From Saxibacter everestensis (lineage in GTDB: Bacteria; Actinomycetota; Actinomycetes; Actinomycetales; Brevibacteriaceae), in contig NZ_CP090958.1 of assembly GCF_025787225.1 (NCBI RefSeq), positions 3,024,550 through 3,088,549 on the forward strand: DNA of 64,000 bases. Direction: 5' to 3'. Positions 1 to 64,000 of this stretch are shown here, in pieces. Made by a program: the position numbers and the translations under genes. Positions within the stretch are counted from its first letter, which is position 1, and every line of letters starts with the position of its first letter. The notes under the pieces were generated by a model, which had not been told where the DNA came from, searched no databases, and saw only the letters and a list, made by a program, of their open reading frames with translations.

Positions 1-1181
1 TCGCGGAATCGCGGCAGATCGTCGGGATTGACGATCTGGACGTGCGCGATGTGGTGCACATTGTCGCTGAAGCCATTCGCCCGCCGAGCAGCCTCGACGG
101 CGTCAAGACAGTTGCGCACGGCGCGGTCCCCGATGGCGTGCATATGCACGCCGAAACCGAGCCGGTCGAGTTCGGTCACGGCTTGCTGCAACACCTCCGG
201 TTCGACGTAGCTCAGGCCGCTGCCCCGGCCGCCTTCCCGCTGCTGTCCTCCGCACCCATCGCAGTACGGCTCCAGCAGCGCGCCGGTGTAGTTCTCCAGC
301 ACTCCGTCGGCCATGATCTTGACCCGTTGGGGGAGGAAATTGGGCGCCGCGCCCTCGTCCCGTTGCCGCACGAAGCGCTCGATCTGTTCGAGCCCCTGCT
401 TGCGTTCCCACCACAGCGCTCCGACCACACGCGCGGTCAGCAAACCGGACTCACCCAATTGGCGGTATGCCTCAAGCGTGTCCGGAGAGACCCAAGCATC
501 CTGCCAGCCCGTGATGCCCAGCGCATGCAGGTGCTTCTGGGCCGTCAGAATGGCAGCTTTCCAGTCCTCGATACCGGCCAGCGGTACGATCGTCTCCTTG
601 AACGTGTACGCCGCGCCTTCATGCAGACAGCCGGTGAGTTCACCGGTCTCGGGGTCGCGTTCATAGCGCCCGTCCGACGGGTCAGGCGTGTCATTGTCGA
701 TTCCGGCTATCTCCAACGCCTTTGAGTTGGCCCAGGCGCCGTGCACGTCGCGGTTCATAATGAACACCGGACGATCGGGCACAATCGCGTCGAGGTCTGC
801 CTTGTGCGGGGTTCCACCCGGGAAGGCCTCCATCGCCCAGCCACCGCCGGTGATCCAGTCGGCTTCGGGGTTGTCGGCCGCGTACTGACGAATCTGCTCC
901 AGGTAGGCCTCTTTGCTCGGCTCGGTGTCGTTGAGCCATAGCTGCTGCATGTCGCGGGCGGCAAAAGCCGGATGAATATGGGCGTCCTGGAAGCCCGGCG
1001 TCACCATTCCACCGTCGGCATCGATGACCTGCGCACCACTACCGGCCAGGGCTTCTGCCTCGGTGCCGAGCGCAACAACGGAATCTCCGCGGATCGCCAC
1101 CGCGTGCGTCCACGAGCCTGCGGCGTCCCCAGTCCACACGGTGGCATTGGTGATGACGATATCTGCTTCGCTGTTCTTCAT
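1..1181 (-). CDS. YtcJ-like amidohydrolase, C-terminus outside window
   Basis: This is a metal-dependent amidohydrolase of the YtcJ (amidohydrolase 3) family; the gene runs off the left edge, so only the N-terminal ~393 residues are seen. Translation of the minus strand begins MKNSEADIVITNATVW, followed by the family signature GFQDAHIHP near residue 68 (metal-binding His-x-His) and GVHMHAIGDRAV near the window edge, a further metal-site His. The ATG at 1181 has a good AAGGAGA ribosome site. YtcJ relatives hydrolyse N-acyl or exocyclic amide bonds, but the substrate cannot be read from sequence. It lies downstream of, and on the same strand as, a TetR regulator that may control it. Confidence 0.88.
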   Translation of the reverse strand, partial: MKNSEADIVITNATVWTGDAAGSWTHAVAIRGDSVVALGTEAEALAGSGAQVIDADGGMVTPGFQDAHIHPAFAARDMQQLWLNDTEPSKEAYLEQIRQYAADNPEADWITGGGWAMEAFPGGTPHKADLDAIVPDRPVFIMNRDVHGAWANSKALEIAGIDNDTPDPSDGRYERDPETGELTGCLHEGAAYTFKETIVPLAGIEDWKAAILTAQKHLHALGITGWQDAWVSPDTLEAYRQLGESGLLTARVVGALWWERKQGLEQIERFVRQRDEGAAPNFLPQRVKIMADGVLENYTGALLEPYCDGCGGQQREGGRGSGLSYVEPEVLQQAVTELDRLGFGVHMHAIGDRAVRNCLDAVEAARRANGFSDNVHHIAHVQIVNPDDLPRFR

Positions 1182-1223
1182 TCAGCGTCTCCTTCGATTG
1201 GGTGGTTGGTAGCGTGTCTGGTC

Positions 1224-1297
1224 AGCGGTGAGGTGCCTTGTCACCGCTGAGGTGTCTGGTACCGCTGGGGTGTCCTTGCACCGCTGGGGTGCCAGCG
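1224..1297. repeat. Imperfect ~19-20 bp tandem repeats with an 8-bp inverted repeat
   Basis: The segment between the amidohydrolase and the TetR gene repeats the motif CCGCTGGGGTG / CCGCTGAGGTG about three times. At its left end AGCGGTGA (1224-1231) pairs with TCACCGCT (1241-1248) around a 9-nt loop. It could be an operator or a transcript-end hairpin; no T-tract follows, so a classical terminator is not supported. Confidence 0.45.
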
Positions 1298-1299
1298 AT

Positions 1300-1348
1300 G
1301 TCCGAGTTCCGTAACATTCAACGGCCCTATCCCTTACGAGACCCGGAC
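1300..1348. repeat. Dispersed palindromic element, copy 1
   Basis: GTCCGAGTTCCGTAA (1300-1314) faces TTACGAGACCCGGAC (1334-1348), a 15-bp inverted repeat with three mismatches around a 19-nt centre. It overlaps the last codons and stop of the TetR gene. A closely related, better-paired copy lies at 4358-4412. Confidence 0.5.
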
Positions 1349-2055
1349 TTCGGCGCGCCTGGCGCCGGTCCTTCGTCATGGACGGCCCTGGATGCCGACG
1401 GGTGCAGGCCGAGATCCGCGTAGCGCTGACTGAGACCCGCGATGAGCGCATTGAGGCCGACATCGACGGATACCGCCGCACGATTCGCCGGCCTGGCGTC
1501 GAAAACCCGCCGGTAGAACGGCTCAGCCCCATCGCCCCGGGGCGCCATGTAGGAATCGGGAGCTCGAATATCGAGGACCGAGCCGACAACAAACGATTCG
1601 ACCGCGACCAGGATCGGCAGAAGCTCCTGCGCCGGCCATCCGCTGGCGAGCAGATTGCGGCTGACCCGGTCGTACATCCGCATGGTTGCAGGTTCTGCCT
1701 CCATCGGAAGCACCGCAATCGAGGCTGCGGATGACGGATGCAGTGTCGCGAACGCTGCCACATAGGACTGGGCCCAGTGCCGCAAAGCCCGATCCCACGG
1801 CTGCGAGTCGAAAACTGAGGTGTCGATCTGCGCCACCACCCGGCCCCGAACGTCGTTGAGCAGGGCAGCCTTGCTAGCGACATGGTTGTAGAGCGAAGGC
1901 GTTTTGACCCCGAGTTCCCTGGCGAGCCGGGCCATGGTGAGGTCCTCCACGCCGAGTTCACGCAGCAGCTGATACGCGGTGTCGACAATCAGGGCGCGGT
2001 CGAGCACCGCCTCCTCCGGGCGTCCTGCCCCGCGAGTCTGCACCACCACCGCCAC
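1327..2055 (-). CDS. TetR family transcriptional regulator
   Basis: A 242-residue one-component repressor. The N-terminal helix-turn-helix is clear (about residues 22-68, with LTMARLARELGVKTPSLYNH as the DNA-reading part), followed by a TetR-type C-terminal ligand and dimerisation domain. A perfect palindrome at 2106-2122, about 50 bp upstream of the start, is a likely operator and suggests autoregulation. The divergent membrane-protein gene at 2218 and the downstream amidohydrolase are the natural candidate targets. The effector is unknown. Confidence 0.9.
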   Translation of the reverse strand: MAVVVQTRGAGRPEEAVLDRALIVDTAYQLLRELGVEDLTMARLARELGVKTPSLYNHVASKAALLNDVRGRVVAQIDTSVFDSQPWDRALRHWAQSYVAAFATLHPSSAASIAVLPMEAEPATMRMYDRVSRNLLASGWPAQELLPILVAVESFVVGSVLDIRAPDSYMAPRGDGAEPFYRRVFDARPANRAAVSVDVGLNALIAGLSQRYADLGLHPSASRAVHDEGPAPGAPKSGSRKG

Positions 2056-2105
2056 CCCTCCTCACTGCATTCCGGACTACAAAGTGTGATCTGGATTACA
2101 GTAAA

Positions 2106-2122
2106 AACTAACGCCGTTAGTT
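2106..2122. promoter_or_regulatory. Putative TetR operator
   Basis: AACTAACG-C-CGTTAGTT is a perfect inverted repeat with 8-bp arms and a 1-nt centre. It sits in the divergent promoter region between the TetR gene (start 2055) and the membrane protein (start 2218). Position and symmetry are typical of autoregulated TetR operators; binding is inferred. Confidence 0.6.
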
Positions 2123-2217
2123 AAGTCAAGGGGTAACGACCGGTTTTTGCCTGAAGACTTCTGGCCATCGCTTATGCGCCATTCCGCCTCCCTGGTCCGG
2201 TCTGCGAGACTGAAACT

Positions 2218-2832
2218 ATGAGCCACGACAGACCTGCCGCTGTTACCCCGCCGCGGTTTGCCGATCCCCGTCGTGTCGGAGCGGTCATCGGTCTTGCCGG
2301 TGCGTGCCTGTTCGTGTTCTCGTACTCCACCGACTTGGCAACGCCCCTCGCGATCGCTGCGAGGACAGCCGTTGTCGTGCTGGCGGGCCTGGGCCTGTGG
2401 AATCTCTTTGCCCGGCCTCGCTGGCTTGGCCACTTCGTACCGGCGAAGCCATCCGGGATCGCCGTCTACCTGCTCTGTGTCGTGGCAGAGTTCGCGCTGA
2501 TCGCCGTGGGTACGCGGTGGCTGACTTCGGCAGGGAATACCGAGCTGCGGCCGAGTCTGATCGCGCTCGTTGTCGGCCTGCATTTTATCCCCTTCGCATG
2601 GGCCTTTCGTGAGCGGATGTTCTATCTGCTCGGCGGGGCGCTCGTAGTACTCGGCGGGGTCGGCCTGATTGCCGGGACGGGCGCGGCGGCCCGGTCGTCG
2701 GCCGTGCTAGCCGGAATCGTGATGGCGATCCTGCTGCTTGCATACAGCCGTGGCACGTTCGCTGGGTCGCGTCGATCGGCCGAGCCGTCGCCCGACGCCA
2801 AGGCCCACAACCGCTCCACGGACGCGCTCTGA
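2218..2832 (+). CDS. Hypothetical integral membrane protein
   Basis: A 204-residue protein that I cannot assign to a named family. It contains about six hydrophobic segments (around residues 21-37, 42-60, 79-97, 113-130, 136-152 and 158-176) separated by short basic loops. A charged tail of about 28 residues is probably cytoplasmic. The start is an ATG at 2218. It is divergent from the TetR gene and shares its operator region, so it may be regulated by it. The alpha/beta hydrolase gene follows on the same strand after 63 bp. Confidence 0.7.
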   Translation: MSHDRPAAVTPPRFADPRRVGAVIGLAGACLFVFSYSTDLATPLAIAARTAVVVLAGLGLWNLFARPRWLGHFVPAKPSGIAVYLLCVVAEFALIAVGTRWLTSAGNTELRPSLIALVVGLHFIPFAWAFRERMFYLLGGALVVLGGVGLIAGTGAAARSSAVLAGIVMAILLLAYSRGTFAGSRRSAEPSPDAKAHNRSTDAL

Positions 2833-2895
2833 TCGTTACTCGCCGGATCGGTGACCGTCGCCGGTCGGCCCCGCACGGTGTGGCATTCTGAGCTG

Positions 2896-3714
2896 ATGGA
2901 ATTGTCATCCAGATTCGAGTGGCGCGGCCGATCCGTGGCATGGCACCGGTTGGGTTTGGGACCTCCGGTGGTGATGTGCCACGGCACGCCGTGGTCGTCA
3001 ACCGTATGGTCGCCCTTCGCCGAGGCGCTGAGCGCCGACTTCTCTGTTTATCTATGGGACATGCCTGGTTACGGCCAATCCTCGAAACAGCCATCACATG
3101 ACGTGGATCTGGGAACCCAGGCCGAGTTACTGCGCGACATTTTGCAGTACTGGGAGCTGGAATCGCCCCAGGTTGTTGCCCACGATTACGGCGGCGCGGT
3201 GTCGCTGCGGGCGCATCTGCTGCACGGCGCTTCCTACGCTTCATTGGCCCTGGTCGACGTGGTGGCCCTGCACCCGTGGGGATCAGATTTCTTCCGTCTG
3301 GTCGCGGAGAACGCCGAGGTCTTCGCCGCCCAGCCAACCGCCATCCACCGAGGTGCACTAGAGGCATATATCGCCGGGGCCAGCCACCGCGGACTGTCGC
3401 CGGAACAGATGAATGCGCTGACGGAACCCTGGTTGTCCGCCGAAGGGCAAGGCGCGTTCTACCGGCAGATCGCCGCGGCCGACGAACGCTACACGGACGA
3501 GATTCAGGACCTGTACGCCGCGATCGACATTCCGGTGAAGGTCATTTGGGGACGCAACGACACCTGGATACCCGCCGACAGAGCCACCCAGCTCGCGCAG
3601 CTGATTCCCGGCGCCGAGCTAGAGCTGATCGACAACGCAGGACACCTCATTCAGTACGACGCGCCTGTGCAACTGGCTACCGCACTACAGCGCTGGCTCA
3701 CAGCCGGCCAGTGA
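2896..3714 (+). CDS. Alpha/beta hydrolase, haloalkane dehalogenase/epoxide hydrolase type
   Basis: A cytoplasmic alpha/beta-fold hydrolase of 272 residues. The oxyanion-hole motif HGTPWSS lies near residues 29-35. The nucleophile elbow is VAHDYGG with Asp97 as nucleophile, rather than Ser, which points to the dehalogenase/epoxide hydrolase branch. A WGRND acid motif and the C-terminal catalytic His in NAGHLIQYDAP complete the triad. A GTG at 2851 would extend the protein by 15 residues with no homology value, so I chose the ATG at 2896. The substrate is unknown. Confidence 0.85.
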   Translation: MELSSRFEWRGRSVAWHRLGLGPPVVMCHGTPWSSTVWSPFAEALSADFSVYLWDMPGYGQSSKQPSHDVDLGTQAELLRDILQYWELESPQVVAHDYGGAVSLRAHLLHGASYASLALVDVVALHPWGSDFFRLVAENAEVFAAQPTAIHRGALEAYIAGASHRGLSPEQMNALTEPWLSAEGQGAFYRQIAAADERYTDEIQDLYAAIDIPVKVIWGRNDTWIPADRATQLAQLIPGAELELIDNAGHLIQYDAPVQLATALQRWLTAGQ

Positions 3715-3817
3715 AGGGATCAGGCCGTCGGATAGGCGCTGTCTTGCCGAGCATGCGACCGATAATGGCAGGATTCTTCGAGTCCACGCCGGTCAGCACG
3801 AGGTTGCTGATCTTCTG

Positions 3818-4337
3818 GTGAGATTTCCTAAGCCACTGCCGGAAGCCGCCTTCAGTGCGCCGATTTACGGCCTAAGCGGACTCTCACTCCAACCAGAAGT
3901 GCATCTCTGGAACATCCACGACGACAATAGTTCGACAGGGATGGAAGAAGTCGTTGTTGTCTACGGTGACGTCGACGCTGACCACTGCTTCGTTGCAACG
4001 AGTTATGGCGGACCGGAAACTTCGACCAACGACTCGCTGCTGTTAGATGCCGTGATAGCGGCATCAAAATTTTCTTGATGAACGTCACCTGAGTCAACTC
4101 ATTCAGACACCGGACGAAGACCTCATTGATCGAGTCAGTTCTTCCGCACTGCGCGAAGAAGCGCCATGGCATGCGACCACTCACGCCCAGCCCTACTGGA
4201 CCGGAAGAGCCGCTACCACCGATGAATATAAACTTCGGGCAATCAGCACGTCACGCGAGGCAATCGGAATCGCCAGCAGAGGAATCGACATCGCGGCGAG
4301 CGCCATCATCGACATCCGCGAGCAGCTGACGGGTTAA
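3818..4337 (+). pseudogene. Hypothetical gene broken by a frameshift near 4070
   Basis: Two reading frames join into one plausible protein. The first runs from a GTG at 3818 and stops at 4076-4078 just after VIAASKFS. The second, open from 4059 to the TAA at 4335-4337, has no ATG, GTG or TTG near its start and reads DERHLSQLIQTPDEDLIDRV and onward. Removing one T from the AAAATTTT run at 4066-4073 fuses them into ~172 residues through SKFLDERHLSQ. This is either a real inactivating mutation or a homopolymer sequencing error. I do not recognise the family. Confidence 0.6.
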
Positions 4338-4357
4338 ACGGATCGGAACGGCCCGCT

Positions 4358-4412
4358 GAGGTCCGGGTTCCGTAAGCTAGTCCGCCGTAAAGCGTTACGA
4401 GGCCCGGACCTC
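4358..4412. repeat. Dispersed palindromic element, copy 2 (strong hairpin)
   Basis: GAGGTCCGGG (4358-4367) is perfectly complementary to CCCGGACCTC (4403-4412), and the inner CGTAA/TTACG continues the stem with a three-base bulge between. The arms match those of the element at 1300-1348. It sits in the gap between the broken gene and the gene at 4462. It may act as a terminator-like or REP-like element; there is no T-tract. Confidence 0.55.
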
Positions 4413-4461
4413 GCGGCCAAGCCTGTCGAAAGTCTCGGCTGGCCAATCACGGAGTAGCGTC

Positions 4462-5019
4462 TTGAGCATGGATGACTCTCCTACCGGCGACCTGCGGCCC
4501 GACATAAACGCAGTCACGAGCCTCGTCGGGGCAATCACAACCAATCCCTGGCCCAGCACGGACGGGGAGTTAGGGAACTATTTCGACCTGTTGGGGTTTA
4601 TCCCGACCGGCCAGAAGGAGTCGACGGAAACTTCTGCGATCACTGAAACAGTGCTCGCATCCGCCCTCGATCCCGCCCAGGTTCACTGCATGTCGTTCAA
4701 CGGTTCACTGTTCTCGATCGGCGCTTTTCTCTACGTTCCGACCCCCGAACGACCGGCACAGGTAGAAACGGGCTACCGCGCCATCCATACTGAGCTCGTC
4801 GCCCGTTATGGGCCACCAACGGAGGAAGACGCGCCAATGGGGGAAGACCTCCGCATCAACGGCGAAACGTCGTCGTTCTGGCGGATCGGGCCAACAATGA
4901 TCGAGATGTATTGCCACCTCAGACAGCCAGCGGGAGTCCAACTGGGAATCAGCAACTTCGCCCGGAACGAGGCGTACGAAAAGCAGATAATCTCACCAGC
5001 TGCCCATCGACGGCTCTAA
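4462..5019 (+). CDS. Hypothetical protein
   Basis: A 185-residue soluble protein without signal peptide or membrane segment. I cannot name its family with confidence; the composition (acidic, with a C-terminal stretch reading SFWRIGPTMIEMYCHL) resembles small actinobacterial proteins of unknown function often found near secreted toxin or immunity genes, but that is only an impression. A TTG at 4462 lies 7 nt after GGAG and is preferred; an ATG follows two codons later at 4468. The gene converges on the DUF1684 gene, whose stop is only 2 bp away. Confidence 0.6.
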   Translation: MSMDDSPTGDLRPDINAVTSLVGAITTNPWPSTDGELGNYFDLLGFIPTGQKESTETSAITETVLASALDPAQVHCMSFNGSLFSIGAFLYVPTPERPAQVETGYRAIHTELVARYGPPTEEDAPMGEDLRINGETSSFWRIGPTMIEMYCHLRQPAGVQLGISNFARNEAYEKQIISPAAHRRL

Positions 5020-5020
5020 A

Positions 5021-5953
5021 TCAAGGAGTGCCATTCTGTTGGCGGTCGCCCGTCCGAGCCTCCTTTTCGCCGGCTGTCACCGCGATTGGCAAGACGTTGC
5101 TGGCAACCGGACGCGGGCAGGTTCCATACGGCGTGAATGAGAACGGGAAATTGATGCTGCGGTTGAAGTCGATCAGGACTTCGCCGTCCGGGTTCGGGAC
5201 GCCAATGCCGACGAAACGCCATTCTGCGGTCGAGTTGCCGTTGCTCCGGTCATAGAACGACAGGGTCAGACCGGACTCAGCAGTTCCGGTCGCGATCAGC
5301 GCGTGGCTAGTGCCGTTGAGCTCGAACTCCACCGTGCCGACCGTGGCGGCCTCGGTGTTCAGATCCCCGCGAGAAGTTCCGGTGCCCACCGGGCGGGATT
5401 CAGGATACGGCTGGAATCTGCCGGTCACTATCCAGTCCGGGTTGACGTCGAAGGCAGGCACGCCCGCAAAATTCACCCGGGTAGCCGCCTGCGGATCGCG
5501 AAGCCGGATGGCATAGCGTCCGCCGCGCCGGGCAACCTCGGCGACAACCGGCTGTGCGCCCACAGCTGCGGGCGCGCTCAGCCAATTCACCGAGCCGCCT
5601 TCTGGTACCGCAATCGACAGCTCGCCATCGACCGGCCGGTCTGCGCCGGACGGGTCGGCCGCAGCTGAACCGGCCGAACCGGCACCCGCCGCCCCTGCCG
5701 CCTCTGCACTCTCAGCAGAGCCCCGACGAAGCTGGACGACGGCATCCCCCGCCGACGCCGAGAACACGGCGCGTTCGCCATCCGTGCGCCACAGTCCGGG
5801 GAACCCAGCAATCGGCTCCGCCGATTCGCTCAACCAGCGAAAGCTGGTGAGGCTCAGCCAGCCGTAGGGCACCGAAAGGTCCGCCTCACGCCGGGCATGC
5901 CACTCCTCCCAGTCGCTGACCAGACCGGCTGTGCTGCTGCTTGTTACTGACAT
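5021..5953 (-). CDS. DUF1684 domain protein
   Basis: A 310-residue protein matching the DUF1684 pattern. The N-terminal half contains GWLSLTSFRWL, and the C-terminal third contains the diagnostic DFNRSINFPFSFTPYGTCP segment. An Ala/Gly/Ser-rich insert at about residues 82-108 looks like a flexible linker. The biochemical role of this family is not established. It is the last gene on the strand of the ABC/monooxygenase operon, 115 bp after the FAD/NAD(P)-binding gene, so it could be co-transcribed. Confidence 0.8.
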   Translation of the reverse strand: MSVTSSSTAGLVSDWEEWHARREADLSVPYGWLSLTSFRWLSESAEPIAGFPGLWRTDGERAVFSASAGDAVVQLRRGSAESAEAAGAAGAGSAGSAAADPSGADRPVDGELSIAVPEGGSVNWLSAPAAVGAQPVVAEVARRGGRYAIRLRDPQAATRVNFAGVPAFDVNPDWIVTGRFQPYPESRPVGTGTSRGDLNTEAATVGTVEFELNGTSHALIATGTAESGLTLSFYDRSNGNSTAEWRFVGIGVPNPDGEVLIDFNRSINFPFSFTPYGTCPRPVASNVLPIAVTAGEKEARTGDRQQNGTP

Positions 5954-6068
5954 ATTCTCTCCCGTAAGTGGTGTGGCATTTCTTTGCCCGCTTCAATCTG
6001 ATCGAAACCTGCCGGCCGATACGAACGAGTCAGTACGAACGTTCCGAGCCGGCGTGGCTTCCCGTCCG

Positions 6069-8102
6069 TTAGGGCAGTCCCTCAAGCAGCCCGAGCAACT
6101 GCCGCGCGATGGCGTCGTTCTTCCGAAACACCGGAGCGTTGGTCTGCGGCCTGGCGAACGCCGCCTCGCCCGCACCGCCGGACACCGAAGGACCGATCAG
6201 AAACCGACGGTCATGGCTGGAACCGTCCGCCCGGATCGGATGGCTGTTGGCGTCGGCCACCAGCTTGGAACCGCGAGGCGCCCTGCTGTGCTCTGGCGGT
6301 TTCCAACCAGCGCCCTGGCCGCGGCGGGCCAGCTCCTTGACGCTATCGTCCTGCTCGACCAGCAGCTCACCGGCAACCAACAGGCCCTGGATAAGCGGAT
6401 CGGCGGCTCGTGCTGCCGAGCTTTCGGCGAGCCGCGCGTCCAGCAGTGCCCGCGCCTGAATCGGCTCCGGAATCGCCGGCGAGGCGGCTACGAACTCGCC
6501 GTTTTGCACAGTTACCGACAACTCCGGCCCGGCGAAGCGTACGATCCCGGCTCGATGCAAGGCAAGCAGCTGGCCGAGGCGTTCCGGCGGCGGCCCGCTG
6601 GCGATGAAGGAGAACAGCCCGTGCAGCCGGTGGTCGATCTTTTCGGTCCGGTCCTGCACGCCGAACCGGTTCTGCACAACCAGCTCCCGGATTCTGAAGT
6701 ACACGGCGAGCAGTGCGTTGAACACGGCGAGATCCGGAGAAAATCTGGGATCGGCACGCCGGTCGAGATCTGATTCGATGTACTCGACCAGGTGTTTTTC
6801 AAACTCCTCGCGATTAGCGGTGCGCAGGCCGTCAAAGGGACGATCGATGCCGCGCAGATCGAAGCGGTCCCGGGGATCAGGGACGACCCGCGAAACGTAC
6901 CCGGCGAACTCCTCGGAATTAGAGGCAGACGTTTCGACGCCTCGCCTGGGCCGAATCTGCTGCAGCCTACGCTCGAATTCCGGCCAGTCCGCTTCCACCC
7001 GGTCAGGATGCCGGCGCAGCAGTTCCTCGTAGTGCGCAAAGCACAGGTTCCAGTCGATCAAGGGCTCGATGTCCCTGTCGAAGTCAAGTACCTCAGCCGA
7101 TCCGGGCTCACACCCGAGACTTTCGTCGTCGAGAAACCTGGCATTCCCGCGCGGCAGACCGGGAATCTGATAGCCGAGTTTCGAGTGGTACGGGACTCCA
7201 CGGCCCGACCCCACCCAGAGGATCGGTTCCCTCCCGCTCGGCTGGTAGTTCAGCTGGCCGTCCACGATGTTGAACCGGCCGCCACGTCCTTCGGTGAGCA
7301 ACACCATCGCGTCGATAAAGGCAAGGCCGAAGCCGCGAGTGATCACCGGCTCCCGTTCCGGCACAATCGACAGGTCCACATCCGCTGTATACCCCGGCGG
7401 AACATAGACGAGGTCGTGCCGATCGGCAGCGTCCCTGAGCAGCGCCGTGCCGGAATCGGGCAGCATCTCGAGGTGCCCCTGCGCAAGCACAACGATGTCC
7501 GCACGAAGGATGGTGCCGGATTCCAGCTCGACGAGCTGCCGCCCGGTCGAATGGTCGCCAGCTGATCGATCGCCGGCCGAGTCGACACCGGCCGAATGGT
7601 CGCCGACCAGTCCGCCCGTCCGATCCGATTCAGTCAACCGCACAACCCGATCCCAATGGACTTCGAGGGAGAACCCCGCGGGCAAGTCGGCAACTGCCTG
7701 CTCGAAGGCCCAGCCGAGATAGAGCGACTGCAGGGCGCGGGACGGAAACGAGCGCGGAGTGAACGCCACCAGCTCGGCACCGAGCCCCGACGCAAGCACC
7801 CGCTCACGACCTTCGCCTACCACCCATTCGGCCAGGTTCGGGCCGTCTACGATCGGCCCCTCGATCTGCACCGAATCATCCAGGAAGATCGTGACGTCCT
7901 CAGCCATCGAATTCATCCATAGCAAGGGCGATTGCTGCCGCCGCCAGATCCGACCGCCGCCGGCCGGAAACGGATCCACGACATGCAGATCCGCTCCCGC
8001 GCCGGAGAAAAGGGACGGCGCATTCGCCGCCAGTCGCTCCAACAGGCCGGTGGTTCGTGGTCCGCCGCCAACGAACACCACGGTTGGACGTCGATAGGCC
8101 AC
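6069..8102 (-). CDS. FAD/NAD(P)-binding protein (NAD_binding_9 type)
   Basis: A large 677-residue flavoprotein-like enzyme. The dinucleotide-binding glycine motif VVFVGGGPRTTGLLERL is at residues 9-25, and a second Rossmann-like segment with IVVLAQGH is near residue 210. This architecture is that of the FAD-NAD(P)-binding family that accompanies luciferase-like monooxygenases in this type of operon. A short repetitive stretch of DHSAG-like units around residues 166-186 is probably a strain-variable linker. The start abuts the upstream monooxygenase gene with 2 bp between them. A role in oxidising the imported substrate is inferred from context. Confidence 0.8.
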   Translation of the reverse strand: MAYRRPTVVFVGGGPRTTGLLERLAANAPSLFSGAGADLHVVDPFPAGGGRIWRRQQSPLLWMNSMAEDVTIFLDDSVQIEGPIVDGPNLAEWVVGEGRERVLASGLGAELVAFTPRSFPSRALQSLYLGWAFEQAVADLPAGFSLEVHWDRVVRLTESDRTGGLVGDHSAGVDSAGDRSAGDHSTGRQLVELESGTILRADIVVLAQGHLEMLPDSGTALLRDAADRHDLVYVPPGYTADVDLSIVPEREPVITRGFGLAFIDAMVLLTEGRGGRFNIVDGQLNYQPSGREPILWVGSGRGVPYHSKLGYQIPGLPRGNARFLDDESLGCEPGSAEVLDFDRDIEPLIDWNLCFAHYEELLRRHPDRVEADWPEFERRLQQIRPRRGVETSASNSEEFAGYVSRVVPDPRDRFDLRGIDRPFDGLRTANREEFEKHLVEYIESDLDRRADPRFSPDLAVFNALLAVYFRIRELVVQNRFGVQDRTEKIDHRLHGLFSFIASGPPPERLGQLLALHRAGIVRFAGPELSVTVQNGEFVAASPAIPEPIQARALLDARLAESSAARAADPLIQGLLVAGELLVEQDDSVKELARRGQGAGWKPPEHSRAPRGSKLVADANSHPIRADGSSHDRRFLIGPSVSGGAGEAAFARPQTNAPVFRKNDAIARQLLGLLEGLP

Positions 8103-8104
8103 GG

Positions 8105-9181
8105 TTACCGCCTGGCGTACTGGTTCTGGGCGGCCGGCAGTCCCAGCCTCTGCCGCAGAGTCTCGGCGTCTGCCGCCTGCCCATCGAGCACCCCGGCTGC
8201 GCGAAGTGCCGGGATCAGCTCGTCAACAATTGCGGAGACACCGTCGTCGAGGCTGTCCGGAAGTAGGTGAAGGCCGTCGAGGCCGAGTCCGCGCCAACCG
8301 GCTGCTCGCTCGGAGAGATCGTGACCACCGGTAAACCCGCTACCAGCCCCGACCGCGGAATATCGCAGCGAGCCGAGTATCCGGACGTCCTGCGCTGAGC
8401 GTCCGGCCGCAACGATCGCGCGGCGCAGTTCGTCCAGTTTCCGGGGCAGGCTTTCAAGTTCCGGCTGGGCGTCGGAGATCGGAAGCAGCACTAGATCTGC
8501 GCATTGCGCGGCTACGTGCAGCGACGGTTCGTCGTCGACAGCGATCGTCACAACCGGGTTGCCCTGCGGCGGACGCGGGACGATGGATGGACCCTTCACA
8601 GTGAAGGTCTCCCCCACGCTGTCTGTTCCCTCGAAGTCGACATAGTGCACCTGGCCCAGGTCAAGGAAGCGACCGGTAGCCTGGTCGCGGATCTCCGCGC
8701 CTTCCTCCCACGAGTCCCAGAGCTTACGGACCACGTCGACGACCTCTGAGGCTTCCCGCCAGACGCTGTCGGAATCGGCGGCGCGTCGACGTCCGACGTT
8801 GCCGGCTTCACTCCCGGCTGTCGATACTCCGACCTGCCAGCCGGACCGTGCCCGCGCTGAATAGTCCAGCGTTGCGGTTGCGGTGCCGATCAGAAATGGT
8901 TCGGTGTGCGTCACGGTGACGGTCGGGATCAGGCCGATCCGCGACGTCTGCGGGCCGAGCCAGGAGAACAGATTCAGCGCATCCAGGCGAGCGTGAAACA
9001 CCGAGTCGTCGGGCGGGAGCGCATCCAGCGAATCGCCGAGCGTCAGCAGGTCGATGCCGGCGGCTTCAAGCCGTTGCGCAGCCCGGAGCTGGGTCGCACC
9101 GGAAAGCCGTTCGGCGACATCCTGCGGGCGGGTGCCGGCGGTGCCGATGTCGAGCCCCACACCGATAATAAAGTTCGTCAT
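8105..9181 (-). CDS. LLM class flavin-dependent monooxygenase
   Basis: A 358-residue bacterial-luciferase-like (TIM-barrel) monooxygenase, which should use FMNH2 supplied by a separate reductase. The family pattern is seen in IDLLTLGDSLDALPPDDS near residues 43-60, the RIGLIPTVTVTHTEPFLIG strand-loop and the SARARSGWQVGVST motif around residue 130. It resembles the KPN_01858-type monooxygenases found with a peptide-like ABC importer; that assignment is from memory of family layout. Its start overlaps the end of the reductase gene by 4 bp (ATGA), implying translational coupling. Confidence 0.85.
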   Translation of the reverse strand: MTNFIIGVGLDIGTAGTRPQDVAERLSGATQLRAAQRLEAAGIDLLTLGDSLDALPPDDSVFHARLDALNLFSWLGPQTSRIGLIPTVTVTHTEPFLIGTATATLDYSARARSGWQVGVSTAGSEAGNVGRRRAADSDSVWREASEVVDVVRKLWDSWEEGAEIRDQATGRFLDLGQVHYVDFEGTDSVGETFTVKGPSIVPRPPQGNPVVTIAVDDEPSLHVAAQCADLVLLPISDAQPELESLPRKLDELRRAIVAAGRSAQDVRILGSLRYSAVGAGSGFTGGHDLSERAAGWRGLGLDGLHLLPDSLDDGVSAIVDELIPALRAAGVLDGQAADAETLRQRLGLPAAQNQYARR

Positions 9182-10419
9182 GATGCTTCCTGCCTGAGTT
9201 CATCCGCCTGGTTATGGTCGTTCGTCTGGTCACGCTCTGCCCCGGCGATAGCCGGGTACAGCTCGCGGCTGAAGGCCAGCTTCTTCAACTGGTTCAGGTC
9301 CTCGTTCGGGTCGAAGAGCGGGGTGTAACCGGCTCGCAGGTACAGTTCCCTGGCTTCGGGCTGGCGGTTGCCCGTGGTCAGGAACAGCCGTCGGTAGCCG
9401 TACTCACGCGCCGCTGCCTCGAGCTCCGCCATCACGCGCCGGGCCAGGCCCTGGCGTCGATAGTTGGTAGCTGTCCACACCCGCTTAACCTCTGCGGTCC
9501 CGGTCTCGAAGGGCCGGATCGCTCCGCCGGCCACCGGTTGGCCGTCGTGCAGCAGCAGCACAAAAGTATCCGGCCGGTTCTCCTCCTCTTCCTGATGCAG
9601 TCCCTCCAGCGCGGTCCCAGGCGCGAACACGTAGCGACTGGAGTATTCGACCGCAAGCTCGCTGCGCAGCGGAACCAGCAACGGATCGTCCGGCGCAACC
9701 TTGCGCACCTCGAGGTCCTCGGCCGGCACCCGGGTGTGCCGGGCACGCGGTGCCGGCGGCTCGGGTCGTGCGGACGGCGGCTCGGGTCGTGCAGACGGCG
9801 CAATCGATCCAGGCCTTGGAGCTGCCAGCTCGGGTGCCGAAACCCTCGCGGATGCATCGCGATCCGCCGCGTCGACATCAAAGGGAGCACGCAGCCGCAA
9901 CTCGGCCAGGAACGACGTCGTCGTTTCCAGCACTGCCTGCGCAGCCGACGTTTCGAGAACGACGCCGCCATCCGGATAACTGGTGATGTCGGCCGAACGC
10001 ACGAACCGTCCCGCGCTGATACTGGTCGCCTCCAGAATGGACAGCAACGGTTTCAGCCCGAAATCCAGCGCCAGGACGTGCGCCGTCGAACCGCCGGTCA
10101 TCAGCGGCAGAACTGCTTTGCCGCTCAGCGCGGTCATGGGTAGCAGGTCGATGAACGACTTGAGCAGCCCGGAGTAGGTTGCCTTGTAGACCGGGCTGCC
10201 GATCACCACGCCATCTGCGTCGGTCAGGGCCTGGATAGCGTGCCGGATTTCCGGATCCGAAACGTCTGCCGCGAGCAGCGGCGTGGCTGGCAGGTCGCGC
10301 ACGCTGATCGCCTGCACGTCATGGCCCTGGCCGGCGAGCAGCCGGGTGACGTAGGCCAGCAGTGCATCGGTACGCGAGGGATTCGACGGGCTGCCGGACA
10401 GCGTGACTATCTTCGCCAT
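9178..10419 (-). CDS. NAD(P)H:FMN reductase (SsuE-like) fused to GNAT acetyltransferase
   Basis: A two-domain protein of 413 residues. Residues 1-175 are an SsuE/MsuE-like flavodoxin-fold FMN reductase (TLSGSPSNPSRTDALL at the phosphate loop; GSPVYKATYSGLLKSFIDLLP at the flavin site). It probably supplies FMNH2 to the two neighbouring monooxygenases. A Pro/Ala/Arg-rich linker (about 176-230) joins it to a C-terminal GNAT domain with VKRVWTATNYRRQGLARRVM, the acetyl-CoA pyrophosphate-binding motif. The fusion of these activities is unusual. The gene overlaps the downstream monooxygenase by 4 bp. Confidence 0.87.
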   Translation of the reverse strand: MAKIVTLSGSPSNPSRTDALLAYVTRLLAGQGHDVQAISVRDLPATPLLAADVSDPEIRHAIQALTDADGVVIGSPVYKATYSGLLKSFIDLLPMTALSGKAVLPLMTGGSTAHVLALDFGLKPLLSILEATSISAGRFVRSADITSYPDGGVVLETSAAQAVLETTTSFLAELRLRAPFDVDAADRDASARVSAPELAAPRPGSIAPSARPEPPSARPEPPAPRARHTRVPAEDLEVRKVAPDDPLLVPLRSELAVEYSSRYVFAPGTALEGLHQEEEENRPDTFVLLLHDGQPVAGGAIRPFETGTAEVKRVWTATNYRRQGLARRVMAELEAAAREYGYRRLFLTTGNRQPEARELYLRAGYTPLFDPNEDLNQLKKLAFSRELYPAIAGAERDQTNDHNQADELRQEAS

Positions 10420-10421
10420 GG

Positions 10422-11834
10422 TTAGCCTTCCTCTCTTTCGGTCTGCGCTGCTTCACGCCACTTTGCCCAGTCGGACTGTCCCCGGAAGCTGCCCAGGCCC
10501 AGGTTGTCGCGCAATGTTGTTCCGGAATACTCCGTGCGGTAGACGCCACGGTTCTGCAGTTCGGGCACGACCCGGTCGACGAATTCGTCCAGGCCGCCTG
10601 GGGTCAGATGTGGCACCAGGATGAAACCGTCAACCGCGCGCTGCTGCACGAAGTCGTCCAGTTCGGCGGCGATGGACGATGGCGTCCCGATGAATGACTG
10701 CCGAGCGGTGACTTGGATGACCAGCTCGCGGATCGAGAGCTTTCCGGCGTCAGCGATACCGCGCCATTCGGTGGCCGTGGCGCGAGGATCTTTGGTGTGG
10801 CGAACCCGTCCGCGGGTGATCGAGGTGTTGTCGAAGTCGAGTTCGATATCAGGCAGCGGACCATCGGGGTCGTAGCCGCTCAGGTCCCGGCCCCAGACCT
10901 GTTCGAGGAAGGCGATGGCGCCCTGTCCCGAGACCTGTTGCAACCTGACCTGGTCGGCCCGTTCTTCAGCCTCTTTCTGGCTGTCGCCGAGGATGAAGGT
11001 GACGCCGGGGTAGACCTTCAACTCATCTTCGCCTCGACCATACTTTGCCAGCCGGCGCTTGATGTCGGCGTAGAAGACCTTGCCATCCTCCAGCGTGCTG
11101 TGCCGGGTGAAGATGACATCGGCAGCGCCAGCCGCGAACTCGCGTCCGGCGTCCGAGTCACCGGCCTGAAACACAACCGGGTGCACCTGAGGGCTGCGCG
11201 GCACCGGGAAGCGGCCAGCGATGTCGAAGAACCTGGAGCGGTGCCTGTACAGTCCGGGATCGATGGCCCCGGCTATCGGCGCACCCGCTGCCCGAGTACC
11301 GGCTATCGACGCGAACTCCTCCGGCCACGATTCCCACAGCTCCCTCGCTGTCTGGATGAAGTCGTTGGCACGGCTGTAGCGGTCGGCGTATTCCAGGTAG
11401 CCGCCGCGTCGAAAGTTCTCGCCGGTAAACGCGTCATTTGTGGTGACCACGTTCCATGCCGCCCTGCCGCCGGAAAGGTGATCGAGGGTCGCCAGTTGAC
11501 GAGCAAGTTCGTAAGGCTCGTGATACGTCGCGCTCAAGGTTCCGGCCAGACCGATGTTCTGAGTCACCGCCGCCAGCGCGGAGAGCACAGTCAGGGTATC
11601 CGGTCGGCCGACCACGTCGAGGTCGAAGATCTTCCCTCGGTGCTCGCGCAGTCGCAGCCCTTCGGCCAGAAAGAAGAAGTCGAAGAGCCCGCGCTCGGCC
11701 GATTGCGCGAGATGCCTGAACGATTCGAACTCGATATGGCTGCCGCCGGCCGGATCCGACCAGACGGTGGTGTTGTTGACACCGGGAAAATGAGCCGCCA
11801 GGTGAACCTGGCGGCGCTCTGAAGTGTTTGGCAT
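10422..11834 (-). CDS. NtaA/SnaA/DszA-family FMN-dependent monooxygenase
   Basis: A 470-residue monooxygenase of the nitrilotriacetate/dibenzothiophene-sulfone branch of the luciferase-like group. Typical segments are RGLFDFFFLAEGLRLR near residue 48, GLAGTLSATYHEPYELAR near 94, and GRAAWNVVTTNDAFTGENF near 122. It would use FMNH2 and oxygen to cleave C-S or C-N bonds. The start overlaps the TAA of the upstream ABC ATPase (TAATG). The partner reductase is probably the fusion protein immediately downstream. Confidence 0.87.
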   Translation of the reverse strand: MPNTSERRQVHLAAHFPGVNNTTVWSDPAGGSHIEFESFRHLAQSAERGLFDFFFLAEGLRLREHRGKIFDLDVVGRPDTLTVLSALAAVTQNIGLAGTLSATYHEPYELARQLATLDHLSGGRAAWNVVTTNDAFTGENFRRGGYLEYADRYSRANDFIQTARELWESWPEEFASIAGTRAAGAPIAGAIDPGLYRHRSRFFDIAGRFPVPRSPQVHPVVFQAGDSDAGREFAAGAADVIFTRHSTLEDGKVFYADIKRRLAKYGRGEDELKVYPGVTFILGDSQKEAEERADQVRLQQVSGQGAIAFLEQVWGRDLSGYDPDGPLPDIELDFDNTSITRGRVRHTKDPRATATEWRGIADAGKLSIRELVIQVTARQSFIGTPSSIAAELDDFVQQRAVDGFILVPHLTPGGLDEFVDRVVPELQNRGVYRTEYSGTTLRDNLGLGSFRGQSDWAKWREAAQTEREEG

Positions 11835-13645
11835 TAGTGTGCTCCCACTGGCTGGTTACTCTGCTGCTGGACCGCAAGCTGCTGATCTGTGATTTTCTGC
11901 CCATCTCCGAGTTGCTGTCCGGGGATAGCACCCAGGAGCCGGGCAGTGAATTCGGTCTGCGGATCTGTGAAAATCTGCGCGGTGGTGCCCTGTTCCACGA
12001 TCTTTCCGCCGGCCATCACGGCGACCCGATCTGAAATCTGCCGCACGACGGCCAGGTCGTGTGAAATGAACAGGTAGCTCAGCCCCAGCTCGACCTGCAG
12101 ATCGGTCAGCAACTGCAGAATCTGGGCCTGCACGGAAACGTCGAGCGCCGAGACCGGCTCATCGAGAACCACTAGTTCCGGCCGCAACGCCAAAGCCCGC
12201 GCGATCGCGACCCGCTGCCGCTGCCCGCCGGATAGCTCACGCGGAGTACGGGCCAGCGTTGCAGCGGGAAGTGCCACCTCATCGAGCAGTTCGATGGCGC
12301 GTATCCGGCGTGCCTTCCGGTCGCCCTGCCTGAAGGCGCGCAATGGCTCGGTGACGATCTGTTCGATCGTGAAGCGCGGATCCAGCGATGCATACGGATT
12401 CTGGTAGACGAACTGCGCGCTGCGCCGGAAGTCCCGCAACTCGCCGCGAGAGAGAGAACGAACGCTCAGTTCGCTTGTTACGTTGCCCTTCGCAGGCCTG
12501 GATAGCGCCGCGGTTGCGGATGCCGCAGCAACCCCGGATGGCGCCGCGGTTGCGGACCCGTTCCCGGATCCACTCCCGTTCCCGAACTCAGTCCCGGCGC
12601 CTCGGAACGTCACCTTCCCCGCGGTCGCCTGCTCCAGGCCGAGCACAAGGCGCGCCGTCGTGGACTTCCCAGAGCCGGATTCCCCGACGATGCCGAGCGT
12701 GCCGTGCCGAGGAACCTCGAACGACACGTTATCGACGGCGAGCGCGCCGGCAGAGTGCCTGTTGCCGAAGTCTTTGACCAGCCCGGTCGCCGAGAGGATC
12801 GCTCCCCGAGGCGCGGTGACAGCCGAACTTGCCGGTATGGCTGGCCGAAGCCGGGCGCTGTTCAGGCTCGGCGCCGCAGCCAGCAACTTCCGGGTGTACG
12901 GATGCTGCGGGTCGGCGAAAACCTCGTCTGCAGCGCCGGCCTCGACAACCCGACCGGACTGCATAACCATCAGCCGGTCGGCGCGGTCGGCGGCAACTCC
13001 GAGATCGTGAGTCACCAGGAGGACTGCGGTGCCGGTCTCCCGGGTGAGTTTGCCGAAGTGGTCGAGCACCTGGCGCTGTACGGTGACGTCCAGCGCGCTC
13101 GTCGGTTCGTCCGCGACAACCAGGGAAGGCTTGCCGGCCAGGGCGATGCCGATCAATACGCGCTGCCGCAGGCCACCGGATAGTTGATGCGGAAAGAGCG
13201 AGCTGTAGTACTCCGGGTCGGGAAGTCCGACGCTGTCGAGCACCTCGACCGAGCGGGCTCGTGCCTCGCGTTTCGGTATCCCATGCACTGTGAGCGCCTC
13301 GGTCACCTGGCTGCCGATTGTCTTTACCGGATCGAGCGAGGCACCTGGGTCCTGCGGGACGAATCCAATCCGACGTCCCCGTAGCGCGCGCCACGTCTTT
13401 TCGTTTGCCCCGCGCAGGTCTTCGCCCTCGAACTCAAGTACGTCGGCATCCACCCGTGCGTTTCCGGCCAGCAGGCCGACCAGTGCGTCGGCGGTGGTTG
13501 ACTTCCCGGAACCGGATTCGCCGACGATGGCAACCGTCTCCGCCTCGCGTACCTCGAGGTCGACGTCGTTGACGGCGTCGACCCGGCCACTGCGGGTCAG
13601 GTAGCTGACCGCCAGATGGCTTAGCTTCAGCAGCGGCCTGCTCAT
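11834..13645 (-). CDS. ABC transporter ATP-binding protein, two fused ATPase domains (DppD-DppF type)
   Basis: A 603-residue cytoplasmic protein carrying both ATPases of an oligopeptide/nickel-type importer. Each half has a Walker A motif (VGESGSGKSTT, twice), an ABC signature (LSGGLRQRV and LSGGQRQRV) and a Walker B motif (VADEPTSALD and LDEPVSALD). A Gly/Ala/Ser-rich loop interrupts the second domain after its Walker A. I chose the ATG at 13645 (MSRPLLKLSH) because it overlaps the permease stop by 4 bp. The longer frame upstream is only arginine-rich read-through of the permease. Confidence 0.92.
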   Translation of the reverse strand: MSRPLLKLSHLAVSYLTRSGRVDAVNDVDLEVREAETVAIVGESGSGKSTTADALVGLLAGNARVDADVLEFEGEDLRGANEKTWRALRGRRIGFVPQDPGASLDPVKTIGSQVTEALTVHGIPKREARARSVEVLDSVGLPDPEYYSSLFPHQLSGGLRQRVLIGIALAGKPSLVVADEPTSALDVTVQRQVLDHFGKLTRETGTAVLLVTHDLGVAADRADRLMVMQSGRVVEAGAADEVFADPQHPYTRKLLAAAPSLNSARLRPAIPASSAVTAPRGAILSATGLVKDFGNRHSAGALAVDNVSFEVPRHGTLGIVGESGSGKSTTARLVLGLEQATAGKVTFRGAGTEFGNGSGSGNGSATAAPSGVAAASATAALSRPAKGNVTSELSVRSLSRGELRDFRRSAQFVYQNPYASLDPRFTIEQIVTEPLRAFRQGDRKARRIRAIELLDEVALPAATLARTPRELSGGQRQRVAIARALALRPELVVLDEPVSALDVSVQAQILQLLTDLQVELGLSYLFISHDLAVVRQISDRVAVMAGGKIVEQGTTAQIFTDPQTEFTARLLGAIPGQQLGDGQKITDQQLAVQQQSNQPVGAH

Positions 13646-14646
13646 GATGTGCCTTCCCTTGATTGCAGAGTTCGCGACAGCTGATTCGCGGCGAGTACGA
13701 CGGCGACAACGACGAGGCCGGGTAACGTCGTCAGCCACCACGCGCTCGCCAGGAAGTCCCGTCCTTCGGCAACGAGCAGACCCCACTCGGGCTGGGGTGG
13801 AGGCGCACCGAAACCGAGGAAGCTCAGCGATGACACGGCGAGTACCGCGGTGCCGAACTCGAGGGCGGCAAGCGCCAGAACCGGGCCGGCGGCGTGCGGC
13901 AGGACGTGGCGGATGATCACCGTGCCGGTACGGACACCGGAGGCGGTAGCGGCCTCGACGAACGTGGCGTTCTTCCAGCGGATCACTTCGCCCCTGGACA
14001 GTCGTGCGAAGGAAGCCACTGCGGCGATTCCGACCGCGATCGCCACGTTGACCGTTCCGAAGCCCAACGCGGTCACGATCGCCATTGACAACAGCAGGCC
14101 TGGAATCGCCATCAGGACATCGACTATTCGCATCAGGATGTCGTCGACCCGGCCGCCGAAGAAACCTGAGATCAGGCCGATCACGACACCGACCACCAAG
14201 GAAATGGCGACCGCGATCAGGGTTGCTCGCAGCGACAATGACGAACCGTGAATCATCCGGGCCAATACGTCCCGCCCGAGTTGGTCGGTGCCGAACAGGA
14301 ACTCGGCAGACGGCGGCCGCAACCGGGCAGCCGGATTTCCCGTGATCGGGTCGGCGTCGGTGAACAGGGTCGGCACGAGCGCCCAGGCCAGCACGACGGC
14401 CAGGACGGCGACTGAGACGATCGAAGCCGACTTGCGGAGGAACCGGAAACTGCCGATGCTCGACGTCCGCCCCGTCCGCTGTCGCGCGGCGGGATTCCCC
14501 GGATAGTTCCCGCCAGCCGTTTCAGCCGGGTTTTGCTTCGAGGTTTCGGGTGCGAACGCAGACGGCCGTTCGGTTGAGCTGCTGATGCCCTCGGTCACGA
14601 TGCCGCCGGGGCTCGCGATCCGATCCCGGAGGTTGGTTTGAGTCAT
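13642..14646 (-). CDS. ABC transporter permease, DppC/OppC type
   Basis: A 334-residue inner-membrane permease. After an unusually long hydrophilic N-terminus (about 75 residues) it shows a hydrophobic segment near 78-95, then the OppC-like N-terminal motif RPPSAEFLFGTDQLGRDVLAR. The cytoplasmic EAA loop reads EAATASGVRTGTVIIRHVLP, which contacts the ATPase. About six membrane helices are present. Coupled by 4-bp overlaps to both neighbours. Probably forms a heterodimer with the permease encoded upstream. Confidence 0.92.
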   Translation of the reverse strand: MTQTNLRDRIASPGGIVTEGISSSTERPSAFAPETSKQNPAETAGGNYPGNPAARQRTGRTSSIGSFRFLRKSASIVSVAVLAVVLAWALVPTLFTDADPITGNPAARLRPPSAEFLFGTDQLGRDVLARMIHGSSLSLRATLIAVAISLVVGVVIGLISGFFGGRVDDILMRIVDVLMAIPGLLLSMAIVTALGFGTVNVAIAVGIAAVASFARLSRGEVIRWKNATFVEAATASGVRTGTVIIRHVLPHAAGPVLALAALEFGTAVLAVSSLSFLGFGAPPPQPEWGLLVAEGRDFLASAWWLTTLPGLVVVAVVLAANQLSRTLQSREGTS

Positions 14647-15734
14647 GGGATGTCCTTTTCCTGTGCCGTAACGAGCGCGAGTTCAATCGACCGGCTGGGC
14701 GTGCAGGCCGGTGCTTGTGTGCGAAGCCGAGGATCGAGCAGCGGATAGACCAGGTCAACCAGCAGGTTCACGCTCACGAAGATCAGCGCGGCAAGCAGCA
14801 CAACGCCCTGAACCACGGGAATGTCCTGCGAACCGACCGAAGCCTGCGCGAGCCGCCCGACCCCGTCCCGGGAGAACACCGTCTCGGTGACGACCGAACC
14901 GGCCAGCAGGTTGCCGACGATCACCCCGGTCATGGTCAGAGCAGGAATCGCCGCATTATGCAGCGCGTGCCGGGTGAGCAGCCCGAGCCGACTCAGCCCT
15001 TTCGCTCTGATCGCGCTGATATACGGCTGGTTCCAGGCACCCGCCAAGGATCTGGCCAGCACCTGGGCGATGGTCGCCGCGGTGGGGACGGCCAGAGTAA
15101 TCGCCGGAAGTACCAGTGACTTGATCCCCTCGGAGCCCATTGCCGGAAAGATCTGATGGCGGAAGGACAGGAACTGCAGGAGCACCAGCCCCAGCCAGAA
15201 CGATGGGATTGAGATCCCCAGCGACGGTGCCGACAGCAACAGATTCCTGAGCCAACGGCGCTGGCTGTAGGTCGCCGCGACCGCGAGGCTCACCCCGGCC
15301 ACAACCGCGAGCACAATTGCCGCTCCGGTGAGTTGCGCCGTCAGCGGCAGTGCCTGCGCGATTGCCGCGGTCACCGGCTGGCCGGTCTGGATCGACGTGC
15401 CCAGATCAAAGGTCAGCGCCTTGCCCAGCGCGATGGCGTACTGAACGACCAGCGGCTTATCCAGGTTGTACTCCGCCCGCAGCGCCTCGGCTTGTGCTGG
15501 ATCGACTGCTCCTTGTTCCCCGCCGTTGTTCAGCATGATCGCGACCGGATCACCGGGCAGCAGGAACAGGATGAGATAGCTGACAGTGAATGCCGCCCAG
15601 AGCACGACCAGCGACTGGCCAAGCCGGGCGAGCAGCCTGCGTCCCGTCGTCCGGGCCGCCGACTGGCGAACCGACGTTACCGTCGCCGGCCGGCCTTCCG
15701 ACTTCCCACGTCGCAGGGTTGATGGGGCCATCAC
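14643..15734 (-). CDS. ABC transporter permease, DppB/OppB type
   Basis: A 363-residue permease with the DppB/OppB layout: first membrane helix with LLFLLPGDPVAIML downstream at about residues 57-70, and an EAA-like loop near SAIRAKGLSRLGLLTRHALHN. About six hydrophobic segments are visible. A basic N-terminal extension precedes the first helix. Start and stop each overlap the neighbouring genes by 4 bp. It is the second transporter gene after the substrate-binding protein. Confidence 0.92.
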   Translation of the reverse strand: MMAPSTLRRGKSEGRPATVTSVRQSAARTTGRRLLARLGQSLVVLWAAFTVSYLILFLLPGDPVAIMLNNGGEQGAVDPAQAEALRAEYNLDKPLVVQYAIALGKALTFDLGTSIQTGQPVTAAIAQALPLTAQLTGAAIVLAVVAGVSLAVAATYSQRRWLRNLLLSAPSLGISIPSFWLGLVLLQFLSFRHQIFPAMGSEGIKSLVLPAITLAVPTAATIAQVLARSLAGAWNQPYISAIRAKGLSRLGLLTRHALHNAAIPALTMTGVIVGNLLAGSVVTETVFSRDGVGRLAQASVGSQDIPVVQGVVLLAALIFVSVNLLVDLVYPLLDPRLRTQAPACTPSRSIELALVTAQEKDIP

Positions 15735-17365
15735 TTCGCTGCCAGCCAGGTGTCATAGAACTGGAAACGTGAGGACGCTTCGAAGCGAAAACCGTGCACG
15801 TTCTTCGCCGTCGCTACCACCCCGGAAAGCTCGACCAGCGGGATCGAATGACCGTCTCGGATCAACAGGCTGGTGGCCTCGGCGACGAGTTTCCGGCGCT
15901 TGTCCTGATCGAGGGTGCCCTGACTTTGATCAAGCAGCTCGTCCACTTTGCCCGGCTTGCGGTAGTTGACGTTCCGGCCACCGGCGTGGAACACCGTCCG
16001 GACGATGTCCGGATCTGCCCGGGTCAGGTTGTAGAACTGGAACTCGAACTCACCGGTCTGCTGCAGGCTGCTGACCTCGTCGATAGTGGTCTTGTCCAGT
16101 TTCAGATCGAAACCGATCTGGCGCAGCTGCTGTTGCACCAGCTCGAGGAACGGCGCGTCCTGCCAGTAGGTGACTTTCACCGACAGCTTCTTGCCGTTCT
16201 TCTCCCGGATCCCGTCGGACCCCTCGGTCCAGCCTGCCTCCTCCAGCAACGCCTTGGCGCCATCCGGATCGAAGACCAGAGCCTCGGACTGATCCTGATA
16301 CAGCGGCGTCGACTTGGCCAGAGCCGAACTCGCCGGGGCCTGATGGGCGGAAAGAACCGAGGCGAGCTCCTGCCGGTTGATCCCCTTGTTGATGGCCTGG
16401 CGCACCCTGAGGTCACCGCCGATCGGTTTGGATTCGTTGGCGAAGAGGTTGTAGACGACGCCCGGGTTGGCCCGGGAAATCACCGGAAAGTCACCGGCTT
16501 CCAGGTTCGCCTCATCCTGGGCCTGAACCGCGGTGTCCAGGTCGACCTGCCCGGAGATCAGGCTGCCGTTACGCACCGAGGCTTCGGGCGTGATCGAGAT
16601 GTCGATCCCATCGAGGTAGGCGGCGCCCTCGTGGTCCGAAAGCTCCGATGGCCAGTTGTAATCATCGTTCCGCTTGAGCTTCACCGACTGGTTGTGTGTG
16701 AACGATTCCAGGGTGAAGGGGCCCGAACCGATGACCTCGCCCTCGCAACGCTGCTCCGGAGACACCTGCAGCGTGGCGTTCGCGTAGATGCCGAGCGTCA
16801 TCGTGGATGTAGCCTGCAGGAACTGCGCGTTCGGCTTGGCGAATGTGACCGCGACGGTCGAATCATCCGGAGTCTCGATCGTGTCGAGACCGGCCAGGTA
16901 GGTCGAGCCGAGGGTGGACTTCGCGCCGAGGTCAACTATGTTCTCGAAGTTCGCCTTGACCGATTCGGCATTGAACGCTGTGCCGTCGGAGAACTTCACA
17001 TCGTCGCGTAGTGCAAATGTGAAACTGGTTGAGTCGTCACTGACTTCCCAGCTTTTCGCCAACCAAGGGGTTATTTTTCCGGACTTCGGATCCTGGTCGG
17101 TCAGCGAATCGACGACCTGACGGGAAACATTCAGCGCGGTGTTGTTTCCAACCTGCTGACCGTCGAGGCACTTCGGGTCGCTGTCGTAGGCGACCCTCAG
17201 GGTGCCACCCTTTTGCGGCTTGTCACCGGACGCCGGCTTAGCAGTGTTCGCGCCGCCGCAAGCGACAAGGGCAAGAACGGCAATGGTGGCGGCGGCACCG
17301 CCGGCCGCCCGGATGACGGCGCGCTTACCGCGGCTGCCGGACGTGGGTGTGGGGACGAGGGGCAT
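15731..17365 (-). CDS. ABC transporter substrate-binding lipoprotein (SBP_bac_5)
   Basis: A 544-residue peptide/nickel-type binding protein anchored by a lipid. The signal peptide ends in the lipobox LALVAC with Cys36 as the acylated residue. A linker follows, then the family 5 binding domain beginning KGGTLRVAYDSDPKCLDGQQ. It is the first structural gene of the operon and presumably sets its specificity. Together with downstream monooxygenases the arrangement resembles the KPN_01854-type cluster (family name recalled, not searched). The ATG at 17365 follows a clear AGGAGAA ribosome site. Confidence 0.92.
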   Translation of the reverse strand: MPLVPTPTSGSRGKRAVIRAAGGAAATIAVLALVACGGANTAKPASGDKPQKGGTLRVAYDSDPKCLDGQQVGNNTALNVSRQVVDSLTDQDPKSGKITPWLAKSWEVSDDSTSFTFALRDDVKFSDGTAFNAESVKANFENIVDLGAKSTLGSTYLAGLDTIETPDDSTVAVTFAKPNAQFLQATSTMTLGIYANATLQVSPEQRCEGEVIGSGPFTLESFTHNQSVKLKRNDDYNWPSELSDHEGAAYLDGIDISITPEASVRNGSLISGQVDLDTAVQAQDEANLEAGDFPVISRANPGVVYNLFANESKPIGGDLRVRQAINKGINRQELASVLSAHQAPASSALAKSTPLYQDQSEALVFDPDGAKALLEEAGWTEGSDGIREKNGKKLSVKVTYWQDAPFLELVQQQLRQIGFDLKLDKTTIDEVSSLQQTGEFEFQFYNLTRADPDIVRTVFHAGGRNVNYRKPGKVDELLDQSQGTLDQDKRRKLVAEATSLLIRDGHSIPLVELSGVVATAKNVHGFRFEASSRFQFYDTWLAAK

Positions 17366-17781
17366 GTCGTTCTCCTGGAAAGGTCAATGACGTGGACTGT
17401 CGGCTGGCGGGGACATATTCGCGAACTCGACGCTCGGATGCGGACGCAGCGGTGACGACGCTCGGATGGACGGCCTGGCTGGCAGACGGCGGATCGGCAG
17501 CTCGCGCCGGTTCGGATCGGGGCTGCCGTGCAGACAGCTTCGGCGCGGCGCCGGTCGGACTCAAAGCGGCTTCGGCGCGGCGCCGGTCAGGTTCGAAGCT
17601 GCTTCAGCGCTGCACTGGTTCTGCCCGACGCTCGATCAGCTCGGCTAATAACGGATGCCGCGAACCGGGCGGGCGGCGGCGCGCAGTGCCGCAGGCCAGC
17701 AGCGCCGCGCGGGCGCAGCAGGGAAATCCCGCTTCGCCGGATCAGGTCGACCGGACACTATCCGCCGCGGTCGTCAGCAGC
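17366..17781 (-). other. Long 5' leader between the leader peptide and the ABC operon
   Basis: About 416 bp without a supported gene, probably transcribed as the operon leader. It contains GC-rich direct repeats (17537-17588) and would have to hold any attenuator structure. I see no run of T that would make a canonical intrinsic terminator on the minus strand. Confidence 0.4.
17537..17620. repeat. 32-bp-period direct repeats in the operon leader
   Basis: GCTTCGGCGCGGCGCCGGTC occurs at 17537-17556 and again, identical, at 17569-17588. A third, diverged unit follows with GCTTCAGCGCTGC. Each unit contains the palindrome GGCGCGGCGCC-like core. They may form alternative hairpins in the leader RNA. 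Confidence 0.5.
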
Positions 17782-17895
17782 CTAGCTGGAGGCTTGCGGG
17801 CGACGCAGTGAGCAGCAAAGGGACGACAGGCAACAGTCCAGGGCTTCGAAGCGTGAAGCGAGCGCCCAGATCTGTGAGTTGTTGCGTGCTGTCAT
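17782..17895 (-). CDS. Cysteine-rich leader peptide (putative attenuator)
   Basis: A 37-residue ORF on the minus strand upstream of the ABC/monooxygenase operon. It starts at an ATG at 17895, five bases after a good AAAGGA ribosome site, and ends at a TAG at 17782-17784. The peptide contains DCCLSSLCC, two adjacent Cys pairs near residues 20-28. Actinobacterial sulfur genes are often preceded by short Cys-rich ORFs whose stalled translation at low cysteine raises downstream expression. The composition, position and nature of the operon fit that mechanism; function is inferred. No membrane helix or known domain is present. Confidence 0.6.
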   Translation of the reverse strand: MTARNNSQIWALASRFEALDCCLSSLCCSLRRPQASS

Positions 17896-17911
17896 CGGGT
17901 TCCTTTGCGGT

Positions 17912-17930
17912 TGAGACCTGCCGGGTCTCA
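17912..17930. promoter_or_regulatory. Perfect 7-bp inverted repeat upstream of the leader peptide
   Basis: TGAGACC-TGCCG-GGTCTCA lies 17 bp upstream of the leader peptide start. It could be a repressor operator or an RNA hairpin close to the ribosome site. Which of these applies cannot be read from the sequence. Confidence 0.45.
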
Positions 17931-17990
17931 TTGGCTGACAATTGAAACTTAGTTGTCGGGTTCCTGCCCACGCAAACACCGGCGTCATCC

Positions 17991-18007
17991 CCCGTCACAT
18001 TGACGGG
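17991..18007. promoter_or_regulatory. Perfect 7-bp inverted repeat (operator candidate)
   Basis: CCCGTCA-CAT-TGACGGG is a perfect palindrome with a 3-nt centre, about 95 bp upstream of the leader peptide and 137 bp downstream of the end of the amidohydrolase gene at 18144. It may be an operator for the ABC operon or, less likely, a transcript-end hairpin. Confidence 0.4.
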
Positions 18008-18143
18008 AAGTCGGGCTGACACCTCCAGGTGCGGTCCGAAATGTCCCGGCTGGCTTATCGGCGGGCGGAGACGGGCTTACCGACGCCGGCATCAGCGAAA
18101 CAGATCCGATGGTGAGTTCTCTTGCGTATGACGTTCTGAGGTT

Positions 18144-19397
18144 TCAGTTCTGGGTGAGTGCGGTACCGCGACGCCAGACCTGGCGAATGTTGAGCGTGTC
18201 GGAGATGTTCGCGGTCGGGTCGCCGTCGACGAGGAGCAGGTCGGCTCGACGGCCTTCCTGGATGCGCCCACGATCGTCGAGCCCGAAGCGACGGGCGGGC
18301 GTTGCGGTGGCGGCGCGGAGTGCCTCCAACGGGCTGAGGCCTGCCCGAACCAGCAACTGCAGCTCATGATGAACGCTGGCGCCGTGCGCCATCCCACCGA
18401 GAATCGGCAGTGGGAAAGAGACGTCGGTGCCGACGAGGATGTCCACACCGGCTTCATGTAGGGCCCTGACGGACGCGAGTACATCACCAAGGTTGCCCTG
18501 GGGGTATTTGTTGTAGCTACCGTGCAGGGTCGCGATCCATGCCTCGTCGAGCTTTGAACCGACTCGGGGATCGGCTGCGAATTCGGCGGCCGTGATCCCC
18601 ATCATTGAGGCATTCAGGACGATGCAGGGAACGACAAACGCACCGGATGCTGCGACCTGATCGATGATGGCAGGCGTGTGGGGCTGGTCCATGAACAGGT
18701 GCACCAACCCGTCGATACCGGCGTTTACGGCAGTCAGGGTGGCATCGACAGTGAGAGTGTGCGCCACTGTGAGGAGTTGGTGGCGGTGCGCCTCGGTGAC
18801 GCCTGCCATCACGACGTCATCACCCAGCAGCGGAAGTCCGGGCGCACCCTCGACTGTTCCGTCGTCGATCATGAACTTGATGTAATCCGACCCGGTCTCG
18901 GCAAGTTTGGGGATGAAGGCGACTGCTTCTTCGGGGGTTGTGGAGAACGGCATCACCACGTCGTCCCAGAGGCTCGCGCCCTCGCCGTCACCTGCGTCTT
19001 CCCACGGGGCCTGATCATTGTCCTCGTGATCGCCGCCCATGAGTTCACTCGGGTGGCCGCCGGGAGGGGTGATGCCGAATCCTGCCGAGCGCACGTCGGC
19101 AACACGGTCGTTGTTCGTGACATGATCGCGCTTGTTCTTGGTGGAGATGCCCTGCATCTCGAGCTCGGTAGTCACGCCGAACGTCAGCGCGAGTTCGAGT
19201 GCCTCGACGGAGGTGTGCACATGCGAATCGATGAGCCCGGGAAGCAGGGTCCCACCTGCCGCATCCACGATTCGTGCATCGCTCGGGATCCCTCCGCCGA
19301 CCGAGACGATGTCTGTTCCGTCGACCACCACGGTGGACGCTTCGAGCAGCCTCTCGCCATCGAAGATCCGGGCATTGATGATTGCAGTCTTCGTCAC
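18144..19397 (-). CDS. Amidohydrolase (imidazolonepropionase-like)
   Basis: A 417-residue metal-dependent hydrolase. The metal-binding motif GLIDSHVHTS is near residue 58, further His ligands lie in TVAHTLTVDA and DGLVHLFMDQPH, and the catalytic Asp is in ILVGTDVSFPLP. The C-terminal beta-sandwich reads GRIQEGRRADLLLVDGDP. I chose the GTG at 19397 because AAGGAA lies five bases upstream and translation from there begins directly with the conserved TAIINARIFDG. It is divergent from a TetR gene that may control it. Substrate unknown. Confidence 0.88.
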   Translation of the reverse strand: MTKTAIINARIFDGERLLEASTVVVDGTDIVSVGGGIPSDARIVDAAGGTLLPGLIDSHVHTSVEALELALTFGVTTELEMQGISTKNKRDHVTNNDRVADVRSAGFGITPPGGHPSELMGGDHEDNDQAPWEDAGDGEGASLWDDVVMPFSTTPEEAVAFIPKLAETGSDYIKFMIDDGTVEGAPGLPLLGDDVVMAGVTEAHRHQLLTVAHTLTVDATLTAVNAGIDGLVHLFMDQPHTPAIIDQVAASGAFVVPCIVLNASMMGITAAEFAADPRVGSKLDEAWIATLHGSYNKYPQGNLGDVLASVRALHEAGVDILVGTDVSFPLPILGGMAHGASVHHELQLLVRAGLSPLEALRAATATPARRFGLDDRGRIQEGRRADLLLVDGDPTANISDTLNIRQVWRRGTALTQN

Positions 19398-19520
19398 GGT
19401 AATTCCTTCGTCTCCTCGGGGCCGGCTGTCGACTCCGTATCCATCCGCTCCAAACGGCGCTCGCACAAATCTGGGTGCTGGTGCGCCCGGCTCGAACGAT
19501 ATGTAAAGCCTATGCGAAAA

Positions 19521-19550
19521 CGTAGTGACTACATAATTGCTATAGCTACG
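19521..19550. promoter_or_regulatory. Putative operator in divergent amidohydrolase/TetR promoter
   Basis: CGTAG (19521-19525) pairs with CTACG (19546-19550), and nested inside are GTAGTGACTAC and GCTATAGC. The AT-rich segment lies between the divergent genes at 19397 and 19589 and probably carries both promoters and the TetR binding site. Confidence 0.45.
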
Positions 19551-19588
19551 AAATAACAGTTGAGCCGCTTTTTGCTTAGTATTACTCC

Positions 19589-20155
19589 ATGGCAACTAGC
19601 GGTGGCTTGCGGGAGCGCAAACGAATACAAACCAAACAGGCCTTGCACGCCGCGGCGACCAAGCTATTCCTTGAGCGTGGATTCGATCAGGTCACAGTCG
19701 CCGAAATCGCCGAGGAAGCGAACGTTGCACTGACCACACTCTTCAAGTACTACCCAGGCGGCAAGGTCGCCCTGGTCTTCGATCGCGAAGAGGACCGCGA
19801 AGCGGAACTCGTCCGTGCGATCGAGCAGCGCCCGGACGATACCGACCCACTGGATGCTGTCGAAGCGTTCATGGTCAGCCGACTGCCATTCGGGGAAGAA
19901 GGCGGCCAGCGGGAAGATCTGTTGGCACTGATCTTCTCCACCCCGCAGCTACGGGCGCACGTTCGTCAGAAGTGGACCGATTGCGAGGACGCATTGGCGG
20001 CTGAATTGTCGAAGCATGAGGTACTCGCCGGCCCGTCCGTTCGGGCGCTGGCGCGGTTCATTCTCGAAAGCCCGGACATCGCGGCACGAGAATCATCGCC
20101 CAGTGCGACCCTGCAGACAATCTTTGCGAATCTTCGCCGTGGGTGGGGCCTCTAA
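19589..20155 (+). CDS. TetR family transcriptional regulator
   Basis: A 188-residue repressor with an N-terminal helix-turn-helix at about residues 14-60 (VTVAEIAEEANVALTTLFKY). The C-terminal ligand domain is not assignable to a subclass. It is transcribed divergently from the amidohydrolase at 18144, and the 190-bp gap holds nested palindromes, so it most likely controls that gene and itself. The ATG at 19589 is the only good start. Confidence 0.9.
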   Translation: MATSGGLRERKRIQTKQALHAAATKLFLERGFDQVTVAEIAEEANVALTTLFKYYPGGKVALVFDREEDREAELVRAIEQRPDDTDPLDAVEAFMVSRLPFGEEGGQREDLLALIFSTPQLRAHVRQKWTDCEDALAAELSKHEVLAGPSVRALARFILESPDIAARESSPSATLQTIFANLRRGWGL

Positions 20156-20279
20156 GGACGACTGAACTCGCGGCACGCTTCGAAGAGCAGCTGGGGCAGG
20201 TGTTTCCACGCTCCTTTGCGCGCCCGGCCCCAGCCTGTTTGCCCCGGATCATTTTGACGAGACGGCCTGAACCGGCGTA

Positions 20280-20295
20280 TATTCCAACTGGAATA
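20280..20295. promoter_or_regulatory. Putative PadR operator
   Basis: TATTCCA-AC-TGGAATA is a perfect 7-bp inverted repeat 55 bp upstream of the PadR start. It probably mediates autoregulation and control of the downstream efflux pump gene. Confidence 0.5.
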
Positions 20296-20350
20296 ATTCA
20301 TCCGGAGTAGCAAGCCTCGAACTGCTACCGTCCCGTTCGATTGGCCACCA

Positions 20351-20989
20351 GTGTCCGCATCTGACAAACCCACCCTCAATCCGATGAGCGTTTGCATTCT
20401 TGGGCTGCTCCGGGAACGTCCAATGCACCCCTACGAGATGTACCAGCTGAGCGTGCAGCGCCGTCAGGATCGCACCATCAAGTTGCGTCCCGGCTCGCTG
20501 TACCACGCTGTCGACCGGTTGGCCGCTCAGGGATTGATCCGCGCCACGGGCACCGAACGCTCAGGAAACCGCCCCGAACGCACAACGTATGAGATTACCG
20601 ACCAGGGCGTGGTGTCGCTGGGCGATCGGGTCGCCGAAATGTTGGAGGCGCCTGCCCGGGTCTACCCGGAATTCGTGGTGGCGATCGCCGAGGCGCACAC
20701 TCTGGATCGCCAGCGGACAATCGATCTCCTGGAGCGACGGATCGCGACCCTCATCGCCGAGCACCATGAGACTGTCAGTGCCATCGGGCAGATTAGGGGC
20801 AGACAACTTCCGGAGATGTTCTGGGTAGACCTCGGCTACCAGGAACATATGCGGGCCGCGGAACTCGAATGGCTGACTAGTTTGCTCGGTCGGCTCGCGT
20901 CCGGGGACATGCCCTGGATCGAGAACCTGCCCGACCTCAGCTTCGACGAGTCGCCCGGCAACGCCTGCATTTCAGCAAACAAAACTTAG
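20351..20989 (+). CDS. PadR family transcriptional regulator
   Basis: A 212-residue regulator. The PadR winged helix covers about residues 12-88, with LGLLRERPMHPYEMYQL and RPGSLYHAVDRLAAQGLI as the characteristic helices, and a C-terminal helical dimerisation domain follows. The start is a GTG at 20351; an internal ATG at codon 12 would remove no motif. The MFS efflux gene begins 23 bp downstream on the same strand, the standard PadR/drug-efflux pairing, so it is likely the pump's repressor. Confidence 0.9.
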   Translation: MSASDKPTLNPMSVCILGLLRERPMHPYEMYQLSVQRRQDRTIKLRPGSLYHAVDRLAAQGLIRATGTERSGNRPERTTYEITDQGVVSLGDRVAEMLEAPARVYPEFVVAIAEAHTLDRQRTIDLLERRIATLIAEHHETVSAIGQIRGRQLPEMFWVDLGYQEHMRAAELEWLTSLLGRLASGDMPWIENLPDLSFDESPGNACISANKT

Positions 20990-21012
20990 CAAGCAAGATT
21001 TAAGGACAAACA

Positions 21013-22518
21013 TTGGAAAACGTCACCCGCCCCTGGCCGGCGCTCTGGGCGCTGGTTCTCGGCTTCTTCATGATCCTGGTGGACAGCACCATCGTCTCGG
21101 TGGCGACGCCGGCCATCATGACCGGGCTGGAAGCCGACATCAACTCGGTCATCTGGGTCACTAGCGCCTATCTGCTCGCCTACGCGGTTCCGCTGCTGAT
21201 TACCGGCCGGCTCGGCGACCGGGTCGGACCGAAAAACCTCTACCTGGTCGGCCTGGTCACCTTCACCGCAGCCTCGGCTTGGTGCGGGTTCTCCGGGACG
21301 GTGGAAACTTTGATCGTCGCCCGGGTTCTGCAGGGGCTCGGCGCCGCGATGATGACGCCGCAGACTATGGCGGTCATAACCCGGATCTTTCCGCCGAACC
21401 GCCGTGGTTCGGCGATGGCGCTCTGGGGTTCGGTTGCCGGCGTCGCGACTCTGGTCGGGCCAATTCTCGGCGGCCTGCTCGTGGACTCGCTGGGCTGGGA
21501 GTGGATCTTCTTCATCAATGTGCCGGTTGGCATCGTCGGCTTCGTGCTGGCGTGGCGGCTCGTGCCGAAACTCAGCACGCACTCGCACAGCTTCGACGTC
21601 CTGGGCGTTGCGCTCAGCGCGATCGGCATGTTCTGCTTGGTCTTCGGCATCCAGGAGGGCGAGAGCTTCGACTGGGGCAGCATTGCCGGGCCGATTTCGG
21701 TCTGGGGCCTGATCATCGTCGGCATTGTCGTGCTCGTGGCATTCGTCATCTGGCAGCACTTCAACCGGCGGGAGCCGCTGCTGCCCCTGGGCCTGTTCCG
21801 GGATCGAAACTTCTCGCTGGCAAATGTCGGCATCACGACGATGGGCTTCGCCATCACCGCGATGGCGCTTCCGCTGATGCTCTATGCGCAGAACGTTCGC
21901 GGGCTCAGCCCGACCCAGTCGGCACTGATGCTGGCGCCGATGGCGATTATTTCCGGCGGTCTCGCACCGGTCACCGGCAAGCTGGTCGACCGGGTCAACC
22001 CGCGCTACATCGCGATCATCGGCTTCGTCAGCCTGCCGATCTCGCTCTTCTGGCTTGGCGCGATTCTGTCACCGGATGTCGTCATCTGGCAGCTCCTACT
22101 GCCGATCTCCCTGCTCGGCGTGGCGAATGCGGGCATCTGGGCGCCGCTATCGACCACGGCAACCCGTAATTTGCCGCCGGCCAAGGCCGGTGCCGGTTCG
22201 GGCGTGTACAACACCACCCGTCAGGTCGGAGCCGTTCTGGGAAGTGCGGCGATCGCGGCACTCATGCAGGCGCGAATCAGCGCGAATCTGCCCCAGGCGG
22301 CGAACGCCGCGCCTGGCAGCTCAGAACCTTCACTGGGTGGCGGCCAACTGCCGGAGGCACTCCGTGAAGGCTTCGCCACCGCAATGGGACAGTCGCTGTA
22401 CCTGCCGGCCGCGGTCGTCGTGATCGGCCTGGTCGCGGTGGCATTCTTCGCTAAGCCGTCCCCGCGTGGCTACGAGGCGCCAACGAAGGACCCGGTTCGC
22501 GAGAACGTCTCGAGCTGA
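21013..22518 (+). CDS. MFS drug efflux transporter, DHA2 (EmrB) family
   Basis: A 501-residue membrane protein with about 14 hydrophobic segments, the count typical of the DHA2 branch of drug:proton antiporters. Motif A appears as GRLGDRVGPKN after the second helix, and motif C-like GPILGGLLVD follows in helix 5. A TTG start at 21013 is preceded by AAGGACAAA at suitable spacing. It sits directly behind a PadR gene and is probably induced by the compound it exports; the substrate is unknown. Confidence 0.9.
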   Translation: MENVTRPWPALWALVLGFFMILVDSTIVSVATPAIMTGLEADINSVIWVTSAYLLAYAVPLLITGRLGDRVGPKNLYLVGLVTFTAASAWCGFSGTVETLIVARVLQGLGAAMMTPQTMAVITRIFPPNRRGSAMALWGSVAGVATLVGPILGGLLVDSLGWEWIFFINVPVGIVGFVLAWRLVPKLSTHSHSFDVLGVALSAIGMFCLVFGIQEGESFDWGSIAGPISVWGLIIVGIVVLVAFVIWQHFNRREPLLPLGLFRDRNFSLANVGITTMGFAITAMALPLMLYAQNVRGLSPTQSALMLAPMAIISGGLAPVTGKLVDRVNPRYIAIIGFVSLPISLFWLGAILSPDVVIWQLLLPISLLGVANAGIWAPLSTTATRNLPPAKAGAGSGVYNTTRQVGAVLGSAAIAALMQARISANLPQAANAAPGSSEPSLGGGQLPEALREGFATAMGQSLYLPAAVVVIGLVAVAFFAKPSPRGYEAPTKDPVRENVSS

Positions 22519-22536
22519 GCCGTTCCGGGCAAGCGG

Positions 22537-22575
22537 CCAACTCGCACATTTACCTTCAGCTGCGGTGCGAGTTGG
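22537..22575. terminator. Bidirectional hairpin between convergent MFS genes
   Basis: CCAACTCGCAC (22537-22547) is perfectly complementary to GTGCGAGTTGG (22565-22575). It lies between the stops of two convergent genes and overlaps the last codons of the second. There is no strong T-tract, as is common in actinobacterial terminators. Confidence 0.6.
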
Positions 22576-23866
22576 ACGCAGGCTCGGCGGCGCTTTCGGT
22601 CAGCGATGATCTGCGGCCGATCGCGACCGCCCGCACGCCCAGCAGAATGAGCGGGAGCAGGATAAGGGCTGCCATCAGGTTGATCCAGAGGAAGCCGCCG
22701 TTGGCCAGGACAGGCCCGGCCAGCGCCGCCATGATCGCGGCGCCGAAGTTCATCATTGCGTCGGACGCACCCTGCAACGGCACCCTCGCTTCCTCATCGA
22801 TGGACTGATTCAGCAGCGCAGAACCGCCGATCAGACAGCATGACCAGCCGAGACCGAGAATACCGAGCGCGATACTGATCCGCCCCATACTGCTGTGTCC
22901 GGACGTCGCATCCAGCAGACCAACCACGATCGCGATCGCGAAGATCCCGGCACCGGTCAATGCGGTGGTTCGCGCCCCTATCTTGTCCGCCAACCAGCCG
23001 AACAGCGGACTGGCGGCATACATGCCCAGCACGTGAACGCTGATCACGATTCCCACAAGTTCCAGCGACATACCACCGTGGTTCATATGAATCGGGGTCA
23101 TCACCATTACGGACACCATCATCATGTGGCCGCCGATAATGGTCACCAGCGCGAAGAGCGCGTTCGGACGCGAAATTGCCTCACGCAGGGCCTGAGCCGT
23201 GCCCACCGGCTTACCCGGTTCAACGGGTACGGACGACGCCACCGTGTCACCTGCCTGCGCTGGACGCCGGGATGAGGGGACCGATGTTCGCAGGCAGGCA
23301 ACGACAAGTGCCGCGAGCCCGAATGAGACAACCGCGAACAGATACGGCCCGACAAGATGGTTCATGCCGAGCAGTTGCCCCAGCCGGCTGCCCGGTTCCG
23401 AAAGGTTGGGCCCTGCCACCGTGCCGAGCGTGGTCGCCCAGACCACTATCGACATCGCCCGGGCCTGGGTAGCCGGCGGTGCGAGCTCGGCAGCCGCATA
23501 ACGTGACTGCAGGCCGGCCGCCGTCGCCGACCCGAAACACAGCATGCCGATGAGCAGCAGCCAGAACTGGGTGGAGGCGGCGGCAAGCAGGATGATTGCC
23601 GCGCCGAGCGCGCCGATGCCGAATCCGATGGTCAGCGCCCACCGGCGGCTGTGTCGTCCGGCCATCCGGGCCAGCGGCATCGCGACCAGCCCCGCGCCGA
23701 GCACAGTCGCCGTTTGCCCGAAGCCGGCGGCAGACGTCGTTCCCGATACTTCTTCGGACAGCAATCCGCCGACGGCCACGCCGGAGGCGATCCCGACGCC
23801 GGAGAACAACTGGGCGACGATCAGCAGCGCCTGATTGCGCCTGAAATGATGCACCGTACTCGTCAT
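22556..23866 (-). CDS. MFS transporter
   Basis: A 436-residue transporter with about 12 hydrophobic segments and a central hydrophilic loop (around residues 196-225). The motif RMAGRHSRRWALT after helix 2 is a recognisable, slightly diverged MFS motif A. It starts 4 bp after the stop of the nucleoside hydrolase gene on the same strand. Co-transcription suggests uptake or release of a nucleoside or its products, but this is inference; the subfamily is not clear. Confidence 0.85.
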   Translation of the reverse strand: MTSTVHHFRRNQALLIVAQLFSGVGIASGVAVGGLLSEEVSGTTSAAGFGQTATVLGAGLVAMPLARMAGRHSRRWALTIGFGIGALGAAIILLAAASTQFWLLLIGMLCFGSATAAGLQSRYAAAELAPPATQARAMSIVVWATTLGTVAGPNLSEPGSRLGQLLGMNHLVGPYLFAVVSFGLAALVVACLRTSVPSSRRPAQAGDTVASSVPVEPGKPVGTAQALREAISRPNALFALVTIIGGHMMMVSVMVMTPIHMNHGGMSLELVGIVISVHVLGMYAASPLFGWLADKIGARTTALTGAGIFAIAIVVGLLDATSGHSSMGRISIALGILGLGWSCCLIGGSALLNQSIDEEARVPLQGASDAMMNFGAAIMAALAGPVLANGGFLWINLMAALILLPLILLGVRAVAIGRRSSLTESAAEPASNSHRS

Positions 23867-23869
23867 CCT

Positions 23870-24901
23870 TCAGCCCACCTCTCGTGCGAGGGCGGCTATC
23901 CGGCCGATCATGTGGCTGAAGAACGCCGCCGGATCCGTGTCGGTCACGACGGCAACGTTTGGTTCGCGTCCCCACATCCCCCGCCAGTCCGCGATCGTCG
24001 AGCCGCGAGTGAGAGTGCCGAGCAGTTCCACGTCGACCACGGCAGGCGTCGTCACCGCAATTTCGGGGTGCAGTGCGACGGCAGCCGCGAACGGATCGTG
24101 CATATGCGCAAGATATCCCTGGCCGTGGTCCTGATGGAACTCCAGGTAGAAGCGGACTGCGTCCGAGACGTGCCGCACTACCGCGTTGGATGCCGTCGAG
24201 CGTCGTCCGCGTTCGTCTTCGGCCCGGAGCCACTCGAACTCGTGGCATCCGGCCAGTTCGGCCAACTGATGGATGTGCGCGGGCAGCATCTCGATTCGTT
24301 CGGTCACGTCGAGCGGGCACAACAGCGGCCGCCGTTCTTCGGGTAGACCGGAGAACGCGGCAAAGACGATCTGCGCGGCCTCCGGATCTACCGAAACGTT
24401 CCACTCCGCCGTCGGAAAGGTATTGCCGGGATGATTAAGCGCGCCGCCCATTACGACAAGCCGGCGCAGCAGCGACGGCAATTCCGGCTCGATTTTCAGC
24501 GCCAGGGCAAGGTTGGTCAACGGGCCGGTCACCAGGCCGATGACTTCGCCCGGGTGCCTGCGGGCGGCATCGATCCAGACCTCGGTGGCGTGCCGGTCCG
24601 AAAGTGTCCGGCGCGGCGGGTCAAGCTCCGCATAGCCAATTCCCTGCGGTCCGTGGGTTTCCTCGGTGGTCCGCAGCGGCTCAACCAGCGGGATCTCAGA
24701 ACCAAGCGCGACCTCGATGTCCGACGCCGAGCAAAGCTCCAACCAGGCAAGGTTGTTGATCGCTACCTGGCGCGCGCCTACATTGCCTGCGGTGCAGGTG
24801 ATGCCAAGGATTTCGGCCTCTGGAGATGCCAGCAGGTACAGCAGCGCGAGGGAGTCGTCTATCCCGGTGTCAACGTCGACAAGAAGCTTGGTTTTCGGCA
24901 C
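23870..24901 (-). CDS. Nucleoside hydrolase (IunH family)
   Basis: A 343-residue ribonucleoside hydrolase that should release free base and ribose. The diagnostic calcium-binding DxDxxxDD motif, DVDTGIDDS, is at residues 9-17. The segment LVTGPLTNLALAL and the C-terminal HDPFAAAVALHP region supply further active-site residues. A GTG at 24901 is the start. The MFS gene downstream is only 3 bp away, so the pair forms a probable nucleoside-salvage unit. Base preference cannot be told from the sequence. Confidence 0.92.
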   Translation of the reverse strand: MPKTKLLVDVDTGIDDSLALLYLLASPEAEILGITCTAGNVGARQVAINNLAWLELCSASDIEVALGSEIPLVEPLRTTEETHGPQGIGYAELDPPRRTLSDRHATEVWIDAARRHPGEVIGLVTGPLTNLALALKIEPELPSLLRRLVVMGGALNHPGNTFPTAEWNVSVDPEAAQIVFAAFSGLPEERRPLLCPLDVTERIEMLPAHIHQLAELAGCHEFEWLRAEDERGRRSTASNAVVRHVSDAVRFYLEFHQDHGQGYLAHMHDPFAAAVALHPEIAVTTPAVVDVELLGTLTRGSTIADWRGMWGREPNVAVVTDTDPAAFFSHMIGRIAALAREVG

Positions 24902-25037
24902 AGTCTTAGCTTGCCACGCTGCTGCGACCCAGGGCAGGTGTGCCCTGTCTTACATGGGTAGTAAGGCATAAAGGCGCGTGAGGCGCGGTTAGATGAGGAG
25001 GCGCAGTAAGCGCAATCGCGGATGTGGAGGAACTTTG

Positions 25038-25295
25038 ATGGAACACCTGCCCGAAGCCGGCAAAGTCACGATGTTTTCGACGACCTGGTGTGGCTACTGC
25101 CGTCGCCTGAAGACCCAAATGGATGCCGCCGGCATCGAGTACGCGGAAGTCAACATCGAGGAAGTCCCGGGCACGGCAGAGTTTGTCGAGGAAGTAAACG
25201 GCGGCAACCAGACAGTTCCCACGCTGCTCTTTCCGGACGGCACTTCGGCGACAAATCCATCGCTTGCCGATGTCAAGCAACGTCTCGGCGCGTAA
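25038..25295 (+). CDS. Mycoredoxin-like glutaredoxin
   Basis: An 85-residue thioredoxin-fold oxidoreductase with the active site TWCGYC at residues 16-21 and the cis-proline motif TVPTLLF near residue 60. The CGYC motif is typical of actinobacterial mycoredoxin-1, which reduces mycothiol mixed disulfides. I chose the ATG at 25038 because GGAGGAAC stands just upstream; a longer frame from 24993 adds a basic stretch of no value. The oxidoreductase gene follows after 27 bp. Confidence 0.9.
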   Translation: MEHLPEAGKVTMFSTTWCGYCRRLKTQMDAAGIEYAEVNIEEVPGTAEFVEEVNGGNQTVPTLLFPDGTSATNPSLADVKQRLGA

Positions 25296-25322
25296 TCAAC
25301 CGGTAGTTTCAGGAGTACAGAT

Positions 25323-26336
25323 ATGACAGACAGCCAACAGATCCTACTTGCCTCCAGGCCCTCCGGCGAGCCGACGCAGCAGGACTTCCGATTCGAATCC
25401 ACTGCCCTGCCCGAACCGCAGGAAGGCGAGGTCCTGCTCGGGGTGAAATACCTTTCGCTCGACCCCTATATGCGTGGCCGGATGAGCGCGGCAAAATCGT
25501 ACGCCGCGCCGGTGGAGGTGGGTGACGTGATGGAAGGCGGCACGGTCGCCGAGGTGCTCAGCTCGAAGTCTGACTCGTTGAGCGAAGGCGACCTCGTCCT
25601 GTCGTACTCCGGTTGGCAGTCTCATGCCGTTGAGAAAGCGTCCGCTGTCCGAAAGCTGGACGACAACGGACTCTCGCCGTCGACGGCGCTCGGGGTGCTC
25701 GGAATGCCTGGGTTCACCGCATACGCCGGACTGCTCGAACTCGGAAAGCCCAAACCCGGCGAGACCGTCGTCGTTGCCGCCGCAAGCGGACCGGTTGGGT
25801 CAGCTGTCGGCCAGATAGCCAGGCTCAAGGGCGCCCGGGCGGTGGGCATCGCCGGCGGACCGGAGAAGTGCCGATACGTCAAGGAAGAGCTCGGTTTCGA
25901 TGAGGTCGTTGATCATCGCGACCCCGACTTCGAGGCGAATCTCGCCGCTGCGACGCCTGACGGCATCGATGTCTATTTCGAGAACGTAGGCGGCCACGTA
26001 TGGGACGCGGTGTTTCCCAGACTGAACACATTCGCCAGGGTGCCCGTGTGCGGGCGGATCGCGCACTACAACGACACGAGCGCGCCAGAGGGCCCCGACA
26101 AGCTGCCGCGGTTCTTCAGCGATGTTCTGTCGAAGAGCCTGACGATCCGCGGGTTCATCCAGACCGAGTTCGTCCCCACCATGTTCGCTGACTTCCGGCG
26201 CGACATGTCGGCATGGGTGAGGTCCGGCGAGGTGAAGTACCGCGAAGACGTGGTCAAGGGACTGGATAATGCGCCCGACGCGTTCATCGGCATGCTGAAG
26301 GGCAAGAACTTCGGCAAGCTCGTTATCGAGGTATAG
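25323..26336 (+). CDS. NADP-dependent oxidoreductase, MDR (leukotriene B4 dehydrogenase/CurA type)
   Basis: A 337-residue zinc-independent medium-chain reductase. The N-terminal substrate domain holds LSLDPYMRGRMS, and the nucleotide-binding fold begins with VVVAAASGPVGSAVGQIARLKGA, where the Ala-Ala-Ser-Gly form of the glycine motif is typical. FENVGGHVWDAVFPRLN and CGRIAHYN are hallmark motifs of the YncB/CurA enone and alkenal reductases. It probably reduces double bonds of alpha,beta-unsaturated carbonyls. A terminator hairpin follows at 26362. Confidence 0.92.
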   Translation: MTDSQQILLASRPSGEPTQQDFRFESTALPEPQEGEVLLGVKYLSLDPYMRGRMSAAKSYAAPVEVGDVMEGGTVAEVLSSKSDSLSEGDLVLSYSGWQSHAVEKASAVRKLDDNGLSPSTALGVLGMPGFTAYAGLLELGKPKPGETVVVAAASGPVGSAVGQIARLKGARAVGIAGGPEKCRYVKEELGFDEVVDHRDPDFEANLAAATPDGIDVYFENVGGHVWDAVFPRLNTFARVPVCGRIAHYNDTSAPEGPDKLPRFFSDVLSKSLTIRGFIQTEFVPTMFADFRRDMSAWVRSGEVKYREDVVKGLDNAPDAFIGMLKGKNFGKLVIEV

Positions 26337-26361
26337 CCGCGGTGCTCGCGGCATAGTTCAC

Positions 26362-26395
26362 GGCCCGTCACCGGATATTGTCCGGCTGGCGGGCC
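26362..26395 (+). terminator. Hairpin terminator after the MDR gene
   Basis: GGCCCGTC-A-CCGGA and TCCGG-C-TGGCGGGCC form a long GC-rich stem around a TATTG loop, 26 bp after the MDR stop. No T-run follows, as is common for this phylum. Confidence 0.65.
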
Positions 26396-26472
26396 GTTCG
26401 GGTTAGCGGCCGGGCTTTCGTTGGTCGGGTGACAGTCGGTTTAGCGGGCCCTCGGTTAGCGCAGCCTTCGGA

Positions 26473-26886
26473 TTAGCGGCCGTCGATCCCGGCCAGGGTG
26501 AGAATTACCCGCAGGCCTTCCGGAGTGCCCGGCCAATGCCGCCGGACCGGCGCAACCCCGGCCCGTCTGATCACCGAACGCAATATCCAGGCCACCACGA
26601 TGGCGTCATCCGCGTATCCGATCACCGGGAGAAAGTCCGGCACCAGGTCGATCGGCAGGATCAGATAGATGAGCAGCGCGAACAGCCGGGCCCGCACACC
26701 TGCCGGCAAAGACTTGTCTGCGGCGAGGCGCCGGACCAGCCTGAGCAAATCAGGCAGCAGGCGCAGCGCGTCTTTCATCGTGATGGTTTCCGGATGCTTG
26801 CGCGCATACAGCCACAGCATGAGCAGCATCACTACGTAGACCAGCAGAAGTCCGCCGAGGACGCCGAGTATGGCTTCCCGCCACAT
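26473..26886 (-). CDS. YkvA/DUF1232 membrane protein
   Basis: A 137-residue protein with an N-terminal membrane helix (about residues 5-25) and a C-terminal DUF1232 domain, recognised by LPAGVRARLFALLIYLILPIDLVPDFLPVIGYADD-type sequence (pattern: ILPIDLVPDFLPVIGYADD near residue 90). DUF1232 function is not established. I chose the ATG at 26886 because AAAGGACC lies upstream; a frame starting at 26910 adds eight unlikely residues. Confidence 0.85.
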   Translation of the reverse strand: MWREAILGVLGGLLLVYVVMLLMLWLYARKHPETITMKDALRLLPDLLRLVRRLAADKSLPAGVRARLFALLIYLILPIDLVPDFLPVIGYADDAIVVAWILRSVIRRAGVAPVRRHWPGTPEGLRVILTLAGIDGR

Positions 26887-27005
26887 GTTGCAGGTCCTTT
26901 CGTGCGACACCTCGAACTTTACTCGGCTGAGGTGGGGCGGCTTGCCCGGCGACTAAAAGTGCGGCAACGCTGACCGCGTGTGAGGGCGGAGGCGATCGAA
27001 GTCAT

Positions 27006-27068
27006 CCCACGCGGCCGGGGAGCGCTCGAACATGCAGCCTACGGATTAGAAGGTTGGGGTTGCGTGGG
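27006..27068 (-). other. tRNA-Arg(UCU)-like fragment, possible integration scar
   Basis: Read on the minus strand this contains CTTCTAATCCGTAGGC, matching an Arg anticodon loop (TCT) and following bases, then TGCATGTTCGAG, like a T-arm. It is closed by CCCACGC / GCGTGGG. No D-arm is present, and neither the T-stem nor the anticodon stem pairs properly, so it cannot be a working tRNA. Integrative elements commonly leave or duplicate the anticodon-to-T-arm part of tRNA genes; that origin is inferred. Confidence 0.4.
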
Positions 27069-27071
27069 GAG

Positions 27072-27106
27072 ACACAAAAAAGAAAAGCCCGTGGGCCGGC
27101 GGCCCA
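27072..27106 (-). terminator. Intrinsic terminator on the minus strand
   Basis: On the minus strand TGGGCC-GCC-GGCCCA is followed by CGGGCTTTTCTTTTTTG, a stem with a strong T-tract. No convincing minus-strand gene ends just before it, so it may belong to a lost gene of the presumed mobile element. Confidence 0.65.
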
Positions 27107-27155
27107 ATCCAAAGAGACGCCGACATCGAATTAACAAGGAGAGGATGACGCGAAA

Positions 27156-27299
27156 ATGTTGACCACAATTATTTCAAGGTTCGGCGGGACTGTCGATGGT
27201 GACACGATCCTCGGTGACTGCCTGTGCTCGGCTGACGGCAACTGCGACGTCCACGAAGATTACGACCGCCGCGATTATTTCGTATCGGCGGCGGCTTGA
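27156..27299 (+). CDS. Small hypothetical protein (47 aa), possible mobile-element gene
   Basis: A 47-residue ORF beginning MLTTIISRFGGTVDGD and ending DYFVSAAA, acidic, with three Cys (DCLCSADGNCD). AAGGAG lies 14 bp upstream, rather far, so initiation is uncertain. Its TGA overlaps the ATG of the next tiny ORF. Strings of such small coupled genes are common in actinobacterial integrative elements and plasmids. I do not recognise the family. Confidence 0.45.
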   Translation: MLTTIISRFGGTVDGDTILGDCLCSADGNCDVHEDYDRRDYFVSAAA

Positions 27300-27376
27300 T
27301 GAGTCGGGATTCTTCGCAATCGGCAGCTAAGGGTGCAAAACCGCTGATTGGTGCCATAACGAGGAGGGGAGCCTGA
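27299..27376 (+). CDS. Tiny coupled ORF (25 aa)
   Basis: This ORF begins in the overlap with the previous stop (TGATG) and its own TGA overlaps the ATG of the next gene. It reads MSRDSSQSAAKGAKPLIGAI and ends RRGA. The one-base overlaps on both sides suggest a translational relay, but the product is too short to judge. Confidence 0.25.
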   Translation: MSRDSSQSAAKGAKPLIGAITRRGA

Positions 27377-27537
27377 TGCAACAACCGATACTCGCGCCGC
27401 TGCTTCCTGTGGTGCGGGACATGATCGCAGGCAAGGACACGCCGGAACAGATCGCGGCCCGCGTGGAAGCCTCCGGCGTGTACGTCCCGCACATCGCGAT
27501 ACTCGTCCGAGACCACCGCATGCGGGAAGCGTCATAA
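27376..27537 (+). CDS. Small hypothetical protein (53 aa)
   Basis: A 53-residue ORF with a strong GAGGAGGGG ribosome site 5 bases before the ATG. It reads MQQPILAPLLPVVRDMIAG at the start and HRMREAS at the end, with a central segment DTPEQIAARVEASGV that looks like a helix-turn-helix-sized helical pair. A small DNA-binding protein of a mobile element is possible; no family is recognised. Confidence 0.5.
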   Translation: MQQPILAPLLPVVRDMIAGKDTPEQIAARVEASGVYVPHIAILVRDHRMREAS

Positions 27538-27552
27538 ACACGTTCGTCCACA

Positions 27553-27732
27553 TCAGCAGACGCCGGGTTCGTATTTCTGGTGGCCGCTATTACCGGTGCG
27601 CTTTTTGGTGCCATTGCCGCCGGGCCGCGTCTTGGTGTCCCCCACGGATGATTCGCCGCGTTCTCTCCAGCCGTGATTCCAGCCTGGCCGACGGCTCGGC
27701 TGCCTTGTCTTGCCGGGCTCGTAATCTGGCAT
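27553..27732 (-). CDS. Possible small basic protein (59 aa)
   Basis: A minus-strand ORF with many Arg, Lys, Gly and Trp residues (MPDYEPGKTRQPSRR at the start, HQKYEPGVC at the end). The YEPG motif appears at both ends. The ribosome site is weak. It lies just downstream of the truncated cas1 and could be a leftover from the original neighbour or from a mobile element. Confidence 0.25.
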   Translation of the reverse strand: MPDYEPGKTRQPSRRPGWNHGWRERGESSVGDTKTRPGGNGTKKRTGNSGHQKYEPGVC

Positions 27733-27773
27733 GGAGTCCCACGCGTAGACCTGTCGGACTCGTGCGACATGTA

Positions 27774-28064
27774 TTAGTCGGCTGGGGTGAGATACACCTT
27801 GCGCAGCGGCTCGGTTACGGTCCACCAGGTCTGTGTGCCCGCCGCCAGTCGGACGATGTCGCCCGGTTTCAGCGACAGCGTCTGCTTACCTTCAGCGTAG
27901 GCGGGCGAGGCGGCGGGAATGTGTACCGTGCCGCGCTCGTCCGTAGCCGTGATCGCGTTACTGTCCCTGTGCACGGCGGCGCGCTCAAGGTAAAGAAACG
28001 ACATCCGATCCTCGGCGCGGACCAGTTCGGGGATGCTGGGCGGCGGCGGCCCTCCGCCAGTCAT
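27774..28064 (-). pseudogene. cas1: cas1 (type I-E) truncated and fused to a cupin tail
   Basis: The first ~52 residues are the N-terminus of a type I-E Cas1 integrase (IPELVRAEDRMSFLYLER, then HRDSNAITATDERG). Intact Cas1e is about 300 residues and carries its metal-binding catalytic residues further downstream; all are missing here. From codon 54 the frame continues in PAYAEGKQTLSLKPGD and on to the stop. That is the C-terminus of the cupin gene at 39072, in the same frame. The start overlaps cas6e by 4 bp. The chimera cannot integrate spacers. Confidence 0.85.
27787..27906. repeat. Left 120-bp direct repeat flanking the CRISPR-Cas cassette
   Basis: This segment matches 39085-39204 in the same orientation at 118 of 120 positions; the differences are at 27848-27849. 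It derives from the 3' end of a cupin gene. Identity ends exactly at the point where cas1 is interrupted. Confidence 0.95.
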
Positions 28065-28717
28065 TCGGGCGGAGATGCGAGCGTGATCAGCCCGCAGCCG
28101 TATCCCTTCGCCCGGCCCAGTCCGTTGATCAGAGTGCCCACGAACCGCTCACGATCCGTCACCCGAAGCACGCCATCGAATCGTGCGATCCGCAAGGTGA
28201 CCGTCGACTCTCCTCGCCTGAACTTGAGCGTGTCACGCTTCGTGATTGCGACGGCAGGCGACTTATCCGCCGTGGTGGGGATCTCGAATCCTGCCACCTC
28301 CGATCGGTCGAGCAGCCATTGTTCCTGCTGGGCGGCGGTGACATGTCCGACCGGTTTGCCCCGGGTAGCGCCCTCCGAGCGAATGTTGCGCACCGGGTTG
28401 GCCGTGAGCCGGAAGGCCCAGGTCTGGCCGACGGAGATCCTCGACAACAGCGGCTGGTAGTCCCTGGTCAGCCAGGATTGGGTTGTCGGCCAGCCGGCCT
28501 GTTCCACGAGGTGCGTCAGATCGGGTCGGCGCGGACTCGCAATGTAGAGTGTCGCGCGGTCCCCGTCGGCGTCCAAGCGCCACAGTACCCGGCCTTGCTC
28601 TCCCGGCGGGGACGGCGGAAATCCAGACTCCACCGCAGCGTGCATGGCGTGCGGGGATGTGAGCAACTTCGCAGCCCCGCGTCGCCTTGGGTTGATGTCG
28701 AACCTGGTCAGAAACAT
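28061..28717 (-). CDS. cas6e: Type I-E crRNA endonuclease Cas6e
   Basis: A 218-residue RAMP endoribonuclease that cuts the repeat hairpin to release crRNAs and stays bound in Cascade. The N-terminus MFLTRFDINPRRR and the segment SPHAMHAAV align with characterised Cas6e proteins, putting the catalytic His at residue 26. The C-terminal glycine-rich loop reads GLGRAKGYGCGL. The ATG directly follows the cas5 stop without a gap, and the end overlaps truncated cas1 by 4 bp. It appears intact. Confidence 0.94.
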   Translation of the reverse strand: MFLTRFDINPRRRGAAKLLTSPHAMHAAVESGFPPSPPGEQGRVLWRLDADGDRATLYIASPRRPDLTHLVEQAGWPTTQSWLTRDYQPLLSRISVGQTWAFRLTANPVRNIRSEGATRGKPVGHVTAAQQEQWLLDRSEVAGFEIPTTADKSPAVAITKRDTLKFRRGESTVTLRIARFDGVLRVTDRERFVGTLINGLGRAKGYGCGLITLASPPE

Positions 28718-29506
28718 TTACGCCTCCTCCATCAACGGAGCCATCGGGTCATGCCCCTCACCCTGGGCCGGTCGCTCCGGGGTCGGCACCTCCGGGTCCG
28801 GCGCGTTCGGGTCCAATCCGGACGGTGGCGACCCTCCTTCATTAGGTTTTCCCCATGGGTTCGACAACGTCACGGATCCGGCACCGATGTCGCGCCATCC
28901 GTACTCGCGTCGCCGCTGGTCGAAACTGATCGGGACGTCCCGCTGCGTCTGAGCACCCGGCGTGCCGGCGGGAACGTCGATGAGAAACGGAAGGTTCACG
29001 GCCGCGGCCTCCTGCGACCGTTGATGGCGCTCGCTGGCCTGCCAGTCATGCGCAGCAAAGGCCTGCTCGAGCGAGGCATCGACTAACTCGGTCTTCAGTG
29101 GCCCGGCGGGCGGAAAGGCACGCCGGCCGAGGAAGAGCGGAAAGTAAGGCCGCTGCAGGGCGCTTTTCAACTCGGCCAGGTAGCCGCGGTCCTCTGATTC
29201 CACTCCGGCGAGGAACACAGCATCCTGCAGGAAGGCCCGGTGCGACAGCGGCATCGAGGTCTTCCCGTCGAGGGTTCTGGCGGTCTGGAAATCGACAGCG
29301 ACGGAGCCGGGCTGATCGATCCGGACACCGAACCGCAGGGTCATGAGCTTGCCCAGCGGGGCAGAGCGTTCCAGGCCGGATGCCGCCGCCAAGAGCCCGA
29401 TCACCCCGCTTTTCGTTGGGGCCAGGTCCGTCGCCCTACTAGCCCAGCGACTGCCTGACCCCCATGCCTGCATGGGTCCGGCCAGCTTGAACAGCAGCGA
29501 GGTCAT
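28718..29506 (-). CDS. cas5e: Cascade subunit Cas5e
   Basis: A 262-residue RAMP protein that caps the 5' handle of crRNA. The start MTSLLFKLAGPMQAWGSGSRWASRATD is the classical Cas5 N-terminus (pattern: LAGPMQAWG, then PTKSGVIGLLAAA near residue 32). The C-terminal tail is longer than usual and Pro/Gly-rich, without a known role. Its ATG overlaps the cas7 stop by one base. It appears intact. Confidence 0.94.
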   Translation of the reverse strand: MTSLLFKLAGPMQAWGSGSRWASRATDLAPTKSGVIGLLAAASGLERSAPLGKLMTLRFGVRIDQPGSVAVDFQTARTLDGKTSMPLSHRAFLQDAVFLAGVESEDRGYLAELKSALQRPYFPLFLGRRAFPPAGPLKTELVDASLEQAFAAHDWQASERHQRSQEAAAVNLPFLIDVPAGTPGAQTQRDVPISFDQRRREYGWRDIGAGSVTLSNPWGKPNEGGSPPSGLDPNAPDPEVPTPERPAQGEGHDPMAPLMEEA

Positions 29507-30666
29507 CAGGACTCCGTCGTGCCGGTGCCCTGCGACAGGCGGTCGGACACCACCTCGCCGACCTGGACGACCAGTTCCGGCAACGTCACCGTTGTGCCAA
29601 GGTCCTGCAGCTCGCTGGTAGCGTCACCGACTCGCACCACCCACGAATTCACCGGCGTGGTGCCGAAGCTGGTGTCGACGTTCTTGGCGTGTTCCACAAG
29701 CTTTCGGCTGGCCACCTTGAGCCTCGCGGGCTCCTCCACCGCCTGCTCGAACGCGCCGACCAGGTTGACCGACTGAGTGTCACGCACGCTGACCACGACT
29801 CCGTCGGGCAGCGTGCGGTTGGCAAATGTATTCTGCTTACCTGTGGGCATCGAGGTGGCGAATGCCTCGACGAATGCCTGCACGGCGCGAACCGTGGCCT
29901 GGCCATCGTCCAGATTGTCGAGCAAGCGATCCACATCGATTGTGGCGTACCGATACAGCGTCGAGGAGTTGAATTCGACGGTGCCGATCATGCCGGCTCC
30001 GGCGTCTTCTTCCTCATCGAGATTCTTGTGGTCATCGACGGCGGTGTAGTAGTCGAACTCGGTCTCCACGGCATGGACGCTGAGCGCATGAGCCACCTGG
30101 GCCGCGGCGTCGACGTTCAGATCGGTGACGTCGGCGACCATCCGGCCGAACAAGGCGATGTCGACCGAATGCTCACGGTCGATGGCCTTCGTCAATCCGG
30201 CGTCCTTCAGCGCTTTTCGTGGATCGTCGGTGGCGTTGGCGGCAACCGCCGCGTCGGCCAGCCTGTCGAGTTGACGTCCGCTGAGGAACACCAGGTAACC
30301 CGCCTCGTCCGGCAACGGTTCGGTCTCACTCTTCCGCGTCTTCTTAAGCTTGATGCCCTTCTTGCCGAGTGCGGCGAAGGCTTGCTTGGCCAGGTCCTGT
30401 GCCTGACGGGAATCGATGGAAGGATTCTGCGCCGTGATCCGGTCGGCGAGCAGCTCCACGATCCGCTTGGTTCGCACGCCGAGTTCCTTCGGGTCGAGCC
30501 GGCTATTGAACGCGAGCCTCGTCGCGCGCTTCCAGGCCTGGCTGGACACGCGGGCACGCCTGGTCCCGCCGAACACGGCGGTCTTTGGGCTGCCCGTGTC
30601 GTCCCGATTGATGTTGCTCGGCGGAACAGTCTGCAGGATGTGGATGTCGACTATGGTGCGGGACAT
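29506..30666 (-). CDS. cas7e: Cascade backbone subunit Cas7e (CasC/Cse4)
   Basis: A 386-residue protein that forms the six-copy crRNA-binding filament of Cascade. Recognised by the N-terminal HILQTVPPSNINRDDTGSPK and RRARVSSQAWKRATR segments and a central EFNSSTLYRYATIDVD motif. Length and motifs are normal. It begins 36 bp after cse2 and its stop overlaps the start of cas5 by one base. Confidence 0.95.
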   Translation of the reverse strand: MSRTIVDIHILQTVPPSNINRDDTGSPKTAVFGGTRRARVSSQAWKRATRLAFNSRLDPKELGVRTKRIVELLADRITAQNPSIDSRQAQDLAKQAFAALGKKGIKLKKTRKSETEPLPDEAGYLVFLSGRQLDRLADAAVAANATDDPRKALKDAGLTKAIDREHSVDIALFGRMVADVTDLNVDAAAQVAHALSVHAVETEFDYYTAVDDHKNLDEEEDAGAGMIGTVEFNSSTLYRYATIDVDRLLDNLDDGQATVRAVQAFVEAFATSMPTGKQNTFANRTLPDGVVVSVRDTQSVNLVGAFEQAVEEPARLKVASRKLVEHAKNVDTSFGTTPVNSWVVRVGDATSELQDLGTTVTLPELVVQVGEVVSDRLSQGTGTTES

Positions 30667-30702
30667 TGTTGTCTCCTTCGGTGAGGATTGCGAACAGGAG
30701 TA

Positions 30703-31368
30703 TTAGTCGGTGCCTTGTTTGTCACTGGCCGGGAATTCGCCCGCGGTGTCTTCTTGGTCTGTCCGATAGAAGTCACGGCCCCAGGCATTGCGGACAGCAT
30801 TGGCTAGATCCGGACGGTGCAGCCGGTACAGATCGGCCGCGAATCGCCCGTAGTCAAGGGGAATGTCGTGGGCGCGGAATTGCTGGATGAGACCGCGCGC
30901 GTGGTGCAGCGTTTCCGCCCAGGTGATCGCCGTACCCATGGCGTTGAAGCGTCGTCGCACGGCATCGCGGCTGCCCGCTTTCCGCCCGAGGAGACGCGCA
31001 GACCGACCGAATGAGTATCCGTTCTGATGCATGCGTAGCCCCCGCTTGCCCTGCTGATGCAGCGCAAAGAGCGTGATGGCAGCGTAGGCGGCCTGTTCCT
31101 CGTTCGTCGGTTCGTCACGCAAATGGACATCGTCCGGGTACAGACCAACCGTGGTCAGCCCGACGAGTTCGAGGTCGGCACCGAGTGACTGATTGACGCC
31201 GCGCCGCAGCTTGGCGAGCTGCGCGACCGCCGTGGCGTTGTCTTCCCGGTATGCCTCCTGCAGCCGGGTTGCCCTGGCGGCGACGAAGGACCGCAAGCTG
31301 CGGCGCTTCGGCTCCGCCCCCGCCTCTGGCGCTTTCTCTCCTGCCGACTGTTCTTCGAAGACCGTCAT
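30703..31368 (-). CDS. cse2: Cascade small subunit Cse2 (CasB)
   Basis: A 221-residue helical protein that stabilises the displaced strand during target binding. The motif ALHQQGKRGLRMHQ in the middle and RRFNAMGTAITWAETLHHARGLIQ towards the end are typical (for example LHHARGLIQQFRAHDIPLDY). I chose the ATG at 31368 because it overlaps the cas8e stop by 4 bp. A longer upstream frame is cas8e sequence in another phase. Confidence 0.93.
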   Translation of the reverse strand: MTVFEEQSAGEKAPEAGAEPKRRSLRSFVAARATRLQEAYREDNATAVAQLAKLRRGVNQSLGADLELVGLTTVGLYPDDVHLRDEPTNEEQAAYAAITLFALHQQGKRGLRMHQNGYSFGRSARLLGRKAGSRDAVRRRFNAMGTAITWAETLHHARGLIQQFRAHDIPLDYGRFAADLYRLHRPDLANAVRNAWGRDFYRTDQEDTAGEFPASDKQGTD

Positions 31369-33044
31369 GCGGCTCCCTCCTTGGCTGTCTCGGACGTGTC
31401 CGACATCTTGGGGTCGCCGAAGATTTTCCACAACGACCGGGTGAAATAGTGTGCTGCGCGAGAGCTGGTCATGAGCTCCCCGCGGTGCTCTCGTCCGATC
31501 CAGGCCGTCGGGCCGCCTGTATCGATCAGTTCGAGACCGATGGCTCGGATAATCTCCCGGGCGGTCGTTTTCCATTCCTCTATGGCTCGCACTGGCTCGG
31601 TTTCCGGGCCGAGACCGGCGAGCCACGTCCGATACGGCTGATCAAGCGCCGCATAGGCGCTGACCTGCGCTCGAGACTGTTGCGACGCCCCTTCCCCTCC
31701 CGCGGCTATCGCCAGGTTCCCTGCCAGTCGCCACAGTGCCTGTACTCCGGATTCGGCGATCATGACTGCGTCTTCCGCTCGCGCGGCTAGCTCAGAGTTG
31801 TCCGCTCGCAGTAGGGCAAGCGAGACGAGCAGCCGATCGTCAATGACGTCGTCGACCACAGAGTTGTTGCTGCCGTAGATCACTCCAATTGCCCGCACGC
31901 CGATCTGGGTCGATCCGGGAATTGTCTCGTTCATTTGAAGTTGACTGAGCCACATGATGGACCCGGGCGGTAGGTATCGGCTCGCTTCCTTGCCCTCGGT
32001 AATCAACTGAGCTTTCGGCAGGAGGGCCGACAGGCCGCGCCAGAACGCTCGATCCTGGACGTACTCCTTGGGCATGTAGGTCGTGTGTCCAAGCTTCTTG
32101 GTTTGTGGTTGACTGTACCGCCAGGCGCTCATCATCTCGTGACGGTGCCTGTTCTGGGGAGTGATTCGGTCGCCGTTGGCAATCAAGCTGCCATAAATTC
32201 CTCGGCCGTCATGTACCAGGCGGACACGGCGGCTCTGCCAGGTGTAGAGGTCAACCGGCCCGGCGACGTGCCGAGCCGGGGCTTCCGCCGGGCCGAGATG
32301 CTTGCGTTCCCAGGGCGGCAGATCGTCCTCCCATTCGATGGCATAATTTTCGTTCGACAGGACGAAGTTCAGGGCCAGGGTCTCGGCGAGATCCGTGCCC
32401 TCGAGCAACACCCCGCCCAGTTGCCCCGACCAGGCGACCCCGATCGGGTATCCCTTCCCCGCCCGCACTCGTTGATCCCCGACGGCCCCAGACTTATTTC
32501 CCGACGGATCGAACGCCTGCACGCTGACCAGCCAGCGAGCTGCCTCGGCGAAGTTCAACCGCTTTACCCCCTCGCCCGCCCGGGTCGTGAAGAGTCTCTG
32601 GTTGCTGGGCACGTCGAATAGCAGCTGGACAACATCCTTGACCTCGTCCTTCGCGGTCTTCAGGTCCGCGACCTGGAAGAACGGCGTCTCCGCGTGCAGT
32701 AGATCGAATCGGTCGTCATAGTCCGCGAGATACTCGGCAATGTCCTCGCTCGGAGGACCGTTTTTCCAGAGGTCCTGCCAGTCCAGGACGCTTAGCTCCT
32801 CGCCGTAGACCCGATAGAGAATCGCGAGCAACAAGCGGGTGATGGCAAACGTCTGCGTCGGAAGTTCACCACAGATGTCCTTGATCTCACGCGCGCGGCT
32901 GAAGGCATCGAGGATGGAGACCTCAGCGACCTCGCCATTGTGCGTCCGTACCTGGATCCACGGTTCGGTGATCAAGTTGAACGTCGAGCGCAGAGGCACC
33001 GCGGCTGTCTCATCCTGCTGATTTTGCGGGGATGCGTCACTCAT
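31365..33044 (-). CDS. cas8e: Cascade large subunit Cas8e (Cse1/CasA)
   Basis: A 559-residue large subunit that reads the PAM and recruits Cas3. The N-terminus has FNLITEPWIQV, the Cse1 hallmark, and later segments such as GERLF-type linkers and DDLPPWERK fit the family. Length is normal. A GGAGGT ribosome site precedes the ATG. It is the first gene after the 376-bp gap from cas3, so its promoter, and that of all Cascade genes, must lie in that gap. That gap also carries the crRNA-like element described at 33253-33341. Confidence 0.94.
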   Translation of the reverse strand: MSDASPQNQQDETAAVPLRSTFNLITEPWIQVRTHNGEVAEVSILDAFSRAREIKDICGELPTQTFAITRLLLAILYRVYGEELSVLDWQDLWKNGPPSEDIAEYLADYDDRFDLLHAETPFFQVADLKTAKDEVKDVVQLLFDVPSNQRLFTTRAGEGVKRLNFAEAARWLVSVQAFDPSGNKSGAVGDQRVRAGKGYPIGVAWSGQLGGVLLEGTDLAETLALNFVLSNENYAIEWEDDLPPWERKHLGPAEAPARHVAGPVDLYTWQSRRVRLVHDGRGIYGSLIANGDRITPQNRHRHEMMSAWRYSQPQTKKLGHTTYMPKEYVQDRAFWRGLSALLPKAQLITEGKEASRYLPPGSIMWLSQLQMNETIPGSTQIGVRAIGVIYGSNNSVVDDVIDDRLLVSLALLRADNSELAARAEDAVMIAESGVQALWRLAGNLAIAAGGEGASQQSRAQVSAYAALDQPYRTWLAGLGPETEPVRAIEEWKTTAREIIRAIGLELIDTGGPTAWIGREHRGELMTSSRAAHYFTRSLWKIFGDPKMSDTSETAKEGAA

Positions 33045-33143
33045 AGGGAGTGACCTCCAATCGGGTGAGGGGTCCGCGGGTCGAGAGGATAGGGCTGTCA
33101 GTGGAGAGCGTTTCCGTCGTCGCAGAGGATTCGCGATGGCGAT

Positions 33144-33155
33144 TCACCTATGCAT
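33144..33155 (-). other. Possible three-codon mini-ORF (Met-His-Arg)
   Basis: ATGCATAGGTGA on the minus strand encodes Met-His-Arg with the rare AGG codon, 19 bp downstream of a TTGACA -35-like box. CreT toxins known from other type I loci are tiny ORFs using rare Arg codons. A three-codon ORF occurs often by chance and no ribosome site is visible, so this is only a candidate. Confidence 0.12.
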
Positions 33156-33173
33156 TTGGCAGTCGTGACAGGA

Positions 33174-33200
33174 TGTCAAGGACTTTTTGAGCTCTTTATA
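33174..33200 (-). promoter_or_regulatory. Candidate cas8e promoter elements
   Basis: On the minus strand, TTGACA (33174-33179) matches a consensus -35 box 130 bp upstream of the cas8e start, and TATAAA (33195-33200) is a -10-like sequence further upstream. The TTGACA has no perfect -10 at 17 bp. Which one is used is not decidable here; both lie immediately downstream of, or inside, the predicted Cascade target. Confidence 0.4.
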
Positions 33201-33220
33201 TTTCATTCACCTCAAACCTT
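33201..33220 (-). promoter_or_regulatory. Predicted Cascade target of the crRNA-like element, with AAG PAM
   Basis: On the minus strand AAG (33218-33220) is followed by GTTTGAGGTGAATGAAA. This matches the first 17 bases of the mini-CRISPR spacer (read after its first base) at 15 positions. Positions 1-8 are perfect; mismatches fall at 9 and 12, and pairing ends at 18. Positions 6, 12 and 18 are the flipped-out bases in Cascade, so two of the three breaks are expected to be neutral. AAG is the canonical type I-E PAM. Confidence 0.7.
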
Positions 33221-33252
33221 TCGTAGCAAGGGTTTAATCCCCTATCGAGATC

Positions 33253-33341
33253 AACCAACCCCCGCGACGGCGGGGAATATGCCTGTAGCAATCAGTTTCA
33301 ATCGCCTCAAACGGGATCATCTCCGTCCGTGCGGAGACTCG
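33253..33341 (-). ncRNA. crRNA-like mini-CRISPR (CreA/CreR-like): degenerate repeat, 33-nt spacer, degenerate repeat
   Basis: Two degenerate copies of the array repeat lie at 33314-33341 (18 of 28 bases match) and 33253-33280 (17 of 28). They are exactly 61 bp apart, the period of the main array, and leave a 33-nt spacer (33281-33313). Both keep the hairpin. In the first copy the stem reads CTCCG/CGGAG, where a C-to-T change is compensated by G-to-A, so pairing is preserved. The first copy also keeps ATGATCC, the 5' handle. Cas6e could process it and Cascade carry it. The spacer seed matches the site at 33201-33220. The likely role is repressing the Cascade promoter or a small toxin; known CreA/CreR RNAs work this way, but the role here is inferred. 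Confidence 0.7.
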
Positions 33342-33366
33342 ATCCACGTGAGTGAACCGGCGCTCG

Positions 33367-33372
33367 ATTCTA
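33367..33372 (-). promoter_or_regulatory. -10 box of the crRNA-like RNA
   Basis: TAGAAT on the minus strand fits the actinobacterial TANNNT -10 consensus. It would start a transcript about 19 bases before the first degenerate repeat. No clear -35 box is seen. Confidence 0.45.
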
Positions 33373-33420
33373 CCAATCCTGTGTCGCCACGCCGCGCGAC
33401 CGCGGCGGGGCTGAAGCCAC

Positions 33421-36396
33421 TCACTCATCGCGAGTGACCACCAACCCGTTGTGGGGGTCGTAATGCAGTTGGTAACCGTTGAGTTCGGCACGACCCTCGG
33501 CATCCAGGATCAGCGGCAGCTCGCCATTAAGGTCGCGTGAGGAATGCCAGTATTGCAGGTCGAAGCGATCCTTAAGCTCGGCAATGTGGCGGTCGATCCG
33601 GCCATACCGGCACATCCTCACGGGAAGGTTGATCGAGCAACCCAGAATCACCTTGGCTAACTTCGGAGGGGGCGTCTCGTTCATTTGGATTGACTCTCCC
33701 CCGCCGTGGTCGAGCCAGGATGGGGTGCCAATCGTGCCGTCCCGGTCCTTGGTCAACACAAGCACCTCGAGCGTCTCCTCCGTGTCTCGGACGGCGGCGC
33801 GGCCCTTCACCTCATCCGTGGGATCGTCGGTGGTCCCGTACACCCAATCGATCAGGCTGGTCGTAGCACCAACGCTGCCGAGTCTGTGGGTAGCCGCTGC
33901 GGCCGAGCTCTCTCGCTGCCGATCTTCGTAGAGGACCAGCGCGGCGGCCATTGCCGAGTGCCACTCCTCCGGTCCGAGTTGATCCCTGCCGTACACCAGC
34001 TGGACCAGCTTCGTAATGTCGTCGGGGAGGTCCAGTGACTCACGGCCCTGAAGCACGGCGAGTGTGCGGTAGAGGACGTGGGGCTGGTAGACCGGCCGAT
34101 CTCGCTTCCGCGACGCCGGGCAGAAGGACGAGTCCGGTTTCGGCGGGACCGCTGTCCAGTCAACGCCGCTGATCAGCAGTTTCGGCGTGCGGAGTGGCTC
34201 CGGCCGTTCCGCATCTGTCCGTTGGTGCCGGTGCAGCCGGCCGGCTCGCTGCAGTAGGAGGTCGATAGGAGCCAGGTCGCTGATCATCAGGTCGAAGTCG
34301 AGGTCAAGAGACTGCTCGATCACCTGGGTAGCTACGACGATGTGGCGGGCCGGTCGGCGGCTTGCGCGCGAAGGTGGCCCGAAGAGGTTGAGTAGTCGAC
34401 GGTCCGTAGCTGCTCGGTCCGCGGCGAGGAATCGCGAGTGGCTGAGCGTAACGTCGGTGTCCGGAAAGGATGCCCTGAGCGCTTCCGCGGTGCGCTGAGC
34501 GCGGTCGACAGTATTACGGATGACCGCAACGCATCCGCCATCGGTCAAGTAGCCTGAAAGTGCGGCTATCAGGGCGTCATCCGAATTCTCGATTCGCTCG
34601 ATGGCGATCCTCCTGCTGCTCCCGGTAGGCGCCGGAGTCAACACCTGAGTGGTGGCGGTGGGGCCGCCGGAGACGACGATCGAGGGGTAGCCGATGTCAC
34701 CATCGAGTGCGTCGTACGTTGTCGGCTGCTCCTTCTTCCTCTCGGCGGAGCGCTGGCGTCGCTCCGCCAGGCTAACCCGCTGCGGAGGTGACTCCGAAGC
34801 CTTAGCCCTTCTGGTCTCGACGCCCGAATCGTACGCCTCGACCAGATTCTTTCGACGCGATGACGGCAAGGTTGCCGAGAGCATTACCACCGGCACCCCG
34901 TATGCGCCGAGCCAATGCAGCGCGCGATCCAAGTAGCTGTTCATGTAGGTGTCGTAGGCGTGGCACTCGTCGATGACGACTACCTTGCTTGCCAAGGCAA
35001 GATGCCGCAGCATCAGGTGCCGGCTGCGCAGACTGCCGAAAAGGACCTGGTCGATTGTGCCGACGACGAAGTTGGCGAGCGGGCCACGCTTGGCGCTCGT
35101 CATCCAGAGGTGGACTGCGGCCGCCTCGGACAGCCCTGGTCGGCGTGGCTTCTGCTCCGGCTCGTCCTGGCCGATCGAGCGGAAGTAGCTGCGGGACAGC
35201 ATCGCGGAGTAGTCGTTGTTCAGCCGGGCCTTGCTGTGCGCGAGAAACACGGAGTTGGGCTCGCCGATACCCAGCCGTTCGATCCACTTCGTGGTGCGCG
35301 CAAACAGGGCATCGCTCGTGGCCTGGCTCGGAAGCGCGATGAACACCCCGCCGAGCCCGAACTTTGCGGCGAGAACCTCCGCGGCGGCCAAGGCGGCCTC
35401 GGTTTTCCCCATGCCCATCTCGGCCTCGAGGATCAATAGCGCCGGCTCGTCAAGCGCCTCCGCGGCTTCCACCAGCTCGCGCTGCGCGGGGCGAGGACGG
35501 GCACCGGTCGGGAAGTCGAACCGGGCGGTGAATAGCTCGTCCACCGACCTAAAACCGTCCGTGGCCGTCCATGGCACCGGGAGCTTAAGCTGCCGCCATG
35601 CCGCCTCGACGCGCTGCCCGGTGTCATAACTCGGGACTTCGCCCGGGCTGGCATACGGGAACAAATCTTCGGAGCTGGCGATCCAGTCCGCCATGATCAC
35701 GAGCGCGCTGAGCAGGACCTGTACGGTGGGCGGCAGCGCAGCTGTTCGGCAGCGCTCGAGGTCGCCGGCGTGGAGGTGCATGCGCTCCGCTCGATCCAGC
35801 AGTTCCATTCGCACTTGCGCCCAGAGTCCCGTGCCGACCAGCTCAGGACGTTCCGTTAACCATGTGATCGCGCGAGTGTCGGGCGGCAGCCCGTGGTGGG
35901 CAGCAACAATGCTGGCCAGCGGACGTGCCTCGCATGCCGTGAAACCATGCCGATCCGCCAGCCAGTCGCGGACGGCGAGGAAGCCGACTCGCTCGTGGCG
36001 CGCCTTCGGGCGATTGGGGTCCTTTGCCAACCCCCGCTCGAAACGAAGCCCGGCTTTCTCCATCGGGGCGGCGAGCTGCTCAACCTGAACGGCGAAGGCC
36101 GGGCTTGCCTTGGCCACGTCGTGTATTCCGGCCAGCCAGATGAAGACGCGGCGGGCGTGGGCATCGTCGCCTCCGCTCGCCGTTGCCAGCTGTCGTCTGA
36201 TCGCGGCCGGCACCCAGTGGTCCCACAACCGCGCGGCCACGGCGGCAGCATCGTCTAGATGAGTGACAAGCGGCAGCCAGCCGATGATCTCGCGGTGAGT
36301 CTCGTCATCGGTCTTACTCTTTGCCCAGGCGATTCTTGCCGCGGGCGACAACTCGGTTTGGGACGGACCAGTCGGGGACACGAAGCTCTTCTCCAT
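33421..36396 (-). CDS. cas3: CRISPR helicase-nuclease Cas3 (type I-E)
   Basis: A 991-residue Cas3 that degrades DNA marked by Cascade. The N-terminal HD nuclease shows THLDD near residue 45, GIHDVAK with the HD pair at 92-93, and AHHG near 166. The SF2 helicase follows, with Walker A EMGMGKTEA around Lys331 and the DECH box at 476-479. The motif VATQVIEQSLDLDFD and QRAGRLHRH mark helicase motifs V-VI. All key residues are present, so interference looks functional. The start is an ATG at 36396, 134 bp left of the array. Confidence 0.95.
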   Translation of the reverse strand: MEKSFVSPTGPSQTELSPAARIAWAKSKTDDETHREIIGWLPLVTHLDDAAAVAARLWDHWVPAAIRRQLATASGGDDAHARRVFIWLAGIHDVAKASPAFAVQVEQLAAPMEKAGLRFERGLAKDPNRPKARHERVGFLAVRDWLADRHGFTACEARPLASIVAAHHGLPPDTRAITWLTERPELVGTGLWAQVRMELLDRAERMHLHAGDLERCRTAALPPTVQVLLSALVIMADWIASSEDLFPYASPGEVPSYDTGQRVEAAWRQLKLPVPWTATDGFRSVDELFTARFDFPTGARPRPAQRELVEAAEALDEPALLILEAEMGMGKTEAALAAAEVLAAKFGLGGVFIALPSQATSDALFARTTKWIERLGIGEPNSVFLAHSKARLNNDYSAMLSRSYFRSIGQDEPEQKPRRPGLSEAAAVHLWMTSAKRGPLANFVVGTIDQVLFGSLRSRHLMLRHLALASKVVVIDECHAYDTYMNSYLDRALHWLGAYGVPVVMLSATLPSSRRKNLVEAYDSGVETRRAKASESPPQRVSLAERRQRSAERKKEQPTTYDALDGDIGYPSIVVSGGPTATTQVLTPAPTGSSRRIAIERIENSDDALIAALSGYLTDGGCVAVIRNTVDRAQRTAEALRASFPDTDVTLSHSRFLAADRAATDRRLLNLFGPPSRASRRPARHIVVATQVIEQSLDLDFDLMISDLAPIDLLLQRAGRLHRHQRTDAERPEPLRTPKLLISGVDWTAVPPKPDSSFCPASRKRDRPVYQPHVLYRTLAVLQGRESLDLPDDITKLVQLVYGRDQLGPEEWHSAMAAALVLYEDRQRESSAAAATHRLGSVGATTSLIDWVYGTTDDPTDEVKGRAAVRDTEETLEVLVLTKDRDGTIGTPSWLDHGGGESIQMNETPPPKLAKVILGCSINLPVRMCRYGRIDRHIAELKDRFDLQYWHSSRDLNGELPLILDAEGRAELNGYQLHYDPHNGLVVTRDE

Positions 36397-36529
36397 CGAA
36401 GCAATGGGCGGGGAGTTGGAATCATCTTGGTCCTCCTACTTCCCGTTGTCCACCCCCGGATTCCAGGCCGACGCTTTAGTCCGTTCCGGCCAGGATGCAG
36501 CCTCGCGTGGCCTGGAAACATGCTGCGGG

Positions 36530-38805
36530 GGATCATCCCGCGCCGGCAGGACAAACCTTTCCACCGCGGCCGGTGGCATCATGCAGGTCGGATCATCCCC
36601 AGGCGGGGCAGACAGCTCAAAGGGCGGCTGGGTGTTTCCCGTGGTGGGGTCATCCCCGCGCGGGCGGGGCAGACCCTGGCGTGTACACGTGCCACGGGAA
36701 GTCGACGGGATCATCCCCGCGCAGGCGGGGCGGACATCGAAGCTACCTATGCTGGTGGCCTCCATTGGGGATCATCCCCGCGCCAGCAGGGCAAACCCTG
36801 CCACTGCGGCCGGTGGCATCATGCAGGTCGGATCATCCCCGGGCGGGGCGGACGCACCGTCGTTCTGCCACTCACCATCCACCTGCGGATCATCCCCGCG
36901 CGGGCGGGGCAGACCGTGCGGCTTTGTCCTCGTGTACAGCGTAGGCGGGATCATCCCTGCGCGGGCGGGGCAGACGACTACTTGCTTGACTGTCGTTCGT
37001 GTTCGCCGGGATCATCTCCGCGCTAGCGGGGCGGACCCGATGACCCGCATCCCGGGCGGCAGCCGCTTGGGATCATCCCCGCGCGGGCGGGGCAGACTGT
37101 GTGGATGCGTTCATTGCAGACGACGAGAAAGCCGCCGATCACGCCCTGACCCGCGGATCATCCCCGCGCGAGCGGGGCAGACCAGTAAACCCTTTATCGG
37201 TTTTCCTTTCCGGCGGATCATCCCCGCGCGGGGGGCAGACTCAGGGCGTGCCGTCCCGCCTCTTTGGCATCGGGGATCATCCCCGCGCGAGCGGGGCAGA
37301 CCAGTAAACCCTTTATCGGTTTTCCTTTCCGGCGGATCATCCCCGCGCGGGCGGGGCAGACGAATGATTTCGCTACGCGCATTGTTTCAAGGTGGGATCA
37401 TCCCCGCGCGGGCGGGGCAGACCGAATCGCGTTTCTGCTGCCGATCCCACTCCACGGATCATCCCCGCGCGGGGGGCAGACTCAGGGCGTGCCGTCCCGC
37501 CTCTTTGGCATCGGGGATCATCCCCGCGCGGGCCGGGCAGACAACGCCGACAAGGTCCAGTATCACGCCTTCCAGTTCGGGATCATCCCCGCGCAGGCCG
37601 CCCACGAGCCAAGGTCACGGATCATCCCCCGCGCGAGCGGGGCAGACGCGAAAAATCACGCACGTTCCCTCGCTTCGACGGGATCATCCCCGCGCGAGCG
37701 GGGCAGACTCGCAGGATTCCCGGCGCATGTTCTACGTCGCCGGATCATCCCCGCGCGAGCGGGGCAGACCCGCTCATAGTCTCCGAAACCGGCGCCGAGT
37801 ACGGATCATCCCCGTGCGGGCGGGGCAGACGCCAGGGTTGCGCGATTGGTAGAACCTCATTTGCGGATCATCCCCGTGCGGGCGGGGCAGACCGGTACCG
37901 CTGGACCTCCGGGGTCGTGATCACCGGATCATCCCCGCGCAGGCGGGGCAGACTTCTCGAACCAGCGCAGCCGCGTCATGGATACCGGATCATCCCCGCG
38001 CAGGCGGGGCAGACCGGATATCGGCCTGTACGGGCTCGAGGTCGAGAGGATCATCCCCGCGCAGGCGGGGCAGACACCAGGTGGGTTCTTCCCGGAGCCG
38101 GGAAGAACGGATCATCCCCGCGCAGGCGGGGCAGACCAGCTCACGTTCCTTCATTGACTTAGCTGCGACGGATCATCCCCGTGCGGGCGGGGCGGACGCC
38201 ACCGAGATCGCCTCCACTATCCCAGACATCGGATCATCCCCGCGCGGGCGGGGCGGACGCTTAGCGTGTCGGCTATCAGGTGCCTTATGGGGGTCATCCC
38301 CGCGGGCGGGGCAGACCAGACGCAGGAGCGCCTGAACACCCGAAACGACGGATCATCCCCGCTCGGGCGGGGCAGACGGCAAGGTCACACTCTACAACTG
38401 CTACCAGCTGGGATCATCCCCGCACGGGCGGGGCAGACGATGCCATCCCCTTGATGACCGGGGGGGAAGAAGGGATCATCCCCGCGCGGGCGGGGCAGAC
38501 ATCTCAGCCATTTCGCTCAGCGGGATCTTGCCGGGATCATCCCCGCGCGGGCGGGGCGGACCACAACCGGTCGTCAGAGATCGTCGCCTGCTCGGGATCA
38601 TCCCCGCGCGGGCGGTGCGGACTATTACTACGGCCTGAATAGCTGGTCCGAGCCGGGATCATCCCCGCGCGGGCGGGGCGGACATCTCTTGCTGCGCCCA
38701 TAGTTTCGCGGTCTTCGGATCATCCCCGCGCGGGCGGGGCGGACACGGCATCCTGCACCGAAAAAACTTGCCGGAACGGATCACCCCCGCGCGGGCGGGG
38801 CGGAC
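36530..38805 (-). CRISPR. Type I-E CRISPR array, ~38 repeats
   Basis: I count about 38 repeats, 28 bp long where intact, with ~33-bp spacers (61-bp period). On the plus strand the repeat starts GGATCATCCCCGCGC and ends GGGCGGGGCAGAC or GCGGAC. Its reverse complement is the usual crRNA sense, so transcription runs leftward, in line with the cas genes. Repeats at the left end are degenerate (several 24-26 bp), and the right end is more uniform, so the leader should be on the right. Spacers are duplicated at 37183-37214 = 37302-37333 and 37241-37273 = 37482-37514, and nearly at 36558-36589 / 36797-36829. Internal deletions are visible near 37100 and 37598. Confidence 0.97.
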
Positions 38806-39071
38806 ACTAATTGACCAGGGTGTTTACCGGCAAGCCTCATTAAACAGCATCACTTTCAGACGACCTCTTATGTCGTCGTGATCGCTTGCCGCGGTTTCAT
38901 CCGACCACACCACGGCGGCTAATAAAAGGAACTGGTAGAGCAGACAAATTCTGGCCAGATCTGAGTAGAACGAATGTTGGATACGGCAGTAGATTCGCGG
39001 TTAACCGGTGCCGGGCCGACCTCAGAAGCGACAAAACCGTTCCACCGCACCGTTCCCGCGCCGGTGCTCGC
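38806..39071 (-). other. Presumed CRISPR leader and flank
   Basis: About 270 bp without a gene between the array and the cupin stop. The 40-60 bp next to the last repeat are more AT-rich than the surroundings, as expected of a leader driving leftward transcription. No ORF is supported. Confidence 0.5.
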
Positions 39072-39662
39072 CTACCCGACGGGCGTGAGATACACCTTGC
39101 GCAGCGGCTCGGTTACGGTCCACCAGGTCTGTGTGCCCGCCGCCAACCGGACGATGTCGCCCGGTTTCAGCGACAGCGTCTGCTTACCTTCAGCGTAGGC
39201 GGGCCCGGCACCGGCAGCTAGCCGGGTGGTATCGCCTTCGCTGACGGCATCGCCTTTGCCAGTAGAACCGTTGGCAGAACCGGCACCCTCCCCGTCGACG
39301 ATCTCGACCACGGCGCGGCCACTCAGCACAACGAAAATTTCGTCCGCCTCGACGTCACTCATCGTGCCGACGGTCATCTCCCAGACGCCGACTTCCAGGC
39401 CCTCGAACTCGGCGAGGTCCTGGGCGGCGGTCTGCGGACGCATCCTGCCGCCCACGACCGCGGCAGCACCGGCATCCGAGGCACCGTCGCCTGAATCTTT
39501 TGTGGCGTCTGGCAGTTGCCCCGGGGGCACGTCTCCGTATTGCATCCGGAGCTCGAAGGCATTGCCAAGCACGGCGTTGCCCGATCCGCCCGTGCCCAGC
39601 ACGGCGCTACCCGATCCGGCTGCACGCACCGCGGCATTGTCCGATCCGCCCGCCGCGCTCAT
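39072..39662 (-). CDS. Cupin domain protein
   Basis: A 196-residue single-cupin protein of the DUF861/cupin_3 type, with EGLEVGVWEMTVGTMSDVEADEIFVVLSGRA-like core (ADEIFVVLSGRAVVEIVDG near residue 110) and the second cupin motif LKPGDIVRLAAGTQTWWTVTE at the end. Two low-complexity parts stand out: an N-terminal run of GSGNAVLG-like units and a Gly/Ser/Ala-rich insert before the last strands. Its 4-bp overlap with the FAD oxidoreductase implies a two-gene operon; puu-type amine catabolic operons often contain such a cupin. Its 3' end is the source of the 120-bp repeat. Confidence 0.85.
   Translation of the reverse strand: MSAAGGSDNAAVRAAGSGSAVLGTGGSGNAVLGNAFELRMQYGDVPPGQLPDATKDSGDGASDAGAAAVVGGRMRPQTAAQDLAEFEGLEVGVWEMTVGTMSDVEADEIFVVLSGRAVVEIVDGEGAGSANGSTGKGDAVSEGDTTRLAAGAGPAYAEGKQTLSLKPGDIVRLAAGTQTWWTVTEPLRKVYLTPVG
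39085..39204. repeat. Right 120-bp direct repeat flanking the CRISPR-Cas cassette
   Basis: This lies inside the 3' end of the intact cupin gene and matches 27787-27906 at 118 of 120 positions in the same orientation, 11,298 bp apart. Confidence 0.95.
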
Positions 39663-41059
39663 GAGTCGAACCCCATGCCGACCGCATCCAGGGCCTTGAG
39701 CAGCGGGCCGCGCTTGCCTTCGTTTCGATCCGCCTTGATCATGGCCTTGGTGGTCAGCTTGATCCCGATCCAGGCCAGCGGCTCTGGAGGGAATGGCAGC
39801 GGCATCTTGCGCACCATCTCAAGCTCGGTGAGCTCGGTCTTCTCGCCTGACAGCAGGTCGAGCATGACCTTGGCTCCGAACCTGGTCGCCCCTACGCCGA
39901 GACCGGTGTACCCGGCGGCATATGCCACCCGGCCCCCGTGCGCCGTGGTGAAAAAGGAGAAGAACCGGCTGCAGGTGTCAATCGCCCCGCCCCACTTGTG
40001 CGTGAACTTCAGCCCGGTCAGGGTCGGGAAGGTCTCGAAGAAGTGTTCGGCGAGCGTCTCGAAAGTCTCCGGGCGCTGGTCGTATTCCGCCTTGAGCTGG
40101 CGGCCGAAGTGATAGACGGCGTCGTAGCCACCCCACAGGATCCGGTTGTCGGCCGTCAGCCGGTAGTAGTGGAACTGGTTGGAGACATCTCCGATACCCT
40201 GCCGGTTCGACCAGCCGATCGAGGCTCGCTGCTTGTCGGTCAACGGCTCCGTCATCAGGGCGTAATCGTAGACCGGCACGGTGTGCAGTCGCGTTCGTTT
40301 GAGCAGCGACGGAAAGACGTTGGTCGCCAGCGCAACCCGGTCGGCCTGCACAGAGCCGGCATCCGTGGTCAGGGTAATGGAGTTCCGGTCCGCACCGAGA
40401 TCGCGGACCGCGGAGTTCTCGTACACTTCGACGCCGAGCTGCCGGCAGACTCGCAAAAGCTCCCAGACCAGCCGCGCCGGGTTGACCATTGCTGTGCCCC
40501 GCTTGTCCCAGATGGCGGCCTTGTAGGTCGGCGACTTCACCTCGGCTGCCAGTGCCTCGCCCTCGAGGTAGATCAGTCCTTCGTCCGGATCGGCTTCCGC
40601 TCTCAGGTCGGAAACCTGATAATCCTCGGTCGCGACATCGAGCGAACCGGTGCGTTCGAACTCGCAATCCATGTCGTATCTGGCAACGGCGGCCTCGATC
40701 TCATCGAGGTTCGCAACGCCGAGTTGCTTCAGTTCTTCGGCTTCCTTCGGAAAATGGCTTTCACCGTTCGAGTCGCCATGAGTCAGGCTCGCCGCGCAGA
40801 AGCCGCCATTACGCCCGGAGGCGGCCCAGCCAACTGTGGCTCCCTCGAGCAGCACCACCCGACGGGACGGGTCACGTTCCTTGGCGATGAGTGCCGTCCA
40901 CAACCCGGTGTAGCCTCCGCCGACGACAGCCAGATCCGCCGTTACCCGCCCTTCAAGGGGCGGAAGTGGCTTCGGGCGCTGCGGGCTGTCCAGCCAGAAC
41001 GGCACGGTCGATGCCGCGCTGAGCGCTGCGTGAACGTCGGGAGCGGGATTCTTGTGCAT
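39659..41059 (-). CDS. FAD-dependent amine oxidase (gamma-glutamylputrescine oxidase-like)
   Basis: A 466-residue DAO-family flavoenzyme. The FAD-binding motif VVGGGYTGLWTALIAKERDP is at about residues 45-64, followed by GRNGGFCAASLTHG, which is typical of PuuB-like oxidases that attack secondary or N-substituted amines. The C-terminal part holds THKWGGAIDTCSRFFSF and YTGLGVGATRFGAKV near the flavin. It is the first gene of a two-gene operon with the cupin. A near-perfect palindrome (41156-41178) about 97 bp upstream suggests control by the TetR gene at 41197. Confidence 0.88.
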   Translation of the reverse strand: MHKNPAPDVHAALSAASTVPFWLDSPQRPKPLPPLEGRVTADLAVVGGGYTGLWTALIAKERDPSRRVVLLEGATVGWAASGRNGGFCAASLTHGDSNGESHFPKEAEELKQLGVANLDEIEAAVARYDMDCEFERTGSLDVATEDYQVSDLRAEADPDEGLIYLEGEALAAEVKSPTYKAAIWDKRGTAMVNPARLVWELLRVCRQLGVEVYENSAVRDLGADRNSITLTTDAGSVQADRVALATNVFPSLLKRTRLHTVPVYDYALMTEPLTDKQRASIGWSNRQGIGDVSNQFHYYRLTADNRILWGGYDAVYHFGRQLKAEYDQRPETFETLAEHFFETFPTLTGLKFTHKWGGAIDTCSRFFSFFTTAHGGRVAYAAGYTGLGVGATRFGAKVMLDLLSGEKTELTELEMVRKMPLPFPPEPLAWIGIKLTTKAMIKADRNEGKRGPLLKALDAVGMGFDS

Positions 41060-41155
41060 GGGATTCCTGATCTGTTGATGCGGCTTCGGCGATGTCGTAG
41101 GCCAGTGGCTGTATTACGCATCTCGATTGGAATCAAGCCAACCATGCAGAACGTG

Positions 41156-41178
41156 CGTAGTCAACGGTGTTGACTACG
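41156..41178. promoter_or_regulatory. Strong operator-like palindrome upstream of the amine oxidase
   Basis: CGTAGTCAAC-GGT-GTTGACTACG is a perfect 10-bp inverted repeat with a 3-nt centre. It lies between the TetR stop (41197) and the oxidase start (41059), where a TetR dimer would block the oxidase-cupin promoter. Confidence 0.65.
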
Positions 41179-41196
41179 ATTGTTGAGTCGGTGCGA

Positions 41197-41862
41197 TTAG
41201 CGTCGGTTCAGCTGTTCTGCCCGGTGAGCAATGGCCGACAGCATCAGCTCGAGCGCGAGTTCGAAGGTGGGGTCCTCCTCGATGTCCGGGAGATAGGGCG
41301 CCGCGGCCGCAATCCGTGGGAATTCACGCTGATCGGCAAGCGCATACTCCTTGCTCCATGCTCCGACATCCTTGGCCTGCTGCTCGGCGGACATCACCCG
41401 GAATCCGGCGTCCAGCCCGGCGAAAGCCAGGTTCAGATCGTCGAGCACCCGATAGAGCCTGGAGGCTTCGGCAGGCTCGAATCCGGCCTTGGCCAGCGCG
41501 TCCAGGATGGTCTCAACGATCCGCATCTCCCCTTCCCGACGCGTGACCCGAATGGTTCCGATGATGGCGGCGTGCGGATGCGCCATGTACACCGAGCGAC
41601 TCCGGCGCAGCAGCTCCCGAATCGTCTGCATCCAGTCCTCGCCGGGCACGAATCCGTCAAGCGCCTCCTCCATCAGACTGTCGGCAATCGCGAGGATCAG
41701 CTCGTCCTTGTTCCGGAAATGCCGGTAAAGAGCCGTGGGGTCGACGCCGAGGTGCTTGCCGATCCTACGGAATGTCAGAGCGGCCGGACCCTCGTCGTCG
41801 AGCATCTTCAGGCACTCCCGAACGATAAGGTCGGCCGACAGGGTGCCTCGCGCTGTGCTCAT
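41197..41862 (-). CDS. TetR family transcriptional regulator
   Basis: A 221-residue repressor with a clear helix-turn-helix (residues ~8-55, LTFRRIGKHLGVDPTALYRHF) and a TetR_C-type ligand domain. It is immediately upstream of, and on the same strand as, the amine oxidase-cupin operon, separated by the palindrome at 41156-41178. It is therefore the probable regulator of amine catabolism here. The ligand may be the amine substrate; this is inferred. Confidence 0.9.
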   Translation of the reverse strand: MSTARGTLSADLIVRECLKMLDDEGPAALTFRRIGKHLGVDPTALYRHFRNKDELILAIADSLMEEALDGFVPGEDWMQTIRELLRRSRSVYMAHPHAAIIGTIRVTRREGEMRIVETILDALAKAGFEPAEASRLYRVLDDLNLAFAGLDAGFRVMSAEQQAKDVGAWSKEYALADQREFPRIAAAAPYLPDIEEDPTFELALELMLSAIAHRAEQLNRR

Positions 41863-41932
41863 GAGCTAGGACTATCACAACCGAATGACGTCCCGATCAG
41901 CACGCCGTGGGAGACCATGCCGGATGGCGAGA

Positions 41933-42625
41933 CTACGGCGGCGGGATGGGCGGTGCGAGTGAGCTGACGATTGCCCGCTCCGCAGGTACGCCTAGGTCGA
42001 TGTCGTCGACCGTTCCTGGCGTTGATCCCCACTGCCGATAGCGAGTAAATACGACCGGCACACCCTGGGCGAGATGAATGTCGGCGCTGTCCATCACCTG
42101 CAGATGCACATGTGGTTGGGTCGAGTTGCCTGAGTTGCCGCACTCGGCGAGCGGCTGGCCCTTCGCCACTTCATCGCCGATCCCGACTTGCAGCGACCCA
42201 GCTCGTAGATGCACCAACGCGACGAACATTCCGCTCACCCGGTCACGAATCACCAGCCGATTGCCGGCGAGCGCGTTCGGCCCCTGCCGCAGCCTTGCAA
42301 CCTGCCCCAGGGCGTACGGAATCAACGCCAACTGTGAGCGTCGCGCCCTGTGGTCGAGCTCTCCGTCATGGGTTTGCACCACGATGCCACCCACCGGGGC
42401 CAGGATGGGCAGACCGAAACCGAAAAACCTCTCCGGCGGCTCGGTTGACAGAGCCGTTCGCCAATCACGCGTCGGCGCCGTCCTGCCGAGCTCATCGACC
42501 GCAACGAAGTCGATCGCGTACCGCTGGCCGAGCACGTCGAGGCCATGACTGGGCACACGCCGTGCCGGGGTGTTCTGCACCAGCCATTGGCCGTCAAAGG
42601 GCAAGGCAACAGCGACTGCGGACAT
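41933..42625 (-). CDS. M23 family metallopeptidase
   Basis: A 230-residue LytM/M23-type protein. The C-terminal half has GDEVAKGQPLAECGNSGNSTQPHVHLQV, in which the HVHLQ motif supplies zinc-binding and catalytic His (key part: NSTQPHVHLQ). No signal peptide is seen, which is unusual for a cell-wall hydrolase; it may be a cytoplasmic or non-classically exported relative. The ATG at 42625 has GGAAAGG upstream. No operon partner is evident. Confidence 0.8.
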   Translation of the reverse strand: MSAVAVALPFDGQWLVQNTPARRVPSHGLDVLGQRYAIDFVAVDELGRTAPTRDWRTALSTEPPERFFGFGLPILAPVGGIVVQTHDGELDHRARRSQLALIPYALGQVARLRQGPNALAGNRLVIRDRVSGMFVALVHLRAGSLQVGIGDEVAKGQPLAECGNSGNSTQPHVHLQVMDSADIHLAQGVPVVFTRYRQWGSTPGTVDDIDLGVPAERAIVSSLAPPIPPP

Positions 42626-42753
42626 CCATCACACCTTTCCTTTTATGCGACGTAATTCTCGACGATACAGAGGCTAGATTGAATCGGAGTTGCGCCGGCC
42701 TTGCCGACGAGCGAACCATAACAACTCTCGCAGCCACGAACCGGTTGGCGCTG

Positions 42754-43380
42754 TCAGCCGCGCGCACCGAGCCCACGTGCCCAGCCGCGCCCCAAGGACC
42801 GTCTGGCTACTTCGGGACCGTCACCAGCGGCTTGGTATAGGCGTGCCAGCCCGCTGGTCACGATGGGCTCGACCCGCTCGAAGGGCAGGACTCCGGTCAC
42901 GAAGAGCATGCACGCGCCGTGGCCGAGCATCCACAGTTCGTTGGCGAACGCGACAGCATCGATGCCGGCGTCAAAGCGTTCGGAGTCCAGCGCCCGCTGC
43001 ACCGTGTCGATGATGTGTTGAAGGGTGGCATCCGCCGCTTGGCCATCTGGCAGCGGCAGCGACCCGTCAAACATCAGTGCATATAGGTCAGGGCTGTGCC
43101 TTGCCGATGCCGCGTACGCTGCCCCGGCGGCAGCCAGGTCGCTGACGGGGTCGTCGGTCGCAGTCAGGGCCGCCAGACGAGAGGCGAGCCGACTGAATCC
43201 CTCCTGCCGAACCGCGCCGAGCAGACCGGACATCCCGTCGAAGTAGGTGTAGACGGCCATGGTCGACACTCCCGTCCCGGCGACGAGACCACGCAGACTG
43301 ATGGCCTCGCGGCGGGCGAGCATGCCTGCAGCTCGTTCGATCAGCAGGCTACGGACTTCAGGACGGGACGGTCGGACCAC
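42754..43380 (-). CDS. TetR family transcriptional regulator
   Basis: A 208-residue regulator with a helix-turn-helix at about residues 9-55 (LRGLVAGTGVSTMAVYTYF) and a WHG-like C-terminal domain. It is divergent from the Rid-family gene with a gap of 58 bp, so the two probably share a regulated promoter region. Effector unknown. Confidence 0.88.
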   Translation of the reverse strand: MVRPSRPEVRSLLIERAAGMLARREAISLRGLVAGTGVSTMAVYTYFDGMSGLLGAVRQEGFSRLASRLAALTATDDPVSDLAAAGAAYAASARHSPDLYALMFDGSLPLPDGQAADATLQHIIDTVQRALDSERFDAGIDAVAFANELWMLGHGACMLFVTGVLPFERVEPIVTSGLARLYQAAGDGPEVARRSLGRGWARGLGARG

Positions 43381-43438
43381 TTGACTATTCTATATCAGCG
43401 TTATGGAATGGCAGTACTGTCGCATAAGAGAGGCCATC

Positions 43439-43846
43439 ATGCCGGTTCAACTGCTCAATCCGTCCACTCTGCCCCAGCCTGAGGTCTACGCCCAGGTATC
43501 GGTGGCCGAGGGCTCCAGACTGGTGTTCATCTCAGGCCAGGTGGCACGCGACGCCGACGGCACTCCCGTGGGCCCCGGCGACCTGGCGGCGCAAGCCGAA
43601 CAGGCTTACGCCAATGTCCACGCGGCGGTCACGGCAGCAGGTGGGTCGTTCGACGACATCGTCAAACTGACGATCTACGTCGTGGACTGGGAGCCGGGCA
43701 AGATGGCCCAGCTCGGCGAGGGCGCAGTACGGGCAGCTCAGCGGCTGGGCATTGACCTCGTGCGGCCCATCACCCTGCTGGGCGTCGCGGCCCTCGGTGA
43801 ACCTGATCTCCTGATCGAGGTCGAAGCCGTCGCCGTCCTACCCTGA
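43439..43846 (+). CDS. Rid-family protein lacking the catalytic Arg
   Basis: A 135-residue protein of the RidA/YjgF/UK114 family (GSRLVFISGQVARDADG; YANVHAAVTAAGGSFDDIVK). The position equivalent to the catalytic arginine (EVARL in RidA) reads GVAAL here, so classical imine deaminase activity is unlikely. The start is the ATG at 43439 with AGAGAGG upstream; a longer frame from 43403 is not supported. Divergent from a TetR gene that may control it. Confidence 0.87.
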   Translation: MPVQLLNPSTLPQPEVYAQVSVAEGSRLVFISGQVARDADGTPVGPGDLAAQAEQAYANVHAAVTAAGGSFDDIVKLTIYVVDWEPGKMAQLGEGAVRAAQRLGIDLVRPITLLGVAALGEPDLLIEVEAVAVLP

Positions 43847-43976
43847 CCCTGCGGCAGAGGTCGGCCCAAGTGGTACGCGCCGACCGTACTGACGACCCCC
43901 ACAGCGTTACTCAAGGCAAGGCACTGCCCGGTCCTTCCGTGGCATCTCGATGCGGGTCACAAAGTAGGACCCTGGC

Positions 43977-44912
43977 CTACTCCCACACTCCGAGTTTCTC
44001 GGGGTTGCGGACGGCCCAGACATGCTCGACTCTGCCCTCGAAGGTTGAGGCGAGGGTGATGACGGCCAAGGCGCGTCCCTCACCATCGGTCGCGATCAGT
44101 CCGGCCTCCCCGTTGACGAGTTCTTCGCGGACGATGAGGTCGGGTTGTCGGTCGAATACGCCGAGGAAGAAGCGGGCGATCGTCTCGGGGCCGTGGAGTG
44201 GTTCGATCGATGCGGATACGAGGCCGCCGCCGTCGGTGATCGCCGTTGCGTCGGGGTCGAGCACGCCGATCAGAGTTGCTAGGTCGCCGGTCTGCCAAGC
44301 CGCTTTGAAGGACCGCACAACTTCCGCGTGGGCGCTGGGGGCGACTGGGGTGCGTTGCTCTTTCCGCACTCGGCGTCGCGCTGAGGATGCGAGTTGACGG
44401 CAAGCGACCGGTGAGCGCCCGACGATCTCTGCGACTTCGGGAAAGGTGTAGCGGAACACGTCGTGGAGGACGAATGCGACCCGCTCGGCAGGCGTCATCG
44501 ATTCGAGCACGACCAGCAGTGCCATCGAGACTGATGCGTCCAAGCTCACCCGATCCGCAGGATCCTCCGGGCCGCTGTGTGCGGAATGGCTGTTCCATAT
44601 GCCTGGCACGGGTACGGGTTCGGGTAGCCATTCGCCGACGTACTGCTCCCGGCGGACACGAGCAGAGCCCAGCATGTCGAGGCCGATCCGGCTGGCGGTT
44701 CTGATGAGCCAAGCTCGCGGCGAAGAAATCTCGGCTCGTTCGTCTTCGGGGAGCTTATACCAACGAACATAGGTCTCCTGCACGGCATCCTCGGCATCAG
44801 CGAGCGAGCCCAATAGCCGGTAGCTCAGGCCGAGAAGCACGCTACGTTCCTGGACAGCATCGACGAGCTGAGGTGGATCCACCGTCCGGTTACCTGTGTC
44901 CTTCGCCATCAT
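43977..44912 (-). CDS. sigJ: ECF sigma factor, SigJ/ECF41 type
   Basis: A 311-residue sigma factor. Region 2 is at about residues 20-90 (LGSLADAEDAVQETYVRWY), and region 4 at about 135-185 (LVVLESMTPAERVAFVLHDVF). A C-terminal SnoaL-like domain covers ~205-305 and is the hallmark of the ECF41 group, where it acts as a built-in regulator in place of an anti-sigma factor. ECF41 genes usually sit beside small oxidoreductase-type genes; here the neighbour is an ABM monooxygenase. I did not find the typical ECF41 promoter sequence upstream. Confidence 0.85.
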   Translation of the reverse strand: MMAKDTGNRTVDPPQLVDAVQERSVLLGLSYRLLGSLADAEDAVQETYVRWYKLPEDERAEISSPRAWLIRTASRIGLDMLGSARVRREQYVGEWLPEPVPVPGIWNSHSAHSGPEDPADRVSLDASVSMALLVVLESMTPAERVAFVLHDVFRYTFPEVAEIVGRSPVACRQLASSARRRVRKEQRTPVAPSAHAEVVRSFKAAWQTGDLATLIGVLDPDATAITDGGGLVSASIEPLHGPETIARFFLGVFDRQPDLIVREELVNGEAGLIATDGEGRALAVITLASTFEGRVEHVWAVRNPEKLGVWE

Positions 44913-45293
44913 GCCTTCTCTCCGGTCCGAAGTCGCGAGGTGAGGATGGCGGGGCCACCCCTGAGTCGCCGAGCGTCCACCGACTGTCCTTGTGAGATAG
45001 ACGAGATTGCGTCGCCAAGTGTGAGCCAGCCCCCCGTTGGCCGAAGTTTCCTCACGGTCATCCTCGCGGGCAGTCCATGCGGCCGCAACCTCACTATTGG
45101 TCTCGTCCGGTCGGAGGCATCGGATAGTTCAGCACGGGTGACCGGCCCGCCTCACACTCCGATCCGCTGCCTCGTCTACTCGTTAGGACGGCCACACTGC
45201 CGTCCCGCCGGAGCGCCTTGAACCACGACGCTTCGGACCCGTGACCGCATACAGCGGCGCACGGAAGCCGAACCAACGAGAAGGAGGCCGGGA
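44913..45293. other. Intergenic region (381 bp), no gene seen
   Basis: The divergent spacer between the sigma factor and the ABM gene. Several short frames are open on both strands but none has a ribosome site and codon use like the neighbours. It must hold two promoters; I see no clear palindrome. Confidence 0.5.
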
Positions 45294-45596
45294 ATGTCGA
45301 ACCCCGTCACATTCATCAACGTCATCGACGTGGAACCGTCCAAGCAGCAGGAAGTAATCGACGTACTGAACGAGGGCACCGAGAAGGTCATGTCTCACCG
45401 CCCCGGATTCATCTCAGCCACGCTCCTCGCCAGCGCCGACAAGAGCCGCGTCATCAACATCGCCCGCTGGGAGAGCGCCGACGATGTAAGGGCCACCCAG
45501 AAGGAACCCGCCGCCGCGGAGTACGCCAAGCGCACCGCCGCGATCGCGAAGGCCGGCCCCGGGCTCTACAGCGTGGTGGGCGAGCATTCCGCGTGA
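45294..45596 (+). CDS. Antibiotic biosynthesis monooxygenase (ABM) family protein
   Basis: A 100-residue ferredoxin-like-fold protein (FINVIDVEPSKQQEVIDVLNEG; RPGFISATLLAS; NIARWESADDVRA). ABM domains form dimers and act in cofactor-free oxidation of quinone-like compounds or in heme handling; the precise role here is unknown. A GAAGGAGG ribosome site precedes the ATG. It lies between the divergent sigma factor and a WYL regulator, either of which may control it. Confidence 0.88.
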   Translation: MSNPVTFINVIDVEPSKQQEVIDVLNEGTEKVMSHRPGFISATLLASADKSRVINIARWESADDVRATQKEPAAAEYAKRTAAIAKAGPGLYSVVGEHSA

Positions 45597-45660
45597 GCCG
45601 GCTCGGTTCGCCCACGGAATAGGACGTAGTTCGTCCTGAATAGCTGCCAGACTTATACGC

Positions 45661-46626
45661 ATGTTGGAAACTACGGCACGCCTGCTGCAGCTGTTGGGAC
45701 TATTGCAGACCCACCGGGAATGGTCCGGCTCGGAGCTCGCCGGCAGGCTCGAGGTAACCACGCGGACGATTCGGCGCGACGTCGAATGTCTGCGGCAGCT
45801 CGGCTACTCGGTGCATACCAGCCGTGGCGCTCAGGGCGGCTACCAACTGGGCGCTGACGCGGTGATGCCGCCACTCCTGCTGGATGACGACGATGCGGTT
45901 GCGATCGCGGTCGGGCTGCGATCCACCACCCACGGCGGCGTGACCGGCATCGAGGAAACGTCGGTGCGGGCGCTGGCCAAGTTGGAACAGATCATGCCCG
46001 AACGATTGCGTCGGCGGGTCCGGGCCCTGCAATCCTTCACGGTGCACATGCCCGGCCACGGCCCCAGCGTCCAGGCGGAGGTCCTGACCGAAATCGCAAC
46101 CGCCTGCCGCGATGAATTCCAGCTGCGGTTCAAGTACCTCGACTATCACGGCGAAGAGACGTCGAGGATCGCCGAGCCATACCGGCTGGTGACACGGTCC
46201 ACTCGCTGGTACCTCGTCGCCTGGGACGTGCGACGAGAGGACTGGCGGAACTTCAGGGTTGACCGGATCACCCTCTCACCTCCGCACGGCCGCCGTTTCA
46301 CCCCACGCGAGCTGCCGGACGAGGACATTGCCGGTTACGTCGCCCGCGGCACGGCGGTCAACGCCTGGACTTGCAAGGCAACCGTTCGGATGAACACTCC
46401 GGCCGAGGAGGTCGAGCGCTGGGTTCCACAGGGATCGGGGATCGTCACCCCGGTCGATGACGCCAGCTGCACGCTCCAGATCGGTGGCAGCAGTTACCAG
46501 ACCATGGCGAACTGGCTGGGCTGGTTCGATGCGGACTTCGAAGTGATCGACTCCCCCGAATTGCGCGAGGCTCTGACGACACTTGCCAGGCGCTTCCACA
46601 ATGCCGCCGGTCCAACCGAGCCTTAA
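45661..46626 (+). CDS. WYL-domain transcriptional regulator (YafY type)
   Basis: A 321-residue regulator with an N-terminal HTH_11 winged helix (about residues 5-60, GSELAGRLEVTTRTIRRDVE), a middle WYL sensor domain (about 140-220, including RSTRWYLVAWD) and a C-terminal WCX extension. Such proteins often sense a small molecule or nucleic-acid fragment. It follows the ABM gene by 64 bp on the same strand. Its target is unknown. Confidence 0.9.
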   Translation: MLETTARLLQLLGLLQTHREWSGSELAGRLEVTTRTIRRDVECLRQLGYSVHTSRGAQGGYQLGADAVMPPLLLDDDDAVAIAVGLRSTTHGGVTGIEETSVRALAKLEQIMPERLRRRVRALQSFTVHMPGHGPSVQAEVLTEIATACRDEFQLRFKYLDYHGEETSRIAEPYRLVTRSTRWYLVAWDVRREDWRNFRVDRITLSPPHGRRFTPRELPDEDIAGYVARGTAVNAWTCKATVRMNTPAEEVERWVPQGSGIVTPVDDASCTLQIGGSSYQTMANWLGWFDADFEVIDSPELREALTTLARRFHNAAGPTEP

Positions 46627-46666
46627 GCTCGGTCGCGGCGGATGCGAGGCTCGCGCGGCGGCGGCA

Positions 46667-46777
46667 GCAGGCCGCGAAGTCAGACCAGTGGCAGGCCGCG
46701 AAGTCAGACCAGTGGCAGGCCGCGAAGTCAGACCAGTGGCAGGCCGCGAAGTCAGACCAGTGGCAGGCCGCGAAGTC
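46667..46777. repeat. 24-bp tandem repeat, 4.6 copies
   Basis: Four exact copies of a 24-bp unit (beginning GCAGGCCGCGAAGTC and ending AGACCAGTG) stand head to tail from 46667 to 46762, with a fifth partial copy to 46777. The run lies between the stops of convergent genes. Exact identity implies recent expansion; it is a likely variable-number locus. Confidence 0.95.
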
Positions 46778-46798
46778 TGTGTCAGCACGCGCGCGCAT

Positions 46799-48064
46799 TC
46801 AGACCGGGTTCTGACCTACGGTTCGCGTTCTGCGCGGGGATTCCGGCAGCAGTGCATTGATCACGCCGAGGACCAGCAGCAGTGCGGTCGCGGTCAGCAC
46901 CGCGAAGTACGCCAGATGATGGCCACCGGACTCCGCGATGCTACCGACGATGGCCGACGATACGGCCTGCCCGACGATGACGCCGCTGGTGAGCATCGTC
47001 ATCACGGTGGTCGTGCGGCCGCGGGGCGACTCCTTTGAACCGATGCTGAACAGGGTGACAAGCGATGGGCCGATTCCGCATCCAGTCAGCAGCAGCACGG
47101 CGACCATTGCCGGCAGCGAGGACACCCAGGGCATGACGGCCGCTCCTGCAACGGCGACCGCGGCGAAAATGATCCAGCGCCGGCGGAAACTGAAGCTTTC
47201 CGGCAGCAGCACGACGGCCATCGCCATCACGGCGGAACCGATCCCCATTGCGCCGTAGATCATGCCGGTCTGCGATTCCTCGGCGTAGACACCCATGAAG
47301 GCGGTGAGCGAGGTCAGTGTCGAGCCGAAGAACAAGCCGACTGCTGCCATCCCGAGCACCGGCAGCAGCACCTGGGGCCGCAGCAGGTCACGACCCGGGG
47401 CGGACGCCGCGCGGGATTCAATGCCGCCGCTTGCGAAGCGTGCTGTGCGGTGCAGGGCGAAGGCACTGGTGAAGACCAGGGTCAGCCCTGCCGCAATCAC
47501 GATCGGCGCTCCCGGGCTGATCAGAAAGGCAAGGAATCCGACCAGAACGGGGCCGAAGACGAAGACGAGTTCGTCGGCCATCGATTCATAGCTCATCGCG
47601 GCACTGATCGGCTTGTTGACTCCGGCACCACTGAATTTTTGCGGAATCATCGATAGCCAGCGCGCGCGAACCATCGAGCCGACCTGCGGAGCGGTGATAC
47701 CGACAGCAAATGCCGCGGTCAGAATCCAGAGCAGATGGGCGTCGACGTACACAAGCACGACGATCAACACCAGGCTCAGGGTGTTGGCAATTGCACACCA
47801 CAGCACGACCATCCGCTGGCCGAGGCGATCGGCCAGCGCTCCGACGAACGGACCGAAGATGGCTGAGCCGACGCCGACCACACCCGAGGTGATGCCAGCC
47901 TCGGAGTACGAGTCGCGAACCGTCGCGACCAAGGTGAGTACGCCAACCACGGACATCGCGAAAGGCAGGCGGCCAAGAAAGGCGATTGGGAAGTAGGAAC
48001 CACCCGTGAGGTTGATCAGTGAGCGGTAGGTGCCTTGGGGCTTAACAGCGGTAGAAATATTCAT
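46799..48064 (-). CDS. MFS transporter
   Basis: A 421-residue membrane protein with about 12 hydrophobic segments. Motif A-like sequence GALADRLGQRMVVLW lies after helix 2. A central loop separates the two halves (about residues 205-230). The layout resembles small drug or sugar exporters of the MFS; subfamily and substrate are not clear. No regulator is adjacent on the same strand. The 24-bp tandem repeat begins just past its stop. Confidence 0.85.
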   Translation of the reverse strand: MNISTAVKPQGTYRSLINLTGGSYFPIAFLGRLPFAMSVVGVLTLVATVRDSYSEAGITSGVVGVGSAIFGPFVGALADRLGQRMVVLWCAIANTLSLVLIVVLVYVDAHLLWILTAAFAVGITAPQVGSMVRARWLSMIPQKFSGAGVNKPISAAMSYESMADELVFVFGPVLVGFLAFLISPGAPIVIAAGLTLVFTSAFALHRTARFASGGIESRAASAPGRDLLRPQVLLPVLGMAAVGLFFGSTLTSLTAFMGVYAEESQTGMIYGAMGIGSAVMAMAVVLLPESFSFRRRWIIFAAVAVAGAAVMPWVSSLPAMVAVLLLTGCGIGPSLVTLFSIGSKESPRGRTTTVMTMLTSGVIVGQAVSSAIVGSIAESGGHHLAYFAVLTATALLLVLGVINALLPESPRRTRTVGQNPV

Positions 48065-48379
48065 CAGAAAGGTCCAACAAAACTAAGCGCCCGTCCCACC
48101 CCCGAAGCGCCGACCCTGGATGACTGTGCCCAAGTCTACCGGCTGCGCGGATAATTCGGGGCGATTACTGCTGTGAGACTGGTCGCCTGTGGACCTCGCG
48201 CGCGAATCTGGTTTTCGGGCGGTAGCCCGGCCGGCACCGTCACGCGCGGCGCGGATGTGCCTTGCCCCTTGACCACACTTGCAGGGTCTAACACGAGAAT
48301 GCTGCTGACAATAAAGGCTGTTTTCCAGACAAAAATCAGGGCTACTTTCGTTTGAATGATCTTCGGCCCGCCTCCCTCG
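48065..48379. other. Intergenic region (315 bp), no gene seen
   Basis: The left part holds the MFS promoter. The right part, from about 48280, turns AT-richer and leads into the methyltransferase gene, consistent with a boundary of acquired DNA. No ORF is convincing. Confidence 0.4.
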
Positions 48380-49144
48380 CTAGGCTAGCGTTGGGATCAA
48401 AATTAGATACGCAAACCCCAGCACATCTCGGTGCCCGCGGAGCCAAATGGACCTTTGGCTATCGAGTTGCTGTTTTACCGCTATCGCTTCGGGATGATCC
48501 GGGTTAGCAGCTAACCAGATTTCTCGGTCCGCCATATGACCTGTCTCGTAGTCTTCCCACTCATTTCGAGTAATTGTCTCGATTTTCATTGGCCTGAACC
48601 CAGCAGAAATCGCCTCGTCAACGAGTTCGGCCAAGGACTGGCAATCAGTAACGGCTGTCCCGTCCCACAATTTGCTTAGTTGCTCTGGTGTGGGCGTTTG
48701 TTCCCAGTACTCTGCCCCGAACATCAAGCAACCACCTGGCAACACGAGCTCCCGCAATCGCACAAGAGCTTCGGCAATCGTTCCGAAGGCTTGAAACGCG
48801 CCGATGTTGATGACGACATCCGCTGAGGTAGTGAACTCAGAGGCATCACCGTGGATAAGTGAAACACGCTTATCGATGCCGCGCGCCGTGGCGGTTCGTT
48901 GAGCCCTTACGATGTCTGGCTCATGGAGATCGATGCCTTTGCCGACCGCTTCTGGAACTTTCGCGGCGATGCGCAATAGAAGCTCTGCCCAGCCGCAACC
49001 CAGATCTAGAATTGTCATCGGTTTCCGAGCGATAAGTATCTCCAGCATCCGATCGGCCCGCTCGGCACTGAGTGGTGAATTGAAGGTTAGGTGCTTCCCA
49101 GAACCTGCAGGCGGTGGGCTGATCTCTGGAATTGTCATACCCAT
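48380..49144 (-). CDS. SAM-dependent methyltransferase (class I)
   Basis: A 254-residue Rossmann-fold methyltransferase. Motif I TILDLGCGWAELLLRIA is near residue 44, the acidic motif II GKGIDLHEPD near 69, and motif IV INIGAFQAFG near 110. The acceptor is unknown. Base composition is clearly more AT-rich than the neighbours and codon choice is different, which suggests recent transfer. I chose the ATG at 49144, since the in-frame TTG just upstream has no clear advantage; an ATG two codons on is possible. Confidence 0.85.
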   Translation of the reverse strand: MGMTIPEISPPPAGSGKHLTFNSPLSAERADRMLEILIARKPMTILDLGCGWAELLLRIAAKVPEAVGKGIDLHEPDIVRAQRTATARGIDKRVSLIHGDASEFTTSADVVINIGAFQAFGTIAEALVRLRELVLPGGCLMFGAEYWEQTPTPEQLSKLWDGTAVTDCQSLAELVDEAISAGFRPMKIETITRNEWEDYETGHMADREIWLAANPDHPEAIAVKQQLDSQRSIWLRGHRDVLGFAYLILIPTLA

Positions 49145-49191
49145 CAATCTACCTACGCTCTAACAAAAATGGGCGCGAATTTCGCCCACTC

Positions 49192-50163
49192 CTACTGCGG
49201 AACGAACCCCAGCTTCTTGTCGACGACGTTCGAAAGTTTGCCGTCGCCGATGTAATGCGCGAAGTTGTCCGTGAACTGCACCGACAGTCGTTCCAGCCAT
49301 CCCTTGGCATCCCCGCTCATATGCGAAGAGACCAGCACATTGTGCATCCGCCACAGCGGATGATTGGCCGGGAGCGGCTCGGTCTCGAAAACGTCCAGCG
49401 CGGCGCCGGCCAGCTTTCCGCGCTGCAGCGCGGACACCAGGGCATCGGTATCCACGCTCTCGCCGCGCCCGACGTTGATCAACCGTGCCTCTGGCTTGAG
49501 CGCCGCAAGGACGTCGGCATCGATCAGGTTGCGGGTGGCGTCTGTCAACGGCGCCACGTTCACGAGATAGTCGGCCGAGCCGACGGCGTCCACCAATCCG
49601 GACGAGGAATGCACGACGCCGAAATCTGGATCGCCATCCCGCGCCGCGCGACCGGCGCCGGAAACCCGCATGCCGACCGCCTTCAGCAGGCGGGCAATTT
49701 CTCTGCCGATCGCGCCGGTTCCGACGATGAGCACCGACTGGTCGTCGATCCGCTCGGTCTCACGATGCTCCCACTCGAATCGCTCCTGCCTGCGCACCGA
49801 ACCATGGATGTCCTTGGCGAAGGCCAGGATGCTGCCCAGCACGAACTCCGCGATCGGCCGGTCGAAAATGCCGCGCGCATTGGTGACGATGACGTTGCTC
49901 TCGCGCAGCCCGTCGAACAGCAGCTTGTCGACGCCTGCGGCCGCGACCTGCACCCACTTCAGTGAATCGGCGTGCTCCCAGACGTCGGCAAGCGCGGATG
50001 AGAAGAAATCCCAGAGGAACAGCACATCGGCACCCTGCAGCGCCTCGGCCAGTTCCTCCGTTCGGGCGTAGCGCACCTCGGCAGCGACTTCGACCGGCTC
50101 CATTCCTACCGGCAGCTTGTCCTTGTAGAGCACGACAACCACTGGACGCGATGTCTCGGGCAC
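49192..50163 (-). CDS. D-2-hydroxyacid dehydrogenase (NAD-dependent)
   Basis: A 323-residue dehydrogenase of the phosphoglycerate/glyoxylate reductase family. The NAD-binding motif VLIVGTGAIGREIARLL is near residue 145, the catalytic Arg/Glu segments are in NVAPLTDATRNLI and LINVGRGESVD, and the catalytic His is in HPLWRMHNVLVSSH. I chose the GTG at 50163, since AAGGGATAGGA precedes it and the longer frame would overlap the transporter stop. It is the last gene of the ectoine-hydrolase operon and may process a hydroxyacid or oxoacid side product. Confidence 0.88.
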   Translation of the reverse strand: MPETSRPVVVVLYKDKLPVGMEPVEVAAEVRYARTEELAEALQGADVLFLWDFFSSALADVWEHADSLKWVQVAAAGVDKLLFDGLRESNVIVTNARGIFDRPIAEFVLGSILAFAKDIHGSVRRQERFEWEHRETERIDDQSVLIVGTGAIGREIARLLKAVGMRVSGAGRAARDGDPDFGVVHSSSGLVDAVGSADYLVNVAPLTDATRNLIDADVLAALKPEARLINVGRGESVDTDALVSALQRGKLAGAALDVFETEPLPANHPLWRMHNVLVSSHMSGDAKGWLERLSVQFTDNFAHYIGDGKLSNVVDKKLGFVPQ

Positions 50164-50173
50164 GGAAATAGTC

Positions 50174-51625
50174 CTATCCCTTGTATCCGATGGGTTCCAC
50201 GCCGGTAAGGGCACGGATCTCGTCGTCCTCGCCCGGGCACTTGTCGCCGCGAAGCGAGCGACCGGCCGTTTCCCGCATGCACAGGATGGCGATGGTGCCG
50301 ATCACGCCGGCAGCAACGAGGTACCAGCCCGGGATCAGTTTCGATCCGGTGATCTCGATCAGTCCGGCGACGATCGATGCCGAGGTTCCGGCGAACAGTG
50401 CGGTCGCGACGTTGTAGCCGATGGCAAATCCGGAGTACCTGACCTGGGTCGGGAACAGCGCCGGAAGCGTGGAGGACACGGACGCGACCAGAATGACCAG
50501 CAGCAACCCGAGGATGGCCATGCCCACCGTCTGCAGGAACACGTTGTCCTGCTGAATCAGCAGGAAGGCCGGAACGGACAAGACAACGTAGCCGATTGAT
50601 GCCGTGAGCAGCAGCGGTTTGCGTCCGACCCGGTCCGAAAGCCGGCCGATCGGCGAAATCACGATCATCATCACCAGCATGATGCCGACCAAGGTGAGAT
50701 TCGACTGCACGACATCGTGCCCCAGCGTCTCGGCCAGGTAGGTCGGCAGGTAGGTCAGCACGAGGTAGAACGCGATGTTCAGCAGCGTGACGAAACCCAT
50801 CAGGATGAGCAGCTGACGCCAGTAACCCTTGATCAGGTCGATCAGTGCTCCGGTGGCCTTCTTCTCGGTCTTCTCGGATGCCGCGGCCTCGGTGAAGACA
50901 TCGGACTCATGCAGGCTGCTCCGTAGGTACAGCGCGATGAGGCCGAGCGGGATGGTCAGCAGGAACGGCAGCCGCCACCAGCCGGCCAGCATGCCTTCCT
51001 CGCCGACGATAGCTGTCAGCGCGGTGCACAGGATTGCCGCGGCGCAGGTGCCGGCCAGCGTGCCGAATTCCAGGAAGGAACCGAAGAACCCGCGCCGGTT
51101 GTCCGGGGCGTGCTCGGCCATGAACACCGCCGCGCCGCCGTATTCGCCGCCGGCCGAGAATCCCTGCACGATACGAAGCAAGAGCAGCAGGATCGGCGCC
51201 AGCACCCCGACTGTATCCATTGTCGGCAGGATGCCGATACAGGCCGTGGCGGCGGTAATCATCAGGATGGTGAAGACCAGGACCTTCTGCCGGCCGATCT
51301 TGTCACCGAGCGGCCCGAGGATGAAACCACCGAGCGGCCGGAACAGGAACGAGACAGCGAGCGTTGCGAACGTCGCGGCGATGGCGTAAGGCCCGTCTCC
51401 GAAGAAGAGCTGGGAGATGTAGATCGTCAGGTACCCGTAGATGCCGTAATCGAACCATTCGATCGCGTTGCCCATGGCCGAACCGGCCACAGACTTTCTG
51501 ACCACCTTCTTCTCTTCGACGCTCATCTCGTTGATGTCGGTGAGGATCGGCAGTTCGTCGGTGCGGGGATCGCGGGTTGTCTGGGAGGTGTTCAGGGAAC
51601 TTGCTGAACTATCGTCGGTGGTCAT
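50174..51625 (-). CDS. MFS transporter, metabolite:H+ symporter (ProP-like)
   Basis: A 483-residue permease with about 12 membrane helices and the MHS-family N-terminus SAMGNAIEWFDYGIYGYL near residue 48. Motif A-like GPLGDKIGRQKVLV follows helix 2. MHS relatives import proline, betaine, citrate or other solutes with protons. Its position behind ectoine hydrolase suggests uptake of ectoine, hydroxyectoine or an intermediate, in place of the usual UehABC/EhuABCD systems. Confidence 0.88.
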   Translation of the reverse strand: MTTDDSSASSLNTSQTTRDPRTDELPILTDINEMSVEEKKVVRKSVAGSAMGNAIEWFDYGIYGYLTIYISQLFFGDGPYAIAATFATLAVSFLFRPLGGFILGPLGDKIGRQKVLVFTILMITAATACIGILPTMDTVGVLAPILLLLLRIVQGFSAGGEYGGAAVFMAEHAPDNRRGFFGSFLEFGTLAGTCAAAILCTALTAIVGEEGMLAGWWRLPFLLTIPLGLIALYLRSSLHESDVFTEAAASEKTEKKATGALIDLIKGYWRQLLILMGFVTLLNIAFYLVLTYLPTYLAETLGHDVVQSNLTLVGIMLVMMIVISPIGRLSDRVGRKPLLLTASIGYVVLSVPAFLLIQQDNVFLQTVGMAILGLLLVILVASVSSTLPALFPTQVRYSGFAIGYNVATALFAGTSASIVAGLIEITGSKLIPGWYLVAAGVIGTIAILCMRETAGRSLRGDKCPGEDDEIRALTGVEPIGYKG

Positions 51626-51685
51626 GAAGACTCCTGATAAGCGTTGGGTGCGCGCGCGGAACGTGCGTGGACTAACTGCTTTGTC

Positions 51686-53032
51686 CTAGTTGGATCCTTG
51701 TCTCCTGTTCGGGTCGATCATAAGTCTGATACACATCAGGGCGTACGCCTTGGCGGCATGCTCGAGTTCGGCCAGGCTCACCGACTCATCCGCGCGATGC
51801 GCCTGATCGTTGAGCCCGCCGGGGCCCATCACTATCGTCGGAACGCCCACATCCCTGGCGATGAATCCGCCGTCACAGGCTGCTGTCCAACCGCCGACCT
51901 CGCTGGCACCGGCACCGACATCGGCCAGCGCCGTCACCGCCGAACGAACCAGCGGATGGTCGGCATCCGTGCGAAAGCCCGGCATCTCCATCGTGACGTC
52001 GACGCGTACCTCGATGCCATCGGTGTCGATGCCTTCAGCATGGATCTGGCTTATCAAATCCGCAGCAACCGTCTGGGCATCCTCATCAGGCATCAACCGG
52101 CGGTCGATCGATATCCGGCATTCGGCTGCGACAACGGAGGTTCCGATGCCGCCGGATATCTGGCCGACATTCCACGTGCCGGCGCCGAGCAAGGCATCGG
52201 CACCGGCCCGGCGTGACTCATGGTCCCGACGGGTGATGTCGATAATCCGTGCCGCGGCGTTTATCGCGTTGCGGCCGTCATCCGGCCTGCCGGAATGCGC
52301 CGGCCGGCCGGTGACGGTGACCTCCAGGTAGCAGTCGCCGCGGCAACCGATAACCGTTGAAAGGTCAGTAGGTTCAGCAACGATACACGCCTTGAACTCG
52401 CCATGCGCAACTGCCGGAGCGAATGCGCGGATGCCGAGGCCAAGGTCTTCCTCATCCACGGTGCATGCCAACTGGACGGGTCCGGGCAGCCCGATTTCCG
52501 CCTCCTGCAGGGCCGACATCGCCACGACGATCGCCGCCAGGCCGCCCTTCATGTCGGTCGAGCCGCGACCGAACAGCCGAGCCCCGTCGACGTAGGGCTC
52601 GAACGGTCCCCTGGTCCAGCCGTCGCCGGCCGGCACAACGTCCGAGTGGCCGAGAAACATCACCCCGGGCTCCCCCGCGACCTGACCAGGGAGGGTCGCG
52701 GTCAGGTTGGGCCGCCCAGGAGCGATCTCATTGATCTCGACGGTGAGTCCCTGGTCACGACAGGCAGCAGCGAGCACCTGCACGGTTTCCGCCTCGGTGC
52801 CGCCAGGGTTCTCGCCGCCCGCGCCGATCAAGTCGGCTGCCAGCGCGAGGATGCGGGCGACGTCGATCCGGTCGAGCACCGCTCGTTCCTGCTCGGTGAG
52901 CGGCATGGTTTCGTCGCGTGACTGCGTCTCTGGTCGCGGCGGGGACGCCGGCTGCGGCTCCGTCTCTGGTTGCGGCGGCTTAGCGCGTGGCGGGGTGGCG
53001 CGCCCAGCGCCGGCTGCATCTGGCATTGTCAT
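51686..53032 (-). CDS. M20 family deacetylase/peptidase (ArgE/DapE type)
   Basis: A 448-residue zinc hydrolase. Metal-site motifs are FLGHSDVVPAGDGW and GRGSTDMKGGLAA, with catalytic VDEEDLGLG after. A Pro-rich N-terminal tail (about 42 residues) is unusual; an internal ATG at 52906 (MPLTEQE) could also be the start, but the ATG at 53032 overlaps the aminotransferase stop by 4 bp. In the ectoine pathway an N-acetyl-diaminobutyrate deacetylase (DoeB) is required, and no DoeB homologue is present; this protein is the natural candidate. That role is inferred. Confidence 0.85.
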   Translation of the reverse strand: MTMPDAAGAGRATPPRAKPPQPETEPQPASPPRPETQSRDETMPLTEQERAVLDRIDVARILALAADLIGAGGENPGGTEAETVQVLAAACRDQGLTVEINEIAPGRPNLTATLPGQVAGEPGVMFLGHSDVVPAGDGWTRGPFEPYVDGARLFGRGSTDMKGGLAAIVVAMSALQEAEIGLPGPVQLACTVDEEDLGLGIRAFAPAVAHGEFKACIVAEPTDLSTVIGCRGDCYLEVTVTGRPAHSGRPDDGRNAINAAARIIDITRRDHESRRAGADALLGAGTWNVGQISGGIGTSVVAAECRISIDRRLMPDEDAQTVAADLISQIHAEGIDTDGIEVRVDVTMEMPGFRTDADHPLVRSAVTALADVGAGASEVGGWTAACDGGFIARDVGVPTIVMGPGGLNDQAHRADESVSLAELEHAAKAYALMCIRLMIDPNRRQGSN

Positions 53033-54315
53033 CGAACTGCGCGCGGACCAGCCGTCGCACCATCACGCGCAGCATCCAGGGCGTGCGTCAGGCGCTGCAC
53101 CCCGACGTCGATCCGTTCCGGAGTCGAGGAGGCAAAGCAAACCCGGAGCGCGTCGTCGAACTTACCCCCGGCCGAAAGCGCCGGGCCAGGAATGAAGGCA
53201 ACGCCTGCGGCCAGCGCCGTCTTGAACAGCTCGCTGGTGGAAACCTTCGCATCCTCGCCCTGCAAGGTGACCCAGAGGAAGAATCCGCCATCGGGGTCGG
53301 TTGTTGTTACCCGGTTGCCAAGGTGTCGCTCGATACTCGTGAGCATCGCTGCCTTACGCTCCCGGTACACGCCCTTCAACGAGCCCAGGTGGTCGTCGAG
53401 CTTGCCTCGCCGGATGTACTCGGCGATGAGCTGTTGCGCCGGAACGTTGGTGCAGGTGTCCATCGCCTGCTTGGCGTGGATGACCAACTGGCGCATCGAG
53501 GGATCGGCCTCGACCCAGCCGACCCGGAGTCCGGGCGCCAGGATCTTTGAGAACGTCCGTACCGAGAACAGCAGCGGATTGTTCGGCGAGAGCTGCTGGA
53601 AGCCCGGCAGATCCTCACCCTCGAAGCGCAGGAGACCGTATGGATCGTCGTCGATGATCACGGCGTTCCACTTGGTCGACAACTCCAGCAGCAGTTCGCG
53701 GCGAGCCAGTGAAAGAGTCGTGCCCGACGGATTCTGGAAATTCGGGATGACGTAGATAGCCTTGGGCGTCCGGCCGGCCTTCTCGACCAGTTCGGGAAGC
53801 GCCTCGACGATCAGGCCATCGTCGTCCATCGGCGCCTCGATCAGCTCGGCGCCGTAGCTCAATGCGGTTGCCGAACCGTTGGTGTAGGTCGGGCTTTCGA
53901 CGATGACCAGGTCACCGGGATTGATGAAGAGCTTGCAGGCCAGATCGAGCCCCTGCATTCCGCCGGCAGTTATCGTCACCCGCTCGGCAGCGGTGGGGGC
54001 CGCCGTGGTGCCGAGGTACTGCACCAGTTGGTCGATCAGCACCGGTTCGCCTTCGGTGGCGCCGTAGCCCAGCGTCCCGGCGTTCATCCGTCCGGCGATG
54101 TCGTTGAACTCGTCCACCGGTATCGCCTCGTCTGCGGGTGATCCCATCGCGAAGCGCACGATGTCATGCGTCTGGGCGGCGAGCAGCGAGGTCGAGGAAT
54201 CGATCACCGAGCCGACGAGCTGATCGGCTCGGGCGGCAAGCGGAATGCCAAGCCGGCCGGCGGCATCCACAGCTGGCGTCTTTGGCGTGGGGGTGGTGAT
54301 GGAGATTGAGGTCAT
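53029..54315 (-). CDS. PLP-dependent aminotransferase, class I/II (MocR-catalytic-domain like)
   Basis: A 428-residue fold-type I aminotransferase resembling 2-aminoadipate transaminase LysN and the catalytic part of MocR regulators, without a DNA-binding domain. Evidence includes YGATEGEPVLIDQLV near residue 79, VIPNFQNPSGTTLS near 189, DDDPYGLLRFEG near 218, and SKILAPGLRVGW with the PLP-binding Lys. It lies between DoeA and the M20 gene with a 4-bp overlap to the latter. It probably acts on diaminobutyrate or a related amino acid. Confidence 0.88.
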   Translation of the reverse strand: MTSISITTPTPKTPAVDAAGRLGIPLAARADQLVGSVIDSSTSLLAAQTHDIVRFAMGSPADEAIPVDEFNDIAGRMNAGTLGYGATEGEPVLIDQLVQYLGTTAAPTAAERVTITAGGMQGLDLACKLFINPGDLVIVESPTYTNGSATALSYGAELIEAPMDDDGLIVEALPELVEKAGRTPKAIYVIPNFQNPSGTTLSLARRELLLELSTKWNAVIIDDDPYGLLRFEGEDLPGFQQLSPNNPLLFSVRTFSKILAPGLRVGWVEADPSMRQLVIHAKQAMDTCTNVPAQQLIAEYIRRGKLDDHLGSLKGVYRERKAAMLTSIERHLGNRVTTTDPDGGFFLWVTLQGEDAKVSTSELFKTALAAGVAFIPGPALSAGGKFDDALRVCFASSTPERIDVGVQRLTHALDAARDGATAGPRAVR

Positions 54316-54318
54316 GAG

Positions 54319-55500
54319 TTACCCCTCCTTGCAGATTAGATGTCGCGGAAAACTGGTGAACGCTTCTATACCGGATTCTGTCACCCGGATGGGTTCGGAC
54401 AATTCGTAACCGAATCCATCCATCCACATCCCGCCGATCAGATGGAAGGTCATGTTCTCTTCGAGGACAGTTTCATCCTCGCTGCGCAGGCTGACGGTTC
54501 GCTCGCCCCAGTCCGGCGGATAGCCGATACCGATCGAGTAGCCGATTCGGGACGGCTTCTCCAAGCCATGCTTGGCCAGTGTCCAGTTCCAGGTTCGTGC
54601 CAGCTCGTTGACCGGGACGCCGGCCTGCGTGACGTCGATGACGGCGTTCAGCGCCTCGTCGGTGGCCTTGGACACCCGGTCGAGTTCCGCGCTCGGCTTG
54701 CCGAGGCTGACGGTGCGGGCGAGCGGCGTATGGTAACGCTCAAACGCGCCGGAGAGTTCAAGGACGACGGCCTGGCCGGACTCGAATGGCTTACTGTTCC
54801 AGGTCAGGTGCGGGGTATCCGCTTCGACACCGGTCGGAATCATCGGCACGATGGCCGGGTAGTCGCCGCCGAACTCCGGAGTGCCGGAGATCTGCGCGGC
54901 GCTGATCTTCGCGGCGAGGTCACACTGCCGCATGCCGACCCGCACGTTGTCGATGGCGGCGTTCATCGCCTCGGAACAGACCATGCCTGCCTGCCGCATA
55001 TGCTGGATTTCGGCCGAGGACTTCACGACGCGGACCCAGTTCACCAGCTCGAAACAGTCGACCAGGCTCCATTCGGGCACCGCGTTGACGATGGCACGGT
55101 AGGCCTTCGGGGAGAAGAAGTGCGCGTCCATCTCCAGACCGACGTGGCCCTCGCTGGCGGGCACCGTGAGTCCAAGCTCCCGAAGCTTGAACATCACCCA
55201 GTCGAAAGGGTGGATGTAGGGCCGATGGATGTAGCGCTCCGGGTAGCCGTAGATGTTCTCGGCCGGCAACCAGGTGGTGCGAAAGGCGCCATCGGCGTCC
55301 ATCTGCCGGGCAAAGAAGATCATCTCGCCCTCGCGCGGGACGAACAGCACCTGCGGGGTATAAAAGGACCAGGCGTTGTAGCCGGTGAGGTAGTAGATGT
55401 TTGCCGGGTCTGCGACGAGTAACGCCGACAGGCCCTGCGTCTGCATCCGGTCACGAACCCGTCGCAGGCGATCGCTGTACTCGGCGGCCGAGAAGATCAA
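54319..55500 (-). CDS. doeA: Ectoine hydrolase DoeA/EutD (M24 family)
   Basis: A creatinase/prolidase-fold (M24) protein of 393 residues that matches DoeA, which opens the ectoine ring. Diagnostic segments are YYLTGYNAWSFY, GGDYPAIVPMIPTGVEAD, PHLTWNS, ERYHTPLART and GYPPDWGERT. DoeA lacks the full dimetal site of peptidases. The frame also starts at an ATG at 55536, but a TTG at 55500 has AAGGGTGG upstream and aligns with the family N-terminus (SAAEYSDRLRRVRDRM). It also keeps the operator at 55518-55529 outside the coding region. It is the first gene of the operon. Confidence 0.88.
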   Translation of the reverse strand: MIFSAAEYSDRLRRVRDRMQTQGLSALLVADPANIYYLTGYNAWSFYTPQVLFVPREGEMIFFARQMDADGAFRTTWLPAENIYGYPERYIHRPYIHPFDWVMFKLRELGLTVPASEGHVGLEMDAHFFSPKAYRAIVNAVPEWSLVDCFELVNWVRVVKSSAEIQHMRQAGMVCSEAMNAAIDNVRVGMRQCDLAAKISAAQISGTPEFGGDYPAIVPMIPTGVEADTPHLTWNSKPFESGQAVVLELSGAFERYHTPLARTVSLGKPSAELDRVSKATDEALNAVIDVTQAGVPVNELARTWNWTLAKHGLEKPSRIGYSIGIGYPPDWGERTVSLRSEDETVLEENMTFHLIGGMWMDGFGYELSEPIRVTESGIEAFTSFPRHLICKEG

Positions 55501-55517
55501 TTTCCCACCCTTGGTAA

Positions 55518-55529
55518 ATTGTTGACAAT
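55518..55529. promoter_or_regulatory. Predicted GntR operator upstream of doeA
   Basis: ATTGT-TG-ACAAT is a perfect 5-bp inverted repeat with TTGT/ACAA half-sites spaced as in FadR/GntR operators. The reverse complement, ATTGTCAACAAT, occurs upstream of gabT at 62919-62930. The shared site suggests common control by the GntR protein at 56355. Confidence 0.6.
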
Positions 55530-55807
55530 GCGTCATTCGAGCCTATTGCTCGCCGCCATGACACCGCAAGGGTGAAGCGGAAAATGTTTGCGGCGGGCTT
55601 CCGTCCGCCAACAATTGCGGCCACTAGCACTCCACAGGCACTCGAAAACGTCCGCGTAATGAGATTGTGCGGGTTACCGAGCAGTAAGCCCCCGCAATTG
55701 TCGGGCGCACGAACCAATTTGGCGTGCCGGGACCGCAGCCGGAATGGTTGAGAGCCGCACGAATGGGTATCGCCCGGGTAACACCCACGAGGACGGCGGT
55801 CTGATTA

Positions 55808-56308
55808 ATGACACAGAAACGAAACCATATGCTGTCCCGGCTGGTGCGTGGCGGAATCGGCGGCGTGGTCGCCACCTCCGCGATGAGCGCTGTCCTGGTC
55901 GCGGCCGATAAGGCTGGCTTTATGGAGCAGCCTCCGCCGCGCAGAATTACCAAGTTCTTCATGCCGCGGCCGCCCACGCCCAAACCCGTCATCGATGTCG
56001 CGACCCTGATCAGCCACTTCGGCTATGGGATCCTGGCCGGCGCTGTCTTCGGAGGAGTGAGCCGGAAGCCGACGCTGGCCAAGGGCACTGCGTACGGCAC
56101 CGCACTCTGGGCCGCCAGCTATGAGGGCTGGATTCCGGCCCTGCGCATCATGCCGCCGGCGCACCGGGACCGCAAAGACCGGGCGCTGGCCATGGTTGTG
56201 GCCCACCTGGTGTACGGAGCGGTGCTGGCGGCCGCGCTGCGCAGGATCGGCCCGCGGCATCCGAAGGGTCAACCTAAGCAGGAGGGAAGCAGGGACTACG
56301 TCATCTGA
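55808..56308 (+). CDS. Hypothetical membrane protein
   Basis: A 166-residue protein with about four hydrophobic segments (near residues 14-32, 68-85, 93-112 and 127-144). The pattern GGIGGVVATSAMS and YGILAGAVFGG resembles YagU/DUF1440-type inner-membrane proteins; I am not sure of the family. It is transcribed away from doeA and toward the GntR gene, with which it converges. No functional link to ectoine is evident. Confidence 0.7.
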   Translation: MTQKRNHMLSRLVRGGIGGVVATSAMSAVLVAADKAGFMEQPPPRRITKFFMPRPPTPKPVIDVATLISHFGYGILAGAVFGGVSRKPTLAKGTAYGTALWAASYEGWIPALRIMPPAHRDRKDRALAMVVAHLVYGAVLAAALRRIGPRHPKGQPKQEGSRDYVI

Positions 56309-56354
56309 CTCCCCCACCGTGGCGCGCGCCTGAATAGCATTGCGCGCGCCTTAG

Positions 56355-57032
56355 CTAAACGTTCATCGACGCCGTCAGGTCCGCAATAGCTGTGGCCATG
56401 TGTTTGACGATCGCACCGTGCAGCTCATCGAACTTGTGCTCATCCAGCAGGTCGACAATCACTTCGTGCTCCTCGACCAGGGCGTGCACCCGCGGATAAC
56501 GCACCTCAAGACTCATGATGCAGATCCGCGACTCTGCCGCCAGGGTCGAGTAGATCCGGCTGAGCCTGGAGTTGCCAGAGCCATCGACGAAGGTGGTGTG
56601 AAATGAGAGATCGAGTTCTGCCAGCCTTCGCCAGTTGCCTTCGGCGACGACGTCCGGCATCTTTGCCACGATGGCGCGCAGCTTGGACACCGTCGATGCC
56701 AGCTGGTCTTCGCCCCCGTATCGGATCGCGTCGAGCGCCGAGAGCTCGATCGCTTGCCGGGCTGCATAGATCTCCCGAACATCGTGCGGGGTGAGTTCCA
56801 GCACGAAGACGCCCCGATTGCGATGGCTGACCAGCAGGCCTTCCTGGCTCAGCCGTTGCAGGGCCTCACGGACGGGACCCCGCGAAACCCGCAGCTTGGC
56901 CGCCAGCTGGGCCTCCGTCACCTGCTCCCCCGGACTGAATGACCCATCGACAATCCGTTCACGCAGCTGATCAGCGATCAACACAGACGTCGGCCGCCCC
57001 TCAAGCGCCGATAGCCCATCGATTCCAGGCAT
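56355..57032 (-). CDS. GntR family regulator (FCD/FadR type)
   Basis: A 225-residue regulator: N-terminal winged helix (about 15-80, IVDGSFSPGEQVTEAQLAAKLRVSRGPVREAL; key part VTEAQLAAKLRVSRGPVRE) and C-terminal all-helical FCD ligand domain (about 88-220, with SFHTTFVDGSGNSRL). It sits at the end of the gabT-oxidase-gabD gene set. The TTGT-N4-ACAA palindromes upstream of doeA and gabT fit a FadR-type dimer, so it is the probable regulator of both operons. The inducer might be an ectoine breakdown product, as known for EnuR, though EnuR is of a different GntR subtype. Confidence 0.9.
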   Translation of the reverse strand: MPGIDGLSALEGRPTSVLIADQLRERIVDGSFSPGEQVTEAQLAAKLRVSRGPVREALQRLSQEGLLVSHRNRGVFVLELTPHDVREIYAARQAIELSALDAIRYGGEDQLASTVSKLRAIVAKMPDVVAEGNWRRLAELDLSFHTTFVDGSGNSRLSRIYSTLAAESRICIMSLEVRYPRVHALVEEHEVIVDLLDEHKFDELHGAIVKHMATAIADLTASMNV

Positions 57033-57105
57033 GACTCACTCTCCCGTTGTGGTTGAAGGTCGCTGGCGGTACGCGGCCTTCCGTTCCCTGCAGATAAGAC
57101 GGTGC

Positions 57106-58569
57106 TCAGGTGCGGGGAATCGCCATGTATTTATACTCCAAAAACTCCTCAATGCCCACGCGGCCACCCTCGCGGCCTACTCCGGACTGTTTGACGCCGC
57201 CGAACGGCGCAGCCGGATTCGACACCAGGCCGGTGTTCAGCCCGACCATGCCGACCTCGAGCCGTTCCCCCAGCCGCAGGGCCCGGTCGATGTCCTGGGT
57301 GAACAGGTAGGCGACAAGTCCCCATTCTGTGTCATTGGCCAGCCGAATCGCCTCGTCCTCGTCATCGAACGGGATGACGGCGGCAACCGGTCCGAAAATC
57401 TCGGTGCTCATCAGTTCGGCGCTGGCCGGCACGTCCGCCAGCACCGTCGGCGGGTAGAAGTATCCCGGACCATCCGGCCTGGAACCACCGGCCACCACCG
57501 CAGCCCCTTTACTCACCGCGTCATCGACCAGGCTCTGCACCTTGCTCAGCCCATCCGAATCGATGAGTGGGCCGACCTCGGTTTCCGCATCGGCGCCGTT
57601 GCCCACCGCGAGCGCCGACATCCGGTCAGCGAGCTTGTGGCCGAACTCCTCGGCAACGTCACGGTGCACGAACATCCGGTTCGCCGCCGTGCATGCCTCG
57701 CCCATATTGCGCATTTTCGCCATCATTGCGCCTTCCACAGCTCGGTCGATGTCGGCATCGCGGCACACGATGAACGGCGCATTGCCGCCGAGTTCCATCG
57801 ACGTCCGCATCACGTTGTCGGCGGCCTGGCGCAGCAGAATCTTGCCGACCTCGGTTGAGCCGGTGAAGCTAATCTTGCGGGCGATCCCACTCGACATCCA
57901 CGGACCGACCACACTGCCGGCGTCGGATGTCGTCACGACATTGAGCACGCCGGCTGGCAGTCCCGCTTCGATCAGGATGTCGGCCAGCGCGAGCGAGGTC
58001 AGCGGGGTGAGTTCCGCGGGCTTGAACACCATCGTGCAACCGGCCGCGACGGCCGGGCCGATCTTCCGGGTGCCCATTGCGAGCGGGAAATTCCACGGTG
58101 TGACCAGAACGCAGGGGCCGACCGGATCCCGGGTCACCACGATCCGGGTCTTGCCGTCGCCGGACGTAGTGTGGTCGCCGCCTATCCGGACGGCTTCCTC
58201 GGAGAACCAGCGGAAGAACTCCGCGCCGTAGGCTACCTCACCCCGAGCCTCGGCAAGGGGCTTGCCCATCTCGGCTGTGATCAGGCGGGCGAGTTCGTCG
58301 GCTCGGCTGATGATGATGTCGTATGCCCGGCGCAGGATCTCGCTTCGTTCGCGCGGCGATGTCCTCGCCCAGTCAGCCTGTGCCGCACCCGCGGCCTCGA
58401 TGGCACGCTGCGCGTCGGCGGGAGAACCGTCGGCTACCTCGGCGATCACCTCGCCGGTGGCCGGGTTTTCGACCACGAAGGTCTTGCCGTTGGCTGACGC
58501 CGTCCACTCGCCGTTAATCAGCAGCTTGTTCTGTAGCGTCGTCGGTTCTGCGTCGGTAACCGTCGTCAT
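57106..58569 (-). CDS. gabD: Succinate/aspartate-semialdehyde dehydrogenase (GabD/DoeC-like)
   Basis: A 487-residue NAD(P)-dependent aldehyde dehydrogenase. The catalytic Cys is Cys293 in GEACTAANR and the general base is Glu259 in MELGGNAP; PWNFPLAMGTRK and KPAELTPLTSLAL line the coenzyme site. The GEACTAANR form is typical of SSADH. In the GABA route it would make succinate; in the ectoine route an equivalent enzyme (DoeC) makes aspartate. Sequence cannot separate the two, but the setting favours a role in ectoine breakdown. 32 bp follow the upstream oxidase gene. Confidence 0.88.
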   Translation of the reverse strand: MTTVTDAEPTTLQNKLLINGEWTASANGKTFVVENPATGEVIAEVADGSPADAQRAIEAAGAAQADWARTSPRERSEILRRAYDIIISRADELARLITAEMGKPLAEARGEVAYGAEFFRWFSEEAVRIGGDHTTSGDGKTRIVVTRDPVGPCVLVTPWNFPLAMGTRKIGPAVAAGCTMVFKPAELTPLTSLALADILIEAGLPAGVLNVVTTSDAGSVVGPWMSSGIARKISFTGSTEVGKILLRQAADNVMRTSMELGGNAPFIVCRDADIDRAVEGAMMAKMRNMGEACTAANRMFVHRDVAEEFGHKLADRMSALAVGNGADAETEVGPLIDSDGLSKVQSLVDDAVSKGAAVVAGGSRPDGPGYFYPPTVLADVPASAELMSTEIFGPVAAVIPFDDEDEAIRLANDTEWGLVAYLFTQDIDRALRLGERLEVGMVGLNTGLVSNPAAPFGGVKQSGVGREGGRVGIEEFLEYKYMAIPRT

Positions 58570-58601
58570 TTAAGCGGTCTCCTTCTCGGAAATTAGGGGT
58601 T

Positions 58602-61583
58602 TCAGGTTGGTTCGGCGGTCGGGTCGGGATCCAATAGTTCCGCCAGGTGCAGGGATGGCCGATCGGGGTCGAGCTGCTTGACCTGCATCTGACAACTGAA
58701 ACCATCGGTGAGCACGGGCGTTTCGGGATGACTGGCCCGAAGCGCGGGCGCCAGACTTTGCTCGGCGACCTGCATGCTGATGTCGAAGTGCTCGGACTCG
58801 AACCCGAAGTTGCCGGCGACACCGCAGCAGCCGGTGGCCTCCCGGACCTCAGGCACGCCGATGCCCTTCAGTGCTGCTTTCTGAGTGGCGGCGCCAAATG
58901 TCGAGTACTCGTGACAGTGGGTTTGCACGGTGACGGCTTCAGGCGCCGTGCCGTCCGGCCAGCTCGGAGTCCAGCCTGAGCCGCTGAGTTTGGTGACCAT
59001 GCCGGCGAAGCTGGTGATCCGGGCCGCCACCCGGCGCGACGCATCGGTGCCGAGCAGTTCGGGGGCATCCTTCCTGAATGCCGCGGCACAGCTCGGTTCG
59101 ATCACCACGATCGGCCGGTCGGTTCCGTCATCGAGTGCGCCGATGGCCTTGCTCATCAGCTTCTTGGCAGTACCCAGCTGTCCGGTTGAGATCCAGGTAA
59201 GGCCGCAGCAGGCGTCCTTGCGGCATTCGACGCTCTGGCCGGCGTCGCCGAGCACCCGCTGCGCGGCACCGGCCACTCTCGGCCGGAAACCACGGGTAAA
59301 GGTGTCTACCAACAAGACGACGTCTGCCACCCCGGACTTTCCCGGCACGGCATCCCGCGCGCGGAGCAGTTCCTGGTCAACGGCGCGGCGTGAGGCGAAC
59401 TTGGGCAGGGGGCGCTTCGTGGTCAGCCCTCCGAGTTTCGCGCCGATCGCGCCGAGCGGGGTCGCCATCACGGCGTTCACCAGGGGAGCCACCCGTTCGG
59501 TGACCCGCAACCAGCGTGGTAGCCAACCCAGCGAATAGTGCGACATCGGTCGCCGGCGACCTTCGTAGTAGTGGTCGAAGAACTCCGACTTGTAGGTGGC
59601 CATGTCGACACCGACCGGACAGTCCGTGGAACATGCCTTGCACGAGAGGCAGAGGTCGAGCGCCTCGCGGACTTCCTCGGACTTCCAGCCCTCGGCAACG
59701 GACGGCGAACTGCGCACCATCTCCTGCAGTACGCGTGCCCGGCCTCTGGTCGAGTCTTTCTCGTCCCGGGTCGCCCGGAAGCTCGGGCACATGACGCCGC
59801 CGGTGTCGGTACGGCATTTGCCGATGCCGACGCAGCCCTGAACTGCGTGCACGAACGAGTCGACGGCTCCGGACGGGGTTTTGCCCTCCACCGGGGCATT
59901 CACCGGCTTCAGGTCAAAACTGGTCCGCCATTCCCGGTCCGGAATGCCCTCCAGGGCGAGGTTCTCACCGAGACCGTCCGGGTCGACGAGCGACCCCGGG
60001 TTGAGCACGCCCTGCGGATCCCAGATCCGTTTGAAACGGGCGAAAGCGCTAAGCATCGCTGGGGAGTACATGATCGGCAGCAGTTCGGACCGAGCCCGGC
60101 CATCACCGTGTTCGCCGGAAAGCGATCCGCCGTGCTTCACGACGAGCTTCGCCGCCGCGCGCATGAAGTCCTGCATCACGCGACGGCCCTGATCGCTGCG
60201 CAGATCGAAGGTTATCCGGATGTGCATGCAACCAGCGCCGAGATGGCCGTACATCACGCCGTGCAGCTCGAAGTCGCTGAGCAGGGTGCGGAACTCGTCC
60301 AGGTAGTCGGCGAGGTTTTCCGGGGCGACGGCGGAATCCTCCCAGCCGGGCCAGGATTCACCTCCACCGACCAGCCGTGAAGCCAGCCCGGCGCCCTCCT
60401 CGCGGACCCGCCAGAGCGAGGCACGATCGTCCGGATCGGGCACGGTCATTCCCTCGATCAGCCTGCCGTTTTCCTTCAGCCGGGCCAGTAGCCGATCCGC
60501 TTCGGCGGCGACGGCATCGGCGTTGTCACCGTCGAGATCGACGTAGAGCCAGGCTCTGCCGTCGGGCAGGCCACGCACCGAATCGTGTCCACGGCGGAAG
60601 CGCATCGTGTCCACGATCGCTTCGTCTATTCCCTCAATGGCCGCGGGCTTGAACTCCAGGATTGTCATGATGTCCCGTGCTGCCTCAACCACGTCGGGGT
60701 AGCCAAGGCTGACCAGCAAGGCGGCCTTCTCCTTGGCGACGAGGCGCAATCGGGCACCGACCACGATGACGCAGGTGCCCTCGCTGCCGACCAGCGCGCG
60801 AGCCACATTGAATCCGTTTTCCGGCAGCAGGTGGCCAAGGTGGAAACCGGAGACCTGGCGCGGGATCCGGCCGAGTTCGGTCCGGAAGTCGGACATGTGC
60901 TGCGTCGTCAACTCGCGCAGCTCCGCCTCGAGTTCTGCGGCGCGCTCGACCGCGGGGCGGTCGGCCGGGTCGCTCGCGCTGAGCCCGCTACTGGTGGCTG
61001 TGAGCCGGAAACCGTCCACCGTCACAACATCGAGGGCGATGACATGGTCTGAGGTCCGGCCATGACGCACGGAGTGGTTGCCGCAGGCATCATTCGACAC
61101 TGCGCCACCCACAGTGGCGCGGGTCTTGGAAGAAGGATCTGGGGCAAACGTGAGTTCGCCGTCGCTGAGTTGTTCGATCCGGCGCTGCAGCGTGGTGAGC
61201 ACGATGCCGGGCTGGGCTATGACCTCGCGACCTTCCGGATCGAAGTCGCTGATGCCGGTCATATACCGGGAGAAGTCCAGCACGATACCGGGGCCGACCG
61301 CGTTCCCAGCCATCGACGTCCCGCCGCCGCGGCCGATCACCGGCACGCCGTGCCGGTGGCAAAGCCGGACGATGGTCGCCACCGAGTCCGCGTCACGCGG
61401 AAAGATCACGGCCAGCGGTGGCACCCGATAGTTCGAGGCGTCGTAGGAGTATTCGGCAAGCCGGCGCGGCGCGGTGTCGACATCGACCCCCGTCGCCCGA
61501 AGCGCCCGAAGCAACTCCGGTGCGGCCGGAGCGGCGTCGACGGGCGCGAGGGAAGCGTGCGGGGGTTGCGCGAACAGTGTCAC
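58602..61583 (-). CDS. FAD-linked oxidase with Fe-S domain (YdiJ/D-2-hydroxyacid dehydrogenase-like)
   Basis: A 993-residue fused flavoprotein-iron-sulfur enzyme. The N-terminal FAD-binding domain shows VPVIGRGGGTSMAGNAVGPG near residue 78 and SNDACGNHS. The middle FAD-oxidase C domain has GEHGDGRARSELLP near residue 490. The ferredoxin-like part has CLSCKACSTDCPVG and an earlier incomplete Cys cluster, and two CCG domains (CCGLTW, TGCCGVAGNFG) end it. E. coli YdiJ-type enzymes oxidise D-2-hydroxyglutarate or D-lactate. It lies between GabT- and GabD-like genes, suggesting removal of a hydroxyacid in the same pathway. Confidence 0.88.
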   Translation of the reverse strand: MTLFAQPPHASLAPVDAAPAAPELLRALRATGVDVDTAPRRLAEYSYDASNYRVPPLAVIFPRDADSVATIVRLCHRHGVPVIGRGGGTSMAGNAVGPGIVLDFSRYMTGISDFDPEGREVIAQPGIVLTTLQRRIEQLSDGELTFAPDPSSKTRATVGGAVSNDACGNHSVRHGRTSDHVIALDVVTVDGFRLTATSSGLSASDPADRPAVERAAELEAELRELTTQHMSDFRTELGRIPRQVSGFHLGHLLPENGFNVARALVGSEGTCVIVVGARLRLVAKEKAALLVSLGYPDVVEAARDIMTILEFKPAAIEGIDEAIVDTMRFRRGHDSVRGLPDGRAWLYVDLDGDNADAVAAEADRLLARLKENGRLIEGMTVPDPDDRASLWRVREEGAGLASRLVGGGESWPGWEDSAVAPENLADYLDEFRTLLSDFELHGVMYGHLGAGCMHIRITFDLRSDQGRRVMQDFMRAAAKLVVKHGGSLSGEHGDGRARSELLPIMYSPAMLSAFARFKRIWDPQGVLNPGSLVDPDGLGENLALEGIPDREWRTSFDLKPVNAPVEGKTPSGAVDSFVHAVQGCVGIGKCRTDTGGVMCPSFRATRDEKDSTRGRARVLQEMVRSSPSVAEGWKSEEVREALDLCLSCKACSTDCPVGVDMATYKSEFFDHYYEGRRRPMSHYSLGWLPRWLRVTERVAPLVNAVMATPLGAIGAKLGGLTTKRPLPKFASRRAVDQELLRARDAVPGKSGVADVVLLVDTFTRGFRPRVAGAAQRVLGDAGQSVECRKDACCGLTWISTGQLGTAKKLMSKAIGALDDGTDRPIVVIEPSCAAAFRKDAPELLGTDASRRVAARITSFAGMVTKLSGSGWTPSWPDGTAPEAVTVQTHCHEYSTFGAATQKAALKGIGVPEVREATGCCGVAGNFGFESEHFDISMQVAEQSLAPALRASHPETPVLTDGFSCQMQVKQLDPDRPSLHLAELLDPDPTAEPT

Positions 61584-61637
61584 TACGTCTCCTTCTTGCG
61601 TTGCCTGCTGGCCCTACGCCTGCGCGGCCGGCCGCTC

Positions 61638-62891
61638 TTAAGCCTGGATCGCCTTCGACGCACGGGCAAAGGCGTCGAGGCCGATCCCGATTTCTTCCGC
61701 AGAGACCACAAGTGGCGGTATCACCCGGATCACGTTGCCGGCCGAGCCGCAGGTCAGCAGCAGGAGATCTTCCGCGATTGCGGCCTGCTGAATCGCGCTC
61801 GCCGTGGCCGCATCGGGGTTGCCGTCGGCATCGACGTACTCGATGGCCTGCATCAGACCGAGCCCGCGGACATCGCCCATTCGCGGGTCGTCGTTCTGCA
61901 GTCCTTCGAGGCCGGCGCGCAGCTCACGGCCGCGCTCGGCCGCATTGGCGACCAGGTTCTCCCTGGCGATGACGTCGAGTGTAGCGACAGCTGCCGCTGC
62001 CGCCACCGCGTTGCCCCCGTAGGTCCCGCCCTGCGATCCCGGCCAGGCCTTGGCCATCAACTCGCCCGACGCGGCGATGGCCGAGATCGGGAATCCACTG
62101 GCAAGCCCCTTGGCCGTGATGACGACATCGGGCGTGATGTCGGCCCAATCATGACCCCAGAATTTTCCTGTGCGGCCGACGCCGGCCTGAACTTCGTCGA
62201 GGATGAGTACGATGCCGTGCCGGTCGGCGCGCTCGCGAATCCCTTCCAGGAAGCGCGGCGGGGTGGGCAGGTAACCGCCATCGCCAAGGACCGGTTCGAT
62301 GATGAATCCGGCGGTGTCTTTCGGGCTGCTGACGGTGGTCAGCAGGTAGTCGAGTTCCTTCAGCGCGAAGTCGATTGCGGTGTCCTCGTCCCAGCCATAC
62401 CGGAAGGCATAGGGGAACGGGGCAATCTGCACGCCGCCCATGATCGGCGAAAAACCGGAGCGGAACTTCGTGCCAGCCGTGGTGAGTGAGGCGGCGGCGA
62501 CAGTTCGGCCATGGAATCCGCCATGGAACGCCACAATGTTCGGCCGACCGGTGGCCATCCGGGCCAGCCGGATCGATGCCTCGACGGCTTCGGAGCCCGA
62601 GTTCGCGTAGTACACGCTGTCCAGGCCGGCCGGAAGCACCTCACCGAGTTTCTCGGTCAGGGCCATCAGCGGCTTGTGCATCACCGTGGTGTATTGCGCA
62701 TGAATGATCTTGCCGACCTGCTCCTGAGCGGCGGCGACAACGTCCGGGTGACAGTGTCCGGTGCTGGTCACGCCGATTCCGGTGGTGAAGTCCAGGTATT
62801 TCCTGCCGTCGTCACCGAAGATCCAGCTGCCCTTCGCGTGATCCACAACAACCGGCGTTGCTTGCTTGAGAATTGGGCTCAGAGTCGTCAT
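61638..62891 (-). CDS. gabT: Class III aminotransferase (GABA or diaminobutyrate transaminase)
   Basis: A 417-residue PLP enzyme. YANSGSEAVEASIRLAR binds the cofactor phosphate, LDEVQAGVGRTG holds Asp232, and ITAKGLASG holds the PLP-binding Lys261. It is like GabT, but in the ectoine route the class III enzyme DoeD acts on diaminobutyrate. I chose the ATG at 62891 because GAGGATGG stands upstream and the family N-terminus begins there. A longer frame to 63062 would read through the operator at 62919-62930. First gene of the operon with the oxidase and gabD. Confidence 0.9.
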   Translation of the reverse strand: MTTLSPILKQATPVVVDHAKGSWIFGDDGRKYLDFTTGIGVTSTGHCHPDVVAAAQEQVGKIIHAQYTTVMHKPLMALTEKLGEVLPAGLDSVYYANSGSEAVEASIRLARMATGRPNIVAFHGGFHGRTVAAASLTTAGTKFRSGFSPIMGGVQIAPFPYAFRYGWDEDTAIDFALKELDYLLTTVSSPKDTAGFIIEPVLGDGGYLPTPPRFLEGIRERADRHGIVLILDEVQAGVGRTGKFWGHDWADITPDVVITAKGLASGFPISAIAASGELMAKAWPGSQGGTYGGNAVAAAAAVATLDVIARENLVANAAERGRELRAGLEGLQNDDPRMGDVRGLGLMQAIEYVDADGNPDAATASAIQQAAIAEDLLLLTCGSAGNVIRVIPPLVVSAEEIGIGLDAFARASKAIQA

Positions 62892-62918
62892 TCGTCCATC
62901 CTCAGCCAGGTTCCGATG

Positions 62919-62930
62919 ATTGTCAACAAT
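62919..62930. promoter_or_regulatory. Predicted GntR operator upstream of gabT
   Basis: ATTGTCAACAAT, the reverse complement of the site upstream of doeA (55518-55529), stands 28 bp upstream of the gabT start. Its near-identical placement relative to a start codon in both operons supports a shared regulator. Confidence 0.6.
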
Positions 62931-63163
62931 CTGCAGCGACGGGTGGGGGTGCCTGCGGCTGGGATACGTTCCGGGCACGCGGGCGGCACGGATACCTGCC
63001 GGTGCGCCGAGTCTCGCTTCTCGGGTTCCTGGGAGGGGTAGCAGTCGAAACGGTGGTTCCAAGCCTCCCGCCCGGGTGTACCCCTCCCGATTGCGGCTCT
63101 CCCCTCCCGGGTGGGGAGTACCGCCCCCAGGCGGCCGTGCGCGTGTGCCGTAGCTTGGAGCAC

Positions 63164-63991
63164 ATGAGCGAGCGAACCGTGGTCATTACCGGTGCCAGCG
63201 ACGGGATCGGCGCGGCTGCGGCCGGCCAGCTTCATGCGCTGGGTTTCCGCGTCGTCGTTGTCGGCCGCTCGGCCGAGAAATCCGCCGCTGTGGCCGAGCG
63301 TCTTGGCGCCGATCACCTGACCGCTGACTTCTCAAACCTTGACGATGTCCGCGCGCTCGCGGACGCCATCAACGAGCGGTATCCGCGCATCGATGCCCTG
63401 CTCAATAACGCCGGCGGGGTCATGGGCAAGCGCAGGCACACGGATGATGGGTATGAGCTGACGCTGCAGGTCAACCATCTGGCGCCATTCCTGCTGACCA
63501 ACCTGCTGCTCGGCAAGCTGCTCGCCAGTGACGCAACGGTGGTGAACACCTCGAGCGTGGCCAACCGGGTGTGGGGCAAGATCAACATCAATGACCTCGG
63601 CAATGCCAACCGGTATACGCCGCATAAGGCATACGGCGATGCGAAACTGATGAACCTGTTGTTCACCCGGGAGCTGCACCGCCGCTTCCATCAGGACGGG
63701 CTGAACGCTGCCGCTTTTCATCCAGGTGTTATCGCCACAAACTTCGCCGCCGGATCCGCAAGCCTGCTTCGTCCGCTGTACCGGAATCCGATCGCGGGAA
63801 GAATCCTCGGCACCCCGGTGCAGGGCGCCGACACGATGGTCTGGCTCACCGTTGCGCGGCCGGGTACCGACTGGAAGCCGGGCGAGTACTACGCCGGCCG
63901 CAAGCGAGCCCGGGCTAACCGACAGGCCGACGACCCGGCCCTGGCGGCCGAACTGTGGGACCACTCGGCCGCCATGGTCGGGCTGAAGTAA
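63164..63991 (+). CDS. SDR family oxidoreductase
   Basis: A 275-residue short-chain dehydrogenase. The cofactor motif VVITGASDGIGAAAAGQL is at residues 5-22, NNAGG near 83, the catalytic Ser in NTSSVAN near 129, and the YxxxK motif as YGDAKLMN near 157. It resembles retinol-dehydrogenase-like SDRs (protochlorophyllide-reductase-type). I chose the ATG at 63164 (MSERTVVITG); the longer frame upstream is not conserved in type. It is divergent from gabT and has no evident link to it. Confidence 0.92.
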   Translation: MSERTVVITGASDGIGAAAAGQLHALGFRVVVVGRSAEKSAAVAERLGADHLTADFSNLDDVRALADAINERYPRIDALLNNAGGVMGKRRHTDDGYELTLQVNHLAPFLLTNLLLGKLLASDATVVNTSSVANRVWGKININDLGNANRYTPHKAYGDAKLMNLLFTRELHRRFHQDGLNAAAFHPGVIATNFAAGSASLLRPLYRNPIAGRILGTPVQGADTMVWLTVARPGTDWKPGEYYAGRKRARANRQADDPALAAELWDHSAAMVGLK

Positions 63992-64000
63992 GGCACAAGG

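Follow-up and report, generated by a model that had tools for sequence, protein, structure and literature searches.

Eight tightly packed genes of one strand, several of them overlapping by a few bases, lie downstream of a short leader ORF in the window, the 64,000-nucleotide stretch of Saxibacter everestensis DNA that was analysed (Table 1). The leader encodes the peptide MTARNNSQIWALASRFEALDCCLSSLCCSLRRPQASS. Pfam and NCBIfam scans confirm the arrangement that the original prediction had read from the letters, a leader ahead of an operon with two luciferase-like monooxygenases, an SsuE-like reductase and an importer. The 37-codon ORF with a good ribosome site that it had proposed is likewise real, and the interval first marked, 17782-17930, consists of this ORF and its upstream region. 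An alternative in-frame ATG at 17988, giving 68 amino acids, was rejected because conservation starts only at 17895; in several relatives an in-frame stop lies at most about 25 codons upstream of the equivalent start. The leader is the sole ORF with at least four Cys in ten residues among 101 start sites of the window, which comprise ATG and GTG starts on both strands of ORFs of 15-60 codons behind ribosome-site-like sequence, nested starts being counted separately.

Table 1 Features of the leader and operon region (window coordinates).
Feature	Position	Strand	Basis or remark
TGTGACG-N5-TGACG	17983-17999	minus	sole copy in the window
ATTGTCAGCCAAT, possible counterpart of ATTGTTGAGCAAT	17930-17942	minus	weak, loose: arms only
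Inverted repeat GAGACC-CGGCA-GGTCTC	17913-17929	minus	just upstream of the ribosome site
Shine-Dalgarno-like AAAGGA	17901-17906	minus	sequence; 5 bases between AAAGGA and leader ATG
Leader ORF, 37 codons + TAG	17782-17895	minus	ATG at 17895, stop ends at 17782; conserved in 21 genomes
Codons 6-21, conserved stretch NSQxWALxxRFEALDC	17833-17880	minus	leader alignment
Cys21 codon TGT	17833-17835	minus	TGT in 20 of 21 leaders
Tail with Cys codons 22, 27 and 28 (all TGC), unconserved	17812-17832	minus	sequence and leader comparison
Gap from leader stop to first gene, 416 nt	17366-17781	minus	C 38%, G 32%; terminator scan negative
ABC importer solute-binding protein, SBP_bac_5 (family 5)	15731-17365	minus	nearest TIGR04028, below its cut-off
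ABC permease	14643-15734	minus	4-nt overlap with the solute-binding-protein gene
ABC permease (second)	13642-14646	minus	family scan
Two-domain ABC ATPase	11834-13645	minus	listed ORF start 13786; 13645 is the likely start
NtaA/DmoA-family FMN monooxygenase	10422-11834	minus	best solved relatives (structures) YtnJ/MoxC
SsuE-type FMN reductase fused to GNAT acetyltransferase domain	9178-10419	minus	family scan
Second luciferase-like monooxygenase	8105-9181	minus	family scan
FAD/NAD(P)-binding protein (NAD_binding_9)	6069-8102	minus	family scan

The first monooxygenase scores 394.7 bits against TIGR03860, above the curated cut-off of 279.7, and the second reaches 177.6 bits, below it. The operon is well kept in the 16 Brevibacterium relatives that have the binding protein: in 12 of them the window's eight genes are all matched, and in order, three loci (L099, L102 and L107) lack only the SsuE match and keep the other operon genes, and the comparison is incomplete at L101, where the contig ends early. 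The GNAT domain was found in none of the 16 relatives' loci compared. The operon is followed by a DUF1684 gene (5021-5953, minus strand), whose 310-residue product has one Cys and no internal Met, being sulfur-poor like the operon proteins, and which is possibly a ninth operon gene. Homologues of the first monooxygenase lie at a locus separate from the leader in Rothia (L155) and Kocuria (L156); the gene in L156 is followed by a second monooxygenase and an FAD/NAD(P)-binding gene, and adjoins a rhodanese gene.

Several independent grounds assign this hitherto uncharacterised importer/monooxygenase operon to sulfur supply, the role first suggested for it. The eight operon proteins contain 29 Cys and Met in 3801 residues (0.76%) as compared with 2.76% in the other window ORFs (Fisher 8e-16), a control set chosen by a simple script and including some doubtful ORFs. 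Taken with no background for the relatives, the operons of the 16 Brevibacterium relatives hold 0.66-0.98% Cys and Met (0.14% in the first monooxygenase), and Rothia and Kocuria, for which the importer genes only were counted, are less sulfur-poor at 1.43 and 1.26 per 100. PMC8557817 describes sulfur-sparing protein use under sulfate starvation in Rhodococcus. Sulfur amino-acid genes also stand behind the leader in relatives. In genome G754 two such genes come after the leader and importer genes, one O-acetylhomoserine sulfhydrylase-like (below cut-off) and the other for a cystathionine gamma-synthase (above cut-off). Downstream of the variant leader of G062 stand a gene with a weak monooxygenase match and one resembling cystathionine gamma-synthase (slightly below cut-off). 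Further support comes from other Cys-ended leaders before related importer operons and from a Brevibacterium motif by a nitrite/sulfite-reductase gene, both described below. The operon would import an organosulfur compound and free its sulfur, and the imported substrate is plausibly an S-substituted cysteine or peptide. CmoJ and YtnJ are taken here to be one protein. As in the CmoJ/YtnJ S-alkylcysteine salvage of Bacillus subtilis, a YtnJ/MoxC relative, an acetyltransferase domain and an FMN reductase occur together in the operon; in contrast, the importer here is of the peptide/nickel type. The acetyltransferase and the flavin monooxygenase of the salvage set are present by family, and no deacetylase was found among the nine genes scanned. 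According to PMC10863075, CmoJ releases cysteine from S-alkylcysteine after acetylation.

The leader, NSQxWALxxRFEALDC or a slight variant (hereafter RFEALDC), occurs in 21 genomes, namely 18 of the Brevibacterium family, the window genome included, together with Rothia, Kocuria and G754. A binding-protein search of 59 genomes, again including the window genome, revealed close orthologues (55-63% identity) in nine other family genomes, and the leader is present in all nine. Similarly, a profile search of 60 family genomes gave 18 strong leader matches; 17 of these genomes match the binding protein at E 1e-100 or better, in every case with the leader upstream of the binding-protein gene. G062 has the leader and no binding-protein match at E 1e-100; otherwise the leader set equals the binding-protein set. 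Scanning the GTDB collection with a degenerate pattern returned 16 hits: 13 in Brevibacterium, one each in Rothia koreensis and Kocuria sp. 36, and one in Paraburkholderia (L121), the last a chance match, out of frame within another ORF, that was left out of the counts. Rothia koreensis, Kocuria sp. 36 and G754 likewise carry the leader ahead of the gene for the binding protein, the G754 copy, found by an order-wide search of 396 genomes, being one silent base away from that of Kocuria sp. 36. The order search gave 11 strong leader matches and four weak ones (G541, G416, G517 and G575). The G541 match, with a stop codon at the Cys position, was taken as chance, and no leader was seen at the G416 locus (L066), which is among the class-search loci scanned by motif expressions. 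The class search (394 genomes) returned the window genome and 26 genomes with 28 weak matches, the best at 4.4e-4; no leader was seen in the 16 of these 28 loci scanned with motif expressions (matches listed for eight), and the best of the weak matches (L064) reads WAARFEALDC out of frame inside a longer ORF. No leader was credited in a plasmid search, in which a single Alteromonas hit at E 10 was disregarded. None of the papers searched contained RFEALDC, and the literature searches brought up no paper that, judged by title and opening of the abstract, describes such a leader class.

Three RFEALDC peptides gave no NCBIfam hit at E 10, NF042934 (cut-off 27 bits) included. The NF042934 leaders, of the HVDL type, resemble RFEALDC in being short, in carrying a Cys near the end, mostly encoded by TGT, and in preceding sulfur genes, but RFEALDC has no sequence match to NF042934. 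Profile-profile comparison of RFEALDC with HVDL, both profiles being short and thin, found nothing, and kinship between the two was dropped on that result. Twenty paralogous or distant binding-protein loci (L014-L033) comprise 13 with an HVDL-like leader, such as MLWRRLHIDLKRLTSSNC, two with another Cys-ended leader and five with none recognised. One HVDL-like paralogue leader of Brevibacterium scores 30.8 bits against the NF042934 cut-off of 27, and a genome search placed two leaders of paralogous importers above it. In L026 and L032 (Brevibacterium) a Cys-ended peptide with the terminal sequence PSAAPAMSA[NY]C, which resembles neither HVDL nor RFEALDC, precedes a paralogous importer, and in L152 (G004) the paralogous importer operon combines an HVDL leader with a TIGR04027 monooxygenase and TIGR04029/TIGR04030 alkylhydroperoxidase-type domains. 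The window genome's own paralogous binding protein (L150) has neither an RFEALDC nor an HVDL motif. Elsewhere in that genome, an HVDL-type leader above the NF042934 cut-off (L126, 1500-1557; 1411981 in the genome) lies upstream of a symporter-like gene; it was rejected as a Cys leader, having no Cys before its stop.

At greater distance, the order-wide search matched the binding protein at E 1e-100 in 50 of 396 genomes, among the matches listed. The 19 next-best orthologue loci outside the leader-bearing genomes, again among the matches listed, show 42-52% identity, and 11 of them have Cys leaders, five HVDL-like (all in genus g166) and six VVDL-like (all in genus g17); no Cys leader was recognised at the remaining eight, one of which belongs to G754's family. 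Four of these distant HVDL/VVDL-like peptides were scanned against NCBIfam and none reached a cut-off, three of the four giving sub-threshold hits to NF042934 or to the mycobacterial Ms4527A and Ms5788A families. The last Cys codon is TGT in all 15 Cys-ended leaders of paralogous importers (13 HVDL-like, two other), in six of seven NF042934 family hits (two shared with those 15) and in 10 of the 11 distant HVDL/VVDL-like leaders. Cys-ended leaders of differing class thus stand at related importers, which indicates that a Cys-ended leader is often kept while its sequence class depends on the lineage, the swapping of classes resting on a small number of independent lineages. Judged by these comparisons, RFEALDC is most likely a new sequence class among Cys-responsive leader peptides, themselves a known kind. 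Mycobacterial poly-Cys leaders were reportedly treated by Canestrari in 2020. The Cys-rich Ms4527A and Ms5788A leaders of mycobacteria share with RFEALDC a Cys-bearing leader ORF; in contrast, RFEALDC has one invariant Cys, a conserved 16-residue core, an upstream ribosome site and no NCBIfam match. The cys leaders predicted for Mycobacterium, P. acnes and Bifidobacterium in PMC1262725 are without conserved terminators, and Rho is a weak prediction there. The RFEALDC leaders are similar in being candidate leaders without conserved terminators, whereas the leaders of that paper carry consecutive Cys codons close to the stop and stand before other genes.

Short motifs flank many of the leaders. 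In 12 of 20 leaders, that of the window genome included, an element like TGTGACG-N5-TGACG starts 102-110 bases ahead of the start codon. ATTGTTGAGCAAT starts 75-77 bases ahead of that codon in 11 of the 20, and TGTTGAGCAAT recurs about 195-243 bases past the start of ATTGTTGAGCAAT-bearing leaders in 10 of the 20; nine leaders, the window genome's among them, have neither. TGTTGAGCAAT has 26 sites in four Brevibacterium genomes (6, 6, 7 and 7; loci L159-L185) and one in the window genome, and its reversed control pattern has zero occurrences in the same genome search. Eight of the 26 sites flank the leader. In all four Brevibacterium genomes TGTTGAGCAAT also precedes a nitrite/sulfite-reductase gene and a paralogous importer operon (the latter with two sites in G015) and lies beside the gene of an SDF-family symporter; two sites are next to OsmC-family genes and one is next to a TauE-family gene, and at L167 and L174 no such neighbour was identified. 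For the linked reductase the nearest family is ferredoxin-nitrite reductase, below cut-off, so that it may not be a sulfite reductase; the linked symporter is nearest to DctA, also below cut-off, and the sulfur role of both is putative. By its neighbours, TGTTGAGCAAT is a candidate sulfur-regulon operator in Brevibacterium.

The gap between leader and importer was inspected for signs of termination. No intrinsic terminator was found in the window region, the 416-nt gap included in the scan, nothing in the window reached the Rfam gathering thresholds, and the consensus fold has seven pairs, none with a two-sided (compensatory) change. Folds of the three Micrococcaceae-like leaders (Rothia, Kocuria and G754), made on pieces that end before the importer gene, were no better than shuffled. 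The combination of intrinsic terminator and alternative hairpin that marks a classical attenuator was thus not found by terminator scan and folding. By eye, a palindrome and then CTTTTC directly follow the leader stop in the close relatives L092 and L093, a feature not seen in the other leaders of the alignment that contains them. The inverted repeat just upstream of the window ribosome site recurs in none of the upstream 60 bases of 19 other leaders, and a 20-base direct repeat with a GGCGCC core was noted by eye within the gap (17537-17556 and 17569-17588). The leader stop is separated from the beginning of the binding-protein match by 86 bases in Rothia and 98 in Kocuria, and from the gene start by 416 in the window. 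The C/G ratio of the gap, for which there is no control set, is 1.18 in the window, 1.08 in Rothia, 1.22 in Kocuria and 1.31-1.77 in Brevibacterium, a C-richness that is only compatible with Rho. As neither a conserved intrinsic terminator nor a conserved fold emerged, termination of the Rho type appears likeliest.

Selection on the leader is concentrated in codons 6-21, for which 21 leaders (210 pairs, kinship ignored) give pS 0.548, pN 0.072 and pN/pS 0.13, as compared with pN/pS of 1.5 and 3.2 in the shifted frames. Synonymous changes thus exceed replacement changes, the pattern of a selected ORF (kinship ignored), and the leader looks translated. Leu12 is encoded by five codons and Arg15 by three (20 leaders), and the variants are NTQ in two leaders and RFEVHDC in G062. 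In contrast, codons 22-24 are under no constraint (pS 0.657, pN 0.572; 21 leaders). Cys21 is invariant among the 21 leaders and is encoded by TGT in 20 of them, although long ORFs of the leader-bearing loci prefer TGC (701) to TGT (204) (binomial estimate 1.9e-12, kinship ignored). The tail Cys codons are 15 TGC and 6 TGT. The original prediction had placed the sensor in two Cys-Cys pairs and proposed their conservation in relatives as a check; the single Cys21 is conserved and the pairs are not, residue 22 being Cys in seven of 21 leaders, a further CC pair occurring in two (the window genome and G076) and seven having no Cys besides Cys21. Between Cys21 and the stop lie 3-16 residues, three in Rothia, Kocuria and G754. 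Of the 223 tail residues (21 leaders), 60 are Cys or Met, but frame +1 of the same bases also holds 39 Cys, so that the enrichment is not clean and only the excess of Met stands (39 in frame, 0 and 1 in the two shifted frames), an excess partly due to one clade. The conservation of NSQxWALxxRFEALDC with one mostly-UGU Cys indicates that the peptide sequence itself matters. A mere tally of Cys codons does not explain this conservation, and a single invariant Cys codon would be unusual for an attenuator that counts codons.

The leader is probably a cis-acting, Cys-responsive RFEALDC peptide at which a ribosome halt on UGU21 would spare the sulfur-scavenging operon from early termination. When Cys-tRNA is scarce, the ribosome would halt with UGU codon 21 in its A site, and the conserved nascent chain (NSQxWALxxRFEALD), by then inside the exit tunnel, may make this single-codon halt effective. 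The halted ribosome would protect the transcript against early loss within the untranslated gap, allowing importer and monooxygenases to be made, while under ample cysteine the ribosome would finish and leave, and the operon would be off. Cysteine, as first supposed, is the likely signal.

The near-fixed residues 6-21, whose codons vary synonymously, and the end of conservation at Cys21 would also suit an arrest peptide, in which binding of free cysteine or another sulfur metabolite would cause the nascent chain to stall the ribosome, Cys21 being required as a part of the chain and not for its codon; the TnaC nascent chain stalls the ribosome with tryptophan in this manner. This reading is unlikely, as the prevalence of TGT both at Cys21 (20 of 21) and at the last Cys of the other leader classes indicates decoding. 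A classical poly-Cys attenuator, with consecutive Cys codons metering Cys-tRNA and the other residues as filler, is suggested by CC at 21-22 and 27-28 of the window leader and by the mycobacterial poly-Cys leaders that are documented according to citing papers (PMC9094748, PMC13236596). It is improbable, given that no run of Cys codons is conserved among the 21 leaders, that codons 6-21 are constrained and that neither a terminator nor compensatory pairing was found in the window scan and consensus fold. A small functional protein, or the precursor of a peptide product with a conserved leader and a variable Cys/Met-rich core, would account for the conserved N-terminal part and for the variable, Cys- and Met-bearing tail. 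It is very improbable, with the Rothia, Kocuria and G754 peptides ending three residues past Cys21, a transporter that is an importer because it includes a solute-binding protein, a scan of nine genes that turned up no family for peptide maturation, and other Cys-ended leaders in the equivalent place in other genera. A chance ORF, to which the shortness of the leader might point, is refuted by the 21-genome comparison with its pN/pS of 0.13 against 1.5 and 3.2 in shifted frames, and has practically no likelihood left.

Returning to a Cys-responsive halt on UGU21, a broader reading is put forward tentatively: RFEALDC may be a further, sequence-unrelated class of Cys sensor, in which the nascent chain would let one UGU replace runs of Cys codons, the classes having been swapped before related importer operons with nearly all keeping UGU over UGC. 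If true, UGU would be the code word for cysteine shortage in actinobacterial leaders. The RFEALDC family is compact and unmatched in NCBIfam, and its residue conservation, near-fixed codon and class swapping are open to simple reporters; it could show whether sensing of cysteine by a single codon needs a specific nascent chain. Elsewhere in the window, ORFs at 28061-30666 on the minus strand presumably resemble, as judged by eye, type I-E CRISPR Cas proteins.
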